From: Archaeoglobaceae archaeon
GTDB taxonomy: Archaea; Halobacteriota; Archaeoglobi; Archaeoglobales; Archaeoglobaceae
Length of the DNA: 55,433 nucleotides
Direction: 5' to 3'
Assembly (NCBI GenBank): GCA_025057895.1
Contig: JANXEF010000007.1
Span: forward strand, 1-55,433
Notes under the pieces: model-generated
What the model was told of the DNA's origin: nothing
What the model saw: only the letters and a program-made list of their open reading frames with translations
Database searches by the model: none
Part shown: in pieces, positions 1-55,433 of the stretch
Layout of the letters: the number at the start of each line of letters is the position of its first letter
How positions within the stretch are numbered: position 1 is the stretch's first letter
Program-made: the position numbers and the translations under genes

Positions 1-1298
1 GTTGAAAGAGCAGAAGCTTTTTCAAGAGAATCGACAAAGTTGAACTCAAATTTAAGAACAAAATAAAAGAAACGTTGATCCCACATCTCGATTAGAATCG
101 GCTTTTCAAGAACTTTTGTGATCTTTTTCAAAAAATCTTCATTTTGCTCGTAGAAATCTTTGGTTACTCTTATTGCAACTTCATAATCTTTGGGTTCAAT
201 CCCTATTTGTTTTAAAACTTCGACAGAAAGCTTATATTGGGCTAGAAACTCTTCTATTGCTTGATTCATGTCCTTCACGATTGTATGCATGTCTGGCATC
301 GTAAATGCTCTCAGTCTCCTCAGACCAACAAGCTCTCCCCTCTGCTCTTTTCTGAAGGAATACCTTGTAAGCTCATAAATCCTTAAGGGAAGATTCTTGT
401 AAGAAATTGTAGCATCTGAGAGCATGAGGAACTGTCCGAAACAGGCTGCGAATCTCATGAAAAACTCTCTCTTATCTCCTGTGAGAATGTATTGTCTAGC
501 CGGAAATCTTTCAAGATACCTACGCAGGGTTGGATGATTTCTGTCGTAAATTATCGGTGTTTCAACCTCCATGGCTCCATATTCTATGCATTTCTCTGTT
601 ACAAAGCGTTCTATCAGGTTCTTGATCAATCTACCTTTTGGATAGTATCTTATATGTCCTGAATCGCTTGCTTCTTCGTAGTCTGCAATTTCAAGTCTTT
701 TCATGAATTCAACATGTGCTGGAGTCGTATCTACAACTCTTCTCTTTTCCATTTCATATTTCGCAAAATTTTTCAAATTCTGATAACCTTCGAAGTTAAA
801 CTTAGAAATCTCTAGGAGCTCACCATCGGGTTTGAGAATGAACCAATAACTTACAACTTTTTTTTCATCTCTCAAAGCCTTGGTAATATCCTCCTCTCCA
901 CTTATCTCTCTCGATAGTTCGCTCAATGGATGTCCCTTACAAGAAAGTCTAAAAGCCTTATACCAGCCAAAAGGTGCTCTTTTAACTTCAAAATCTCTTT
1001 TAATATCGGATTCGAGCATCCTTAAAATTTTAATCGCAGTTTCAGAATCTGAAAGATTTGAAGATAGATGAGCGTAGGGATATATAAGAATCCTATTGAC
1101 ACCAACTTTTTTCGCTACATCCGATATTTCTTCAACAGCTCGTCTTACAACTTCCTCATTATCTCCCTTCTCAACAGAGGTAAAAACAACAAGAACTTCC
1201 TCTAATTTATCTCCTTTCTCACTGAATTCCTCTGCAAGCTTGGTCTTTTCTTTCACCTCGTATTCTATGTAGTCTGCGTGGATTAGCAGAAGTCTCAT
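1..1298 (-). CDS. thrS: threonyl-tRNA synthetase, archaeal type (3' part cut by window edge)
   Basis: Charges tRNA-Thr in the cytoplasm. The reverse-strand ATG at 1298 opens a frame of 432 codons that runs off the left edge, so the C-terminal third (rest of the class II core and anticodon-binding domain) is missing. The N-terminus ([20 protein letters not shown]) is the archaeal D-aminoacyl-deacylase-like editing domain, roughly residues 1-140. The class II catalytic core follows, with recognisable stretches such as [13 protein letters not shown]. It lies 36 nt downstream of the phosphatase gene on the same strand and may be co-transcribed with it. The frame is absent from simple ORF lists only because no stop lies inside the window. 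Confidence 0.93.
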
Positions 1299-1334
1299 AA
1301 AATGGCAAAAATGGAGAGTAAGATAAACTTTTCC

Positions 1335-2111
1335 TTAGAGGTTGAACTCAAAACCAAATTTTCTCACAAAATCGTGTCCGTTTCTGAATTTTTCTCTTGA
1401 ATCCACCTTCAAAAGTGCGAAACTCGTCAAACCATATGGGCTAGCACATGAGCCAATTGTTACGAGCATTCCATCTTGTTCAACTTTCAAGATTTTGTAT
1501 GGTTCATGTGATCTGACTACGAGTCTTGCTCCGATATCTTCAAAAAGCCTTCTTGTTGCTTTTTTACCGAAAAAAAACATCAAACCTCTTCTAAAGTTAT
1601 TTCCACAATCTTCTTTTTCCCAAGGATCATTCCACATCAATTCGAGTGCTGTACCCTCATCTGGATTTTTTAAAATCTCTCTTTTCACCAATCTACAAGG
1701 AACACCTCCGTGGACAAGGAAAACTTCACCGTTTAGAATTGCAGAAAGTGGCATTCTTTCCCAGAGATTTTTAAGAGATTTGTAAATTTCTTCTCCATTT
1801 TCGTAGTAGTTCAACTGCCACGGTAGTTCGTGTGGATAAACTTCTTCAGTTTCGTGATTTCCACGTATTAGGTAAGCCTCACCTTCAAGAAACATTGAAA
1901 GAATCCTTTCATATACTTCTATGGGATAATCTCCTCTGTCTGCGTAATCTCCAAGAAAAATTGCTTTTCCGACGATTTCTCTTTCAATGATTTCTAGTGC
2001 CTCTAGATCAGCGTGAACGTCGCCGATAATAGTGCACAAGTTCTCTTCTATTTCTAACATTTTTTTATCCATCAGACTCTTTGCTCTGTCGATGAGCTCA
2101 AGAAGGTCCAT
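1335..2111 (-). CDS. PPP-family metallophosphoesterase (PP1-like Ser/Thr protein phosphatase)
   Basis: Predicted two-metal phosphoesterase of the PPP family. All signature blocks are visible: GDVHAD (residues 30-35), GDYADRG (54-60), RGNHET (83-88), a metal-binding His in VHGG (about 134) and a late RSHEP His. At 258 aa it is a bare catalytic domain, as in archaeal PP1-like phosphatases. The family dephosphorylates Ser/Thr phosphoproteins; the substrate here is unknown. The ATG at 2111 lies about 24 nt from a TATA element (2131-2140) that also points toward pyrB, so its mRNA is probably leaderless. A nucleotide or Ap4A hydrolase activity is possible but less likely given the intact PPP signature. 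Confidence 0.85.
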   Translation of the reverse strand: MDLLELIDRAKSLMDKKMLEIEENLCTIIGDVHADLEALEIIEREIVGKAIFLGDYADRGDYPIEVYERILSMFLEGEAYLIRGNHETEEVYPHELPWQLNYYENGEEIYKSLKNLWERMPLSAILNGEVFLVHGGVPCRLVKREILKNPDEGTALELMWNDPWEKEDCGNNFRRGLMFFFGKKATRRLFEDIGARLVVRSHEPYKILKVEQDGMLVTIGSCASPYGLTSFALLKVDSREKFRNGHDFVRKFGFEFNL

Positions 2112-2130
2112 ATGAAAGAGTGAATCAAAT

Positions 2131-2140
2131 CTTATATATT
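2131..2140. promoter_or_regulatory. shared bidirectional TATA element
   Basis: The near-symmetric sequence CTTATATATT sits midway between two divergent ATGs, about 24 nt from the phosphatase start (2111, minus) and about 26 nt from the pyrB start (2161, plus). Both distances fit archaeal TATA-to-start spacing, so one element could serve two leaderless transcripts. Confidence 0.65.
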
Positions 2141-2160
2141 TCTTTTAGAAGTTTTCATTG

Positions 2161-3057
2161 ATGAAACATCTAGTATCGATCGAGGATTTAAGTAAAGATG
2201 AAATAATAAAAATATTAAATAAATCTGAAGAATTTGAAGATGTTGCTTTAGGGAAAAGAAAAAGTAGAATTTTAGAATCTAAGATCCTCGCAAATCTATT
2301 TTTTGAACCCTCAACGAGGACAAGAATTAGCTTTGAAACTGCTATGAAAAAACTAGGTGGTGAAGTCATCAATGTATCTGCACAGGAAGCGAGTAGCATG
2401 GCTAAAGGGGAGACATTAGCTGATACAGTTAGAGTGATTTCAAATTACTGTGATGCAATTGTTATAAGACATCCGCTGGAAGGAGCAGCAAGGTTTGCTG
2501 CAGAAAACTCAAATGTTCCAGTAATAAATGCGGGTGATGGAGCGGGACAGCATCCAACCCAAACACTTCTCGATCTCTACACGATAAAAAAAGAAATTGG
2601 AAGGATAGATGGAACAAAAATCGCTCTTGTTGGAGACTTGAAGTACTCTAGAACAATTCATTCTCTTATAAAAGCTCTAACCCTTTTTAATACAAAAATA
2701 TACCTTGTGAGCCCCCCCATACTTGATTTGCCAGTTGAGTTTATCGATGAGTTAGATGGAGACATTGAAAAAGTCGAACTTGAAAGTGTTATTGGGGAAG
2801 TTGATGTCGTCTATGTGACGAGAATTCAAAAAGAACGTTTTCTAGATGAAGAAGAATACAAAAAAGTTGCTGGGAGTTATAGGATAACCATTGAAACTGT
2901 AAAGAGAATGAAGGATGATGCAATAATTCTTCATCCCCTCCCGAGAGTTTATGAGATTGCCATTGAAGTTGACTATACAAAGCAGGCTAGATATTTCAAA
3001 CAAACCTTTTATGGAGTTCCTGTGAGGATGTCAATACTCACAGAGGTGATGCTGTGA
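2161..3057 (+). CDS. pyrB: aspartate carbamoyltransferase, catalytic subunit
   Basis: Condenses carbamoyl phosphate with aspartate to carbamoyl-aspartate, the committed step of pyrimidine synthesis. The carbamoyl-phosphate loop STRTR is at residues 51-55, and the C-terminal HPLPR loop that closes on aspartate is present. The length of 298 aa is normal. I start at the ATG at 2161 rather than the TTG just before it, because the ATG lies about 25 nt from a TATA box, as in leaderless archaeal mRNAs. The 3' end overlaps pyrI by 4 nt, giving the usual archaeal pyrBI pair whose products form the allosteric holoenzyme. Confidence 0.97.
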   Translation: MKHLVSIEDLSKDEIIKILNKSEEFEDVALGKRKSRILESKILANLFFEPSTRTRISFETAMKKLGGEVINVSAQEASSMAKGETLADTVRVISNYCDAIVIRHPLEGAARFAAENSNVPVINAGDGAGQHPTQTLLDLYTIKKEIGRIDGTKIALVGDLKYSRTIHSLIKALTLFNTKIYLVSPPILDLPVEFIDELDGDIEKVELESVIGEVDVVYVTRIQKERFLDEEEYKKVAGSYRITIETVKRMKDDAIILHPLPRVYEIAIEVDYTKQARYFKQTFYGVPVRMSILTEVML

Positions 3058-3512
3058 AAGAACTCGTAATAAGCAAAATAAGGGATGGGACAGTCATAGA
3101 TCATATAAACGCTGGAAAGGCAATACTTGTGCTTAAAATACTTGGAATAGACGAAAACACGAAGGAGACAGTATCTATGGTCTTGAACGTGCCGAGTAAG
3201 AAAATGGGTAAAAAAGATATAGTTAAAGTTGAAGGTTTGTTCATAAGTGAGGAGAAGCTTAATAAAATAGCTCTCATAGCTCCTAATGCAACGATAAATC
3301 TGATAAGAGAATATGAGATAAAGAAGAAGTTCAAAGTAAAACCACCAGAAATCGTTAAAGGTATTCTAAAATGCCCAAACAGACTTTGCATTTCTAACGC
3401 TAAAGAACCAGTGGAAACTATATTTTACATAAGTGTGAAGAACGGTCAAGTTGTTGCTAAATGCCACTACTGTGGGCGAAATATCTCTGATCTTACAAAA
3501 TTCATAGTATAA
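3054..3512 (+). CDS. pyrI: aspartate carbamoyltransferase, regulatory subunit
   Basis: Regulatory chain that binds nucleotide effectors and holds PyrB trimers together. An N-terminal effector domain (about 1-95) is followed by a zinc domain with ligands C107, C112, C137 and C140 in the classic C-x4-C...C-x2-C spacing. It starts with GTG overlapping the pyrB stop, so the two are probably translationally coupled. Length (152 aa) matches the family. A 16-bp AT palindrome follows the stop and may be a terminator. Confidence 0.97.
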   Translation: MKELVISKIRDGTVIDHINAGKAILVLKILGIDENTKETVSMVLNVPSKKMGKKDIVKVEGLFISEEKLNKIALIAPNATINLIREYEIKKKFKVKPPEIVKGILKCPNRLCISNAKEPVETIFYISVKNGQVVAKCHYCGRNISDLTKFIV

Positions 3513-3513
3513 T

Positions 3514-3529
3514 AAAAATTTAAATTTTT
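3514..3529. terminator. AT-only palindrome between convergent genes
   Basis: A perfect 16-bp palindrome (AAAAATTTAAATTTTT) sits between the pyrI stop and the end of the convergent membrane gene. It gives T-runs on both strands, consistent with U-tract archaeal termination in both directions. Confidence 0.4.
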
Positions 3530-3536
3530 TAATAAT

Positions 3537-3821
3537 TCATTTTCTCTCCAAAAAATCTCCTATCACTGTACCTACTACGAAAAACAGGGCAAGAATTATT
3601 GCGATTATTACCATTGCAATCGTTGCACCGATTGTCATTCCAATTACTGAAACTCCTGGTGCAAGGACTCCTATGAGTAGACCGAGAATGACTCCAAGAA
3701 CTACTCCAATGAGTACAGCTTTCTTTATAATTGCTGCTCTATTCTCTTTGCCGGGTCTTTTATAGCCGTAGATCACTCCTAGAAAAAGCACAATCAATGC
3801 TACCCACAGATCCCAGACCAT
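3537..3821 (-). CDS. small glycine-rich membrane protein, function unknown
   Basis: A 94-aa protein with three hydrophobic segments: near the N-terminus (about 5-20), a Gly/Val/Ile-rich stretch (about 34-55) and a C-terminal one (about 60-85). One basic loop (GYKRPGKENR) sits between the first two. I do not recognise the family. The Gly-rich helices resemble small membrane proteins that pack tightly, but no catalytic residue is obvious. The ATG at 3821 is about 25 nt from a TATA-like element at 3841-3852 (reverse strand), implying a leaderless transcript. It is inserted between pyrI and pyrF on the opposite strand, so a link to pyrimidine synthesis is not supported. Confidence 0.7.
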   Translation of the reverse strand: MVWDLWVALIVLFLGVIYGYKRPGKENRAAIIKKAVLIGVVLGVILGLLIGVLAPGVSVIGMTIGATIAMVIIAIILALFFVVGTVIGDFLERK

Positions 3822-3937
3822 GAAACTCCAGAAATGTGAGATTATTTAAGCTTTTTCTTAAAAAATGCAAAGATTCAATCCTTCATACATTAGATCTTTC
3901 TGGAAATCTTTATCTTTTCTACTCGAAAAGAATTTTT

Positions 3938-4576
3938 GTGAAAGAATTGATCCTTGCCTTAGATTTGGAGGAGAGAAGAATGGCTTTGAAGATAGCAGAA
4001 GCTCTTTCAGACCTTGTGGATAGATTCAAAGTAAATTACCCACTAATTTTGTCTGCAGGGATTCGTATTATCTCAGAAATTTCAGAACTGAGGCCAGTGA
4101 TTGCGGATTTGAAAATAGCCGATGTCCCACATATAAGTGCTAAAATAGCAGAGATAGCTTTTAAAAATGATGCAAAAGCTGTTATAGTACATGGTTTTGC
4201 TGGTAGTGATTCTTTAAAAGCTGTTTTAAATGTTTCTAGGCGTTATGATGGTGAGATTTACGTTGTAACAGAACTCAGTAGTGAAGGTGGGAGGGAGTTT
4301 ATGGGGAATTTATCGCTTGAAATTGCCAAAAAGGCAAAAGAACTCGGCTGTCAGGGATTAATAGCACCAGCTACAAGAATTGAGAAGCTTAGATTGATAA
4401 AAGAAGTCGTATCAGATATGAAAATACTCTGTCCTGGAATTGGAGTACAAGGAGGGAGTTTTGAAGCCTTGAAATTTGCAGATGGAATAATAGTGGGAAG
4501 AAGCATATATCTCGCCAAGAATCCGAGGGATGTTGCAAAGGAGATGAGAGAACATGTTCAAACTCGTAGCTCTTGA
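3938..4576 (+). CDS. pyrF: orotidine 5'-phosphate decarboxylase
   Basis: Decarboxylates OMP to UMP, the last step of de novo pyrimidine synthesis. The N-terminal ALDL strand, the FKVNYP lysine strand, the catalytic DLKIADVP motif (D-x-K-x-x-D) and the phosphate-binding VGRSIY near the end are all seen. I choose the GTG at 3938 (212 aa, normal archaeal length) rather than the open frame from 3836. The extra 34 residues match nothing, that upstream part contains the TATA box of the divergent membrane gene, and a TATA-like CTTTATCTTTT lies about 26 nt before the GTG. Its end overlaps the HAD gene by 23 nt, giving a pyrF-HAD-phosphopantothenate operon. Confidence 0.93.
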   Translation: MKELILALDLEERRMALKIAEALSDLVDRFKVNYPLILSAGIRIISEISELRPVIADLKIADVPHISAKIAEIAFKNDAKAVIVHGFAGSDSLKAVLNVSRRYDGEIYVVTELSSEGGREFMGNLSLEIAKKAKELGCQGLIAPATRIEKLRLIKEVVSDMKILCPGIGVQGGSFEALKFADGIIVGRSIYLAKNPRDVAKEMREHVQTRSS

Positions 4577-5150
4577 TCTTGACGGAACTATTGTTGAGTT
4601 CAACATTCCGTTCAATCTTATAAGAGAAAGGTTGGGAATTCGAGACGGATTCATCCTCGAAAGAATACTCCAGGAGAGGGATGAAAAAAGAAAAGCTGAA
4701 ATGTTAAAGATCCTTATAGAGTTTGAACTTGAAAGTGCAAGAAATGCGAAGCTTGTTCTCTATGCAAAAGAGCTTCTTGAGCTTCTTAGAAAAAAGAAGA
4801 TAATTCATGGTATTGTGACGAGAAACAGCAGAAGAAGTGTCGAGATTATAGCAGAGAGATTTGATCTAAATTTTGATTTTGTAATTTCAAGAGAAGATGC
4901 AAAACCAAAACCATCTGAAGAGCCAATAAGAATGCTAATTGAGAAATTCAAAGTTGAAAGTAACGAAACACTTGTTGTTGGGGATTTTCTTTTTGATTTG
5001 ATTGCTGGTAAAAAAGCGAGAGCGAAGACTGCATTGATAGTTCATAGAAGAAATTCTAACATGCTTGAAAATTTTAAGCCATACGCTGATTACATTTTTT
5101 ATTCTTTGAGAGAATTGGCAGAATTTTTGGGTGGTAAAAATGATTCCTAG
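4554..5150 (+). CDS. HAD-superfamily phosphatase
   Basis: A 198-aa haloacid-dehalogenase hydrolase, probably a small-molecule phosphatase of the phosphoglycolate-phosphatase-like group. Motif I is DLDGT (nucleophile D8, acid D10), motif II is the Thr in GIVTRNS (about 90), motif III is the Lys of DAKPKPSEEP, and motif IV is VGDFLFD. A helical cap is inserted between motifs I and II. It overlaps pyrF by 23 nt at its start and the phosphopantothenate synthetase gene by 11 nt at its end, so the three are almost certainly one transcript. The natural substrate cannot be read from sequence. Confidence 0.85.
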   Translation: MFKLVALDLDGTIVEFNIPFNLIRERLGIRDGFILERILQERDEKRKAEMLKILIEFELESARNAKLVLYAKELLELLRKKKIIHGIVTRNSRRSVEIIAERFDLNFDFVISREDAKPKPSEEPIRMLIEKFKVESNETLVVGDFLFDLIAGKKARAKTALIVHRRNSNMLENFKPYADYIFYSLRELAEFLGGKNDS

Positions 5151-5886
5151 AGATCATCCCAGATACGAATCCCTTGTAACGAGGGAAAAGCTAGTTGAAG
5201 GTGTGAAGATGGGTATTACAACATTACAGGGGCTCATAGCACATGGAAGAGGAGAAGCTTTTGATTACATCCTTGGAGAAAAGACTAAAGACTTTGCTCT
5301 AAAAGCAGAAAAAACTGCTGTCGCGATGATGTTGCTCGCAAAACATCCTGTTATTAGCGTAAATGGAAACACAGCAATTCTTGTACCAGATAAAATAAAA
5401 GAGCTTGCAGAAATTTTAAATGCCAAAATTGAGATAAATGTTTTTCACTATAGCAAAGAGAGAGTTGCAAAGATAGCAGAGTTCCTTTCAAACTTTGGAA
5501 TTGATGCTCTCTGTGCTGGTGATTCGGAACTAGAAGGATTGAGTTCAGCAAGGAGAATAGTGGATAGTAGGGGAATTTTGATTGCTGATGTAGTTCTTGT
5601 ACCATTAGAAGATGGAGACAGATGTGAGATTTTGAAAAAAAATGGAAAGAAAGTGATAGCAATCGATCTTAATCCTCTTTCGAGGACTGCGAGAATGGCA
5701 GATGTAACGATTGTAGATAACATAATTAGAGCAATTCCAAAGATGATCGAATTAGCAAAAGAGATGATGAATATGAGCCAGGGGGAAATAGAGGAAATCA
5801 TTAGAACTTACGACAACAAAAAGATATTGAGCGAAGCAATTGATGGTATTATCGGTTACCTTGAAGAAACAAGGAGATCACTTTAA
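5140..5886 (+). CDS. 4-phosphopantoate--beta-alanine ligase (archaeal phosphopantothenate synthetase)
   Basis: Archaeal route to coenzyme A: joins 4-phosphopantoate and beta-alanine with ATP (COG1701). The conserved N-terminus MIPRDHPRYESL...REKLVEG, the HGRGEAFDY block and the late DLNPLSRTARMAD segment identify the family. The ATG at 5140 has GGGTGG just upstream and replaces the GTG three codons earlier. Length 248 aa is typical. CoA supply fits a genome region rich in acyl-CoA enzymes, though this linkage may be chance. The 3' end overlaps the convergent bud32 end by 9 nt. Confidence 0.9.
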   Translation: MIPRDHPRYESLVTREKLVEGVKMGITTLQGLIAHGRGEAFDYILGEKTKDFALKAEKTAVAMMLLAKHPVISVNGNTAILVPDKIKELAEILNAKIEINVFHYSKERVAKIAEFLSNFGIDALCAGDSELEGLSSARRIVDSRGILIADVVLVPLEDGDRCEILKKNGKKVIAIDLNPLSRTARMADVTIVDNIIRAIPKMIELAKEMMNMSQGEIEEIIRTYDNKKILSEAIDGIIGYLEETRRSL

Positions 5887-6453
5887 TCTTCTCTCAACAT
5901 ATCTTCCTCTCTCCTCTATTTCTTCAGCTCTTTTGATAACTTCTTCACTTCCAAGCTCAAGATAGCCTTCGATGAAGGCTTTTTTTAGGTTTTCCCAGTT
6001 TTCAAATCCTGCCTTTAGGGATTCAAAATAAACGTGCACATCAACACCCTTAGCTTCGATTCTGTTATCGATGAAAGCCAAACCAAAATCAACAAAATAG
6101 ATCTTTCCAGCGCTGAGTATCATGTTCATCGGAGTTATATCGCCATGGACAATATTTGCTGAATGAAGCTTTGCGACCATTCTTCCAATTTCTCTGCTTA
6201 TTTCCTCACTCATACACTCTTTCACGGGAATTCCGTAGATTCTCTCCATGACTATGGTGTCTCCTTCGACATCGAGTATTATTGGTGTTGGCACTCCAAC
6301 TTTTCTTGCCATAGAAATCAACTTTGATTCTGTTTTAGTTCTTCTGAATCTAAGTATTTCGTCGATTTCCTTTATTCTGTATCTTTTCGGCTTTCTCTTT
6401 TTGGAGACTATATCTCCAATGATCACTTCTGCCTCTCCTCCGAGATAGATCAC
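5878..6453 (-). CDS. bud32: KEOPS-associated protein kinase Bud32
   Basis: Small atypical kinase/ATPase of the KEOPS complex that makes t6A37 in tRNA together with Kae1. Visible are the N-terminal GGEAEVI strand, KRYR plus EIDEILRFRRTKTES (family signature region), the catalytic loop HGDITPMNMIL, VDFGLAF (DFG equivalent) and the RGRYVERRLK tail typical of Bud32. The longer open frame to 6537 adds a lysine/serine-rich stretch overlapping the next gene, so I start at GTG 6453 (191 aa, the normal length). It is stand-alone; the Kae1 fusion seen in some archaea is not present and kae1 is not in this window. Same-strand neighbour upstream is a hypothetical gene. Confidence 0.9.
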   Translation of the reverse strand: MIYLGGEAEVIIGDIVSKKRKPKRYRIKEIDEILRFRRTKTESKLISMARKVGVPTPIILDVEGDTIVMERIYGIPVKECMSEEISREIGRMVAKLHSANIVHGDITPMNMILSAGKIYFVDFGLAFIDNRIEAKGVDVHVYFESLKAGFENWENLKKAFIEGYLELGSEEVIKRAEEIEERGRYVERRLK

Positions 6454-6499
6454 AATACAAAGTTCTCTACGTCTTTTAAAATTTTCAGATTTTGATGTA

Positions 6500-6829
6500 C
6501 TAGAATTTTTTGAAGAGAATTTCAAGAGCTTCTTCAAGTACTTTTCTATCTAGATCTCTGCTAATTCTGAGAAATTTCCCATCTAATGCCAAGAAACCTT
6601 TTTCGAATCTAATAGCTTTTTTAAATGGATAAATCTTACACTGTTTTCCGAGTCTTTTCAACTCCTCGAATTTTTCCACCGGAATTTCAGACTCCAGTCT
6701 TAAAGTGAAGGAAAGATCATCCCCAACTGCAATCACGTTCTCGATTTTTTGAAGCTCACTCTGCAACTCCCATGGTTTCCAATTCTTGGATTTTGCAACT
6801 TCGTAACATCTTATTATTCTTTCTTTGAT
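6500..6829 (-). CDS. hypothetical protein with uncertain, possibly non-canonical start
   Basis: I do not recognise this alpha/beta protein. The only canonical start is a TTG at 6766 (88 aa), yet the frame stays open upstream to just inside the sirtuin gene and reads like normal coding sequence (KERIIRCYEVAKSKNWKPWE). It contains no ATG, GTG or TTG there. A strong GAGGTG ribosome site (6835-6840) precedes an ATC at 6829, so an AUC start giving 109 aa and overlapping the sirtuin stop by 16 nt is possible, as is an unrecognised sequencing error. The C-terminal half is LRLESEIPVEKFEELK followed by a basic strand and a helical end. It lies between sirtuin and bud32 on the same strand. Confidence 0.55.
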   Translation of the reverse strand: MKERIIRCYEVAKSKNWKPWELQSELQKIENVIAVGDDLSFTLRLESEIPVEKFEELKRLGKQCKIYPFKKAIRFEKGFLALDGKFLRISRDLDRKVLEEALEILFKKF

Positions 6830-7590
6830 CTTTTCACCTCTTCAGCAATTTTTGGTAAGATTTCACCAACCCTTCCTTTTATAATGTAATCCGAAACTCC
6901 TTCGAAAGTAAGTGTTGTCTCTTCGAGATTTATTTCTATAACCTTTGCTCCATATCTCTTTGCAATTCTAGGCAACTCTGCTGCAGGGTAAACTACTGCA
7001 GAAGTGCCGCAGACTAACATCAAATCGCACCTCATAACTTCATTAAAACTTCTTATGTATATATCTGGGGGAATCGGTTCATTGAAATGAACAACGTCGA
7101 GTTTCAGAAAGTTCTCACATATTTTGCATTTTGGTACTCTTCCAGATTCAATTAAATTTATAAATTCTTTTTTATCAAATCTACTACCACAGCAAATACA
7201 GCGAAGTTTTGATACACTACCATGAAACTCAATCACATTTTTGCTACCAGCTTTGTGATGTAAACCATCAATGTTCTGTGTTATTATACACATTATTTTC
7301 CCCAATTCTTCGAGCTCTGAAAGAGCTCTATGAGCGGAATTGGGTAAAGCCTTGTCGATAATCGGATAAATAGTGGACTTTTGTACTTCTATCCAGTATT
7401 CTCTAGGATCTTTCAGGAATTTGGTGTAGACTTTGTAAGCTCTTCTCTCAGCTTCTGGATCTCTTTTCCAAATTCCAAAAGGTCCACGAAAATCTGGAAT
7501 TCCTGACTCAGTTGAAATTCCAGCACCAGTAAAAGCTATAGCGTATTTCGACTCTAAAAGATCTCTTGCAACCTTTTTAATGAGTTCCAT
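6814..7590 (-). CDS. cobB: SIR2-family NAD-dependent protein deacylase
   Basis: Removes acetyl or other acyl groups from lysines using NAD. The NAD loop GAGISTESGIPDFRG (about 22-36), TQNIDGLHHKAG, catalytic H123 (EFHGS), a zinc site with C131/C134 and C155/C158, and GTSAVVYPA are all intact. I start at ATG 7590 (258 aa) instead of the TTG 15 nt upstream, since a TATA box (TTTAAATA, reverse of 7612-7619) lies about 25 nt before it. Possible roles are deacetylation of Alba or of acyl-CoA synthetases such as the one at 13.3 kb, whose PKTRSGKIMRR lysine is a known type of sirtuin target; that link is inference. Confidence 0.93.
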   Translation of the reverse strand: MELIKKVARDLLESKYAIAFTGAGISTESGIPDFRGPFGIWKRDPEAERRAYKVYTKFLKDPREYWIEVQKSTIYPIIDKALPNSAHRALSELEELGKIMCIITQNIDGLHHKAGSKNVIEFHGSVSKLRCICCGSRFDKKEFINLIESGRVPKCKICENFLKLDVVHFNEPIPPDIYIRSFNEVMRCDLMLVCGTSAVVYPAAELPRIAKRYGAKVIEINLEETTLTFEGVSDYIIKGRVGEILPKIAEEVKRSKKE

Positions 7591-7610
7591 ATAAAATATG
7601 GGCAAAACAT

Positions 7611-7620
7611 TTATTTAAAC
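7611..7620. promoter_or_regulatory. TATA element between divergent sirtuin and pus10
   Basis: TTATTTAAAC lies about 25 nt from the sirtuin ATG (7590, minus) and about 21 nt from the pus10 ATG (7637, plus). It fits a leaderless promoter for the sirtuin and may also serve pus10, though the plus-strand spacing is a little short. Confidence 0.5.
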
Positions 7621-7636
7621 AATTCTTTCTTTTACA

Positions 7637-8704
7637 ATGCTCTGTGAGATCTGCAACGAAAAGCTACGCTGGGGAAAAGGTGAAAATTGTGTTATTTGTT
7701 GTAATTTCTTTGATAGAGCTGATGATTTGGCTTTTGAAATATTTAAAAATCTTGATTTTGAGTTCAATAGTTTCAACGTGGCTATAAGGAATGAAGGGAG
7801 CTTTAGAGCTCTTCAGGAATTTTTTGAAGGTAAATTTGATTACGATTTGAAGATAGAAATTAAAAGAGTTTTACAAAAAAAAATCGGAGATCTGACTCAA
7901 AGGGAGATATCTCATGAGCCTGACGTGCTCATAACTTTCAGTCCGGAGGATTTCACTTTCAGAGTTGAAATAAAACCTTTGTTTTTATATGGAAGATATA
8001 TAAAGAGAGTCCGTAATATTTCTCAAACGAGGTGGCTTTGCGGTTTCTGTAAAGGTTTTGGATGCGAAATCTGTAACTTTAGCGGAAAGAGATTTGCCAC
8101 ATCTGTGGAAGAGTTGATATCCATTCCTGTAATCAGACTTTTCAATGCAAAAAATGCACTTCTTCACGGCGCTGGGAGAGAAGATGTCGATGCTAGAATG
8201 CTTGGAAATGGAAGACCTTTTGTTTTAGAAATAGTTGAACCTAAGAAAAGGAAATTAGATATTTTTGAGGTTGAAAGAGCGATCAACGAATTTTGCGGAG
8301 GTAGAGTAGAAGTAAAAAGCCTAAGATTTGCAACTTTACGCGATGTTGAAATTGTTAAGAAAGAGAGGTTCAGAAAAATATATCGTGCTAAAGTAGTTTT
8401 TGATAGAATAATAAGTAGAGAAGAGCTTGAAATTGCTCTAAAAAGAATAGTTGGAGAAATCAAGCAGAGAACCCCAAAGAGAGTTCTTCATAGAAGGGCA
8501 GATGTATTTAGATTAAGAAAAGTTTATAGAGCAGAGATTTTAGAACATTTTGGAAAAATCGCAGTTTTGAAATTCGAGACAGATGCGGGACTTTATGTTA
8601 AGGAACTCGTCAGTGGAGATGAAGGCAGAACAGAACCAAATCTCTCTAAAAAATTTAAAGCCTATGTTGAGAAATTGGATGTTTTGGAAGTCATAGAGAA
8701 CTAA
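7637..8704 (+). CDS. pus10: tRNA pseudouridine synthase Pus10
   Basis: Makes pseudouridine 54 and 55 in archaeal tRNA. The N-terminus carries zinc cysteines (C3, C6, then the C18-C22 cluster). A second cysteine group at C135, C138, C143 and C146 lies in the middle, and the catalytic motif GREDVDAR (about 180-187, D185 the likely catalytic Asp) follows. The conserved C-terminal ETDAGLYVKELVSGDEGRT block is complete. Length 355 aa is within the archaeal range. It diverges from the sirtuin gene and ends only a few nt from the convergent 5S rRNA gene. Confidence 0.95.
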   Translation: MLCEICNEKLRWGKGENCVICCNFFDRADDLAFEIFKNLDFEFNSFNVAIRNEGSFRALQEFFEGKFDYDLKIEIKRVLQKKIGDLTQREISHEPDVLITFSPEDFTFRVEIKPLFLYGRYIKRVRNISQTRWLCGFCKGFGCEICNFSGKRFATSVEELISIPVIRLFNAKNALLHGAGREDVDARMLGNGRPFVLEIVEPKKRKLDIFEVERAINEFCGGRVEVKSLRFATLRDVEIVKKERFRKIYRAKVVFDRIISREELEIALKRIVGEIKQRTPKRVLHRRADVFRLRKVYRAEILEHFGKIAVLKFETDAGLYVKELVSGDEGRTEPNLSKKFKAYVEKLDVLEVIEN

Positions 8705-8707
8705 TAA

Positions 8708-8830
8708 TACCGACAGTTTCCGCGTTTCCCGGGACCTTTCGGAACCCAGTACAACGCGGAACGAAACGGGGCTTAACTTCCGGGTTCGGAATGAGTCCGG
8801 GTGTTTCCCCCGTTTCTATGACCGTCGGCA
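8708..8830 (-). rRNA. rrf: 5S ribosomal RNA
   Basis: The reverse strand reads TGCCGACGGTCATAG... with the universal blocks ACACCCGGACTCATTCCGAA and CCGGAAGTTAAGCC. The 5' and 3' ends pair (UGCCGACGGU with ACUGUCGGUA), giving 123 nt. No 16S or 23S gene is in the window, so 5S is unlinked, as in several euryarchaea. A TATA box (CCTTAAATATC) lies just upstream. Confidence 0.97.
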
Positions 8831-8848
8831 AAATACTTCTTTCTACAC

Positions 8849-8859
8849 GATATTTAAGG
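8849..8859 (-). promoter_or_regulatory. TATA box of the 5S rRNA gene
   Basis: On the reverse strand CCTTAAATATC is centred about 24 nt upstream of the 5S 5' end. The identical 11-mer stands before the tRNA-Asn gene (45551-45561). Confidence 0.7.
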
Positions 8860-8899
8860 TTTTGCGTTATAAATTCATTCTAATTTTAATATTATAATT

Positions 8900-9487
8900 T
8901 TATATAATTGGTTGTTCTGGTTCATTTAAAAAATTGAACAACTTATCAACAGTGTTAACTCCGATTTTGAGCACTTTCAAAAGTTGCAATTGGAAAATCT
9001 GTGCACTGATAAATGCATCTGCAAGTGCATTGTGCCTATATGGTGTCTTTAACTCATATTTTTTTGCAAGAGAATCAAGATCTGGTGAAACTATATATTT
9101 TTCTCCAATATATCTGCTTAGAACTCTATCTATCTTCATGATGTCAATGGTTTTTGTTTCGAGTTCTTTTAGGACAGATTTCAGAAATCTATAGTCCAAC
9201 TCTACACAAAAACCAACAATTATACTTTCTTTAAGTAAATCATAAACTTTTGGAGATATCTCGTCAAAACTCGGTGCTCTCTCTAGATCCTTGCTGCTTA
9301 TCCCGTGAATTTTAAGCCCTTTTACATCAAAACTTTTTGATTTTACCAAGGAATAAAATGATTTGCTCGAGAGTATCTTCAAACCCTCCATTGGGACTAC
9401 TCCAATCGCTATTATTTCATCCTTATAGGGATTGAATCCTGTTGTTTCCAAATCAACAGAAGCAAACTTGGCTTCGTTGAGATTCAT
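8900..9487 (-). CDS. DEDD-family 3'-5' exonuclease (DnaQ-like)
   Basis: A 195-aa stand-alone exonuclease of the DnaQ/epsilon type. ExoI is DLETTG (about residues 12-17), ExoII is ELDYRFL, and ExoIII is HNALADA, which has the His of the DEDDh subgroup. The start overlaps the stop of the upstream cNMP/CBS/DUF294 gene by 4 nt, so the two are coupled. I recall the same pairing next to acetate-permease genes in proteobacteria, which suggests a role with that signalling protein rather than in replication. The actual substrate (DNA, RNA or a small oligonucleotide) is unknown. Confidence 0.88.
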   Translation of the reverse strand: MNLNEAKFASVDLETTGFNPYKDEIIAIGVVPMEGLKILSSKSFYSLVKSKSFDVKGLKIHGISSKDLERAPSFDEISPKVYDLLKESIIVGFCVELDYRFLKSVLKELETKTIDIMKIDRVLSRYIGEKYIVSPDLDSLAKKYELKTPYRHNALADAFISAQIFQLQLLKVLKIGVNTVDKLFNFLNEPEQPII

Positions 9488-11256
9488 ACTCCACTCTCCA
9501 CGAAGAATCTCCCTTTTAGAAACTTTTCATAATCCTGAACAATTCTGAAAGCATCTTTCAAAATGAAGTGGTTTATTCGACCGATTTCTTTGAGCTTAAC
9601 AAGATTGCCCTTCCCTTCAACCTGATTCCTGAGCCTCAAATTTTGTAAGAACTCATAGCTTTCCAGAATACTCTTCGAGTAGTTTTCACTTAGAACACCA
9701 AGTTCAGTCAATTTTAGAATTCTTTCTCTTGTATTCATGATCTCTTGTATACTATTTTCCAGAGCGAGCACTCGAGTGCAGTTCACTATAGGGTATATAC
9801 CAAATTTCTTTATGTCTACTTCACTTACTCCTCTTATTCCTCCCACTTTCGGAGGTTCTAACATGACAGCATCGTTTGCGAGATATCTAAGAACTTGTGC
9901 ATTTATTTTATTACTTATAAAATTCAATAGTTCATCAAGCAAATCTTTTTTACCATGAATTGCTCTTAAATCTAGAAATACAGTTAGATACCTTATGTTC
10001 TCTGGAGTAAACTTGTTCATCCATTCTTCGAACTTTTTCTTCCACTCTTCAATACTCATGCACCAATTCATTGCCATGTAACCACCGCTACACTTTGGGA
10101 TTCCAACGAATTCGAGTGTATTGTTAACTATTTTTGCAAACTCTCTCAACTTATCTCCTTCTCCACTATGGATTATCATGTTATCTTGATCTGTCGCAAG
10201 TATCTGTTCCTTTCTTGCAGAACTTCCCATATTAACCCATACATAATCTACGATTTTTCCAAGTTCACTCTGATTTTCTCTTTCAACAATCGTTATTACC
10301 TTCTCTGTAAGCAGATCATAAAAGCTTGAAATTAGGAATGAAAGTTCATAGAAACTCATTCCCCTTTTTGCAAGGGCTCTTATCGTTTCTATAATTCTTT
10401 TGTTTATTGATTTCACTTCTTCTAGATTCGTGGCTCTGCCAAGTTTTCTGTGTAAGATAGAAACTGAAGTGAAAGGCTCGAATTGGGACATTATATCCTT
10501 AGCCGAAATGACACCATGGAGTTTTCCATATTTCGTCACGACGATATGGTTTATTCTCTTTGAAGTTAAGAGCTGATAAGCTTCAAAGAGTGGGCGATCA
10601 AACTCTATGTACAGAACTGGACTACTCATGTAAGCAGAAACTTTCTCTTCTTTACTTGTTCCATGTATAACGAATTTTCTGAGATCTCTATTCGTAAATA
10701 TTCCAATTGGAGTCATGTCGTTCTTGACTACAACTATTGAACCAACTCCATTCAATTCCATCTTCACTGCGGCATCTCTTATAGTAGTATAAATATCACA
10801 AAATACTGGATTTTTTGTAATGCAATCAGCCACTTTTCTCAAAAGTGCATCACTGAACTCTTGTCCTTCTAAGAGCGAAATCAAACCTCTAAAATCCTTA
10901 CTTGCTATTTTTTCAAAAAATTCACGAAAATTTTTGTTTTCAGACGAAATTTTGTCTATTACATCACGTTTTATAGTGAAACAAATTACATCTGAATTTG
11001 CGATTGCTTTCGATTTTCCGTAGATGCCCAATCCAAAGATGTCTCCCCTCTCGAATTCTTCGAGCAATTCTTCATCCCTATAGAGACAAACGTTACCGGA
11101 GAAAACTATATAGAGTTTTTTTGGAGAATTGGAAAAGATCAACTCACCCTCTTCAAATGCTTCGACGTCGATTTTAGTAGCAATAGTGTTTAATTCCTCT
11201 TCCGTTAGGAGATCGAAAGGCTTTATTCTCCTTATGAATTCTCTTGGAGGTAACAT
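9484..11256 (-). CDS. cNMP-binding/CBS/DUF294 putative nucleotidyltransferase signalling protein
   Basis: A 590-aa cytoplasmic multidomain protein of the COG2905 type. Domains in order: cyclic-nucleotide-binding fold (about 15-115; ...EEGELIFSN...GDIFGLG), a pair of CBS domains (about 130-265), a GlnD-like nucleotidyltransferase domain DUF294 with the motif GSSARKEQILATDQDN (about 340-355), and a C-terminal DUF294_C helical domain. The architecture suggests sensing of nucleotide or energy state with possible nucleotidyl transfer to a partner. It diverges from the symporter/acyl-CoA synthetase operon and is coupled to the exonuclease gene. By context it probably controls carboxylate uptake or activation; the mechanism is unknown. 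Confidence 0.88.
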   Translation of the reverse strand: MLPPREFIRRIKPFDLLTEEELNTIATKIDVEAFEEGELIFSNSPKKLYIVFSGNVCLYRDEELLEEFERGDIFGLGIYGKSKAIANSDVICFTIKRDVIDKISSENKNFREFFEKIASKDFRGLISLLEGQEFSDALLRKVADCITKNPVFCDIYTTIRDAAVKMELNGVGSIVVVKNDMTPIGIFTNRDLRKFVIHGTSKEEKVSAYMSSPVLYIEFDRPLFEAYQLLTSKRINHIVVTKYGKLHGVISAKDIMSQFEPFTSVSILHRKLGRATNLEEVKSINKRIIETIRALAKRGMSFYELSFLISSFYDLLTEKVITIVERENQSELGKIVDYVWVNMGSSARKEQILATDQDNMIIHSGEGDKLREFAKIVNNTLEFVGIPKCSGGYMAMNWCMSIEEWKKKFEEWMNKFTPENIRYLTVFLDLRAIHGKKDLLDELLNFISNKINAQVLRYLANDAVMLEPPKVGGIRGVSEVDIKKFGIYPIVNCTRVLALENSIQEIMNTRERILKLTELGVLSENYSKSILESYEFLQNLRLRNQVEGKGNLVKLKEIGRINHFILKDAFRIVQDYEKFLKGRFFVESGV

Positions 11257-11328
11257 TAATTCATGAGTAAATCAATGTAATTTTAAAATTTTCTTCTCTC
11301 ACTATCATGAATGGTAAAATTAGAAAAA

Positions 11329-11366
11329 TTTAAATAGTGAGAAATAAAGTGATTATTGGTGATGGG
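11329..11366 (+). promoter_or_regulatory. promoter and short leader of the symporter operon
   Basis: TTTAAATA at 11329-11336 is followed by GTGATT (11349-11354) and the ribosome site GGTGATGG (11358-11365), one base before the ATG at 11367. Nearly the same arrangement precedes the thiolase operon at 23436-23473. Confidence 0.6.
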
Positions 11367-11600
11367 ATGCCTTGGCCACCTAAGGTGTTTTGGGTAGGGT
11401 TGTTGTTGATATATGGCACTGCAGTTCTTGGTTGGTTGATGGAAGCGACTATTAGAATGAACAAGATACCAACCGCAGCAATCTGGTATACAGCGATATG
11501 GGGAACTTTCTTGCTTCCTGTGATAGTCTCGGTATTGTACTTCTACTTCCCAGAGAAGGCTGACGAGAAGAGAGCAAAAGAGAAAAAGGAGGTGAAGTGA
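11367..11600 (+). CDS. two-TM small subunit-like protein of the SSS symporter
   Basis: A 77-aa protein with two membrane segments (about 8-25 and 38-58) and a charged C-terminal tail ending KEKKEVK. It sits immediately before the symporter with adjoining stop and start, the arrangement typical of small accessory subunits (DUF485 or DUF4212 types) of monocarboxylate sodium symporters. I cannot assign it confidently to either family. The ATG at 11367 has a GGTGATGG site; an in-frame GTG 30 nt upstream would fall on the TATA box and is rejected. Confidence 0.75.
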   Translation: MPWPPKVFWVGLLLIYGTAVLGWLMEATIRMNKIPTAAIWYTAIWGTFLLPVIVSVLYFYFPEKADEKRAKEKKEVK

Positions 11601-13214
11601 ATGGCTGGAAGTGTTGACCCAATAGTTATAATTATTGTAGCCATATATCTGATTGCAGTCGTCGTAATAGGTTACTATTCCCGAGTTAGGTTGAAGAGTG
11701 CGATGGATTACTATGTTGCAGGAAGAAGGCTCGGTAGTATTGTAAACGGACTTGCTTTGGAGTCCACATATCTCAGTCCTGCTTCGATGCTCGGTTTACC
11801 AGCTTTCATATTCTTGTTGGGTTATCCATTCTGGTGGGCAATGGTTGCTATTATATGCGGAATGCCACTTGCAACTTTGTTAACAGCATCGGCTTTGAGA
11901 AAATATGCTCCAGTTAGCTTTGCAGATTACTACGCAGATCGTTATGGTGATGAAAGGCTAAGATGGTGGATAGGAATAATTGTGATCGTTGGTACGATTC
12001 TATACATAACGCTTTCGCTGGTAGGCATGGCCCTCTTCATGGTTGCAATTCTTAAAATGCCATACTTCATCGCGTTGGTTATAGGAACAATTATTACAAT
12101 GTTCTACGTCGTCTATGGAGGAATGATCGCTACTAGCTGGAATGCAGCGATGCAGGCATTGGTTATGAGCTTTGCTGCAATCATTGCAGCGATAGCGATT
12201 GTTTGGCAGCTTGGAGGTCTTGAAGGTGTTTATATAGCAGCTGAGAAATCATATGCAAGGATATGGAACAGTCCAGCAAATGCTCCAGAAGTTTCGCATA
12301 TTTTCACTGGAACTTGGATTGGTGTTATTGGCTGGTACTTTGTATGGCATCTTGGTTTTGCTACCATGCCCTATACAGTCGTTCGATTCTTCACAGTCAT
12401 GGACATCAAGACTGCAAGGAGAAGCATCTTTTGGTGCGCGTTGATTGCAGGCGCGTTCTATGTTTCACTGCAGTTGATTGGTATAACTGCAAAGTACATG
12501 ATTGAAAAGAGTCACCCAATTGCAGTTGCAGCTGGAGGGAACATGAGCGCTACAGCAGTTCTAGCATCGATTCAAAGGACTTATGGTATAGGTACTGTTA
12601 CAGATTACTCGATGATAGCAGCAGTCGAAGCTCTTGGCAATCCAGTCATCCTTGGCATTTTGTGCGCAGGCGGATTAGCAATTGCGATGTCTACAGCAGC
12701 TGGATGGGCAGTCGTGGTTAACACAGTTATTGCGAGAGATTGGATGGTAAAGCTTTTGAAGTCAAAGAAGGCTGAAGAGAAACCAATTCTTTACGGAAGA
12801 ATTGTGGCTTTCATATTCCTGTTGATCAGCTTCATCATTGCAATTCAGCCTCCAGCACTCGTCCTTGACTTGAGCGGTTGGGCTTTCATAGTCATAATTT
12901 GCTCCATAGGTCCTGGTTTGATTCTTGGACTCTGGTGGAAGAGGGCTACAAAAGCTGCAATGTGGTTTACAGCGATAGTGATGTTCGTTGTCAGCATGAT
13001 CGCATGGATGAGAGCATACTTCATTCTTGGTCACCATGCGAGGTTCTTCCTAAACGATATAATCTTTGGAAATCCCAATGCTTTGATCACACCGCATCAA
13101 ATTTGGACAGTTCCCTTGGGCTTCATATTATTCATAATAGTCTCACTGTTGACGAAGCCTCCTGAGGAGGAGAGAGTGCAGAAATACTGTGTAGAACTTA
13201 CGAAGGAAGTTTAA
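11601..13214 (+). CDS. sodium:solute symporter (SSS family), probably monocarboxylate
   Basis: A 537-aa integral membrane protein with about 13-14 hydrophobic segments. The family start ...VIGYYSRVRLKSAMDYYVAGRR is characteristic of SSS carriers (DYYVAGR motif), and ESTYLSPASMLGLP follows in the first core helix region. The context (2-TM small protein before, acyl-CoA synthetase after, DUF294 protein opposite) matches acetate/propionate-type permeases such as ActP, so it probably takes up a short carboxylate with sodium. Substrate specificity cannot be read from sequence. The 79 nt after it hold a second AT-rich promoter-like stretch before the synthetase gene. Confidence 0.9.
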   Translation: MAGSVDPIVIIIVAIYLIAVVVIGYYSRVRLKSAMDYYVAGRRLGSIVNGLALESTYLSPASMLGLPAFIFLLGYPFWWAMVAIICGMPLATLLTASALRKYAPVSFADYYADRYGDERLRWWIGIIVIVGTILYITLSLVGMALFMVAILKMPYFIALVIGTIITMFYVVYGGMIATSWNAAMQALVMSFAAIIAAIAIVWQLGGLEGVYIAAEKSYARIWNSPANAPEVSHIFTGTWIGVIGWYFVWHLGFATMPYTVVRFFTVMDIKTARRSIFWCALIAGAFYVSLQLIGITAKYMIEKSHPIAVAAGGNMSATAVLASIQRTYGIGTVTDYSMIAAVEALGNPVILGILCAGGLAIAMSTAAGWAVVVNTVIARDWMVKLLKSKKAEEKPILYGRIVAFIFLLISFIIAIQPPALVLDLSGWAFIVIICSIGPGLILGLWWKRATKAAMWFTAIVMFVVSMIAWMRAYFILGHHARFFLNDIIFGNPNALITPHQIWTVPLGFILFIIVSLLTKPPEEERVQKYCVELTKEV

Positions 13215-13293
13215 AAAAACAAATAGAAAAATTTTGAAAAAAGTTGAATTGAATTTAAAATTTTTTTAAATATTTTTGAAGAGGTGGTTTTGT

Positions 13294-15213
13294 ATGGAAA
13301 GTTTTAGAAAACTTTGGAAGACTGAAAAAGAAAGTCCCGAAAAATTTTGGAATGAACATGCTGAAAAGGCAATGGAAGATATTTATTGGTTCAAAAAATG
13401 GGACAAGGTTTTTGAGTGGAATTATCCAAGATTTGGATGGTTCTTAGGTGGAAAAACGAATATAGCTTACAACTGTCTCGATTACAAAGTTAGGAAGTTT
13501 TCATCTAAACCAGCTTACATCTATGAAAATCCCGAGCTTGATTTAAGTTACTCAGTCACTTATTCCCAGCTTTTTAGCATCGTAAAGAAGTTTGCATCTG
13601 CATTACGTGGATTTGGAGTTGGAAAAGGAGACAGAGTACTTCTTTATCTCCCAAATTCAATAGAGGCAGCAGCTATGCTTTTAGCTTGTGCAAGAATCGG
13701 AGCGATTTCAGTTACAGTCTTTGCAGGATTTTCACCAAGAGCAGTTGCAGATAGAATTGAATTGACAACACCGAGATTGATATTTACTCAAGATTTTGCT
13801 TCAAGGAGAGGAAAAATTGTACGACTCAAGGAGAACGTTGACAACGCACTCAATTTAGTACCTGAGATAGGAGAAAAAGTAAAAGTTGTCGTAAAGCGAG
13901 CTATGCCAGAGATCGAGATTGAACTGACAGATAGAGATTTACTTCTTAAGGATTTCCTTAAAATTGGAAAGGGTGAAAGTAGTGATTATGTAGAAATGGA
14001 TGCTATGGATCCTATTTTTGTAATGCCAACTTCTGGAACCACTGCAAAACCAAAACCAGTTGTTCATGTTCAGGGAGGATATCAGCTTTGGAACTACTGG
14101 TCATCTAAGTGGATCTATGGATTGAATGAAAATGATATAATCTTTAACACCTCTGATATAGGTTGGATTGTTGGGCAGAGCTACATGATCTTCGGTCCCC
14201 TGCTTGCAGGAGCAACTTGTATCCTCTACGATGGAACTCCCGATTATCCTGAGCCTAAAGTATGGTGGGAAGCAGTTGAGAGAAATAGAGCAACTCTTAT
14301 CTGGACTTCTCCAACTGGAGCTAGAATTCTTCGAAAGATCGGAGCTGATAAAGCAAAGGAGCATGATATAAGCTCCGTTCAGCGGGTGGTTTGTGCTGGA
14401 GAAGTTTTGAACCCAGAAGTATGGTTATGGCTCTACAGAGATGTTTTTGAGGAAAAAATTCCTGTAATAGATCATATGTGGCAAACAGAAACCACAGGAG
14501 CTATCTTTGGTTACCCATATGGGTTGCTTGGAAATGAAGTGAAAAAATTCATAAAGCCCGGATCTGCAGGATTACCTTTACCTGGAATCGATCCAGTTTT
14601 GATTGATGAAACTGGAAAAGAACTAAAAACGAACGAGAAAGGTATTCTGTATCTTAGAAAACCCTTCCCAGGATTGACCCCTACTCTTTGGGATAGCTTT
14701 GATAGATATGTACGTTCATATTGGGAGGTTGGTATACCAAAGCTTTATTGCACAGGTGATGCGGCTTTTGTAGATTCAGATGGCTATGTTTGGTTTACAG
14801 GCAGGGCAGACGAGGTTATAAAGATAGCAGGACATAGAATTGGAACTATAGAAGTTGAAAACGCAATTGTTAGTCATCCTGCAGTAGCAGAAGCAGGAGT
14901 TTGTGGAGTCCCGGATGAAATTCGTGGAGAAGTTGCAGCTGCTTTCGTAGTTCTTAAACAGGGAATTTCACCAAGTGAAGAACTTAAGAAGAGCATTCTT
15001 GAACATGTTAGGAAAACTTTTGGTCCGATAGTCGTCTTTAAAGACATTCAGTTTGTGAACATGTTACCCAAAACTAGGAGCGGAAAAATAATGCGTAGGG
15101 TAATGAAAAGACTCTTTCTTGGGCAAGAGCTTGGTGATCTCTCCACAATAGAAGAGGAGGCTTCAGTAGTTGAAATAAGAGAAGCTGTTGAAAAGCTAAG
15201 GAGAGTTGTATGA
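13294..15213 (+). CDS. AMP-forming acyl-CoA synthetase (acetyl/propionyl-CoA synthetase-like)
   Basis: Activates a carboxylate with ATP and CoA, giving AMP and PPi. It has the Acs-type N-terminus (EHAEKAMEDIYWFKKWDKVF), the P-loop TSGTTAKPKPVVH, the substrate-pocket region WQTETTGAIFG, TGDAAFVDSDGYVWFTGR, and the catalytic-lysine tail PKTRSGKIMRR. The start at ATG 13294 has GAGGTGG 6 nt upstream; an in-frame codon 18 nt earlier is rejected. Length 639 aa is normal. WQTETTG in place of the WQTETGG of acetate enzymes hints that the preferred acid may not be acetate. The C-terminal lysine is of the kind acetylated in Acs and reversed by sirtuins. It overlaps the DUF169 gene by 4 nt. Confidence 0.92.
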   Translation: MESFRKLWKTEKESPEKFWNEHAEKAMEDIYWFKKWDKVFEWNYPRFGWFLGGKTNIAYNCLDYKVRKFSSKPAYIYENPELDLSYSVTYSQLFSIVKKFASALRGFGVGKGDRVLLYLPNSIEAAAMLLACARIGAISVTVFAGFSPRAVADRIELTTPRLIFTQDFASRRGKIVRLKENVDNALNLVPEIGEKVKVVVKRAMPEIEIELTDRDLLLKDFLKIGKGESSDYVEMDAMDPIFVMPTSGTTAKPKPVVHVQGGYQLWNYWSSKWIYGLNENDIIFNTSDIGWIVGQSYMIFGPLLAGATCILYDGTPDYPEPKVWWEAVERNRATLIWTSPTGARILRKIGADKAKEHDISSVQRVVCAGEVLNPEVWLWLYRDVFEEKIPVIDHMWQTETTGAIFGYPYGLLGNEVKKFIKPGSAGLPLPGIDPVLIDETGKELKTNEKGILYLRKPFPGLTPTLWDSFDRYVRSYWEVGIPKLYCTGDAAFVDSDGYVWFTGRADEVIKIAGHRIGTIEVENAIVSHPAVAEAGVCGVPDEIRGEVAAAFVVLKQGISPSEELKKSILEHVRKTFGPIVVFKDIQFVNMLPKTRSGKIMRRVMKRLFLGQELGDLSTIEEEASVVEIREAVEKLRRVV

Positions 15214-15962
15214 AACCAAGAGAACTTGCAAACGTGATCGATAAGTTCATTCATCCACAAACTTTTCCTCTCTCCTTCAAATTCGGAGATGACGAGAAAG
15301 CAAGGAAACTAAAGGATCTCGCAATCTGTCAAGTATACAACATCTCCCGTAGATATGGTTGGTTTTTAAAGTTTGACATAGAAACGACTTGTCCCCTTGG
15401 AATAATTGCTTATGGCTTTGCTGAACCAGATGAGACTTATAGAGCGGGGAAGTTAGCTTATGAAGCTGGTTATGCTATAGATGAAGAGATTGGAAAGAGA
15501 TTCGAAGAAGTTGTACCAAGAGTCACAGGTTACAAATCTTGTCTCGTTGCACCGCTTGAAAGGGAAGATTTTATTGCAGATCCAGACTTCGTAGTTGTCT
15601 ATGCAACACCAGCACAAATTTTACGCTTTGTTCATGCCTATCTTTATAACAAAGGTGGAAAAGTTGAAACATCTATTCTAGGCAGAGGAGCATGTGCAGA
15701 GTTTCTCGAAGCTTTCATTCACAAAAGGCTAAAGATCGTGATTCCATGTTATGGGGATCGTATTTTTGGTTTAACCCAAGATCATGAAATGGCTGTTGCT
15801 TTTCCATTCGAAATTGCAGATGAAATTGCAAGAGGTTTAGAAGAAACACACAAACGCGGAATTCGATATCCAATTCCGAACACTGCGTTGCGAATTCCTT
15901 TACCAATGATCGATAGTTATAAAAAATCAGTTGAAGCTATGCGAAAGTCTTGCAAGAGCTAG
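15210..15962 (+). CDS. DUF169 family protein
   Basis: A 250-aa soluble protein that I place in DUF169 (COG2043) from its overall pattern: KPRELANVIDKFIHPQTFP, a central CPLGIIAYGFAEPDE block, VYATPAQILRFVHAYLY and GRGACAEF. No reaction is established that I can name; conserved Cys residues (in TTCPLG, GACAEF and IPCYGD) might bind a metal or cofactor. It is translationally coupled (ATGA overlap) to the acyl-CoA synthetase, suggesting a role in the same pathway. Its 3' end overlaps the convergent ADP-forming synthetase gene by 36 nt. Confidence 0.8.
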   Translation: MKPRELANVIDKFIHPQTFPLSFKFGDDEKARKLKDLAICQVYNISRRYGWFLKFDIETTCPLGIIAYGFAEPDETYRAGKLAYEAGYAIDEEIGKRFEEVVPRVTGYKSCLVAPLEREDFIADPDFVVVYATPAQILRFVHAYLYNKGGKVETSILGRGACAEFLEAFIHKRLKIVIPCYGDRIFGLTQDHEMAVAFPFEIADEIARGLEETHKRGIRYPIPNTALRIPLPMIDSYKKSVEAMRKSCKS

Positions 15963-17867
15963 AGAAGCTCTTTCAATGGAATCAAAGAGAATACAATTTA
16001 GTTTTTTCTTCTTTTTTTCGAAATCTTCTTTCTCCGATATGTAAACAACAATTTCATCTTTGAAAAGTTCATTCATCACTTCTTCAGGGATTACCCAGCT
16101 TGGAGGAGCCACAGCATAACAAAAAACAACTACATCGACTTTTTTGTCATTTTTGAGTAATTCTAAAATTTTCTTTAGCTTTGGGATCTCTAGACCGCTA
16201 AAAGATAAATCCAAAGGGTTCTCTCTTAGTGTTAGAGGTGGAAGAATCTTTTTAAGCTCTTCTATTGTTTTATCACTAAGTTCTATGATTTTTCCCCCAT
16301 TCTTCTCAAGTAGATCTGCAAAAACGATCCCGAGGCCAGCTTGTATCGTTACTATTGCAACATTGCGAACTCTTCCAAATTTCTCGAGTAAAATAGCTAT
16401 ATCAATCAACTCGGTTGGAGATTCAGCAACAATTGCTCCTGCTTGTTTTAATGCAGAGGTAAAAATCTTATAATCTCCTGCAATACTCCCAGTGTGGCTT
16501 AAAGAAGCTTTGTCTGCAACCCTACTTCTCCCAGCTTTCATCACAACTGCAAATTTTCCAGAACTTGTGATCTTTTTTAATTCTTCGAAGAAAGCTCTTC
16601 CATTCTCGAGTCCTTCCACATAAACTGTAACTACTCTTGTCTTCTCATCTTTGGACAAAAATTCAAAAACATCTGGAAAATCAATGTCACAACGGTTTCC
16701 AAGGTGAATTATGTAGCTGAAACCAACGTCATTGAACTTATGGAGTACATAATGACAGATTCCACCGCTTTGTGAAACAAGAGCAATTTTTCCAGGTTTC
16801 AACTTATTGAACTCTGGTGTAAAACTTGCGTTTATGCGTTGTAAAACGTTCACAAATCCAAAAACGTTTGGACCTATTATTCTAATTTTTTCACTCATTT
16901 CCATTAATTTCTTTTCTCTTTCCTTTCCCTCCTCTACTTCTGCTTCCTTAAATCCAGCTGAAACTATCAGAACTTCCTTGGCTTTTCCAATTAGATTTTC
17001 TACAGTCTCAACTACTTTCTCAGCAGGCAAAGCGATTATCGCAAGATCGATTTCTGGTAACTCTTTCAAGGATTTAAAAACCTTAAAACCATCGATTTCA
17101 TATAGAGCAGGATTAACTGGATAGATTTCAATACTTCTATTTGTCTTTAAACTTTGAAGAATTGCATAGCCTACTTTTATTGGATTGTTCGAAGCTCCTA
17201 TCACAGCAACTTTTTTAGGATTGAAAATTGGAGATTTTGTTTTTCTTTCAAAGTTTCTTCTTTTTCCTATTACTATCCTGGCATCGGCGACAGCATAACC
17301 ATTTTCATAAACAAAAACTGGATTAAGGTCCATTTCTAAAATGTTTTCTTTTTCAACTATCTCACTCACTTTGAGTGCTAATTCAATTATTGCTTTCTTG
17401 TCAAATCTCTTCCCGCGATAATCAAATATATCTTTTGAAATTAACTCTTCAAGCATAGATTCCACGTCTTTTCTGGATACTGGAACCAGACGAATGCTAT
17501 AATCTTTTAAAGCTTCGAGAAAGAAACCACCAAGGCCAATGGCTAAAAAGCTTCCAAACTGGACATCTTCAGCAATTCCAATGAAGATTTCGAGTCCTCT
17601 TTCGAGCATTGGTTGAACGTTGATACCTTCTACAAATTCAATAGAAATCAGATCTCTGAAATTCTTTAAAGCTTCTTCTTCAGATTTTACAAATCTTACT
17701 CCTCCAACCTCACTCTTATGTACTATTCTACGAGATGCCACCTTTAAAACAGCTGGAAAACCAACTAACTTTAAAGCATCGAGTAACTCTTTTTCATTCT
17801 TAACAAAAACACAGCTTGCAGTTCTTATGCCATAACTTTCCAGCAAAGCTTTTGATTCATGCTCCAT
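15927..17867 (-). CDS. ADP-forming acyl-CoA synthetase, fused with beta domain first
   Basis: Interconverts acyl-CoA, ADP and Pi with free acid, ATP and CoA. The N-terminal part is an ATP-grasp beta domain (ALLESYGI..., VLKVASRRIVHKSEVGGVRF, EMDLNPVFVYENGYAVADAR). It is followed by a CoA-binding Rossmann domain (KVAVIGASNNPIKVGY) and ligase domains with SQSGGI and the phospho-histidine loop SLSHTGSIAG. Most fused ACDs carry alpha before beta, so this is the reversed order. I start at ATG 17867, 7 nt after the mutase stop; an earlier in-frame start at 17924 would overlap the mutase gene. As last gene of the methylmalonyl-CoA operon it likely converts succinyl-CoA or propionyl-CoA to acid with ATP gain. 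Confidence 0.87.
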   Translation of the reverse strand: MEHESKALLESYGIRTASCVFVKNEKELLDALKLVGFPAVLKVASRRIVHKSEVGGVRFVKSEEEALKNFRDLISIEFVEGINVQPMLERGLEIFIGIAEDVQFGSFLAIGLGGFFLEALKDYSIRLVPVSRKDVESMLEELISKDIFDYRGKRFDKKAIIELALKVSEIVEKENILEMDLNPVFVYENGYAVADARIVIGKRRNFERKTKSPIFNPKKVAVIGASNNPIKVGYAILQSLKTNRSIEIYPVNPALYEIDGFKVFKSLKELPEIDLAIIALPAEKVVETVENLIGKAKEVLIVSAGFKEAEVEEGKEREKKLMEMSEKIRIIGPNVFGFVNVLQRINASFTPEFNKLKPGKIALVSQSGGICHYVLHKFNDVGFSYIIHLGNRCDIDFPDVFEFLSKDEKTRVVTVYVEGLENGRAFFEELKKITSSGKFAVVMKAGRSRVADKASLSHTGSIAGDYKIFTSALKQAGAIVAESPTELIDIAILLEKFGRVRNVAIVTIQAGLGIVFADLLEKNGGKIIELSDKTIEELKKILPPLTLRENPLDLSFSGLEIPKLKKILELLKNDKKVDVVVFCYAVAPPSWVIPEEVMNELFKDEIVVYISEKEDFEKKKKKLNCILFDSIERASLALARLSHSFN

Positions 17868-17874
17868 TAAAAAT

Positions 17875-19515
17875 TTAGAATATCTCTGGAGCTCTGAACT
17901 CTCCAAATACTTCTCTGAGAGCATCTGCTATTTCACCAAGCGTTGCTTTTCCTCTAACACAATCAAAGACATAGGGCATTAAATTACCATCGGTTTCAGC
18001 AACTTTTTTCAGCTTTTCCAGAGTTTTTTCTACATTTGTTTTGTCTCTATTTTCTTTGAACTTCTTCACCCTTGTCACCTGTTTCTCAACTATCTCCTTT
18101 GGAACTTTGAGGAGCTCCATGTGTATATCTTCTTCAATCTGGTATTTGTTAACTCCAACTACCGTCATTTCTCCGTTTTCAATTGCTTTCTGTTTTTCGT
18201 AAGCAGACTTCTGAATTTCTCTTTGCACAAAGCCACCCTCGATCGCTTTGATCATACCTCCCATTTCATCTATTTTCTCAATGTATTTCATTGCCTCCTC
18301 TTCTATTTTGTCAGTAAGCCATTCCAAATAGTATCCTCCTCCGAGAGGGTCGATGACATCAGCAACACCGAGTTCTTCTGCAATGATCTGTTGTGTCCTC
18401 AAAGCAATGCGAACAGCTTTCTCAGTTGGTAAGCATAGAGCTTCATCGAAGCTATTTGTGTGCAAACTCTGACAACCTCCAAGCACAGCTGCTAGAGCCT
18501 GCATCGCAACGCGAATTATGTTGAGCTCGGGCTGTTGCGCTGTGAGAGTGCAACCAGCAGTTTGCACATGGAAACGGAGCATCATCGACTGAGGTTTCTT
18601 TGCATTGAATCTTTCCTTCATAATCTTTGCCCACAATCTACGAGCAGCTCTGAATTTGGCGACTTCTTCTAGGAGATTGTTACCGGCAGAGAAAAAGAAG
18701 CTTAGCTGTGGAGCAAAATCGTCAACGTTTATTCCTCGTTCAAGCACTTTTTCAACATAAGTTATTCCATCTGCAAGTGTGAAAGCAACTTCTTGCACTG
18801 GAGTAGCACCAGCTTCTTCCATATGATATCCCGAAATGCTTATTGAATTCCAGTTTGGCATTTCTTTTGCACAAAAAACAATTATATCAGTTGCAAGTCT
18901 TAGAGAAGGTTCAGGCGGATATATATAAGTCCCTCTTGCAATGTATTCTTTTAACATGTCATTCTGTACAGTTCCACGAAGCTCAGCTATACTAGCTCCT
19001 TGCGATTGGGCAACTATTGCATACATGGCAAGAATTTGAGCACAGGTTGAATTGATCGTCATCGAAGTTGATACCTTTGCCAGAGGAATGCCATCAAAAA
19101 GAGTTTGCATATCTTCTATTGTCGATATTGCAACACCTACCTTTCCAACCTCTCCAAGAGCCATGATATGGTCGCTGTCGTATCCAATCTGTGTTGGTAA
19201 ATCAAAGGCTACACTTAGACCAGTTTGTCCCTGGGAAAGTAGGAACTTATATCTTTTGTTTGTCTCCTCTGCAGTTCCAAAACCAGCGTATTGGCGCATT
19301 GTCCAAAACCTACCACGATACATTGTCGGATAAATTCCGCGGGTAAAGGGATAAACACCAGGAAAGCCTAGTTTTGAATATTCTATACTCACATTTTCTG
19401 GAGTGTAAAGACGATCTACAACAAATCCAGAGCTGACTTTGAACTCTTTCTTTCTTTCCGGAGCTTTTTTAACGAAAGGTTCAACGATTTTTTCTTCCCA
19501 ATCTTTTTTATTCAT
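17875..19515 (-). CDS. mcmA1: methylmalonyl-CoA mutase, large (catalytic) subunit
   Basis: TIM-barrel subunit of adenosylcobalamin-dependent methylmalonyl-CoA mutase, which rearranges R-methylmalonyl-CoA to succinyl-CoA. Landmarks are [20 protein letters not shown] near the N-terminus, [55 protein letters not shown] and [16 protein letters not shown]. At 546 aa it lacks the B12-binding domain, which is encoded separately at 21999-22409, the split form found in archaea. It lies 4 nt downstream of the biotin carrier gene. No MeaB-type GTPase chaperone is in the window. Confidence 0.97.
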
Positions 19516-19519
19516 AACC

Positions 19520-19930
19520 TCACCCCAATCTTATTAAAGGCGAATCTTTCGTAACTTTATCTCCAACATTAACAAGAATTTCCACAACTTTACCACTCAT
19601 AGTCGATTTTATTGGATTTTCCATCTTCATAGCTTCTATCACTGCTACGGTATCTCCTTCTTTAACTTCATCGCCTACTTTTAAAAATATCTTTGTTATC
19701 ATCCCATTCATGGGTGCTTTTATCACCTTACCCTCTATTTTTTCAACTCTCTCCACTTTTTCGACTTTTTTCTCTTTTGGTGGTTCAACGCCAATACTCT
19801 TGACCTCTACTTTAGGCTTCATTTCGACTAAAGCTGTTTTTCCATTCACCTTAACTTTAAAAAGGTTCGCGCCAACTTCCTCGATCTCAACTTCGTAAAC
19901 TTTTTTACCGAATTCAACCCTATATATCAT
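19520..19930 (-). CDS. biotin carboxyl carrier protein of an acyl-CoA (de)carboxylase
   Basis: A 136-aa carrier of the biotin arm that shuttles CO2 to or from the carboxyltransferase. An N-terminal beta domain (1-45) is joined by a charged Pro/Lys/Glu linker (about 48-68) to a biotinyl domain (about 70-136). Biotin would be attached at K102 in [10 protein letters not shown], the canonical AMKM site. Its ATG overlaps the stop of the 43-aa ORF upstream (TTATGATAT), so the genes are tightly coupled. The flexible linker is as in gamma subunits of sodium-pumping decarboxylases and in transcarboxylase carriers. Confidence 0.95.
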
Positions 19931-20058
19931 AACATCACCCTTGCTGAGATTTTCCAGAGCTTTGGAGTTTCTTTTATTTCAATTGGTCTCTCTTTCTCTT
20001 TCAAATACTTATGAATTGCTGTTAATGCGATCACAAACTCTTCTGGCGTCATAAGCAT
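19927..20058 (-). CDS. 43-aa OadG-like small subunit (C-terminal type)
   Basis: A small frame reading MLMTPEEFVIALTAIHKYL... and ending ...[11 protein letters not shown]. Its ATG overlaps the stop of the carboxyltransferase gene (TGATG) and its stop overlaps the ATG of the biotin carrier gene, so it fills the gap exactly. A TPEE-start helix, a lysine/glutamate-rich middle and a W-x-x-x-x-R tail resemble the soluble end of OadG/delta or epsilon subunits of biotin-dependent decarboxylases, but without a membrane helix. That assignment is inference from position and pattern. It is likely a docking peptide between carboxyltransferase and biotin carrier. Confidence 0.65.
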   Translation of the reverse strand: MLMTPEEFVIALTAIHKYLKEKERPIEIKETPKLWKISARVML

Positions 20059-21602
20059 CACACAGGAATGTTATCATGCTTTTTCGCAGGTAATTTCTCC
20101 CTTTTACTCTCGAGAATCCTTATAGCTGAGATTATCTTTACTCTTGTAAATTTCGGATCTATGACATCGTCGATATAGCTACGTGCAGCAGCTCTATATG
20201 GGTTTGCAAATTTTTCTCTGTACTCTCTAATCTTTGAGTCTCTCATCGCTTTTGGATCACTCGCACTAGAGATTTCTTTCCTGAAAACTATTTCCGCAGC
20301 CCCTTCTGGCCCCATAACTGCGATTTCTGCATTTGGATATGCGTAAACTATGTCAGCACCGAGATGTTTGCTCCCCATTGCGAGATATGCTCCTCCATAT
20401 GCTTTCCTTACTATCAGGGTCACCATCGGAACTGTTGCTTCGCTATAAGCAAAAAGAATCTTTGCTCCGTGCCTTATTATACCGCCGTATTCCTGCTCTA
20501 TTCCTGGTAAATATCCAGGAACGTCAACAAAGGTTATGATCGGGATGTTGAAACAATCGCAAAAGCGAACGAATCTCGCAATTTTATCGCTACTGTCTAC
20601 ATCGAGACAACCTGCAAGGTGTGCTGGATTGTTAGCGACTATTCCAACACTATAACCATCTAATCTCGCAAAACCAACTATTGCATTTTGGGCATAATAC
20701 TTGTGAATTTCAAAAAACTCATTGTTATCAACTACTGTGGTTATGATTGTATGCATGTCATAGGGCTTCTGTGGATCTTCAGGAATTATTTCGTAAATTT
20801 CAGGTGTTAAACGTGAAGGACTATCGTTACTTTGAATTCTTGGAGCATCTTCCATATTGTTTAGTGGTAGATAGCTCAGAAGTTTTCTAACGAGTTTCAT
20901 TGCTTCCTCATCGTTCTCAGCGACGAGATGACAATTTCCACTTTTAAATGCATGCGCCTCCCAACCACCGAGTTCAAAAGATGTAACGTCTTCACCAGTA
21001 ACAGCTTTAACGACAGCAGGGCCTGTTATGAACATGTAACAGTTCTGATTCTTTGTCATAACTATAAAATCTCCAATAGCTGGACTATAAACAGCACCAC
21101 CAGCACAAGGACCAAGGATTACGCTTATTTGTGGTATAACACCACTTGCCAAAGTATTACGGTAGAATATGTCTCCATAGCCTTTCAAAGCATCTACACC
21201 CTCTTGAATTCTTGCACCTCCACTATCGTTTAAACCAACCACTGGAATTCCAATCTTCATTGCAAATTCAAGGAGATAAGCAATCTTGTAACCATGCATT
21301 TCTCCAAGACTACCCCCCATGACTGTAAAATCCTGAGCAAAGACGGCCACAGGTCTCCCATCTACAGTGCCATAACCTGTGACTACACCATCAGCAGGTA
21401 GATCCATCTTGTCAAGGCCGAAGTCTGTGTTTCTCTTTTCAACGAAGGGATTCAGTTCTACAAAACTACCAGGGTCAAGAAGAATATCTATTCTTTCCCT
21501 CGCAGTTAGTTTTCCCTGTTCATGCTGTTTCTCTATCCTCTCCTCTCCCCCCATTTTTAAAATTTTCTCTCTTTTCTTATAAAGCTCCTTTAATGCCTCC
21601 AT
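20058..21602 (-). CDS. propionyl-CoA/methylmalonyl-CoA carboxyltransferase subunit
   Basis: Carboxyltransferase of the PccB/MmdA family, moving CO2 between biotin and propionyl-CoA/methylmalonyl-CoA. It has two crotonase-like halves: GGSLGEMHGYKI and DSGGARIQEGVDALKGYG in the first, DVPGYLPGIEQEYGGIIRHGAK and KAYGGAYLAMGSK in the second. ATG 21602 has GGAGGG upstream and is preferred to the TTG 15 nt earlier; length 514 aa is normal. No biotin carboxylase gene and no OadB-type membrane subunit is in the window, so whether it works as carboxylase or decarboxylase is not decided by the sequence. The epimerase stop lies 1 nt before its start. Confidence 0.95.
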   Translation of the reverse strand: MEALKELYKKREKILKMGGEERIEKQHEQGKLTARERIDILLDPGSFVELNPFVEKRNTDFGLDKMDLPADGVVTGYGTVDGRPVAVFAQDFTVMGGSLGEMHGYKIAYLLEFAMKIGIPVVGLNDSGGARIQEGVDALKGYGDIFYRNTLASGVIPQISVILGPCAGGAVYSPAIGDFIVMTKNQNCYMFITGPAVVKAVTGEDVTSFELGGWEAHAFKSGNCHLVAENDEEAMKLVRKLLSYLPLNNMEDAPRIQSNDSPSRLTPEIYEIIPEDPQKPYDMHTIITTVVDNNEFFEIHKYYAQNAIVGFARLDGYSVGIVANNPAHLAGCLDVDSSDKIARFVRFCDCFNIPIITFVDVPGYLPGIEQEYGGIIRHGAKILFAYSEATVPMVTLIVRKAYGGAYLAMGSKHLGADIVYAYPNAEIAVMGPEGAAEIVFRKEISSASDPKAMRDSKIREYREKFANPYRAAARSYIDDVIDPKFTRVKIISAIRILESKREKLPAKKHDNIPV

Positions 21603-21603
21603 C

Positions 21604-21993
21604 TTAACCCTCCACAAATTCTAAAAGAACACCATGTGTGCTTTTTGGATGTAGAAATGCGACTTTCTTTCCTCCAGCACCAATTCTAGGTTTTTCATCG
21701 ATAAGCTTTATTCCCGACTTTTTTGCAATCTCAAGGGATTTCTCTATGTTTTCAACGTTGATAGCAATATGATGAATCCCCTCTCCACGGGAAGCTATGA
21801 ATTTTGCTATTGCAGAATCTTCAGCTGTTGCTTCGAGTAGTTCAATCTTGCTCTCCCCAACCGGGAGCATCGCAACCTTTACCTTCTGTTCCTTCACTTC
21901 CTCAACTCCTTTAACTTTCAATCCTACCCCTTCGAAAGTCTTTTTTGCCTCTTCAAGACTTTTAACAGCTATTCCAATATGGTCTATCTTCAC
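21604..21993 (-). CDS. mce: methylmalonyl-CoA epimerase
   Basis: Converts S- to R-methylmalonyl-CoA, linking the carboxyltransferase to the mutase. It is a vicinal-oxygen-chelate fold of two half-repeats, with metal ligands in the expected places: KIDHIGIAV (His), an internal KIELLEA Glu, HHIAINV (His) and the final VLLEFVE Glu. GTG 21993 follows a GAGGTGA ribosome site embedded in the stop region of the mutase small-subunit gene, so I prefer it to the codon 9 nt upstream. Length 129 aa is typical. Confidence 0.93.
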
Positions 21994-21998
21994 AAGAA

Positions 21999-22409
21999 TC
22001 ACCTCTCGAGTCTCGAAACCTCTTCTCTTATAAAATCTGCAATTTCACCAATTCTCGTACCTGGTCCAAAGATAGCAGAAATTCCGAGATTTTTAAGCAT
22101 TTTTGCATCTTCTTTTGGTATTATTCCTCCAACAATTACAACTAAATCTTTTCCTGGTCTTAAACCTCTTTTCCTGAGCTCTTCTATTACAATTGGAATG
22201 AGCTCCAAATGTGCGCCACTGAGAATGCTCAGTCCAAGAACTTGAACATCTTCCTGTAAAGCAGTTTCTGCAATTTCTGCAGGAGTTCTTCTTATACCTG
22301 TGTATATGACTTCAAAACCCGCATCTCTCAAACCCCGAGCTACAACTTTTGCTCCCCGGTCATGACCATCAAGCCCGGGTTTCGCTACGAGAACTCTTAT
22401 CCTTTTCAT
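21999..22409 (-). CDS. mcmA2: methylmalonyl-CoA mutase, B12-binding small subunit
   Basis: Cobalamin-binding subunit that holds adenosylcobalamin base-off against the large subunit. The cobalamin motif D-x-H-x-x-G is seen in [14 protein letters not shown], followed by SILSGAH and [11 protein letters not shown]. It is about 136 aa from the ATG at 22409; two further in-frame ATGs at 22418 and 22430 are possible. First gene of the minus-strand operon that runs mutase small subunit, epimerase, carboxyltransferase, small ORF, biotin carrier, mutase large subunit, ACD. The AT-rich 150 nt upstream contain TATA-like TTTTTAAA. Confidence 0.95.
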
Positions 22410-22583
22410 CTCAAGCATAAAAATACTCATTTAGAGAATTTAAAAACTTAACTCTTTATATCGAACATCTCATCTCTTCTTCTTCCATTTTACAAAATCT
22501 GGAAAGAATTTCAAAAAAGCATTATAATAAGTAAACTACGTTTTTAAAAGCTCTAAATTTGTGAGGAATCATGATCCAATGAT

Positions 22584-23348
22584 CTAATCACCCCACTTTG
22601 GTTTCCTCTTTTCCAGAAATGCTTCTATACCTTCTTTAGCAAATTGTGAGGTTGAATGCAATGCGATTGTCTCTGTTGCGTATTGCAGCGCAGAAAAATC
22701 TTCCATGAAAATTTGAGTGTAGAAAAAGCGTTTACCTGATTCTAGAACTTCAAGCGGAAATCTCGCAATTTTTTTCGCAAATTCTTCTGTCTCAATCTCC
22801 AGCACTTCATCTTTTACAACTTTGTTTACAAGACCAATCTTAAGTGCCTCTTCAGCATCTATTGGCTCTCCCAGAAATCCAAGCTCAAAAGCCTTTTTTC
22901 TATTAACGTTTCTACTCACAAAAGTGATCGGCGTGAAACAGAAGAGACCAATGTTCACACCAGGAGTGGCGAATTTTGATCTCTCTGAAGCTATTGCTAA
23001 GTCGCATGCAGCAACCAGCTGACAGCCAGCCGCGTAAGCAACACCTCGAACCATAGCGATGTAGATTTGAGGAGCGTTACGAATAGCATTCATGACCTTG
23101 AAACATTGTAAGAAGAGTTTCTCTACATCAATAGCATCCTTTTCAAGAATTTCTCTCAAGTCATGTCCAGAAGAGAAATTTTTTCCTGCCCCAGCGAGAA
23201 CAATAGTGTTGACCTTTCTCTCTTCTGCGATCTTTCTTATCAATTGCTCCAAGTTTTTAAGAGTTTCAAGAGATAGTGGATTGATCTTTTCAGGATTGTT
23301 CAAGATCAATTTTCCGACTTTCCCCTTTTCTTCATATATAACTCTCAT
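22584..23348 (-). CDS. atypical enoyl-CoA hydratase/isomerase-family protein (ECHDC3-like)
   Basis: Crotonase-fold protein of about 254 aa. The oxyanion-hole segments are recognisable (FSSGHDLREI and RGVAYAAGCQLVAACDLAIASE), but the two catalytic glutamates of enoyl-CoA hydratases are replaced by Q110 (AAGCQ) and G130 (ATPGVNIGLFC). The ATPGVNIGLFC pattern resembles ECHDC3-type crotonases, so ordinary hydration is unlikely. Isomerase, hydrolase or binding roles are open. ATG 23348 is preferred to the TTG at 23363. It stands alone between the methylmalonyl-CoA operon and, divergently, the thiolase operon, whose promoter region it shares. Confidence 0.82.
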   Translation of the reverse strand: MRVIYEEKGKVGKLILNNPEKINPLSLETLKNLEQLIRKIAEERKVNTIVLAGAGKNFSSGHDLREILEKDAIDVEKLFLQCFKVMNAIRNAPQIYIAMVRGVAYAAGCQLVAACDLAIASERSKFATPGVNIGLFCFTPITFVSRNVNRKKAFELGFLGEPIDAEEALKIGLVNKVVKDEVLEIETEEFAKKIARFPLEVLESGKRFFYTQIFMEDFSALQYATETIALHSTSQFAKEGIEAFLEKRKPKWGD

Positions 23349-23435
23349 AAAGACTTTTCTCAATCTACAATAAAAACTTTTTTAATTTTTTAAATCTTTT
23401 TAATATCTAATTCTGATGATTCGAAAAAGTAAAGG

Positions 23436-23473
23436 TTAAATAAGAAAAGAAATGTGATTGATTTGGTGATGGA
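23436..23473 (+). promoter_or_regulatory. promoter and short leader of the thiolase/Liv operon
   Basis: TTAAATA (23436-23442), GTGATT (23454-23459) and GGTGATGG (23465-23472) precede the ATG at 23474. Order, spacing and sequence nearly equal those of the symporter operon leader at 11329-11366. Confidence 0.6.
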
Positions 23474-24613
23474 ATGCCTGCTGTGGTTGGTGTTGGTTAC
23501 TACGGATTTAACACAAACACACCAGATATGAGCTGGAAAGAAATCATGTACGAAGCTGCGGTACGTGCGTACGAAGATGCAGGCATAGATCCTAGAAGAG
23601 ACGTAGACAGCTTTGTAACTTGTGCTGAGGATTTCTATGAAGGATTTGCAATCTTCGATGAATTCGTTCCGGATCAGCTTGGTGCTGTTGTGAAACCAAC
23701 CTGTACCGTTTGTGCAGACTTCCTTTACGGGCTTGCAACAGCTTATATGCAAATCGAAAGTGGTCTCGCAGACATCGCTGTTGTAGAAGCGCATAGTAAG
23801 GCAAGTGATATGAAAACTTTTGGAGAAATAATAAGGCATGCTATGGATCCGATTTGGCTTAAGGGAGTTACTAGAGCACATCCTTATTACTTCGCAGCGC
23901 TTGAAATGAGCTACTACATGAACAAATATTGTATAAGTGAGGAAGCTATTGCAGAAGTCGTGGTTAAAAATAAAGGAAACGCAATTCTCAATGAATCTGC
24001 ACCTTATGGGGCAAAATTAACTGTTGAAAGTGTTTTGAATAGTCCATTTGTTTTCTACCCAATGAGAAAAATCGAAATTGCTGAAAGAGCTGATGGTGCT
24101 ATTGTTTTTGTTGTGGCAAGAGATGAAATTGCAAGAAAAATAACAGACTCTCCTGTTTGGATCAAGGGGATTGGATGGTGGAGCGAAACGAGTAGCTATG
24201 ACACTAGGAGTTTTGAAGCTCTTTATGCTTACAAAGCTGGAAAAATGGCTTATAAAATGGCTGGAATTGAAGTTCCAGTAAAAGAAATCGACATTGCGGA
24301 GATCGACGATAGATTTGCTTTCAAAGAATTGCAACACATTGTAGCTCTACAGCTTGCTGGTAAATTTGAAGTATGTGAACTCATGCGTGAAGGTTACTTC
24401 TCGAGAAATGGATCTTTACCTGTGAACGTTTCTGGTGGTAATCTTGGTGTTGGAAATCTCCTCGAAGCTACTGGTGCACAAAAATCGCTCGAAGTTGTTT
24501 TACAGCTTCGTAGAGAGGCAGGGAGAAGGCAGATTGATTGCGAATTAGGAGTAGCGCAATGCTGGCGTTATATACCTACTGCGAGTGGAGCTGTAGCGGT
24601 TTTTGGGGTGTGA
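23474..24613 (+). CDS. thiolase-fold acyltransferase, subunit 1 (Cys retained)
   Basis: A 379-aa thiolase of the archaeal/SCP-x-like group that pairs with DUF35 proteins. Counting back from the conserved SGLAD segment puts the nucleophile at C80 (TCTVCADFLYG). The C-terminal GHP histidine position reads GGNLGVGN, so the usual His is Asn. These enzymes cleave or form 3-ketoacyl-CoA or perform related aldol chemistry; with the missing His the exact reaction is uncertain. The GGTGATGG site supports this ATG. It is first gene of an operon running to about 32.6 kb; the next thiolase gene begins 3 nt after its stop. Confidence 0.88.
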   Translation: MPAVVGVGYYGFNTNTPDMSWKEIMYEAAVRAYEDAGIDPRRDVDSFVTCAEDFYEGFAIFDEFVPDQLGAVVKPTCTVCADFLYGLATAYMQIESGLADIAVVEAHSKASDMKTFGEIIRHAMDPIWLKGVTRAHPYYFAALEMSYYMNKYCISEEAIAEVVVKNKGNAILNESAPYGAKLTVESVLNSPFVFYPMRKIEIAERADGAIVFVVARDEIARKITDSPVWIKGIGWWSETSSYDTRSFEALYAYKAGKMAYKMAGIEVPVKEIDIAEIDDRFAFKELQHIVALQLAGKFEVCELMREGYFSRNGSLPVNVSGGNLGVGNLLEATGAQKSLEVVLQLRREAGRRQIDCELGVAQCWRYIPTASGAVAVFGV

Positions 24614-24616
24614 GAT

Positions 24617-25819
24617 ATGGAGGTCGAGGTTATTAAAGGTTTGAAGTTTCACAAAAAGCAAGATGTTGCAATTGTTGGAGCAGGAATGACAGCTTTCAAG
24701 CGTAGAATGCTTGAAACTGGTAAGGAACTCTCTTATTATGCTGTTAAGCAAGCTTTGGAAGAGGCTGGGCTCGATATAAAGGATGTAGAGATGGTTGTAC
24801 TCGGGTCAGCTCCTGATGCTTTTGACGGTATATCGCTGAAGGAAGAATACTTGCTCGAAGGTGCTGGAGGTTGCGATCGTCCTTACATGAGATACTTTGT
24901 CGGAGGTGGAACTGCAGTCTTCGCCCCCATCGCTGGTTATTGGCATGTAGCAAGTGGTTTAGCCGATGTCTGCTTAGTAGTTTGTGAGGAAAAAATGTCT
25001 TGTTGTCAACCTCATCCCCAGTCTGCTTTCAAATATATCTGGGACCCAATTCTCGATAGACCACTTAAGCCAAATTTGATATGGATATTTGCTTTAGAAA
25101 TGCGTCGTTATATGCATGTTAACAATGTCAAACATGAGGATATAGCTCTTGTTTCGGTGAAAAACAAAGCAAATGCACTCGACCATCCTTGTTCACATGT
25201 TGCAGGAAAAATAACTGTCGAAGACGTACTCAACAGTGAACCTATGGCATTACCTGTGCGAAGACTTGACGTATCGCCGCCAAGCGATGGAGCAGCTGCG
25301 TTGGTAATGGTTGCTCCGCATATAGCAAGACAGTTGACTGACGATCCTGTGTGGGTTACGGGAGTTGGCTGGAATCTTGACACAACTCACTGGACAAATC
25401 GTGACCTTTATTTCCCACGTTACACTGCTGAAGCTGCAAGAATGGCATACCGGATGGCTCACATAACCGATCCGAGAAAGCAGATAGATGTAGCTGAGCC
25501 ATATGATCCATTCGATTACAAGGAATTGCATCACATGGAGGGTCTTGGTCTAGCAAAAAAGGGAGAAGCTCCGATTCTCACAAAAGAGGGGGTTACAGCG
25601 AGAGATGGAGATTTACCAGTTTGTCCATCAGGTGGTTTACTGGGTGTTGGAAATCCAATCTCTGCAGCGATGGGTGTTAAGGTATGTGAGATTTACTGGC
25701 AATTGGCTTACAGGGCTGGAAAAAGGCAAGTAGCGAAGGAAGTGACCACTGGGATATGTCAAGCTTGGGGAGATCTGATGCAAATTGGAACTGTCATGGT
25801 AATGTCAAATAAGAGGTGA
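24617..25819 (+). CDS. thiolase-fold protein, subunit 2 (nucleophile Cys replaced by Gly)
   Basis: A 400-aa thiolase-superfamily protein. Aligned through SGLADV, the nucleophile position is G97 (FVGGGTAVF) instead of Cys, and the GHP motif reads GVGNP. It cannot form the normal acyl-cysteine. Similar Cys-less thiolase-fold proteins include Ltp2-type aldolases that work with DUF35 partners, and inactive halves of heteromeric thiolases. Other family features are intact (EPYDPFDYKELHHMEGLGLA, PSGGLLGVGNPISA, GICQAWGD). Placement 3 nt after subunit 1 and just before two DUF35 genes argues for a hetero-oligomer. Confidence 0.87.
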   Translation: MEVEVIKGLKFHKKQDVAIVGAGMTAFKRRMLETGKELSYYAVKQALEEAGLDIKDVEMVVLGSAPDAFDGISLKEEYLLEGAGGCDRPYMRYFVGGGTAVFAPIAGYWHVASGLADVCLVVCEEKMSCCQPHPQSAFKYIWDPILDRPLKPNLIWIFALEMRRYMHVNNVKHEDIALVSVKNKANALDHPCSHVAGKITVEDVLNSEPMALPVRRLDVSPPSDGAAALVMVAPHIARQLTDDPVWVTGVGWNLDTTHWTNRDLYFPRYTAEAARMAYRMAHITDPRKQIDVAEPYDPFDYKELHHMEGLGLAKKGEAPILTKEGVTARDGDLPVCPSGGLLGVGNPISAAMGVKVCEIYWQLAYRAGKRQVAKEVTTGICQAWGDLMQIGTVMVMSNKR

Positions 25820-25823
25820 TATC

Positions 25824-26354
25824 ATGGCAGTTGGAAAAAAGGAGATTTCATGCCCTCCATCTGCGGAAGGAACAGGTTTAAGTGATGCTGACATAAGCCA
25901 GAAAAATGTGACATATTTCGAAGATCATCCAAATTTAGCCTATTCTTGGACAGCTGGCCAAGCAATGAGCAGATTTTTGAATGAACTGAAGAATGGAAAG
26001 TTAATAGCGACGAAGTGTGAAAAATGCAGACGTGTAATCTTCCCTCCACGCATATACTGTGAGCTCTGCTACAAGCCAATAGATGATTGGGTTTACATCA
26101 AGGACACAGGTGTTGTGCAAACTTTTTCGATCTCCTTTATCGATCCAGATGCAAAGCCATTAGAAAAGCCAGTAATCGTTGCTGTAATAACGATAGATGG
26201 TGCATCCCCAAATATGGGAATTATGCACATAATTGACGAGGTTGAACCTGAAAAAGTTTACATCGGCATGCGTGTAAAAGCAGTTTGGAGACCTGAAAGT
26301 GAGAGAAAAGGGACAATAACAGACATAAAATACTGGAAACCATTGGAGGGATGA
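25824..26354 (+). CDS. DUF35 OB-fold zinc protein, thiolase partner 1
   Basis: A 176-aa protein with an N-terminal helix region, a zinc ribbon using C65, C68, C79 and C82 (TKCEKCRR...IYCELC) and a C-terminal OB fold (VQTFSISF...ITDIKYWKP). DUF35 proteins bind thiolase-superfamily enzymes and shape the CoA channel, as in archaeal acetoacetyl-CoA thiolase/HMG-CoA synthase complexes, ChsH2-Ltp2 and BbsA-BbsB. An extra N-terminal segment of about 30 residues is not typical. A GAGGTGAT ribosome site precedes the ATG. The second DUF35 gene begins next to its stop. Confidence 0.9.
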   Translation: MAVGKKEISCPPSAEGTGLSDADISQKNVTYFEDHPNLAYSWTAGQAMSRFLNELKNGKLIATKCEKCRRVIFPPRIYCELCYKPIDDWVYIKDTGVVQTFSISFIDPDAKPLEKPVIVAVITIDGASPNMGIMHIIDEVEPEKVYIGMRVKAVWRPESERKGTITDIKYWKPLEG

Positions 26355-26356
26355 AA

Positions 26357-26815
26357 ATGATAGATAAGATTGTTGATCCTGAGAAACTTCGCCACTTCCC
26401 ACCTGGTGGTGGAAAAATAGAGCTTTATTGGCTTTACACAAGTGGTAAGGCTGGAAATGAGTTCTTCAGAAAGCTTAGAGAAGGAAAATTTATTGCAGCA
26501 AGATGTAAGAAGTGCGGAAGACGCTATTTCCCACCAAGGATTTTCTGTGAATTTGATTTCAGTGAAACAGAGTTTTTCGAAATCAGCGGAGAAGGTTGTG
26601 TGGAGGCTTTTACGATTGCAAAACTCGACTTGAACGAGAATCCAATGGAAGAAATAATCGCTCTTATAAAACTCGAAGGAACCGATGGGAGGATACTACA
26701 TCTCATCGGAGAAGCAAAGGATGTCTGCATTGGGATGAAAGTTAAACCTGTGCTGAAAAAAGTAGATGAAATGACGGGAACTATTAGTGACATAAAGTAT
26801 TTCAAGCCAGTTTAA
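26357..26815 (+). CDS. DUF35 OB-fold protein, thiolase partner 2 (degenerate zinc site)
   Basis: A 152-aa paralogue of the preceding gene. Its zinc-ribbon ligands read C50, C53, C64 and then D67 (RCKKCGRRYF...RIFCEFD), so the fourth cysteine is replaced by aspartate. The C-terminal OB fold (VEAFTIAK...GTISDIKYFKP) is complete. GGAGGG at 26345-26350 gives good spacing to ATG 26357; an ATG at 26351 overlapping the previous stop is the alternative. Two DUF35 and two thiolase genes in series suggest each thiolase has its own partner or that one mixed complex forms. Confidence 0.88.
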   Translation: MIDKIVDPEKLRHFPPGGGKIELYWLYTSGKAGNEFFRKLREGKFIAARCKKCGRRYFPPRIFCEFDFSETEFFEISGEGCVEAFTIAKLDLNENPMEEIIALIKLEGTDGRILHLIGEAKDVCIGMKVKPVLKKVDEMTGTISDIKYFKPV

Positions 26816-26841
26816 TTTTTTATTTATTAAAGGTGGATATT

Positions 26842-28023
26842 ATGGAATTTGAACTAAACGAAGAGCAGAGAATGATAGCGAACACAGCAAAGGAAATTGC
26901 GGAAGATTTTCCACCAGAATACTGGAGAGAGAAAGACGCTAATGGGGAGTTTGCAGAAGACTTCTTTAAGGCAATTGCAAAAGCTGGCTTTCTTGGAATA
27001 GTAGTTCCTGAAGAGTATGGTGGTTCGGGTTATGGATTTACGGAGTTACTCATTGCAATGGAAGAACTTGCAGCTAATGGCTGTGGAATGGCAGGAGTTT
27101 GGTATCTAGTACTAACAGAATGCTTTGGGGCGCTCACAATTGTTAGGCATGGCACCGAAGAACAAAGAAGAAAGTATTTACCAAAGATTGCTAAAGGAGA
27201 ACTGGAGTTCTGCATGGCCTTAACAGAGCCGGATGCTGGAACAAATACACTGGCAATAAAAACAAGAGCTGTCAAAGAAGGTGACGAATGGATTATAAAT
27301 GGAAATAAGATTTGGATAAGCGGTGCAGACAGAGCAAAAGGTATGCTAATAGTTGCGAGAACGACGCCTTTGGAAAGGGCACCGAAGAAGACACATGGTA
27401 TAAGTCTTTTCCTTGCGGATTTACCAAACAAGGCTGTAAAGGTTAATCCTATTCCGAAACATGGTATAAATTATTCGAAAAGTTGTGAAGTAAGCTTTAA
27501 CAATCTCCGTTTACCAGAGAGTTCTTTGATGCCACCACTTGACGAAGGATGGTATTGCTTACTCGATACGCTAAATCCTGAAAGGATGTCCTTCACAACA
27601 GCTGCGATTGGAATAAGTAGACTCGCAATCAGAAAAGCCGTGGAGTATTCGAAGCAAAGAAAAGTATTTTTAGACCCTATTGGAAGTTATCAGGGTCTAC
27701 AGTTCCCAATTGCAGAGGCATATGCAACGCTTGAATGTGCGAAGCTTATGAACTTTAAAGCATCTTGGCTCTTTGATAAAAAAGCGAGCTACAGAGAAGT
27801 TGGTGCTATTGCAAACATGGCAAAAGCTGTTGCAGTTGAAGCTGGAATTAAAGCGGTTTACTGGGCAATGCAGACCTTTGGAGGCTATGGGTATGCTAAA
27901 GAATATGATGTAGAAAGGTGGTGGAGAGAGATAAATCTGATCCGCTTGGCACCTGTTACACAGCAGATGGCACTTAATTACATAGCCGAACATGTTCTTG
28001 GCTTTCCAAAGAGTTATCGATGA
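26842..28023 (+). CDS. acyl-CoA dehydrogenase
   Basis: FAD-dependent alpha,beta-dehydrogenation of an acyl-CoA. The family pattern is clear: ELNEEQRMIANTAKEIA at the N-terminus, PEEYGGSGYGFTE, CMALTEPDAGTNTLAIKT, NGNKIWISGAD, QTFGGYGYAKEYDVERWWRE. The usual C-terminal EGT motif that carries the catalytic Glu in many members is replaced by LIRLAPVTQQMALNYI, so the base must lie elsewhere, as in the isovaleryl or long-chain subgroups or archaeal relatives. ATG 26842 follows AGGTGG. Length 393 aa is typical. The stop overlaps the next gene by 4 nt. The electron acceptor (ETF) is not encoded nearby. Confidence 0.93.
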   Translation: MEFELNEEQRMIANTAKEIAEDFPPEYWREKDANGEFAEDFFKAIAKAGFLGIVVPEEYGGSGYGFTELLIAMEELAANGCGMAGVWYLVLTECFGALTIVRHGTEEQRRKYLPKIAKGELEFCMALTEPDAGTNTLAIKTRAVKEGDEWIINGNKIWISGADRAKGMLIVARTTPLERAPKKTHGISLFLADLPNKAVKVNPIPKHGINYSKSCEVSFNNLRLPESSLMPPLDEGWYCLLDTLNPERMSFTTAAIGISRLAIRKAVEYSKQRKVFLDPIGSYQGLQFPIAEAYATLECAKLMNFKASWLFDKKASYREVGAIANMAKAVAVEAGIKAVYWAMQTFGGYGYAKEYDVERWWREINLIRLAPVTQQMALNYIAEHVLGFPKSYR

Positions 28024-28799
28024 GTATGTCAGTCGAGATAAGGAAGGAAGATGGTATATTATGGGTTAAATTCAATCGTCCTGAAGCTTTGAATGCTATA
28101 AACGAAGATCTTGTAAAGGGACTGAGAAGAGCTATTGAATCTGCTAGGGAAGACAAAGAAGTTAGAATGATGGTCCTAACCGGTGAAGGTAGAGCTTTCT
28201 GTGCAGGAGCAGATGTGAAGATGTTCGCTAAAATTGATGCTTATAAGGCAAGAGAGATAATAGAAGATCTAGGAAAAGCTCTCGAAGATCTTGAAGATTT
28301 AGAAATCCCCGTCATCGCAGCAGTCAATGGATTAGCATTGGGGGGAGGTTGTGAAATTGCGATGGCTTGCGACATCATATTGGCGAGTGATAGAGCAGTT
28401 TTTGGTCAACCTGAGATTAATCTTGGTATAATTCCCGGAGCTGGAGGTACGCAGAGGCTTGCAAGGATTGTTGGGTGGAAGAAAGCAATGGAGCTTTGTC
28501 TGACTGGGGATAGAATAGATGCGAGAGAAGCTGAAAAAATTGGGCTTGTAAATAGAGTTGTTCAACATGAAAAGCTCATTGAGGAAGTTAAGATTTTGGC
28601 TGAGAAACTCAAAGCAAAATCTCCAAAGGCTTTGATGTTGGTAAAGCAATCGGTAAACAGAGGATTTAAGAGAAGCCTTAAAGATGGTATAGAATATGAA
28701 AGAGACCTCTTCGCCCTATCTTTTGCAAGTAAGGATGCTGAAGAAGGAATAAGAGCTTTTGTTGAGAAAAGAGCACCGAAATTCGGAACTAGAGAATGA
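28020..28799 (+). CDS. enoyl-CoA hydratase
   Basis: Hydrates trans-2-enoyl-CoA to 3-hydroxyacyl-CoA. It is a canonical crotonase with both catalytic glutamates: E112 in LALGGGCEIAMACD and E132 in FGQPEINLGIIPGAGG, with the oxyanion-hole segment AFCAGADVK. Length 259 aa is normal. It overlaps the acyl-CoA dehydrogenase and the solute-binding protein gene by 4 nt each, welding the beta-oxidation genes to the importer genes. No 3-hydroxyacyl-CoA dehydrogenase gene is present in the operon. Confidence 0.95.
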   Translation: MSMSVEIRKEDGILWVKFNRPEALNAINEDLVKGLRRAIESAREDKEVRMMVLTGEGRAFCAGADVKMFAKIDAYKAREIIEDLGKALEDLEDLEIPVIAAVNGLALGGGCEIAMACDIILASDRAVFGQPEINLGIIPGAGGTQRLARIVGWKKAMELCLTGDRIDAREAEKIGLVNRVVQHEKLIEEVKILAEKLKAKSPKALMLVKQSVNRGFKRSLKDGIEYERDLFALSFASKDAEEGIRAFVEKRAPKFGTRE

Positions 28800-29911
28800 G
28801 AAGAGTTTTAATTTTTGTGATTATTTTTACCTTTTTAATCTCTGGCTGTGTTCAGCAGAAGGAAGATAAGGAAGATAAAGAGATAAAGATTGGAGTTCTC
28901 GTACCTAAGACAGGTGAATTTTCTTCAGCTGGCATTGTTATGGAAAATGCTGCTAAATTAGCTGAAAAGCATGCTAAAGAAATCTTTGGGGTCAACATCA
29001 GAGTTGTAATTGCAGATTGTGGTGACAAACCTGAGACCGCAAAGACGGCTTTCGTCTCTCTTGCTCAACAAGGAGTAGTCGCAGTAGTTGGCGCCTATTC
29101 GAGTCCACAAGCTCTTGTTGTTGCAGATACAGCTAATGAATTGAAAGTCGTTTACATCGCTAGTGTAGCTTCTGCAGATTTGGAAAGCAAGATTAGAGAA
29201 GGGAATAGATATGTTTTTAGAAATGCATACAACACAAGTTATTGGGGAGTTCTTGCAGCGGAATTTCTTAGAATAACCAATGCAAAGAGCTACTATCTCA
29301 TTGGCTACGATCCACTACGCACCTTTAACACAGCAATGTTTATTTTGATCAAGAATTCAACAAAAGCAGAATTAAAAGGAGAGGATTGGTTCAAGTCACC
29401 AAGTGTCGCTCCTGAAGATTATAAAAGAGCTGTAGAAAAAGCATTGATAAGTGATGCAGAAGTAATAATCCTTGGTGATCCTGGAGCGACGAGTGTGAGC
29501 TTTGTTAGAGAATACGCGATGAAAGGAGGGAAAGCAACAATTTACTCTGTAGGTGGAACACTTGCTTTAATGAGTGTACTTAGGGGACTGGGAATAGATA
29601 ATATTGCTTTTCAGGCTGCAGCAATCGAGGGGGAGGAGAAGACGAAACTTACGAAGAGATATTTCGAGAACTATAGAGAAATTTTTAAAGAAGATGCTAA
29701 CAACTATGCGGGACTCCTCACTTATGATGCAATTCTAATAGTTGCACAGGCTAAAATGAAAGGAAATCTGATTGAAGAACTCGAAAAAGGAAGTTTTTTT
29801 GGTGCTGCTGGAATTTACACTTTTGAAAACCATCAAGCCCAATGGGGCAGTGAGAAGCTCAGAGGTAGCATTGGAATCTTTCGTAGTGGAAAAGTAGAAA
29901 TACTGACATGA
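28796..29911 (+). CDS. livK: ABC transporter solute-binding lipoprotein (LivK/BraC type)
   Basis: Extracytoplasmic receptor of a branched-chain amino-acid-type importer. It has an N-terminal signal with lipobox (FLISGC, Cys18), then a charged linker (EDKEDKEIKIG) and a periplasmic-binding fold type I: IGVLVPKTGEFSSAGIVMENAAKLA, then VVGAYSSPQALVVADTANELKVVYI. The fold also binds aromatic acids, amides and other carboxylates in other organisms, so leucine-like substrates are not proven. The 4-nt overlap with enoyl-CoA hydratase suggests its ligand is the acid oxidised by that pathway. Confidence 0.9.
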   Translation: MRRVLIFVIIFTFLISGCVQQKEDKEDKEIKIGVLVPKTGEFSSAGIVMENAAKLAEKHAKEIFGVNIRVVIADCGDKPETAKTAFVSLAQQGVVAVVGAYSSPQALVVADTANELKVVYIASVASADLESKIREGNRYVFRNAYNTSYWGVLAAEFLRITNAKSYYLIGYDPLRTFNTAMFILIKNSTKAELKGEDWFKSPSVAPEDYKRAVEKALISDAEVIILGDPGATSVSFVREYAMKGGKATIYSVGGTLALMSVLRGLGIDNIAFQAAAIEGEEKTKLTKRYFENYREIFKEDANNYAGLLTYDAILIVAQAKMKGNLIEELEKGSFFGAAGIYTFENHQAQWGSEKLRGSIGIFRSGKVEILT

Positions 29912-30594
29912 TATCTGAAATTTTCACTTCAGCTTTTTACACAGCTTTCTCCATTTCCATACTCCTCTGCTATCGTGTTGGAAAAATCCTTAATCTTTCC
30001 TTTGCATCTTTCTTTACTCTTGGAGCTTATCTGAGTATCTTGAATCCATTGCTTGCAATTCCTTTTGGAGCTTCTGCGGGATTTATTTTACATAAGCTAA
30101 CAAAAAAGCTAAGCATAGCAAATGCTACTATTTTTTCGCTTGGTTTCGCAATTGCAATTGAAGAGATACTTAGAATCTACTTTAGAACTGAGTATATAAT
30201 TCTTCCAGTTCAAAAAATCACTCTTTTTGGTGAGATGGTAGTAGGATCTCATGCTATTTCTGGACTAATCTCAACAGCCTTTGTGACTATCTTTTTATGC
30301 TTCTTATTAAGCAAAAAGTCCATAAATTTGAGAGTGATGGAAGAGGATTTAGAACTTGCAGAGATATATGGTGTTAGAACCGAAAGATTGAGACTAATCG
30401 TTTTGACAATAACAGGCACACTTATCGCTTTTCTTGGGAGTCTTCATAACCCAGGAATAGTTTATCCAACTCTTGGCTGGCAATACTTAATATTTTCAGT
30501 AATAATCGCAACTCTTGCAAATATTTTTGAGAGAGCATATCTTTTTGCGATTTTATTCGCATTTGTGATAACATGCTTACCAAAATTCTTTTGA
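29908..30594 (+). CDS. livH: ABC importer permease (LivH type)
   Basis: Membrane subunit with about seven hydrophobic segments in 228 aa, somewhat short for LivH. Recognisable are GKILNLSFASFFTLGAYLSI near the N-terminus (LivH proteins have NxAxGxxxxxGAY here) and the cytoplasmic coupling region LRVMEEDLELAEIYGVRTERLRL (typical A-E-l-x-G-I/V-n segment). It overlaps livK by 4 nt and livM by 22 nt. Confidence 0.87.
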   Translation: MISEIFTSAFYTAFSISILLCYRVGKILNLSFASFFTLGAYLSILNPLLAIPFGASAGFILHKLTKKLSIANATIFSLGFAIAIEEILRIYFRTEYIILPVQKITLFGEMVVGSHAISGLISTAFVTIFLCFLLSKKSINLRVMEEDLELAEIYGVRTERLRLIVLTITGTLIAFLGSLHNPGIVYPTLGWQYLIFSVIIATLANIFERAYLFAILFAFVITCLPKFF

Positions 30595-31400
30595 TCACCT
30601 TATTTTTGTTATTTCCACTCTTTCTTGGTTATTACACTACTTTTATCGCTCTAATCTCTATCATACTTGGGATCTTAACAATTTCATGGCATTTCATGGA
30701 AAAGGAGATTGGTTGGGTTAGTTTTGGACATTCGGTTCCATTTGGAATTGCAGCATATCTTCTCGCCTTAAATCCAACACTTCTCTTTCTCACTCCTTTT
30801 ATTTTCTTAATTTTTTTGTTTTTTTCTTTTTTTGGAAGAAGACTCTTTCCTTTTGCAACTTTCATAGCTTCTATTGCACTTTGGAACGTTTCTCACTATT
30901 TTGTTTTAAACGGAAAAGGTGGTGAAGAAGGCTTTGGAGTTCCATTTTCAATGTCTTTGGGGAATCTATACACACTTTCAATGGCTCTTTTGCTCTTCTG
31001 TTATGTTTTCTTTGAAATAATTTCAAAATCGAATCTGGGATTGAAGATAAAAGCAGTTCGTGATGATGAAATTGCAGCAAAAAGCGTTGGAATCGACCCA
31101 ATTCGTTTTAAAATCGTTGGTTTCTTTTTTTCAACAACATTCGCTTCGGTAGCTGGAGTTTTACATGCAGTTAGCTTCTCACACGTTTCACCAAGTGTAT
31201 TTTCTCCCTTCTACGCTCTTTTTCCCTTTGTAGTCTCAAAGATCTCTTTCGATAAACGCTGGGCTTGCATAGTTGGCAGTTTTGTTATAGTCTCTTTGAG
31301 TCACTCTCTTTCCGCATTTTTACCAGAAACACATTATATTCTTTATTCAGTGGTTTTAATGATGATTGCGGTTGTGAAGAAAAATGCTGAGAATTTGTGA
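30573..31400 (+). CDS. livM: ABC importer permease (LivM type)
   Basis: Second membrane subunit of the importer, 275 aa with about eight hydrophobic segments. LivM hallmarks are WVSFGHSVPFGIAAY, and the coupling helix IKAVRDDEIAAKSVGIDPIRFKIVGF, which matches the family's a-iRdde-aAe-mGid-vr-K segment closely. It overlaps livH and livG, as expected for a single polycistronic unit. Confidence 0.9.
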   Translation: MLTKILLITLFLLFPLFLGYYTTFIALISIILGILTISWHFMEKEIGWVSFGHSVPFGIAAYLLALNPTLLFLTPFIFLIFLFFSFFGRRLFPFATFIASIALWNVSHYFVLNGKGGEEGFGVPFSMSLGNLYTLSMALLLFCYVFFEIISKSNLGLKIKAVRDDEIAAKSVGIDPIRFKIVGFFFSTTFASVAGVLHAVSFSHVSPSVFSPFYALFPFVVSKISFDKRWACIVGSFVIVSLSHSLSAFLPETHYILYSVVLMMIAVVKKNAENL

Positions 31401-32016
31401 TCTTTCAAAAGTTTATGGACGAACTGTAGTCCTTCGTGGGTTAAATCTTGAATTAAAAGACGGTATTTATTGTTTTTTTGGTCCAAATGGGAGTGGTAAA
31501 ACAACACTTTTGAGAATAATTTCTGGTTTCGAAAAACCAAGTTGTGGTAGAGTCTTTTTTGAAGGTAAAGAGATAACTGGGCTATCTCCGCAAAGAATAG
31601 TGAAAATGGGAATAGCTATCGCATTTCAATTACCGAGGGTTTTCTGGAATCTAGATGTTGAGCAAAACATATTTTTGGCTTGTATGGATAAAAAAAAGGT
31701 TAAAGAAGTTGTAAAAACTTTTAGACTGGAGGAGGATGTAAAAACTATTGCGAAAAAATTGTCACAAGGAAAAATAAAGCTTTTACAGATCTCAATGTCT
31801 TATGCAACTAATCCAAGATTGCTTTTACTAGATGAACCCTTTGCAGGACTCGATGTTGGGAACGTTAGACTTTTAATCGAGATCTTGAAAGAGCTAGTAG
31901 GAAAAAAGTCTATGATAATAACTTCTCATAGACCCAAGTTATTACGTGGAATTGCTAACAAATTCTTTGAAATTAGGGGTGGTAAGATTGCTGGAAGCTA
32001 TGAAAATCCTACTTGA
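31384..32016 (+). CDS. livG: ABC importer ATPase (LivG type)
   Basis: Nucleotide-binding subunit. Walker A is FGPNGSGKTT, Walker B LLLLDEPFAGLD, and the signature loop reads LSQGKIKLLQ rather than LSGGQ. At 210 aa it is shorter than the usual LivG of about 250 aa, mainly in the region between Walker A and the signature. The H-loop SHR follows (ITSHRP). It overlaps livM by 17 nt and livF by 17 nt. The altered signature suggests that this subunit and LivF form asymmetric ATP sites, which is inference. Confidence 0.88.
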   Translation: MLRICDLSKVYGRTVVLRGLNLELKDGIYCFFGPNGSGKTTLLRIISGFEKPSCGRVFFEGKEITGLSPQRIVKMGIAIAFQLPRVFWNLDVEQNIFLACMDKKKVKEVVKTFRLEEDVKTIAKKLSQGKIKLLQISMSYATNPRLLLLDEPFAGLDVGNVRLLIEILKELVGKKSMIITSHRPKLLRGIANKFFEIRGGKIAGSYENPT

Positions 32017-32641
32017 AAAAAATTATAGGATAATTTTGAATTTTGTTGATTTCAAACTAGAAAAAGGTATCACACTCATATCTGGGCCAAATGCCAGTGG
32101 AAAGAGCTCACTTTTAAAAGTCCTTGCAGGCATTTTCATCCCAGATATGGGTAAAGTCTTCCTCGATGGTAAGGACATAACTCTTCTACCTCCAAGTGAG
32201 AGGGTCAAGCTTGGAATTGTTCTCGCTCCTGAGAGGATGAAGATAGCGCTGAATTTAACAGTTGAAGATAATCTTCGATTTTCAGACGTTGAGAAAGCCT
32301 ATGAATTCTTTCCAGAATTAAAAAAGATTTCTAAAAGAAGAGGAAAAGATTTAAGTGGTGGGGAGCGACAGATGGTCGTTCTTGCAAGAGCTTTGGCAAT
32401 GGATTGTAGATTTCTTCTTCTAGATGAACCATTCCAAGGATTGCATGGAGATATCAGAATTAGGCTTATAAGGATAATTAAAGAGATTTCAAATCGTGCA
32501 GCAGTAGCTGTTGTAACACATGATGAGATTGAAGAAGTTCTAAAAATTGCAGAGAAAATTTATGTTCTTGTCAGCGGTAAGACAAAATTTTCAGGAAATA
32601 GAGAGGAGGGAGAGATAGTTATAAAAGAGATGTTTCTATGA
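32000..32641 (+). CDS. livF: ABC importer ATPase (LivF type)
   Basis: Second nucleotide-binding subunit. Walker A is SGPNASGKSS, signature LSGGERQMVVLARAL, Walker B FLLLDEPFQGL, H-loop VTHDE. I start at ATG 32000 (MKILLEKNYR), inside the end of livG; a GTG at 31946 would add 18 residues unlike any ABC N-terminus. Length 213 aa is slightly short for LivF. It is the last gene of the operon that begins at 23474; the next gene has its own promoter-like AT stretch. Confidence 0.88.
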   Translation: MKILLEKNYRIILNFVDFKLEKGITLISGPNASGKSSLLKVLAGIFIPDMGKVFLDGKDITLLPPSERVKLGIVLAPERMKIALNLTVEDNLRFSDVEKAYEFFPELKKISKRRGKDLSGGERQMVVLARALAMDCRFLLLDEPFQGLHGDIRIRLIRIIKEISNRAAVAVVTHDEIEEVLKIAEKIYVLVSGKTKFSGNREEGEIVIKEMFL

Positions 32642-32691
32642 ATTCATGTTTTCTAGAGAAAAATTTTTAGTAGATATCAAAAACTTTTGTT

Positions 32692-33342
32692 GTGATCAGG
32701 TTTATCGGTAAACCTTTGGAAATAGCAGAGGAAAAGGAAATAACTTTGATCATCAATGGGAGATGTTATTACCTAGCCTGCACACCGAAGATGCTAAAAG
32801 AACTTGCAATAGGTTTTTTAGTTTCTGAAGGACTTGTAAGAAAGATCGAGGATTTGAGTGTCGAAATTTTTGATGACACTGTTATTGTGAAATCTATGAG
32901 GTCAAAAGAGAATTTTGAAGCCACTGAAGTTAAGATAAAAATAGATGAAAAAATAGAATGTCGTGTAAAATTTAAACTTGAAGATCTTCGAAGGAGTCTC
33001 TCCTTGCTCGAAATCGAAGAGTACAGAAGAACAAGAGGATACCATGTAGCAGCTGTAGTTGGAAAAAACCAATTTTTCAGAGCTTATGATGTTGGCAGAC
33101 ACAATGCAGTGGATAAAGCGATAGGACTTGCAAAACTTAACAAAGCAAATCTCGACGAGTATTTTCTATTACTCTCTGGTAGAATCTCAGTTGGAATTGC
33201 AAGAAAGTGTTTAAATGCTGGAATTCCTTTAATCGTTTCAAAAGCTGCGATTTTTGATTCTGCAATAGATTTCTGCAAAAAAACAGGATTGTCAGCAGTT
33301 TCTTTTGCCACAAACATGGCAATTGGTAACGCAATCGAATAG
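32692..33342 (+). CDS. FdhD-like protein lacking the CxxC sulfurtransferase motif
   Basis: FdhD proteins pass sulfur to the molybdenum cofactor of formate dehydrogenases. Homology is clear from CTPKMLKELAIGFLVSEGLV, the YDVGRHNAVDKAIG motif, LSGRISVGIARKCLNAGIP and the C-terminal SFATN region. At 216 aa it is shorter than E. coli FdhD (277 aa), and the region before RGYHVAAV that normally bears CGxCG holds no Cys pair. It may bind Mo-bis-PGD without transferring sulfur, or use other cysteines. GTG 32692 lies about 26 nt after an AT-rich TATA-like stretch, consistent with a leaderless mRNA. No formate dehydrogenase gene is in the window. Confidence 0.8.
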   Translation: MIRFIGKPLEIAEEKEITLIINGRCYYLACTPKMLKELAIGFLVSEGLVRKIEDLSVEIFDDTVIVKSMRSKENFEATEVKIKIDEKIECRVKFKLEDLRRSLSLLEIEEYRRTRGYHVAAVVGKNQFFRAYDVGRHNAVDKAIGLAKLNKANLDEYFLLLSGRISVGIARKCLNAGIPLIVSKAAIFDSAIDFCKKTGLSAVSFATNMAIGNAIE

Positions 33343-33371
33343 TTTTTATTGAGAGTCATCGAAGTATTTAT

Positions 33372-34277
33372 ATGCTTGTCAAAGTTTATTTCCCTGATGG
33401 TCACCTTGAAAAACCGATATGGGATGCGCTTGTGAGCGCTGGTTACAGACTTGGAAAAAGCGAAAGAGGGTATCTCATAGATGTTGATCATCCAAAACTC
33501 ATCTTCAAACAAGTTCGTCCTCAAATAATGCCTCTTTATGTAGAACTTGGAAAAGGTGATGCTGGAATAACTGGTGGAGATATACTTGAGAATTGGAATT
33601 TGAAAATGGAGCTAAAAAATGTAGTAATTCTTGACATATTACCACTTCGTCCTACTAAATTAGTTGCAGCGATATCAGAAGAAGTTTATCCAACTGTTAG
33701 AAATCTAGAGGATTTTAAAGCTCTAGTTGGTAGTAAAAGAGTTTATATCGCTTCTGAATTCCCAGAAATTGCGAGAAAATACGCAGAAAGTCATGAACTA
33801 AACGCAGTGATTTTTGACCCAATAGGAAAAACAGAAGCTTCAATTCTTCCACCCCTTCCTGAGGCTGATTTGATAGTAGAAGTAACCGAGTTCGGCACAA
33901 CTTTGAAAGAGAATAGGTGCAGAATAATAGATGTTATAAGAGAAGTTCAATCCGTCTTCATAGCAAACAAGGAATCACTGGAAAATCGGGAAAAAAGGGA
34001 TATATTAGAAAATCTTGTAACAGACATAAAAGAAGTGATAAATTCACGAAACCTCGTTAGCTTGTATTTCAATGTTCCAGAAGAGCAGAATTTGAGAAAA
34101 ATTGTCGAATATCTCATGAGTAAGGGTTTTGATCCTACAATATCTCCACTTGCAAAGGGAGCTGCTGCTGTACACATAATCGTAGATAGGGCTATGGTGA
34201 AGTTCTTAAAACCTGTGCTGAGAAACATGGGAGCAAAGAGAATTGGAACGAGCCCAGTTATAACATTTGGGGACTGA
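33372..34277 (+). CDS. hisG: ATP phosphoribosyltransferase, long form
   Basis: First enzyme of histidine biosynthesis, joining ATP and PRPP. The catalytic domains carry GDAGITGGDI, RVYIASEFPEIARKYAE and the PRPP-binding GKTEAS loop. A C-terminal ACT-like regulatory domain (about 225-301; FNVPEEQNLRKIVEYLMSKGFDPT) makes it the long, histidine-inhibited HisG form that does not need HisZ. Length 301 aa fits. The ATG follows a TATA-like stretch by about 25 nt. No other his biosynthesis gene is adjacent. Confidence 0.9.
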   Translation: MLVKVYFPDGHLEKPIWDALVSAGYRLGKSERGYLIDVDHPKLIFKQVRPQIMPLYVELGKGDAGITGGDILENWNLKMELKNVVILDILPLRPTKLVAAISEEVYPTVRNLEDFKALVGSKRVYIASEFPEIARKYAESHELNAVIFDPIGKTEASILPPLPEADLIVEVTEFGTTLKENRCRIIDVIREVQSVFIANKESLENREKRDILENLVTDIKEVINSRNLVSLYFNVPEEQNLRKIVEYLMSKGFDPTISPLAKGAAAVHIIVDRAMVKFLKPVLRNMGAKRIGTSPVITFGD

Positions 34278-34430
34278 ATCGCTATGAAAATTTTGGTAGT
34301 CCAGAAAATATAATCCAAAAAATCTTGATATTTGAAATCTTTAGGGAAAAATGGCAAAAAAGAACATAGATTCAAGATTTGAAGTTGAGATTTTGAGCAA
34401 AGTTCTTAACTCCATGGCTGAAATTCAAGC

Positions 34431-35303
34431 ATGCAAAACATTGAAGTCCTTCTAGAAGCTTTGCCATTCATAAAAGAGTTTCATGGCACTACTATGGTTT
34501 TTAAAATTGGTGGACATGCGATGCTGAGTGATGAAATCCTCGAAGAAACTGTTAGAGATATACTTTTGCTTCACTACATCGGAATAAGACCTGTAGTTGT
34601 CCATGGCGGAGGACCAGAAATTACGGAAAAGATGGAAAAACTTGGTTTGAAGCCAAAATTCATAGAAGGTTTGCGGGTTACAGATAAAGAAACGATGGAA
34701 GTCGTTGAGATGGTTCTTGATGGTAAAATAAATTCAAAAATAGTCTCTATGTTCATAAAAAATGGAGGTAAAGCAGTTGGATTGAGCGGAAAGGATGGAT
34801 TACTAGTAGTTGCACAAAAGAAACTGATGAAACTTAAAAAAGGATCTGAGGAGATAATGGTCGATCTTGGTTTTGTTGGAGAGACCAAATTCGTCAATCC
34901 AAAAATTTTACAAATTCTTCTTGAAAACGGTTTTATTCCTGTTATTTCCCCGGTTTCTGCAGATCTTGATGGTAACATCTACAATCTGAATGCTGACAAT
35001 GTTGCTGGTGAAATTGCAAGTGCTTTGAAAGCTAAGAAGCTCGTAATGCTAACCGATGTTCCTGGAATTCTCAGAGATATTGGAGATAAAAATTCTCTTA
35101 TATCTAGAATAAAGCTTTCAGAACTCGAAGAGATGCACAGAGGAGGATTATTGAAAGGAGGAATGTTACCAAAATTCGATGCAATTGCGAAAGCTTTGCA
35201 GGGGGGAGTTGAAAGGGTTCATGTTATCGATGGTTCAAGAAAAAATGCAATTCTACTTGAACTATTTACAAGGGAGGGTATAGGTACAATGGTGGAGTTA
35301 TGA
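34431..35303 (+). CDS. argB: acetylglutamate kinase
   Basis: Phosphorylates N-acetylglutamate (or an LysW-type analogue) in arginine biosynthesis. An amino-acid-kinase fold is shown by FKIGGHAM, VVVHGGGPEITEKM, EGLRVTDKETMEVVEMVL, GLSGKDG, NLNADNVAGEIASALKAKKL and MLPKFDAI. The sequence strongly resembles the Archaeoglobus ArgB I remember. ATG 34431 gives 290 aa, a normal length. The 153 nt upstream hold no convincing gene. It overlaps the TIM-barrel gene downstream by 4 nt. Confidence 0.95.
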   Translation: MQNIEVLLEALPFIKEFHGTTMVFKIGGHAMLSDEILEETVRDILLLHYIGIRPVVVHGGGPEITEKMEKLGLKPKFIEGLRVTDKETMEVVEMVLDGKINSKIVSMFIKNGGKAVGLSGKDGLLVVAQKKLMKLKKGSEEIMVDLGFVGETKFVNPKILQILLENGFIPVISPVSADLDGNIYNLNADNVAGEIASALKAKKLVMLTDVPGILRDIGDKNSLISRIKLSELEEMHRGGLLKGGMLPKFDAIAKALQGGVERVHVIDGSRKNAILLELFTREGIGTMVEL

Positions 35304-36145
35304 AAATAGGCGTGCAGCCAGATGTTCGTCAGAGTCCAAAAGAAGCTTTCGAGTTCATCGCAGATAGTGGTTTCGATCACATCGAGATTCTGATGGACCA
35401 TCCATTTTACTCTTTAGAATCACTCAACTACAACGAACTGATTGAGCTTATTTGGAGTTACGATGTTGAATTACTAATCCACGCCCCTGCGACAAGTATG
35501 AATTTTCTTTCAATAAGCAAAAGCTGGAGAAAGGCAAGCTATGAAGAAATGAGAAAAGTTATCTACTTGGCAGACAAATGTTGTGCTGAAGTTACCACAT
35601 TCCATCTCGGTTGGAATCCAGTAATCATAAATAACGGGAATTTTTATTTTAATTATGAAATCTTCGATAGACATAATGAAAAAATTTTAAAAGAGGAGTT
35701 GAAACCCTTTCTGAAACAGTGTCCAGTTCTTCTCGCTCTTGAGAATACTATTTCTTTCAAAGGTGGAATTGAGAGATCTTTGGATGATATCATTAGTGAA
35801 ACCAATCTAGCGCTAACCCTAGATGTTGGACATTACAATATTCAAAAATGTGATTTTTTCATTGAAAATTTCAAAAGAGTTGTCAACATCCATTTGCATG
35901 ATAACGATGGTAAAAGAGATGAACATCTTGCCCTTGGTAGAGGTAACGTTGATCTTAGCATTTTTCCTTTGGAAAGCTTTGACCATTATTTTACAATTGA
36001 AACTCGTGAAATAAATTCAATAATTGAGACGAGAGATTATTTAATCCACTACTTGAACGATTTTCATGATCGCGAAAGAACTCGAGTTCGAAGGACATCT
36101 GATCGATTCGATGATATTTCCAAAAGTTCTCGATTTAATTCTTGA
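35300..36145 (+). CDS. sugar-phosphate isomerase/epimerase-like TIM barrel (AP endonuclease 2 family)
   Basis: A 281-aa xylose-isomerase-like barrel. Metal-binding positions typical of the family are visible: Glu in LALENT, Asp/His in LTLDVGHYN, His residues in VNIHLHDNDGKRDEHLALGRGNVD, and a late Glu in FTIETRE. The fold serves endonuclease IV, hydroxypyruvate isomerase and various epimerases; the substrate cannot be named. It overlaps argB by 4 nt at the start. Its final ~26 codons (rich in Arg, Asp and Ser) overlap the next gene by 80 nt and look like read-through in a frame not selected for this fold. Confidence 0.8.
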   Translation: MKIGVQPDVRQSPKEAFEFIADSGFDHIEILMDHPFYSLESLNYNELIELIWSYDVELLIHAPATSMNFLSISKSWRKASYEEMRKVIYLADKCCAEVTTFHLGWNPVIINNGNFYFNYEIFDRHNEKILKEELKPFLKQCPVLLALENTISFKGGIERSLDDIISETNLALTLDVGHYNIQKCDFFIENFKRVVNIHLHDNDGKRDEHLALGRGNVDLSIFPLESFDHYFTIETREINSIIETRDYLIHYLNDFHDRERTRVRRTSDRFDDISKSSRFNS

Positions 36146-37286
36146 TCTTGAAGGAGAATTCGAAATAGTAGAATTTAGAATCGGTAAAAAGAAGGAAGAT
36201 TACAGTTATGCGAGAATTATTGTATTTGGAGAGAATGAAGAACATCTAAACCTTATTTTGAAGGAGTTGCACAAGATGGGTGCAAAGATTCCGGAATCAG
36301 AGGAAGTTGAGGTCTCTCCTGCTCCAGAGGACAAGGTTTTACCAGATAACTTCTATGTGACAACTAACAACAGAACCTTCATCCATCATATAGGAAAGTG
36401 GGTTGAAGTTGAAGGAATAGCTATGGATAGAGTTATAGTGCTGAAGAATGGAAAAGCCATCTGTTTACCAATAAATGAAGTAAAAAAAGGAGATCTTGTG
36501 GTAATTGGGGAGAGAGGAGTTAGAATAATCCCGCCTGAAAGGCCTAGGAAGTCAACTTATTTTGAGTTCATGGGGGGAAAAGTTTCTTCAGAGAGACCAA
36601 CAGAAAAGATGATAGAGATTATAGCTAGAGAAATCGTGGAACTTAAGAGGGTTGGTGGAAAAATTGCTGTAGTTGCAGGACCAGCTGTAAATCATACTGC
36701 TGCAAGAGATGCGCTTGCAGGATTAATAAGGGACGGTTTCGTCGATCTCTTACTTTCCGGAAACGCTTTAGCTGTACACGATATCGAGATCTCAATCTTT
36801 GGAACTTCTCTAGGTATGGATATAAAGAGTGGTAAACCTGTACCCGGAGGAAATAGGCATCACTTATACACGATAAGCAAGATCATAGCAGTAGGTGGTA
36901 TAAAAAACGCAGTTGAAAAAGGAATGGTGAGAGATGGAATAATGTTCGAATGTATTCGTAAGAGAATTCCGTTCATCCTTGCTGGTTCAATCAGAGATGA
37001 TGGTCCTCTGCCGGAAGTCATAACAGATGTTATGATTGCGAAGGCAGAGATGAAAAAAGCTCTTGAAGGCATAGACATGGTTTTAATGCTTGCAACTACT
37101 CTTCACAGCATTGCAGTTGGAAATTTACTCCCTTCATGGGTTAAAACAATATGTATTGACACAAATCCAGCTACTGTAATGAAACTGATCGATCGTGGGA
37201 CATATCAGGCGATCGGCGTTGTAACTGATGTTGGACTTTTTTTACCAACCCTATACGCAAAGGTGAAAGAAATAGCTCATTCTTAA
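36066..37286 (+). CDS. TIGR00300-family protein, probable archaeal ornithine cyclodeaminase
   Basis: A 406-aa protein with an N-terminal LOR/SDH-type domain (EFEGHLIDSMIFPKVLDLI) and a C-terminal Rossmann-like domain (GKIAVVAGPAVNHTAARDAL...LLSGNALAVHDIE...GGNRHHLYTISKI...ATTLHSIAVGNLLPSWVKTICIDTNPA). Members of this family in methanogens have been described as ornithine cyclodeaminases (ornithine to proline plus ammonia), related to the catalytic end of cyanobacterial ArgZ. Clustering with argB fits an arginine/ornithine/proline role. The 80-nt overlap with the preceding gene is unusual, but the ATG matches the family start, so I keep it. Confidence 0.82.
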   Translation: MIAKELEFEGHLIDSMIFPKVLDLILDLEGEFEIVEFRIGKKKEDYSYARIIVFGENEEHLNLILKELHKMGAKIPESEEVEVSPAPEDKVLPDNFYVTTNNRTFIHHIGKWVEVEGIAMDRVIVLKNGKAICLPINEVKKGDLVVIGERGVRIIPPERPRKSTYFEFMGGKVSSERPTEKMIEIIAREIVELKRVGGKIAVVAGPAVNHTAARDALAGLIRDGFVDLLLSGNALAVHDIEISIFGTSLGMDIKSGKPVPGGNRHHLYTISKIIAVGGIKNAVEKGMVRDGIMFECIRKRIPFILAGSIRDDGPLPEVITDVMIAKAEMKKALEGIDMVLMLATTLHSIAVGNLLPSWVKTICIDTNPATVMKLIDRGTYQAIGVVTDVGLFLPTLYAKVKEIAHS

Positions 37287-37340
37287 TTTAATACTTTTTA
37301 TAAAGAGTCGCGAATTCTGAATAGAAAAATTGAACCAAAA

Positions 37341-37352
37341 ATTTTTTAAATT
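37341..37352 (+). promoter_or_regulatory. TATA element of the tRNA-Cys gene
   Basis: An ATTTTTTAAATT-like stretch is centred about 25 nt before the tRNA-Cys 5' end, the standard archaeal spacing. Confidence 0.5.
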
Positions 37353-37370
37353 TTACTGCAAACTTTTTAT

Positions 37371-37441
37371 GCCAGGGTGGCAGAGGGGCAATGCGGCGGA
37401 CTGCAGATCCGCTGACCCCGGTTCAAATCCGGGCCCTGGCT
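37371..37441 (+). tRNA. tRNA-Cys (anticodon GCA)
   Basis: The acceptor GCCAGGG pairs with CCCTGGC. The anticodon stem GCGGA/TCCGC encloses loop CTGCAGA with GCA. The T arm is CCCGG-TTCAAAT-CCGGG. The discriminator is T (U73), a known cysteine identity element. CCA is not encoded. Confidence 0.96.
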
Positions 37442-37654
37442 TATGTTTTTCGGATTCAACTCTACTATTGATTTGGTCTTTATTTTTAAACAGCTTAGTG
37501 AATATAGTGCTGACAATTTTAATCGAAAAAATGTTACATGTGTAAATGAAGTCGATGCGATATGTTCAATGACCTAAAATACACGATTAAAAGATTAGAT
37601 TAAGCTTGCTGAAAAATTCCGAAGATGTTATTTATCCATTCCAAAGTTTAAATC
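37442..37654. other. 213-nt intergenic region, no gene seen
   Basis: AT-rich spacer between tRNA-Cys and the pyrophosphatase gene. A T-run right after the tRNA may terminate it, and TTATTTAT near 37628 may be the promoter of the next gene. A short open frame running through the tRNA is not a gene. Confidence 0.5.
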
Positions 37655-38614
37655 ATGGTGCAAGAAGTATATGTAGTTGGGCACAAAAACCCAGATACAG
37701 ATACGGTTTGTTCTGCGATCGTTTTTGCATATCTTTGGAATAAATGGAGAGAAACCGGAGCTTTGAGCAAAATTATGAAGATTGAGGGCAATGCAATTCC
37801 GGCTGTTCAGGGAGAATTGAACGCTGAAACTAAGTTTGTGCTCGAAAAATTTGGTATAAAAGCTCCTTTAAAACTTACAGATGGTTCTGGGAAAAAGATA
37901 GCTCTCGTAGATCATTCTGAGAGATCTCAAACTGTTGATAACATAGATAAAGCTGAGATCGTTGCAGTTGTAGATCATCACAAGATAGGAGACATAACGA
38001 CTCCAAATCCAATTCTATTTTTCAACCTACCTGCTGGTAGCACTGCTACTGTTCTAAAGATTCTCTTTGATAAAACCGGAATGATTATACCAAAAGAACT
38101 TGCGGGTATCATGCTCGCCTCAATTCTGAGCGATACTGTGATATTCAAATCTGCTACCACCACTGAATTAGATAAAAAGGTTGCGGAAGAACTTGCAAAG
38201 GTTGTTGGAATCATGGACATCACAAAATTTGGAGTTGAGGTTAAAGGGAGACTATCAGAGGTTCAAGGAATGAGTGCAAAAGAGATCATAATGAGAGACT
38301 TTAAAGATTTCAACATGGGAGGAAAGAAAGTTGGTATTGGCCAAATAGAACTTCTTGATCTATCTTTGATCGTGAATAGAAAAGAGGAGATTTATAAAGA
38401 GCTTTCGAAAAAGAAAGCTGAGGGTTACCATAGTGTATTTCTGATGCTCACAGATATCATGAAGGAAGGAACAGAACTCCTCGTAATTACAGATGATCCT
38501 AAAGTAGTTGAAAAAGCCTTTGGCAAAAGACTTGAAGGAAGAAGTGTTTGGCTAGACAAAGTGATGAGTAGGAAGAAACAAGTCGTCCCCCCTCTTGAAA
38601 AAGCTTTTTCTTAA
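37655..38614 (+). CDS. ppaC: manganese-dependent inorganic pyrophosphatase (family II)
   Basis: Hydrolyses PPi, pulling biosynthetic reactions such as tRNA charging and acyl-CoA synthesis. DHH-type metal sites are visible: VVGHKNPDTDTVCSAI (N-terminal His/Asp pair), LVDHSERSQ, VVDHHKIGD (DHH), ILSDTVIFKSATTT, plus the C-terminal DHHA2 domain ending with an R-K-K-Q-V-V-P-P-L element. Length 319 aa is typical of forms without CBS domains. It is monocistronic, with a possible TATA about 25 nt before the ATG. Confidence 0.95.
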   Translation: MVQEVYVVGHKNPDTDTVCSAIVFAYLWNKWRETGALSKIMKIEGNAIPAVQGELNAETKFVLEKFGIKAPLKLTDGSGKKIALVDHSERSQTVDNIDKAEIVAVVDHHKIGDITTPNPILFFNLPAGSTATVLKILFDKTGMIIPKELAGIMLASILSDTVIFKSATTTELDKKVAEELAKVVGIMDITKFGVEVKGRLSEVQGMSAKEIIMRDFKDFNMGGKKVGIGQIELLDLSLIVNRKEEIYKELSKKKAEGYHSVFLMLTDIMKEGTELLVITDDPKVVEKAFGKRLEGRSVWLDKVMSRKKQVVPPLEKAFS

Positions 38615-38671
38615 TTCTTAATTTTTTGACCACAAAAGGTAAAGATTTTTACCCCTGTATTTACTTCTGCT

Positions 38672-39919
38672 GTGAAGATTGAAAGACCTAGAGGTACAAG
38701 AGATTTTTTGCCAGAGGAAATGGAAAAAAGGCGCGAGGTCGAGAAAAGATTTCGTGAAATAGTAGAAAGTTTTGGATACAGGGAAGTTGCAACTCCTACC
38801 TTCGAATATTCAGAGCTTTTCAAAAGAAAGTCAGGAGAAGGAATTGTGGAAGAAATGTACATCTTCCAAGATAAATCAAAGAGAGAAATAGCTCTTCGTC
38901 CTGAATTGACTGCTCCAGTTATCAGAATGTTTGTAAACGAATATAGCAGACCTCCAAAACCAATAAGAGTTTACTATTTTGGAAACTGTTTCCGCTATGA
39001 AAGACCTCAGAAAGCAAGGTATCGGGAATTCTGGCAGTTTGGAGTCGAACTAATTGGTTCTGCATCTTATCTCGCGGATGCGGAGGTAATAATTCTCGCT
39101 TACAACATGCTTAAAAGTTTGAAAATAGATTTCGAATTGAACATCGGACATGTTGGGATACTTCGTAAACTCTTGAGTCCTTTGGGAGAAAGAGCATCGA
39201 AAGCTATGAGATTGATAGACAAGGAAGATAAGAAGGGACTAATGCAGTTTTTTGCGGAGCAAAATGTCGGAAGAGATATCGAGGAGAAAGTCTACAGAAT
39301 TATGGAACTAAAGGGGGGAAAGGAAGTTATCAAAGAGGCAAAAGAAATTGTTGAATTTGATTTTAACGATCTTGAAAGACTTTTAAGTCTGCTTGAATCG
39401 CTTAGTGTTGATTATATACTAAACTTAGGAATTGCAAGGGGACTTGACTACTATACTGGTACTGTCTTTGAATTCTATGCTAAGGATCTTGGAGCGCAAA
39501 GACAGATCTGTGGAGGTGGAAGTTACGAACTTGCTCAGCTGTTTGGTGGTGAGAGAACACCAGCAACTGGATTTGCAATAGGTTTCGATAGGGTTTGTGA
39601 ACTCTTTTCTGAAGTTCCAAAGAAATCTCCAGTGATTGTAGTTGTGAACTTTCCAGGATTTGAGAATTTTGCTTTTAAGGTTGCTTCAAAACTGAGATCC
39701 AAAGGTTTAAAAGTAGTGGTAGATGTTATGGAAAGGAGTTTGAAGAGACAACTCAGCTATGCTAATGACATCAAAGCTAGTTATGCGATTCTTATTGGGG
39801 AAGAAGAGGTTAGTAGAGGGGAATTCAAAGTTAAAGATCTCGCTACTGGAAAACAATTCGATGTAAGAGCTGAAGATATCACCACTTTTCTCTCTGAGCT
39901 AATGAGAGAAGGAGAGTAA
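38672..39919 (+). CDS. hisS: histidyl-tRNA synthetase
   Basis: Class II synthetase for tRNA-His. The N-terminus RPRGTRDFLPEEMEKRR, motif 2 (YFGNCFRYERPQKARYREFWQFGVE), the histidine A motif GIARGLDYYTGTVFEFY, motif 3 GFAIGFDRV, and a C-terminal anticodon-binding domain (about 320-415) are present. It starts at GTG 38672. Its end overlaps the convergent trkH gene by 41 nt. Confidence 0.96.
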   Translation: MKIERPRGTRDFLPEEMEKRREVEKRFREIVESFGYREVATPTFEYSELFKRKSGEGIVEEMYIFQDKSKREIALRPELTAPVIRMFVNEYSRPPKPIRVYYFGNCFRYERPQKARYREFWQFGVELIGSASYLADAEVIILAYNMLKSLKIDFELNIGHVGILRKLLSPLGERASKAMRLIDKEDKKGLMQFFAEQNVGRDIEEKVYRIMELKGGKEVIKEAKEIVEFDFNDLERLLSLLESLSVDYILNLGIARGLDYYTGTVFEFYAKDLGAQRQICGGGSYELAQLFGGERTPATGFAIGFDRVCELFSEVPKKSPVIVVVNFPGFENFAFKVASKLRSKGLKVVVDVMERSLKRQLSYANDIKASYAILIGEEEVSRGEFKVKDLATGKQFDVRAEDITTFLSELMREGE

Positions 39920-41303
39920 ATACAGGTATTATCTCAAGTCTTCCAACCCACATGTTTATGATCAGAATTACCTTTGCAAATTCGCTGAATTCTGCAACAT
40001 TTTTTGCAGCCATTCCAAAAGCTGGTCCAACATTTCCAAGACTCGAAGCAGAAAGAGAAAGCGAAGTTTCAAGATCGTATCCTATTAATGAAAGGAAGAG
40101 AGAGGAAATAAAAAAGATAAAAATGAATAAAACAAAGAAAGCGAGAATTTCTTCAACGTAATCCTTTTCCAGTACATAGTTTCCATATCTAACTGTTCTC
40201 ACTGCCCTCGGTTCCATGATTCTATATATCTGAAGGGAAATGTATTTTATTAGAATAACAAATCTTATCACTTTCATACCTCCAGCCGTTGATCCACTGC
40301 AACCTCCTATTAACATTAGAGTCAGAATTATCATTTTTGCAGAGTCACTCCAGCTGTTGAAATCTGCTGTTGTAAATCCTGTAGTAGTCATAATCGAAAT
40401 GGCTTGAAAAGCTGAGAACCGAATGGAGTCGAGAAAGCCATAGTGGTTCAGATTTATGAACGTGAGAGCTGCAATAGATATCAATATGAAAGTAGAATAG
40501 TATCTGAACTCAAGGTCTGCGAGTGATCTGAGTTGTTTATTCGTCAACGCATATATTATTCCGAAGTTCATTCCTCCAACAAAGGCAAAGAATGCTATTG
40601 CTGCTTCAACTCTTACATCCTGAAAAGCTGAAATACTTTCAGAGTTTGTTGAAAACCCCCCTGTGGAAATTGTAGTGAAGGAGTGGACTACAGCTTTGAA
40701 AAGATCAACACCTAGTAATGTGAGAATCGTGATCTCTAGAATTGTTAGGATAAAGTAAATCTGAAAAATTACAATTGCCATATCTCGGATTCTAGGCTTT
40801 ATCTTAGGCATGACGACTGATGGATACTCTGCCATGAAAAGAGCTGAACTTTTTTTGATCTGTGGAAGAAAAATGAGAGTTAAAATGACTATTCCAAAAC
40901 CCCCAAGCCACTGCATCATTCCTCTCCAAAACTGCAAAGATTTTGGAAGATTTTCTGGGACTAATACTGTTGCTCCAGTAGTTGTAAAACCAGAAAAGCT
41001 TTCAAAAAAAGCGTCTATCGGGCTAACATTGTTAAGAATGAACGGAATTGAGCCAAATAGAGGTATCAACAACCAGATCAATGCTACTGTAATGTAAGTT
41101 TCTCTCTCTCCTACTGTTTCAACAGATCTTTTTCGCGATAGGATTAGAAAAATGATAGCTAGAAGAAGTGTTAAGAAAAGAGGGACTAGAAAAATTTCAA
41201 CTCTCTCTGAATAAACGTATGCAACAGCAATAGGTACGCTGAAAGTTAGCGATAACATGAACAAAATGTTCCCAGCAGTATTAAAAAAGTAACGATAAAT
41301 CAT
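39879..41303 (-). CDS. trkH: Trk-type potassium uptake channel, TrkH subunit
   Basis: K+-translocating membrane protein of 474 aa with four pore-loop repeats. Selectivity-filter stretches are visible: FSGFTTTGATVL, TISTGGFST, MTTTGFTTAD and SLGNVGPAFG. About ten hydrophobic segments are present. Its ATG overlaps the trkA stop by 4 nt, so channel and regulator are co-translated. The 3' end overlaps hisS by 41 nt antisense. Confidence 0.94.
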   Translation of the reverse strand: MIYRYFFNTAGNILFMLSLTFSVPIAVAYVYSERVEIFLVPLFLTLLLAIIFLILSRKRSVETVGERETYITVALIWLLIPLFGSIPFILNNVSPIDAFFESFSGFTTTGATVLVPENLPKSLQFWRGMMQWLGGFGIVILTLIFLPQIKKSSALFMAEYPSVVMPKIKPRIRDMAIVIFQIYFILTILEITILTLLGVDLFKAVVHSFTTISTGGFSTNSESISAFQDVRVEAAIAFFAFVGGMNFGIIYALTNKQLRSLADLEFRYYSTFILISIAALTFINLNHYGFLDSIRFSAFQAISIMTTTGFTTADFNSWSDSAKMIILTLMLIGGCSGSTAGGMKVIRFVILIKYISLQIYRIMEPRAVRTVRYGNYVLEKDYVEEILAFFVLFIFIFFISSLFLSLIGYDLETSLSLSASSLGNVGPAFGMAAKNVAEFSEFAKVILIINMWVGRLEIIPVFTLLLSLAQREKW

Positions 41304-42610
41304 TGAAAAATCTCTCCTACTTTTTCCAGTTTATCCCATGGTGTGCTAATCAGAACTCTGTCCCCAGTTTTCAGCAGCATTTCATCGTAAGGCAAAAAAC
41401 TTTTCTCTTCCCTTATTACTGCTATTACAAAAGAATTTTTTGGTAATCCTAGTTCTGAAATTCTTTTATTTGCAATTTTTTCATTTCTAACGACTACTTC
41501 TATGATTGCTGAACCTCTTATTTCTGCTATTGTTTTAACATCTATCTTTTCCATCATCATCTGCTTGAAAACCTCGAGAACAGCAATTGCTCTGGGATTT
41601 AGCACTTTATCAACTCCAACCTTCTCGAAAATTTCAACATAGGCACGATTTTCAACTTTAGCTATTGTTTTCTTTGCTCCTAATTTTTTACACAAGAGGG
41701 ATAACATGAGATTTTTCTCATCATTATCTGTCATTGCTAAAATCACATCTGATTTTCCAACTTCCTCCTCAACCAATAGGTCGACATCGAGGTAGTTCCA
41801 GAATATTACCTTTATGTCTTTGAATCTCTCGTTGAGTTCTTCACAAGCTTTTTTACTGGCTCCAAAGATTTTTATTGCTACATCACTCTCTTTTAGAATC
41901 TCAACAATATAGCTGGATATATTCCCAGTTCCGAAAAGAGTAACTCTCTTGACCATCGGTGCTCCAAAAACCTCTCTAAATCTTTTAATTTCTGAATCCT
42001 TCCCTAGCATTTCAATTCTATCTCCAACTTCTATTTTTTCGATTCCAGGAGGTAGAACTTCTCCATTCCTTTGTATAGAAACCACTAGTATCTCGGGAGG
42101 TAGCTTTAGATCGCTAACACTTTTTCCCACTAGATTTGAATTTGGTATTACTTGAATTTCTAGTATCTCCATTTCTCCGCCAAGTGGTATTACTCCAACA
42201 GCAGGCAATATTCCTGCCACTCTCACAGCCTCTTGGGCTAATGCGAGCGAGGGGCAAATTACGACATCGAAACCAAGAGGATGAAATTTTACAACAGGAG
42301 TTTCGACATATTCTGGGTTTTCAATCCTTACAAAGGTCTTTTTAGCTCCCAATTTTTTCGCGGTAAGTGCTGAAATTAGGTTCACCTCATCGTTACCAGT
42401 AACTGCAAGGAAATAATCTGCTTTTTCAACTTTAGCCTCTTTTAAGACTTTAAAATTTCCTGCATTACCCTTTAGTGTAATTACATCGAGTTCAGCAAAC
42501 CTATCGAGTTTTTCTTTATCTTTGTCTATAATATAGACGTCGTTTTTTTCAGAAAGTGACTTAGCTAACTCGTAGCCAACTTCACCTGCTCCTGCGATTA
42601 CTATCAACAT
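41300..42610 (-). CDS. trkA: Trk potassium uptake regulator TrkA (two RCK repeats)
   Basis: Cytoplasmic NAD(H)/nucleotide-binding regulator of TrkH. It is 436 aa with two TrkA_N-TrkA_C repeats: the first begins VIAGAGEVGYELAKSL, and the second begins TLFGTGNISSYIVEIL at about residue 228. Each is followed by a C-terminal TrkA_C fold. In the second repeat the third Gly of GxGxxG is Ser, so its nucleotide site may differ. The upstream tatC gene runs 29 nt into its start; trkH follows with a 4-nt overlap. Confidence 0.94.
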   Translation of the reverse strand: MLIVIAGAGEVGYELAKSLSEKNDVYIIDKDKEKLDRFAELDVITLKGNAGNFKVLKEAKVEKADYFLAVTGNDEVNLISALTAKKLGAKKTFVRIENPEYVETPVVKFHPLGFDVVICPSLALAQEAVRVAGILPAVGVIPLGGEMEILEIQVIPNSNLVGKSVSDLKLPPEILVVSIQRNGEVLPPGIEKIEVGDRIEMLGKDSEIKRFREVFGAPMVKRVTLFGTGNISSYIVEILKESDVAIKIFGASKKACEELNERFKDIKVIFWNYLDVDLLVEEEVGKSDVILAMTDNDEKNLMLSLLCKKLGAKKTIAKVENRAYVEIFEKVGVDKVLNPRAIAVLEVFKQMMMEKIDVKTIAEIRGSAIIEVVVRNEKIANKRISELGLPKNSFVIAVIREEKSFLPYDEMLLKTGDRVLISTPWDKLEKVGEIFQ

Positions 42611-43313
42611 TATTCTTTACTGCCCTCCTTTGTATATATTTTTTACTTAAACCCAGCAGAGCGAGTCCTAGTTCAAACATGAGAACAAATAGTATCAAAG
42701 CTGTAATCTGGCTTAGTCCAGAAAGATCTGTTGGAGAATTGAACATCAAAAATACCATGATCAAATATATTGGTATTCGAAAGTTTTTCATGGTCTTATA
42801 TTCCAGAACTCCAAAAAGGTTAAGTAAGAAGATTGCTAAAGGAATCTGAAGAGAGAGAGCAAAAATGAAAGCGATTCTCAAAGCATTACTCAGTGTTCGT
42901 CCTACAGAAAAATACTCTTCACCATATGAAAGGCTGTAGAGTGCTGGGATCAAGAACTTAAAAGCTAAAAAGAGACCTAAGATAAAAAGAATGTAGCTCC
43001 AAAATAAAACAAATTTTAAAAACTTTCTTTCATTTCTATATAGCCCAGGTTTTGCGAAAAGATAGAATTCAAGCGATGCATATGGATAAATAAAAACGAG
43101 TGAAAGGATAAGCGAAAAGGTTAAGTTTAACAAAATCCATTCCATAATTCCAAAGACAAACATTTGTTCTCCAACGAGTTCAAGCCAAAGATATTTGATC
43201 AAACTCGGAGAAAAGAGGAAAATAACTGGAATGATGATAATGAGAAAAATGAGAACTCTAATTAATCTTCTTCTCAATTCTGAGACGTGTTCAGTTAACT
43301 CTTTATCTTCCAT
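42582..43313 (-). CDS. tatC: twin-arginine translocase subunit TatC
   Basis: Receptor of the Tat system, which exports folded proteins. It is 243 aa with six hydrophobic segments, the N-terminal TEHVSELRRRLIR motif (TatC has HL-ELR-Rl), the PxxxYQxW-equivalent region YASLEFYLFAKPGLYRNER, and a conserved late loop FNSPTDLSGLSQ. ATG 43313 lies about 24 nt from a TATA-like AAGTATATCC. TatA is not seen in the window. The end overlaps trkA by 29 nt. Confidence 0.92.
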   Translation of the reverse strand: MEDKELTEHVSELRRRLIRVLIFLIIIIPVIFLFSPSLIKYLWLELVGEQMFVFGIMEWILLNLTFSLILSLVFIYPYASLEFYLFAKPGLYRNERKFLKFVLFWSYILFILGLFLAFKFLIPALYSLSYGEEYFSVGRTLSNALRIAFIFALSLQIPLAIFLLNLFGVLEYKTMKNFRIPIYLIMVFLMFNSPTDLSGLSQITALILFVLMFELGLALLGLSKKYIQRRAVKNNVDSNRRSR

Positions 43314-43376
43314 GTATAAAAATACTTTGGATATACTTAAGTTTTAATCACATAAACGAGAAATAAGTAAATAAAT

Positions 43377-43562
43377 TTAGCTCTTGACACCTAGTATCGA
43401 CTTTGATGATCTCTTTATCCTTCTTCTTTTCTTCCCATTAGCCATGAACTTCTGATTTGGACCAGGCTTTTTGTAATTCTGCCATTTTGTCGGAACTAGA
43501 CGATACTCATTACTGTTTCTCTTCTTTATCTTGACCCAAGTTACACTACCAGTCTTTCCCAT
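43377..43562 (-). CDS. small basic conserved archaeal protein (DUF5350-like)
   Basis: A 61-aa very basic protein, MGKTGSVTWVKIKKRN..., with KKPGPNQKFMANGKKRRRIKRS in its second half (about 30% Lys/Arg). I recall short archaeal proteins of this pattern under DUF5350, with no known function. The charge and size suggest RNA or ribosome binding. It is monocistronic between tatC and the divergent zinc-finger gene. Confidence 0.7.
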   Translation of the reverse strand: MGKTGSVTWVKIKKRNSNEYRLVPTKWQNYKKPGPNQKFMANGKKRRRIKRSSKSILGVKS

Positions 43563-43643
43563 TTAACTCGCTAATCGCTGCATTTTAAAAACTTTGTCCT
43601 TCTAAAATCATGGGATTAAAGTACCAAACATTTTTAAGAAAAG

Positions 43644-44216
43644 ATGAGAGCTCGATTTATGGAATTATATTGCGATTGTTGTAAGGGAGTCACAAAACAC
43701 GAAGTTGTAAAAAAGAATCTCTATCGTTGTTCGGTTTGCGGAACCCATATAAATTTTACTCCAAAAAGAGAAGTAGAAATAGAGGCAATATTCAGCAGTG
43801 GAAGTGAAACGGAAATCGGAAAAATAAGAATGGCTGAGGATGAGGAAATATTCAGAGATTCTGAACTTGTGGTTGACTTTGAAAAGGAGAGCAAGATAGG
43901 AAGAGTTACAGCACTTCAATTGAAAGATGGTAGAATTTCAGATTTTTCAAAAGCTAAAAACGTTTATGCGGTTTGGTTAAGAAATGTAGGCGAGGTTACA
44001 ATCAAATTCAGCCTTCATAAAAGAACTGTTACGACTCCATATAAAATGAAGTTCGATGGAGAAACAGAATTCGTTGTAGGTGAAATAATCGAGTTAAAGA
44101 AGAAAAAGTATAGGATACACCGAATAAAGCTATTAAATGGTGGTTTGCTCAAGAAAGAAGGTGAGAGAGCACTTGCAAAAGATATAAAGAGAGTTTATGC
44201 GACCTATACGCCTTAG
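43644..44216 (+). CDS. HVO_0476-like archaeal zinc-finger protein
   Basis: A 190-aa protein with an N-terminal zinc ribbon, CDCC about 30 nt after the start and CSVCG ahead of residue 40. A beta-rich segment follows, then a basic region (LHKRTVTTPYKMK...ELKKKKYRIHRIKL). I recognise the general HVO_0476 zinc-finger family; its function is not known. An alternative start at ATG 43659 would place MELYCDCC first. Its 3' end overlaps the nucleotidyltransferase gene by 20 nt. Confidence 0.78.
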   Translation: MRARFMELYCDCCKGVTKHEVVKKNLYRCSVCGTHINFTPKREVEIEAIFSSGSETEIGKIRMAEDEEIFRDSELVVDFEKESKIGRVTALQLKDGRISDFSKAKNVYAVWLRNVGEVTIKFSLHKRTVTTPYKMKFDGETEFVVGEIIELKKKKYRIHRIKLLNGGLLKKEGERALAKDIKRVYATYTP

Positions 44217-45141
44217 AGATTTCGTTAGGATTGAGGATATGTACTTCTCAGTGCTTGGTTACAATAATTATGAAAAGGTCAAGTGCTTCCTCCGATATTC
44301 TCCAAGAAGCGACGGAGATAGAGTAAAAGATGGAAAGAGGTTCAAAAAACTTACCCATGAAGAGGCAATTATGCATAAGTTTGCAGTTAAGTACTTTGAC
44401 GGGAAAATTTTCAGAATTCCTAATGAAGAAATCGAAGAAGTATTTAAGCCTGAAGAAAGGTTAAAAGATGTAATGGATTCTAGAGTATTAAAAATAGTGA
44501 ATTTTTTCAGCTCAATTCCAGTATGGGAAATGGGTGTAACAGGTTCAAGGCTCATAGGGTTGCATGAAAATGATTCTGATGTTGATTTCGTTGTATATGG
44601 GAATTGGTGGTTTTTGGCAAGAGAAAAGTTGAAAAAAGGAATTGAAATTGGCAAGATTCTTGAGCTTGATGAGAGTTTTTGGGACTTCATATATGAAAAA
44701 AGAAAGGTAAATATTCCATTCAATGTTTTCGTTGTGCATGAAAAGAGAAAGTTTCACAGAGCTTTTTTAGGAGATACGTACTTTGATCTACTATATGTGC
44801 GAGCTTATGAGGAAATCGATAATGGAATTCCCGAAGAACCTGGAAAGAAAATTGGAAAAAGGATAATAAGTGCAGTTGTCACTGATGATCGCTATATATT
44901 CGATTATCCTGCTTATTACCCTTTGGATCACGATATAAGAGCGATTTTATGTTTCACTCACACATTCGTGGGACAAGCTTTTAAAGGAGAAAGAGTTGTT
45001 GCGAAGGGAGAAATCGAGATCATCGAAGGTGAAAAATATTTAGTTGTAGGAACAAAGAGAGAAGTTGAAGACGAGTTTATAATTTCTCTAGATCTTTTGG
45101 AAAAGGAGCAGTTAAAAGAGGAGGTCGTTGATCTTTTTTAG
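44197..45141 (+). CDS. predicted nucleotidyltransferase (COG1665-like)
   Basis: A 314-aa archaeal protein with a pol-beta-type nucleotidyltransferase core: GVTGSRLIGLHENDSDVDFVVYG (GS...SDxDF; here read as positions about 114-136) supplies the metal aspartates. An N-terminal region of about 100 aa (RIEDMYFSVLGYNN...GDRVKDGKRFKKLTHEEA) and a C-terminal beta domain flank it. No target is known to me. It overlaps the zinc-finger gene by 20 nt and is likely co-transcribed with it. Confidence 0.8.
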   Translation: MRPIRLRDFVRIEDMYFSVLGYNNYEKVKCFLRYSPRSDGDRVKDGKRFKKLTHEEAIMHKFAVKYFDGKIFRIPNEEIEEVFKPEERLKDVMDSRVLKIVNFFSSIPVWEMGVTGSRLIGLHENDSDVDFVVYGNWWFLAREKLKKGIEIGKILELDESFWDFIYEKRKVNIPFNVFVVHEKRKFHRAFLGDTYFDLLYVRAYEEIDNGIPEEPGKKIGKRIISAVVTDDRYIFDYPAYYPLDHDIRAILCFTHTFVGQAFKGERVVAKGEIEIIEGEKYLVVGTKREVEDEFIISLDLLEKEQLKEEVVDLF

Positions 45142-45231
45142 GATTATAATACTCCTACTTCGCTTGTATCAATTTTTTCTGAACCACATTTTTTCATTTT
45201 TTGCTCTTCAATCTTTACGATAATTCCACTT

Positions 45232-45267
45232 TCCAATTAGTATAATAGCTTCAAAAATCTAATTGGA
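45232..45267. repeat. 9-bp perfect inverted repeat
   Basis: TCCAATTAG (45232-45240) and CTAATTGGA (45259-45267) are separated by 18 nt, in the spacer after the nucleotidyltransferase gene. It could be an operator or a weak hairpin; no adjacent gene makes the role clear. Confidence 0.5.
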
Positions 45268-45317
45268 TGAGAAAAATCCCAATAATCTGCTCTCAAGTTC
45301 TCTGAACAAGACCAAGG

Positions 45318-45457
45318 TTGCACATAACCGTCTCTAAAGAAGTCTATGAGTATCTGAAGGAAAACGTTACCAATGCTTCAAAATTCATAGAAAAGCTCAT
45401 AAAAAGCTTTAAAGAGCAAATAGAGTCTGTATTAATTCTTGTAGTAAAAGAAAGTGG
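45318..45457 (+). pseudogene. remnant of a small RHH/antitoxin-like gene
   Basis: A frame from TTG 45318 reads HITVSKEVYEYLKENVTNAS then KFIEKLIKSFKEQIE, a pattern like the N-terminal strand and helices of archaeal ribbon-helix-helix or antitoxin proteins. There is no good start codon or ribosome site, a stop lies 15 nt upstream, and the frame then runs antisense through the tRNA-Asn gene. I read it as a decayed or tRNA-truncated gene. It could also be chance, so confidence is low. With the inverted repeat it is all I see in the ~310 nt between 45142 and 45454. Confidence 0.35.
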
Positions 45458-45530
45458 CGCCGCCGGCAGGGTTCGAACCTGCGACCAATGGCTTAACAGG
45501 CCACCGCTCCACCAGCTGAGCTACGGCGGC
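45455..45530 (-). tRNA. tRNA-Asn (anticodon GTT), CCA encoded
   Basis: The reverse strand begins GCCGCCGTAGCTCAG. The anticodon loop CTGTTAA gives GTT, the T arm is GCAGG-TTCGAAC-CCTGC, and the acceptor 3' side CGGCGGC is followed by G and a genome-encoded CCA (45455-45457). The other two tRNAs here lack CCA. Confidence 0.97.
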
Positions 45531-45550
45531 ACATTATTCATTGGTTTTTG

Positions 45551-45561
45551 GATATTTAAGG
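45551..45561 (-). promoter_or_regulatory. TATA box of tRNA-Asn
   Basis: CCTTAAATATC on the reverse strand is centred about 25 nt before the tRNA 5' end and identical to the 5S rRNA TATA box. Confidence 0.7.
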
Positions 45562-45698
45562 CTTTTTGATGCTTAGTTCTCTATTTTTTTTACATTTTCT
45601 AGAATTCTTTTGGGCTTTTTAGACTAAAACTTTACTCGAATGCAAACATAAATTTCATAAACTCGATTGAAAAGATAGGATCTAATCATCTACAAATT

Positions 45699-45781
45699 GC
45701 GGGGGTTGCCGAGTGGCCAAAGGCGTAGGATTTAGGGTCCTATCCCGTAGGGGTTCGGGGGTTCGAATCCCTCCCCCCGCA
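45699..45781 (+). tRNA. tRNA-Leu (anticodon TAG)
   Basis: The acceptor GCGGGGG pairs with CCCCCGC, the discriminator is A, and the anticodon stem TAGGA/TCCTA encloses TTTAGGG with TAG. A long variable arm (TCCCGTAGGGGTTCGGG region) marks it as class II. CCA is not encoded. Confidence 0.96.
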
Positions 45782-45928
45782 TAGATTTGCAAGTTTATAT
45801 TTTGAAGCCTAAGATTAGATTTTTAGCTATTAAAAATTTTTGAAAAATATATAGAGAAAATGAAGTACCTGAAACTTTTAGTGAGCTTTGAGAATCAAAT
45901 AGTCTGATAGTTGTGCTAAGATTCAAAA

Positions 45929-46972
45929 TTAGACCCCATAAAATCTCTTTTTTAGTTTCAAAGCAACATTAACAAGACTTATCAGTACTGGTACCTCGAT
46001 GAGTGGACCGATAACGGTAGCAAAAGCTTGATCACTGTGGATTCCCCATATAGCAATTGAAACAGCTATTGCAAGCTCAAAGTCGTTGCTTGCAGCAGTA
46101 AAAGAGACTGCAGTAGCTTTATTATAATTAACTCTGAATTTGTAAGCAATAAAAAACGTTGTAAACCACATTATGAGGAAGTAGAGAGTTAAAGGGATTG
46201 CAACTCTCAAAACTTTGTAGGGAAGTTCTACGATGTATTCTCCTTTCAGCGAGAACATGATTACAATAGTTAAGAGCAGTGCTATGGGGGTTATCAGACC
46301 AATCTTTGGAGATAAGACCATTTCAAACCATTCTTTACTTTTAAGCTTGAAAACAGCGTATCTAGTGACAAACCCCCCAATGAAGGGAATACCAAGGTAA
46401 ATGAAAACGGTTTTGGCAGCTTCTGCGATGCCGATATCAGCCTCGACTCTCCCAAAAAATTCAATTTTTGTCAATGCAAGAGTTATGAATATGTAAATGT
46501 AAAAAGCGTAGAATAAAATTTGAAAAATCGCGTTGAAAGCAACCAAGCCAACTGCAAGCTCTCTATCACCTTCAGCAAGTTCGTTCCAAACGATGACCAT
46601 TGCAATACATCTTGCAAGTCCAACCAAGATAACTCCAATCATGAACTCTGGCATGTCTCTGAGTAAGAAAATGGCAAGAAGAAACATGAGTAGTGGTCCT
46701 ACAATCCAATTTTGAGTTAAAGAAAATACAAGGAGCTTCAAATCATGAAAAACTTTTCCCATCTCTTCATATCTAACTTTTGCAAGCGGCGGATACATCA
46801 TTAAGATCAATCCAATAGCTATTGGAACGGAAGTTGTTCCGATGCTCATCGCGGCGATGATGTTAGAAACATCTGGATAAGTATATCCCAAGGTTACGCC
46901 GAGAATTATGGCTAAAAAGATCCAAAAAGTCAAATATTTTTCTATTAAACTCAACTCTTTTTTCTCTTCCAT
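45929..46972 (-). CDS. acr3: ACR3-type arsenite efflux carrier
   Basis: A 347-aa membrane protein with ten hydrophobic segments of the BART superfamily, exporting arsenite (and possibly antimonite) as thiol-reactive oxyanion. Family landmarks are MYPPLAKVRYEEM, TQNWIVGPLLMF, GVILVGLARCIAMVIVWN (with the conserved Cys) and a late FTAASNDFELAIAVSIA motif. The 282 nt upstream contain an 18-bp palindrome. No ArsR-type repressor gene is adjacent. Confidence 0.93.
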   Translation of the reverse strand: MEEKKELSLIEKYLTFWIFLAIILGVTLGYTYPDVSNIIAAMSIGTTSVPIAIGLILMMYPPLAKVRYEEMGKVFHDLKLLVFSLTQNWIVGPLLMFLLAIFLLRDMPEFMIGVILVGLARCIAMVIVWNELAEGDRELAVGLVAFNAIFQILFYAFYIYIFITLALTKIEFFGRVEADIGIAEAAKTVFIYLGIPFIGGFVTRYAVFKLKSKEWFEMVLSPKIGLITPIALLLTIVIMFSLKGEYIVELPYKVLRVAIPLTLYFLIMWFTTFFIAYKFRVNYNKATAVSFTAASNDFELAIAVSIAIWGIHSDQAFATVIGPLIEVPVLISLVNVALKLKKRFYGV

Positions 46973-47254
46973 TAATTCACACCTACTTAATTAGAATTTT
47001 AAGTTTTTTATCACTCCTTTAATTTCTTCGACAGAAATATTTTACATAAACAGCTTTTATTCGTATCTTAACACCCCATATTTTTTGAATTTTTAAATTT
47101 TTCTAGATCTTCGAGCAAATATAAAAAATCAGTAGATCCAAATTTGGATCTTAGGGATATTTTGGATAAATTTCTTTTAAGATTTTTATTCAAAATTTTC
47201 CCCTGCGAATTTTTAGATCGCAAAATTTTTATAAACAACGAAAACAATTTGATC
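46973..47254. other. 282-nt divergent intergenic region
   Basis: AT-rich spacer between acr3 (minus) and ccmE (plus). It contains an 18-bp palindrome at 47134-47151 and a TTTATAAA box at 47228-47234, about 25 nt before the ccmE ATG. Frames that cross it lack good starts and look spurious. Confidence 0.6.
47134..47151. promoter_or_regulatory. 18-bp perfect palindrome, candidate operator
   Basis: AGATCCAAATTTGGATCT reads the same on both strands. It lies in the spacer between acr3 and ccmE, about 100 nt upstream of the ccmE start, a plausible site for a dimeric regulator. Confidence 0.5.
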
Positions 47255-47581
47255 ATGGCAAAAAAAGCATTCCTGGCCTTCTTCGTATTTCTTGCGCTCG
47301 CTATATTCACTCTTTATCATAGCACATCTTCCATGTTGAAACCTTCAGATCTGACTATTATGGACAGCGCTTACAATATAGCTATTAAAGGAAAGATTGA
47401 AATGATCAAAATTGAAAATGGTTTGAGTTATTTTTACATTTCAGACGATTTGAACAGAGTAAAGGCTGTTTACAAAGGTGAAGTGTCATCAGGTGAAATA
47501 ATCGCAAGAGGCGATTGGGATGGAAAGATTTTTTATGTTAAAGAAATTCTAAGCAAGTGTCACACAGAGTATGGTGGTTAA
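47255..47581 (+). CDS. ccmE: cytochrome c maturation heme chaperone CcmE (CxxxY type)
   Basis: Membrane-anchored heme chaperone: an N-terminal TM helix (about 5-22) and an OB-fold domain outside the cell (KGKIEMIKIENG...YKGEVSSGEIIARGDW). The heme-binding motif is C102-H-T-E-Y106 (CxxxY), the variant known from archaea and some anaerobic bacteria, in place of HxxxY. Length 108 aa is short but complete. I start at ATG 47255 rather than the TTG at 47144: a TATA box stands about 25 nt before it and the longer frame begins in the palindrome. The ccmF gene follows directly. Confidence 0.85.
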   Translation: MAKKAFLAFFVFLALAIFTLYHSTSSMLKPSDLTIMDSAYNIAIKGKIEMIKIENGLSYFYISDDLNRVKAVYKGEVSSGEIIARGDWDGKIFYVKEILSKCHTEYGG

Positions 47582-49078
47582 GTGGCTGGATTTGAATCAC
47601 TCTTGATTTCAACACTATTAGCATCATCTTCCACACTTTTTTTCTTCTTATCTACAAAAAATTTGAAATATGCAACAATATCTGAAATTCTTCTTTATTC
47701 TTCGCTTTCCTTTTGCCTAACTTCAATTCTTTTGCTCCTCAATTCCTTTATTACGGATGATTTCTCAAATTTATACGTCTATCTCAACTCTCGGAGAGAA
47801 ATGAGCATAATATACAAGATTAGTGCCCTTTGGGCAGGTAAAGAGGGGTCTCTTTTACTCTGGAACTTTGCAAATCTTCTAGTTGCCTCCATCTTCGTGA
47901 ACTATGGTAAAAAGGATGTGAAAAAAATCAGAGCGATGACCATTTTGATGACCATAAGTTCAACACTTCTGATTTTAAACTTGTTTACAAACCCATTCAA
48001 AGAGATCCCATTCACACATATAAACGGAATTGGTATGAATCCTGTATTAAGAACTCCTGAAATGATATTTCATCCCCCATTTGTTTTCTTTGGTTATGCT
48101 CTTGTAGCACTTGTCTACTCTTCACATCTCTCTGGAATCCAGGATAGATATATTGTAATATCAGCTTGGATTTTTCTCACTGTGGGAATAGTTCTTGGAG
48201 GTTTCTGGGCATACAGAACTCTTGGATGGGGAGGTTTCTGGGGATGGGACCCAGTTGAGAACGCATCACTTTTACCATGGCTGTCTTTGACAGCTTATTT
48301 CCATGTTAGAAAGAGTAAGGAGTTTTTTGCTTATCTAGCTTTGGTTTTTGTCATCTTTACAGCCTTTATAACGAGAAGTGGAATTTTGGAATCTGTACAT
48401 ACATTTGGAGAAGATCCTCTCGGATTTGCATATTTTGCAATTTTTCTACTTCTCTTAATACCGATTATTAGGAAGTGGAAAATTGAGGACTTTTGCTCTT
48501 CTTCTTTATTGTTCTCTGCTATGATTATTGTTGTATTTCTCGGAACTTTTGCTAATTTATTTAGAAACGTTGATAGAAGCTACTATTTGTTGACATTTTC
48601 TCCTCTTTTTCTGATTGCGGTTTTTGGGATAATATATAAGTTAAAAAATTCAAAAAGGAAGATCCTCCATTTGGGAGTAATTCTTCTCTTCATAGGTTCA
48701 GTTTCTGTCTGGTTTTTTGAGGAAAAAAAGACAATTCTACTTGATAAAAATAGTGGGGTAGAAGAATTTGAATTTCTTTTTCAGAATTCGAGTATCCTGC
48801 ACGATGGAGAAAAGTCGATACTAAAGGTTAGGATTTCAAGCAAAATTGGAATCTTTGAACCAGAAATCCACTTTTACGATAACTGGGAACCTTTGAAAAA
48901 AGTTTCGATTATCATGACACCTTTCTATGATTATTATGTAGCTCTGAACTCGTTTTCAGAAGATTTTATCATTATAGAGTTTTACAGAGTTCCACTGATA
49001 ATCTTCGTTTGGATAGGTAGCCTTTTAATGCTTGTTGGAGCTATTCTTGGAGCAAGAAAAGTTAGGCCTGTTTTTTAA
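47582..49078 (+). CDS. ccmF: cytochrome c heme lyase subunit CcmF
   Basis: Membrane protein of the system I cytochrome c maturation pathway that takes heme from CcmE to apocytochrome. It shows the WWD signature [17 protein letters not shown] (about 219-236), the segment [20 protein letters not shown], and the HPPFVFFGY and THxxGEDPLG-type loops ([13 protein letters not shown]). About 12 hydrophobic segments are present. At 498 aa it is shorter than bacterial CcmF (about 650 aa), mainly at the C-terminus. It starts with GTG immediately after the ccmE stop. CcmA, B, C, G and H are not in the window. Confidence 0.9.
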
Positions 49079-49601
49079 GTGAAGAAAAGAACTTTTCTAA
49101 TACCCTTCTTCTATGTGAGACGAGATTTTTTTCATCACCCATCTCCGCAAAAGTTCTGTTACCATACAAAAATATTGGATCGAATCCAAAACCCCCGCCT
49201 CCTCTTATTTCTCTTGATATTTCTCCATAAACAATTCCATCAAAAGTTTTGATTTCAGAACCGTCAAAAAATGCTATAACTGCTTTGAAATATGCTCCTC
49301 TACTTTCTATTCCCTCCATCAGCTTTATTATTCCCTTGTTACCAATGGTCTTGAACACATAACTTGAGTAGGGTCCAGGAAAACCGTTAAGACTTTCGAT
49401 GAACAGCCCACTGTCTTCAATGAAAAATGGTTCTTTTATTTCTTTAGCGAGTTTTTTCGCACTTTTGATCGCTATCTCTTCTAGGGATTCACCCTGTGGT
49501 TCTTCGTATTCTCTGTTTAACCATTCTATTTCAATAGAGAAAATCTTTGCAACTTCTTTTACTTCTTTGAATTTTCCCTTATTCGATGTTATGAAGAGCA
49601 T
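49062..49601 (-). CDS. rdgB: XTP/dITP pyrophosphatase (HAM1/RdgB)
   Basis: House-cleaning enzyme hydrolysing non-canonical purine NTPs. Landmarks are [14 protein letters not shown] at the N-terminus, [21 protein letters not shown], the [13 protein letters not shown] loop and [10 protein letters not shown] at the end. Length 179 aa is typical for archaea. It is convergent with ccmF, overlapping it by 17 nt. Confidence 0.95.
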
Positions 49602-49749
49602 GTTTTTGCTATTTTTGCAACTTAAAAATTCTTCTATCTATTAGTGGGACTTTGATGTTCATGGCGTTAGGAATGTTAGACCAGCGAAGATTTCCAACAA
49701 AATTTTTTATACAGAGATGAAAGGATATCTGGGAGAGAAGTGATCAAGG

Positions 49750-50472
49750 ATGATCTCGGTTGATTATGTCATCATTGGTGCAGGATATGCTGGACTACAC
49801 TGTGCGAGAAGATTGATCGATAAGGGTTTTAATGTCCTCGTCTTTGACATGCGCGAAGTTGGAGGTGAACTCGCTGTTTTCTCTAGATTAGATAATTTTG
49901 CAGAAAAATATAAAATTTTCATAAAAAAAATTGAAGATTTGAAAGATACGATTCCTGTAGACATAGGAACTGTAATAAAGTCCAAACCAGTTATCGTTAG
50001 TTCGAAGAATGGTTTAAAAAGATTCGAAGCTAGAAGAGCTTTACTCTGTACGGGTGCAGCAGATGTTTTGCCAATAAAGCTAAACGTTTTAAGTAAAAAA
50101 ATATTAGGCATTTACTCACTCGACCAGGCTTTAAGGATAATTGCAGATAAAAAGAGGATTGGAGAAAAAATTCTTTTTGTCTGTAAGAGAGAACCAATAG
50201 TTGAACTTTCCGAAAAGCAATTTTCTGAAATGGGTTATCAGTTAGAAATAGTTGATATGGGCGAGAAAATTGAAGTATTTGGAGAAAACAGAGTAGAAGG
50301 TGTGGAAGTAAACGGAACGAAGTACAGGTGTGATACTTTGGTCTTTTATGAAAGAAGAGAACCTTTTAATCCATTAAAGCTCAAGGGAACGCCTGTCGGG
50401 AACATTGCTGTCTGTTCTTATGACTATTTTAAAGTTGACGAACATGTGAAAACTTTTCTTTCAAAGTTCTAA
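49750..50472 (+). CDS. small FAD-dependent oxidoreductase-like protein
   Basis: A 240-aa flavoprotein of the pyridine-nucleotide-disulfide-reductase-like type. The N-terminal dinucleotide motif DYVIIGAGYAGLHCARRL is clear, with a following E/D-containing strand (VLVFDMREVGG) and ARRALLCTGAADVLP. It is shorter than full reductases: the second (NAD-binding) Rossmann domain is reduced (KILFVCKREPIVELSEK) and lacks GxGxxG. No redox CxxC is seen. I cannot assign a substrate. ATG 49750 follows AAGG. It is monocistronic between rdgB and the cyclophilin-like gene. Confidence 0.75.
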   Translation: MISVDYVIIGAGYAGLHCARRLIDKGFNVLVFDMREVGGELAVFSRLDNFAEKYKIFIKKIEDLKDTIPVDIGTVIKSKPVIVSSKNGLKRFEARRALLCTGAADVLPIKLNVLSKKILGIYSLDQALRIIADKKRIGEKILFVCKREPIVELSEKQFSEMGYQLEIVDMGEKIEVFGENRVEGVEVNGTKYRCDTLVFYERREPFNPLKLKGTPVGNIAVCSYDYFKVDEHVKTFLSKF

Positions 50473-50538
50473 CGAAATATATAAATTGAATCTACTTTAT
50501 AAGATTTAAATTTCTTGAAAAAATAAAATAGAAAATTT

Positions 50539-50913
50539 CTATTTAATCTCTTCTACAACTACAACTTCACCCTCTCTTACATTCCTTAATCCTTTAAAAT
50601 CAAAAATTTTTCCTATCACATTTACAGCACTTGCGGGACGAATGAATTCATCGCTTATTGGTGTTTTTCCAAAGAAAAGGCATATTGACTTTCCTGGAAT
50701 CCAGTAAGCTACGTCACCAATTTCAACGACTTCTTTACTGTTCTCCTCTTTGTCACAGTCAATTCCAGTTTCGAAGTATATTTCATCTCCCCATCTATTT
50801 ACTGTTGATTTTATCGGTAAAGCTTTCCTTATTGCTTTTACAGTCTCTGGAACAAAATCTTCAAAGATCTCTGCTATGCATTCAACACTTTCAAATCTAA
50901 ACCTGAGCTTCAT
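50539..50913 (-). CDS. cyclophilin-like fold protein (COG2164/DUF369 type)
   Basis: A 124-aa protein of the small cyclophilin-fold group seen in archaea and Thermotoga. The pattern is LRFRFES...VPETVKAIRKALP, WGDEIYFETGI, VVEIGDVAYWIPGKSICLFFGKTP and ASAVNVIGKI. It lacks the catalytic Arg/Phe set of true peptidyl-prolyl isomerases as far as I can see, so isomerase activity is doubtful. It starts at ATG 50913, divergent from valS. Confidence 0.8.
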   Translation of the reverse strand: MKLRFRFESVECIAEIFEDFVPETVKAIRKALPIKSTVNRWGDEIYFETGIDCDKEENSKEVVEIGDVAYWIPGKSICLFFGKTPISDEFIRPASAVNVIGKIFDFKGLRNVREGEVVVVEEIK

Positions 50914-50971
50914 GAAATATCTTAATTTTTTAAAAATTTTTTAATTCTTTCAAAAATCGAGCTAGGCAAAA

Positions 50972-50980
50972 GATATATTC
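50972..50980 (+). promoter_or_regulatory. TATA element of valS
   Basis: GATATATTC is centred about 24 nt before the valS ATG (51000), indicating a leaderless transcript. Confidence 0.55.
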
Positions 50981-50999
50981 CCAGCATCGATTCAAAGGC

Positions 51000-53555
51000 A
51001 TGGACAAAGAATACAAAAGTATAGAAGTCGAAGAGAAGTGGTTGAAGCAATGGTATGAAGAAATGTATTATTTCAACTGGAATTCAAAAAAGCCACGTTA
51101 CATTATTGACACTCCTCCTCCATATCCCACAGGATCATTCCATATTGGTCATGCACTAAATTGGTGCATCATCGATTTCATAGCAAGATACAAAAGGATG
51201 AATGGATATGAGGTCATGTTTCCTCAAGGCTGGGATTGTCATGGATTACCGACAGAAGTTAAAGTTGAGGAGAAGTATAAGATAAGGAAGAACGAAATAG
51301 AGAGAGAAAAATTTAGAGAACTTTGTGTCAACTTCACAGAAGAGAATATTAAAAAAATGAGAGCTACTGCAAAGAGACTTGGCTTCAGCATAGACTGGAG
51401 TAGCGAGTATGTGACAATGTATCCTGAGTACTACTCAAAAACGCAGCTTTCTTTTGTTAGAATGTTCAAGGACGGACTAATCTATCGTGGTTATCATCCT
51501 GTTGTCATTTGTCCTAGATGCGAAACTACTATAGCTCTTGCTGAAATAGAATACAAGAAAGGAAAAACACATCTCAACTTTATAAAGTTCTCAGAAGATG
51601 TTTTGATTGCGACAACTCGTCCAGAATTGATTCCTGCTTGTGTTGCTCTTGCTGTAAATCCTCAAGATGGACGTTACTCGCATCTTATTGGCAAAAGAGT
51701 TAAGGTTCCGATAACAGGGCAAGAGGTTGAGATACTAGTAGATGAATCTGTCGATCCAAATTTTGGTACAGGAATTGTCATGATCTGCACTTTCGGTGAT
51801 AGACAGGATGTTAAGTGGTGGAAGAAGCATAAGCTTGGGATGAGAGTCATCATAAACAGAGATGGAACACTCAATGAGCTTGCAGGAAAATACAAAGGAA
51901 TGAGAATTTCAGAGGCAAGAGAAAAGATAATAGAGGATTTCAAGATGGAAGGAATATTGCTCAAGCAAATCGAAATTGAGCACAGTATAGGTGTTTGCTG
52001 GAGATGCAAAACTGCAGTTGAAATCTTTCCAGCTGAGCAGTGGTTTGTGAGAGTTGATAAAGAAAGAGTTCTGAATATGGCTAAGGAGGTCAGATGGGTT
52101 CCTGAGTTCATGTTTGAAAGACTGAAAACATGGGTCGAGTCGATGGAATGGGACTGGGTTATAAGCAGACAGAGAATATTTGCAACACCGATTCCAGTAT
52201 GGTACTGTAAGAAGTGCGGAAAAACAGTTGTAGCAGAAGAGGATTGGCTTCCAGTGGATCCAATAAAGGAGAGACCAAGAAAAAGCTGTGATTGTGGAAG
52301 TGATGAATTCGATGCTGAAAAAGATGTGCTCGATACTTGGATGGATTCTAGTATTACGTCACTCGTCATAGCTGGTTGGCCTGAGCTGAAGGAATATCCT
52401 GTTTCTCTACGTCCTCAAGGACATGATATAATTAGAACTTGGGCTTTCTATACTATACTTCGTTCCATTTCACTTGTAAACAAAATTCCTTGGAGGGAAA
52501 TAGTAGTAAACGGAATAGTTTTCGGGGAGGATGGAAGAAAAATGAGCAAGAGTATCGGAAACATCATAACTCCAGAGGAAGTTGTAGAGAAATACGGTGC
52601 TGACTCTCTACGTCAATGGGCTGCGAGTGGAGTTATTGGTGAAGATCTCATCTTCAGTTGGAGAGAAGTAATTGCTTCAAGCAGATTTCAGCAAAAACTT
52701 TGGAGCGTAGCAAGATTTGTTTTGATGCACATTGGAAATGGAAAACCTGAAAATCTGAGGATTACTGATAAATGGATTCTTTCAAAACTTAACAAACTCA
52801 TATCCTCTGTTCGCGATAAAATGGAAATTTATAGGTTCGATGAAGCGCTAAAAGCTATCAGAAATTTTGTCTGGCATGAATTCGCAGATAACTACATTGA
52901 ACTAGTTAAAGGAAGACTTTATTCTGGAAAAGAAGCCGATTCTGCAAAGTTCACCCTTGAATATGTTCTTGATAGAATTCTAAGACTTTTAGCACCTATA
53001 ACGCCATTCATCACAGAGGAAATATGGAGTAAGTTCAGATGTGACAGTGTGCATTTGCAGAGATATCCTGAAGTTGAAAAAGATTTCATAGATGAAAAGT
53101 CAGAAAAAGCCGGTGAGGAAATGAAGGAAATACTTTCGGTGATAAGAAAACTAAAACATGATAGAGGGCTTGCATTAAATGCACCTTTAAAGAAAATACT
53201 CATTTTCACAAAACTTGAAATAGATATCCTAGATTTGAGCTTTGCAACAAACTCCAGTGTAGAATTAACACAGGAATTTCCAGAGATAAGAGAGGAAGTT
53301 GTCAGAATAAAACCTAGATTCTCAATCATAGGTCCGATGTTTAGAGAAAAGTCTAAAGAAATCGCTAAGATTGTTGAAGCTCTCGAAAGTAAAGAAAAAC
53401 TAAAGCTTTGTTTTGAGGGGATTGAAGTGAATTTCAACAGTGAGAAAATATTTTTAAGACCTGAATGGTTTGATTTTGAAATAAGAAGAGTTATAGAAGG
53501 GTTTGAAGCAGAAAAATTAGAAACTCGGAATAGTGTCATATTTGTGCTATGTTGA
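51000..53555 (+). CDS. valS: valyl-tRNA synthetase
   Basis: Class Ia synthetase, 851 aa. HIGH motif FHIGHALNW (about 46-54), zinc-type Cys pairs in CPRCETT, CWRCKTA and CKKCGKT, a CP1 editing domain (about 190-340), KMSKS motif GRKMSKSIGNII (about 516-527), and an anticodon-binding helical domain from about 590. The C-terminal coiled coil of bacterial ValRS is reduced, as in archaea. ATG 51000 sits behind a TATA box. It overlaps the transporter gene by 7 nt. Confidence 0.97.
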   Translation: MDKEYKSIEVEEKWLKQWYEEMYYFNWNSKKPRYIIDTPPPYPTGSFHIGHALNWCIIDFIARYKRMNGYEVMFPQGWDCHGLPTEVKVEEKYKIRKNEIEREKFRELCVNFTEENIKKMRATAKRLGFSIDWSSEYVTMYPEYYSKTQLSFVRMFKDGLIYRGYHPVVICPRCETTIALAEIEYKKGKTHLNFIKFSEDVLIATTRPELIPACVALAVNPQDGRYSHLIGKRVKVPITGQEVEILVDESVDPNFGTGIVMICTFGDRQDVKWWKKHKLGMRVIINRDGTLNELAGKYKGMRISEAREKIIEDFKMEGILLKQIEIEHSIGVCWRCKTAVEIFPAEQWFVRVDKERVLNMAKEVRWVPEFMFERLKTWVESMEWDWVISRQRIFATPIPVWYCKKCGKTVVAEEDWLPVDPIKERPRKSCDCGSDEFDAEKDVLDTWMDSSITSLVIAGWPELKEYPVSLRPQGHDIIRTWAFYTILRSISLVNKIPWREIVVNGIVFGEDGRKMSKSIGNIITPEEVVEKYGADSLRQWAASGVIGEDLIFSWREVIASSRFQQKLWSVARFVLMHIGNGKPENLRITDKWILSKLNKLISSVRDKMEIYRFDEALKAIRNFVWHEFADNYIELVKGRLYSGKEADSAKFTLEYVLDRILRLLAPITPFITEEIWSKFRCDSVHLQRYPEVEKDFIDEKSEKAGEEMKEILSVIRKLKHDRGLALNAPLKKILIFTKLEIDILDLSFATNSSVELTQEFPEIREEVVRIKPRFSIIGPMFREKSKEIAKIVEALESKEKLKLCFEGIEVNFNSEKIFLRPEWFDFEIRRVIEGFEAEKLETRNSVIFVLC

Positions 53556-54244
53556 ATGAGATTCTTGGTTTTATTCTTCTTATTGTCTGCTTTTCAGGAA
53601 TAACTCTTTTTTTTAGAATTTTTGGTAAAGCTGGCTTGTATGCATGGATGGCAATGGCGATAATCATAGCGAACATACAAGTTACGAAGATAATCGAAGT
53701 ATTTGGTCTTGTCACAGCAATGGGTAATGTGATCTATGGTTCGACTTTTCTAGTAACAGACATTCTTACGGAACGCTATGGTGTTAGGTGTGCAAGAAAA
53801 GCTGTGCTCATAGGCTTTTTTGCGATGGTATTTGCAACATTTATAATTCAGATAACGATTCTATTTAAACCTCATGAAAACGATGTTGTCAGTGAAGCAA
53901 TGGCGAAAGTCTTTCAATTCATGCCATCTGCAATGGTAGCAAGTCTTACTGCCTATTTAGTTTCTCAAATTCACGATGTTTGGGCTTTCGAGATGTGGAA
54001 GAAAAAGACGAAAGGCAAGTTTCTTTGGATCAGAAATAATGCTTCTACAATGGTTTCTCAGCTCATAGATAACTTTACCTTTACAGTTCTCTTTTTCATA
54101 ATCTTCAATCCAGAGTTTCTTACAATTCTTGGTTGGAGCGGAATATTTGAGATATTCATAACTTCATATGCAATGAAATTAGTCGTAGCTCTGCTCGATA
54201 CACCATTCATTTATCTCAGTACTGTATTCAAGCTTCCAGATTAG
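53549..54244 (+). CDS. queuosine/archaeosine-precursor transporter, YhhQ/VUT family
   Basis: A 231-aa membrane protein with about six hydrophobic segments. VUT-family features are NIQVTKIIEVFGL, GSTFLVTDILTERYG near residue 70, AYLVSQIHDVWAFEMWKKKTKGKFLWIRNNASTMVSQLIDNF (family motif) and a C-terminal KLVVALLDTPFIYL. The family imports 7-deazapurine precursors such as preQ0, used in archaea for archaeosine. It overlaps the valS end by 7 nt and is probably co-transcribed with it. It is the last gene with host-like composition. Confidence 0.88.
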   Translation: MLNEILGFILLIVCFSGITLFFRIFGKAGLYAWMAMAIIIANIQVTKIIEVFGLVTAMGNVIYGSTFLVTDILTERYGVRCARKAVLIGFFAMVFATFIIQITILFKPHENDVVSEAMAKVFQFMPSAMVASLTAYLVSQIHDVWAFEMWKKKTKGKFLWIRNNASTMVSQLIDNFTFTVLFFIIFNPEFLTILGWSGIFEIFITSYAMKLVVALLDTPFIYLSTVFKLPD

Positions 54245-54310
54245 ATCTATTGCACCGAAAAATTTTTCAATTGTAGAGTGGGTTAGAACTCTGTTTGGAG
54301 GTACTGTTTA

Positions 54311-55433
54311 ATGTTTGAACGAAAGAAAAATAGTCTCGCAAAAGAGACGAGCCCATACTTGCTTCAGCATGCCGATAACCCTGTTGATTGGCTCCCTTGG
54401 GGCGATGAGGCTTTTGAGAGAGCCAAAAGTGAAGACAAGCCGATTTTTCTCTCGGTCGGTTACTCAACTTGCCATTGGTGCCATGTGTTGGAGCGTGAAA
54501 GTTTTGAGAACGAGGAAATCGCTGCCATCTTGAACGAGAATTTCGTCAATGTCAAAGTTGACCGTGAGGAGCGACCTGATGTTGACGAAATTTACATGCG
54601 CTCGGTCTTGATTTTCACCAACGGACATGGCGGTTGGCCGATGTCGGTCTTCTTGACGCCAGAAGGAAAACCCTTTTTCGGCGGAACATATTTTCCGCCA
54701 GAACAGTTCAAACGCATCCTGCTGGAAATTGCTCGCTTGTGGCGAGATGAAAGGCAAAGGGTTTTGGAAGTTGCCAGCGAGGTTTCTCGTGCCGTCGCTG
54801 CCGAATTGCAAATCACCATGCCAGTTGCCGAGCCGTTAGATGAAACTTCCGCTGACTTGGTTTTGAAATCCTACGAAAATTCTTTGCTTCGCAACCTTGA
54901 CAAAACCAATGGCGGTTTTGGTGGCGCTCCCAAGTTCCCGCCGCATCAAGCCTTAATGTTTTTGCTTCAGTGTTACGAAGCGACAAAACGGTTGCCTTTG
55001 TGGGAAGCAGCAGAGTTGACTTTGCGGAAGATGGCTTTAGGTGGCATTTACGACCAAATTGGAGGCGGCTTTCATCGTTACAGCGTTGACGCCAAATGGC
55101 TTGTCCCGCATTTTGAAAAGATGCTTTACGACAACGCTCAACTGGCTCAAGTTTACGCTTGGGCTTACAGTTTAACTGGCGACCCATTCTTTCGCCGAAT
55201 TGCAACCGAAACTTACGATTTCGTTTTGCGAGAAATGACCTCGCTCGAGGGCGCTTTTTACTCTGCCCTTGACGCCGAAAGCCTTTTACCTGTCAATCCC
55301 CAGTCCCCGATCCCCAATCCCCGAAAAGAAGAAGGCGCTTTCTACCTTTGGCATCCCAATGAAGTCAAAGCAGTCTTAGGTGAAAAAGATGGCGAACTGT
55401 TCTGCAAAATCTACGGCATCAGCGACGAACCCA
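54311..55433 (+). CDS. DUF255 thioredoxin-fold protein (YyaL type), 3' part beyond the window
   Basis: The frame from ATG 54311 (GGAGGT 8 nt upstream) stays open to the right edge, about 374 residues. The N-terminus is the DUF255 thioredoxin-like domain: [20 protein letters not shown], the CxxC-type [32 protein letters not shown] and [16 protein letters not shown]. The central alpha/alpha-type region begins near residue 200. Codon use differs from every other gene here: Arg is mostly CGN, no ATA isoleucine codon is seen, and the reading is GC-richer. A CCCCNNT heptamer repeat interrupts the protein near its visible end. Foreign origin or a chimeric contig end is likely. Confidence 0.85.
55298..55322 (+). 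repeat. tandem CCCCNNT heptamers inside the DUF255 gene
   Basis: CCCCAGT, CCCCGAT, CCCCAAT and CCCC follow head to tail and encode a Pro/Ser/Asn stretch (NPQSPIPNP) in frame. The pattern resembles the short tandemly repeated heptamers known from cyanobacteria. Confidence 0.75.

Follow-up and report, generated by a model that had tools for sequence, protein, structure and literature searches.

The window, a 55,433-nucleotide stretch of DNA from an Archaeoglobales MAG, encodes on its minus strand a nucleotidyltransferase (NT) and a DEDDh 3′-5′ exonuclease (exo), for which there is strong support that they form one module linked to uptake. We suggest that NT and exo are the writer and the eraser of a nucleotidylylation switch on the uptake system, reversed by the DEDDh nuclease, a reading that we hold tentatively and rate slightly short of even. 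The two minus-strand genes would then encode the paired halves of a single signalling module governing the uptake of nutrients, here of carboxylates.

The exo gene (8900..9487, minus strand; 195 aa; RNase_T/DnaQ fold; PF00929, E=6.6e-23) follows that of NT (9484..11256, minus strand; 590 aa), whose product has profile matches to cNMP-like, CBS-CBS, DUF294, and DUF294_C domains. From the coordinates, the NT stop and exo start share a 4-nt ATGA overlap (9484..9487, minus strand) that is consistent with translational coupling, and of the 59 pairs with a close downstream exo that were scored in loci L062-L141, 34 have the same overlap. A divergent intergenic region of 110 bp (11257..11366) separates NT from a plus-strand symporter operon, which starts with a small two-TM membrane protein of 77 aa (11367..11600), whose homologs are equally placed in archaeal relatives. 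There follow a sodium:solute symporter (SSF; 11601..13214, plus strand; PF00474, E=2.4e-49), an AMP-forming acetyl/acyl-CoA synthetase (13294..15213, plus strand; the ORF runs from 13276, with 13294 as the likely start), and a DUF169 protein (15210..15962, plus strand; PF02596, E=4.4e-45), whose gene overlaps the end of the synthetase gene. Coordinates and profiles agree with the gene set and positions of the original prediction, namely NT, exo, the divergent symporter, and the acyl-CoA synthetase.

We scored NT and exo as paired when exo lay on the same strand at a distance of ≤400 bp, and exo genes were sought in all frames, as longest-frame ORF calling loses real exo genes in high-GC genomes. 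The genes are paired at all 11 full-length Archaeoglobaceae loci and at 67 of 80 loci spanning about 12 phyla; further locus sets gave 29/30, 22/30, 9/11, and 23/26. One of the locus sets (A3) was recruited by the peptide EQxxxTDQDN, and the conservation of those residues there is partly by construction; because of this bias, residue conservation was scored on profile-drawn loci. Among the latter, 69 of 100 NT genes have an exo within 400 bp and 20 more have one elsewhere in the locus, while 11 of the 100 sampled NT genes, some of them at contig ends, are without a nearby exo. The neighbours of exo-less NT genes are unrelated (PEPCK, BipA, YidC, acyl-CoA dehydrogenase, gamma-glutamyltranspeptidase), and no shared substitute for exo was found in these loci. 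By phylum, the pair reaches ~36% in the Pseudomonadota sampled, 30% in Bacteroidota, 16% in one Firmicutes phylum, and 7% in Chloroflexota. The neighbourhood is thus kept across domains, as had been predicted, and is not confined to close relatives.

NT and exo are also found in the identical 24 of 40 Archaeoglobaceae genomes (Fisher p=1.6e-11 for the 40 genomes, a statistic that ignores kinship), and their distances are correlated (Mantel r=0.92, a statistic that ignores species phylogeny), which points to co-inheritance. All DEDDh matches in the archaeal genomes examined are DUF294 partners, and since the bacterial genomes tested have just 2-7 DEDDh matches each, chance adjacency of NT and exo is expected at well below 1%. 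The sequence of exo is DnaQ/PolC/DinG-like, as would be expected of a DNA-repair exonuclease joined to an unrelated CBS protein by chance, hitchhiking, or operon inertia. However, the adjacency across phyla, the shared archaeal profile, the exclusive partnership with DUF294 proteins in archaea, and the fusions described below make such an origin extremely improbable, and a role in DNA repair was rejected on the adjacency, the shared profile, and the fusions.

In five genomes, exo-CBS-DUF294 is encoded as a single ORF (L299, L372-L375), and three of these fusions adjoin DUF4212 and a symporter. Proteins of the architecture sCache_2-PAS-CBS-DUF294 (L370, L371, L376) adjoin DUF485 and ActP or an SSF gene, and PAS-exo fusions occur at L060, L119, L386, and L380, the L060 operon also holding an SSF-HisKA kinase and a response regulator. 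As NT and exo each occur fused to sensor domains, both look like signalling outputs, and the earlier view of the locus as regulatory is upheld.

NT belongs to PF03445 (118 bits; cut-off 21) and has both the GSX10DXD motif and the third Asp. Its DUF294 nucleotidyltransferase domain (residues 287-418; 10003..10398, minus strand; E=2.8e-34) holds the catalytic motif (G344 S345 ... D356 Q D358; 10183..10227), and D429 lies at 9970-9972. Among profile-drawn homologs, G344, S345, and D356 are each kept in 100/100, D358 in 97/100, and D429 in 98/100; all three proteins with a catalytic D358N change are among those lacking exo. The cNMP_binding-like domain (residues 33-105; 10942..11160, minus strand) scores 25.8 bits, below the Pfam cut-off of 27.5, and a simple regular expression found the canonical cAMP phosphate-binding cassette in 0 of 101 sequences, such that cAMP is an unlikely ligand. 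In the CBS pair (about residues 140-258; 10483..10839, minus strand; two CBS domains, 3.8e-22), the adenosine-type [ST]xxD motif is kept (T188 94%, D191 91%, D254 82%). The nucleotide sensing originally ascribed to NT is therefore less well founded for the cNMP-like domain, while the CBS pair would still be a likely adenosine-nucleotide sensor.

An AF2 model of NT (pLDDT 88, pTM 0.78) was searched against the PDB, after a sequence search had failed to match the NT part to any solved structure. The top fold matches are GlnE domains and DrrA, both tyrosine AMPylators; cGAS/CD-NTase, CCA, and poly(A) polymerases are not the closest folds, and no CD-NTase is among the top matches listed. The HEPN-related helical domain DUF294_C (residues 455-584; 9505..9894, minus strand; PF10335, E=1e-24) belongs to a clan that includes the substrate-binding helical domains of protein and antibiotic nucleotidyltransferases (PMC3710099). 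The original prediction had a nucleotide or oligonucleotide signal made and degraded at this locus. Nucleotide-based making and undoing is indeed probable, given the two conserved active sites and the fusions, but because the nearest NT folds are the AMPylators GlnE and DrrA, a covalent protein tag is more likely than a free signal.

The active site of exo is equally well kept. The protein belongs to PF00929 (82.5 bits; cut-off 24), its catalytic residues D12, E14, D98, H152, and D157 are conserved in 31-33 of 33 homologs, and DE/HD is found in 88 of 89 profile-drawn exos (the position of D98 being D in 68 and E in 19). The closest folds to its AF2 model (pLDDT 94) are DinG/DnaQ/PolC, that is, ordinary DNA exonucleases, which counts against the eraser reading. 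Orn and REXO2 are also among the structural matches, and would suit a scheme in which uptake is gated by a small (oligo)nucleotide, produced by NT and broken down by exo much as pGpG is by oligoribonuclease; phosphodiesters are substrates of both enzymes, and the sensor domains on NT and exo recall GGDEF/EAL logic. We nevertheless consider a free messenger unlikely, in view of the AMPylator folds, the lack of CD-NTases among the top matches listed, the type of helical domain represented by DUF294_C, the lack of a conserved receptor gene in the loci examined, and the lack of a PADLOC match for NT. In the PADLOC anti-phage defence models, neither NT nor the symporter found a match, and exo matched DEDDh/exonuclease models only; anti-phage defence was rejected given the NT result.

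The bacterial genetics come from Pseudomonas, where the same NT-exo pair (pp_0354-pp_0353, PA3233-PA3232, Pflu5625) belongs to the CrbS/R (= MxtR/ErdR) regulon and adjoins actP/yjcH or glcB (PMC9927547, PMC9765439, PMC5715377). The window, in contrast, is archaeal, has no adjacent CrbS/R, and has a symporter that is only a distant relative of ActP. In P. putida, Δpp_0353 (exo) impairs growth on pyruvate and Δpp_0354 (NT) does not, and ΔactP-I resembles the exo deletion (PMC9927547). Counting against the switch, deletions in pseudomonads are mild, with acetate growth little or not affected in those of Pflu5625 and both P. putida genes. A defect in the exo deletion but not in the NT deletion is nevertheless what an inhibitory NT and a relieving exo would be predicted to give. 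The authors of the P. putida study propose that exo acts in mRNA decay (PMC9927547), and control of RNA 3′ ends, with NT tailing and exo trimming an mRNA or tRNA that belongs to the uptake/assimilation pathway, would fit the common substrates of DEDDh exonucleases, as well as the modification of tRNA by MenT-type nucleotidyltransferases. Nonetheless, NT is closest in fold to GlnE/DrrA and not to CCA or poly(A) polymerases, the CBS/sCache/PAS fusions and transporter linkage better fit post-translational control, and the phenotype is seen upon loss of exo, not of NT; we therefore regard RNA as a doubtful target, marginally more so than a free messenger.

Returning to the nucleotidylylation switch, the CBS pair, and perhaps also the cNMP-like domain, would sense an adenosine nucleotide, a natural candidate being the AMP that the nearby acyl-CoA synthetase produces. 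DUF294 would be an active pol-beta-fold nucleotidyltransferase that places NMP, probably AMP, onto a Tyr, Ser, or Thr hydroxyl in a partner protein, as GlnE and MntA do, and, judging from active site, fold, and genetics, this tagging may hold uptake down. Exo would then remove the tag. The phosphodiester of a Tyr-NMP is similar to that of p-nitrophenyl-TMP, a known substrate of the DnaQ epsilon subunit, and a 3′-5′ linked oligo-AMP tag like that of MntA, which puts three AMPs on a Tyr via 3′-5′ bonds (PMC7641770), would be an ordinary exonuclease substrate. The target would most likely be the symporter or its small subunit, and conceivably the acyl-CoA synthetase or exo itself. A membrane-exit Tyr of the small subunits is a possible target site, although interfacial Tyr are common. 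The linked transporters belong to unrelated families (two SSF kinds, AmtB, perhaps BCCT, SulP, and MFS), and a single conserved target site is therefore hard to square with them.

In its widest form, which we put forward as possible but rather doubtful, the proposal is that DUF294 and DEDDh proteins are a widespread, undescribed class of prokaryotic signal transduction, with transport proteins tagged by NMP or oligo-NMP under sensor control, DEDDh proteins as a new class of dedicated de-nucleotidylylases, and sCache-PAS-CBS-nucleotidyltransferase transmembrane receptors that, on detecting small carboxylates, would themselves apply the tag. If the proposed switch is real, a widespread gene pair would be a signalling system without described biochemistry that ties nucleotide sensing to how bacteria and archaea control their uptake of acetate/pyruvate/propionate; it would account for the unexplained exo and actP phenotypes of P. 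putida, turn some exonucleases annotated as 'DNA polymerase III epsilon-like' into erasers of regulatory tags, and provide a second nuclease, after RNase Z, that works on modified protein. We found no description of the cross-phylum NT-exo system and its mechanism in the literature, although parts of the operon have been published. The earlier statement that no mechanism is known was thus nearly right, but relevant data have been published (PMC9927547, PMC5715377, PMC3412718, PMC9765439).

Precedents for the switch exist in part. GlnE, the best structural match of NT, shares with the proposed module writer and eraser activities in regulatory protein nucleotidylylation. However, GlnE (glutamine synthetase adenylyltransferase) carries a pair of NT domains with the eraser activity in one, is PII-regulated, and lacks CBS and cNMP domains, whereas the window NT has a single NT domain with CBS/cNMP instead, and a DEDDh exonuclease replaces the second activity of GlnE. 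GlnD/PII/AmtB nitrogen signalling is likewise a case of an NT domain governing a transport system, but there the eraser of GlnD, a uridylyltransferase, is an HD domain and the relay is PII, and the window locus has neither; by Pfam, the window NT lacks HD and ACT domains, both of which GlnD has. In several Bacillales, amtB occurs with DUF294 and dnaQ genes, most of those listed being without glnK (PMC3412718, Table 1), the sole basis for the AmtB linkage reported here. As for the eraser, RNase Z is a deAMPylase that reverses protein AMPylation, and therefore a nuclease can serve in this capacity; RNase Z, however, is an endonuclease of metallo-beta-lactamase fold, and the DEDDh enzyme RNase T did not deAMPylate SelO substrates (PMC12663964), hence not every DEDDh protein can be expected to act as an eraser.

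NT also has the same GSX10DXD spacing as MntA and, like MntA/HepT, a HEPN-related partner domain. By that logic, NT might modify or inhibit exo or its own DUF294_C, leaving exo as a restrained effector with an indirect link to uptake, and the fusion and tight coupling of NT and exo would suit such an arrangement. We consider it improbable, as the NT deletion is viable and without phenotype, unlike that of an antitoxin, no conserved Tyr was found in DUF294_C among the homologs compared, and the symporter accompanies the pair even when non-adjacent. The RX4HXY motif is absent from the DUF294_C sequence of the window, no HEPN RNase gene with RX4HXY lies at this locus, and the partner of NT is instead an exonuclease. 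The pair does not behave as a toxin-antitoxin system, a reading rejected in light of the viable NT deletion, the unconserved Tyr, and the co-occurrence with the symporter.

The window-type symporter also tracks the module: of the 40 family genomes, 18 have it, every one of them NT-positive, and G1023, G1001, and G002 hold both it and NT without the two being adjacent. The best NCBIfam match of the window symporter is TIGR03648 (VC_2705 symporter; 186.8 bits, cut-off 320.75), and it scores 115.3 bits against the cut-off of 1099 for TIGR02711 (ActP acetate symporter). By sequence, it thus appears only distantly ActP/VC_2705-like; the carboxylate substrate of the original prediction is still likely, but assignment to the VC_2705 family is not. 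The synthetase scores 663.6 bits with the acetate-CoA ligase model NF001208 (cut-off 657) and 651.8 bits with the equivalog TIGR02188 (cut-off 724.95). The 77-aa membrane protein, which has no Pfam match and whose MPWPPK start is invariant in seven homologs, is apparently a small symporter subunit occupying the DUF4212/DUF485 position. In the module-linked small subunits compared (DUF4212, DUF485, and the archaeal one), a Tyr is conserved where the chain leaves the membrane.

In the window, the putative nucleotidyltransferase (NT; 590 aa; 9484-11256, minus strand) has the domain order cNMP-like, CBS-CBS, DUF294, DUF294_C, and the end of its gene shares a single ATGA with the start of the gene for a 195-aa DEDDh exonuclease (exo; 8900-9487, minus strand). 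A 5S rRNA gene (8708-8829, minus strand; Rfam RF00001, 90.7 bits) follows directly past the end of exo, on the strand of the pair. The surrounding archaeal MAG comprises 1.01 Mb and is 79% complete; the closest named relative of the window is an Archaeoglobales MAG, with NTs 76% identical. Divergently, 110 bp from NT, lie genes for a 77-aa membrane protein (11367-11600, plus strand), an SSF symporter (11601-13214, plus strand) distantly related to both the ActP and VC_2705 families, an AMP-forming acyl-CoA synthetase and DUF169. Since an ADP-forming acyl-CoA ligase, methylmalonyl-CoA mutase and a decarboxylase/carboxylase set lie past DUF169, the setting is one of short-chain acid metabolism. 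The DUF169, ligase and mutase genes (15210-19515) adjoin the symporter operon and suggest propionate-type metabolism in this archaeon.

Across genomes, NT and exo are one unit. Exo adjoins NT in 11/11 full-length Archaeoglobaceae loci, and among 80 NT relatives found by scanning public genomes, it lies no more than 400 bp away in the same orientation in 67, elsewhere in the locus in 5 more, and is missing in 8, of which 2 stop at contig ends. By record titles, paired loci occur in Pseudomonadota, Campylobacterota, Aquificota, Nitrospirota, Bacteroidota, Bacillota, Chloroflexota, Acidobacteriota, Armatimonadota, Verrucomicrobiota, Desulfobacterota and Myxococcota, as well as in Archaea. Because recruitment by peptide pattern biases that scan, NT loci were also drawn from genomes by profile (n = 100); a co-oriented exo lay at most 400 bp away in 69, and another 20 had exo in the locus. 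Pairing in other locus sets was 29/30, 22/30, 9/11 and 23/26, and the most frequent spacing is a 4-nt overlap.

The co-occurrence check originally proposed was applied to NT, exo and the symporter. Among 40 Archaeoglobaceae genomes, NT is present in 24 and exo in the identical 24, the remaining 16 having neither (Fisher p = 1.6e-11, which ignores genome relatedness), and a window-type symporter is found in 18, every one NT-positive. This co-occurrence is more than adjacency, given that the symporter lies far from NT in three of the genomes (1.4 Mb in G1023, ~14 kb in G1001 and ~19 kb in G002). In 7 archaeal genomes every DEDDh match was a DUF294 partner, so exo is no stray repair gene. NT is almost missing from the sampled phylum outside Archaeoglobaceae, which suggests lateral gain by this family as a candidate explanation.

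AlphaFold models of both proteins were confident. The best PDB matches of the NT model were both GlnE halves and DrrA, enzymes that AMPylate a protein tyrosine, with CBS and cNMP domains further down. For the exo model, DinG, DnaQ and PolC matched first, followed by oligoribonuclease and by RNase T. Among the 100 profile-drawn NTs, G344, S345, R348 and D356 (numbered as in the window's NT) are invariant, whilst D358 and D429 are Asp in 97 and 98, respectively. The three D358N proteins (L233, L235, L236), probably one clade, have no detected exo nearby; those at L235 and L236 adjoin gamma-glutamyltranspeptidase genes. The GSX10DXD spacing is the same as in MntA, which puts three AMPs, 3'-5' bonded, on a tyrosine (PMC7641770). 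The profile-drawn exos keep the catalytic pattern DE...D/E...H....D; in a proteobacterial group (19/89, L244-L290), Glu replaces the third catalytic Asp, with the rest intact. The NT CBS domains keep their [ST]xxD motifs, which are typical of adenosine ligands, and a search of the NT sequences for the canonical cAMP cassette found none. It is unlikely that the product is a free nucleotide messenger.

The reading we favour, tentatively and with slightly less than even confidence, is that NT and exo are the writer and eraser of a switch on the uptake system. Directed by the CBS sensor, NT would tag a protein of that system with an NMP, probably AMP, and exo would take the tag off. Such control would work like that of GlnE, although the architecture defining GlnE is absent from NT-exo, as are those defining GlnD and MntA. 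The analysis shows the module, its active sites, the coupling, the NT-exo fusion, the fusions to sensor domains and the phyletic link to a symporter; the activity, the nucleotide, the target and the inhibitory effect of the tag we infer. Support for this idea came from Pseudomonas putida, where the NT-exo pair pp_0354-pp_0353 belongs to the MxtR/ErdR regulon: deletion of exo impairs growth on pyruvate whereas deletion of NT does not, as expected if the writer inhibits and the eraser relieves, and an actP-I deletion phenocopies the exo mutant (PMC9927547). The authors of that study put forward mRNA decay as the explanation; RNA tailing by NT and trimming by exo we consider quite unlikely. For a nuclease as eraser there is one precedent, RNase Z acting on SelO substrates, for which RNase T did not work (PMC12663964), and according to a reference cited in PMC4822814, DnaQ epsilon hydrolyses p-nitrophenyl-TMP, a Tyr-NMP mimic. 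The P. fluorescens NT, Pflu5625, is under CrbS/R control, and its authors cite a prediction that such proteins work by nucleotidylation (PMC5715377). Propionate co-induces PA3232-PA3235 (PMC9765439). In several Bacillales, mostly species without glnK, amtB occurs together with DUF294 and dnaQ genes (PMC3412718), which points to one module for different transporters.

Exo-CBS-CBS-DUF294-DUF294_C forms one ORF in 5 genomes (L299, L372-L375; Pfam confirmed the domains in L299 and L373), and 3 of the 5 fusions adjoin DUF4212 and a VC_2705-type symporter. Self-control within NT-exo, as the alternative explanation, is in our judgement very unlikely. In the Bacteroidota loci L370 (5619-8519) and L376, NT makes up the C-terminal end of a protein predicted to be a transmembrane receptor with sCache_2, PAS and CBS domains, and by profile L369 and L371 match these in length and layout; neighbours are DUF485 and ActP at L370 and L371 and an SSF gene at L376. 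sCache_2-PAS-CBS-DUF294 would be a receptor type with nucleotidyltransferase output. PAS domains occur on exo in four loci (L060, L119, L380, L386), and in Paracoccus pantotrophus the genes for NT, a histidine kinase that contains SSF, a response regulator and PAS-exo follow one another, interrupted by one small gene. Judging from these sensor fusions, NT and exo each occupy a signalling-output position. A second archaeal locus type (L043-L046; L043:6979-10580) has the functions on separate proteins, a CBS-DUF294 protein predicted from sequence to be active and a cNMP-CBS protein whose nucleotidyltransferase domain is decayed and has lost DxD. Exo is also part of this locus type, and in L043 it is coupled to the cNMP-CBS protein. 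Its neighbours are a VC_2705-type symporter and, where called, DUF4212, with a DUF1646 gene too in L043.

Parts of the module and some operons are already known. In the literature searched, which leaves most subscription journals outside, we found no description of the pair across phyla, of its fused and receptor forms or of exo as eraser.

The small-subunit families DUF4212, DUF485 and that of the window's 77-aa protein each conserve a Tyr close to where the chain leaves the membrane, ahead of a charged tail; this Tyr is possibly a tag site or a mere interfacial residue. The pair also occurs in polysaccharide/sugar loci on plasmids of Hymenobacter (L056, GH43 arabinan cluster) and Vibrio tritonius (L059, kdgR), and so extends beyond carboxylate transport. 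An archaeal fusion at L049:7179-8984 joins a xylose-isomerase-like TIM barrel (PF01261) to DUF294-DUF294_C, with no exo nearby. Finally, a ~173-aa family of probable membrane proteins with no Pfam match (L054:7802-8320, L277:8871-9392 and 10 other loci) recurs in alpha- and gammaproteobacterial loci with NT, exo and DUF4212/VC_2705 symporter genes.
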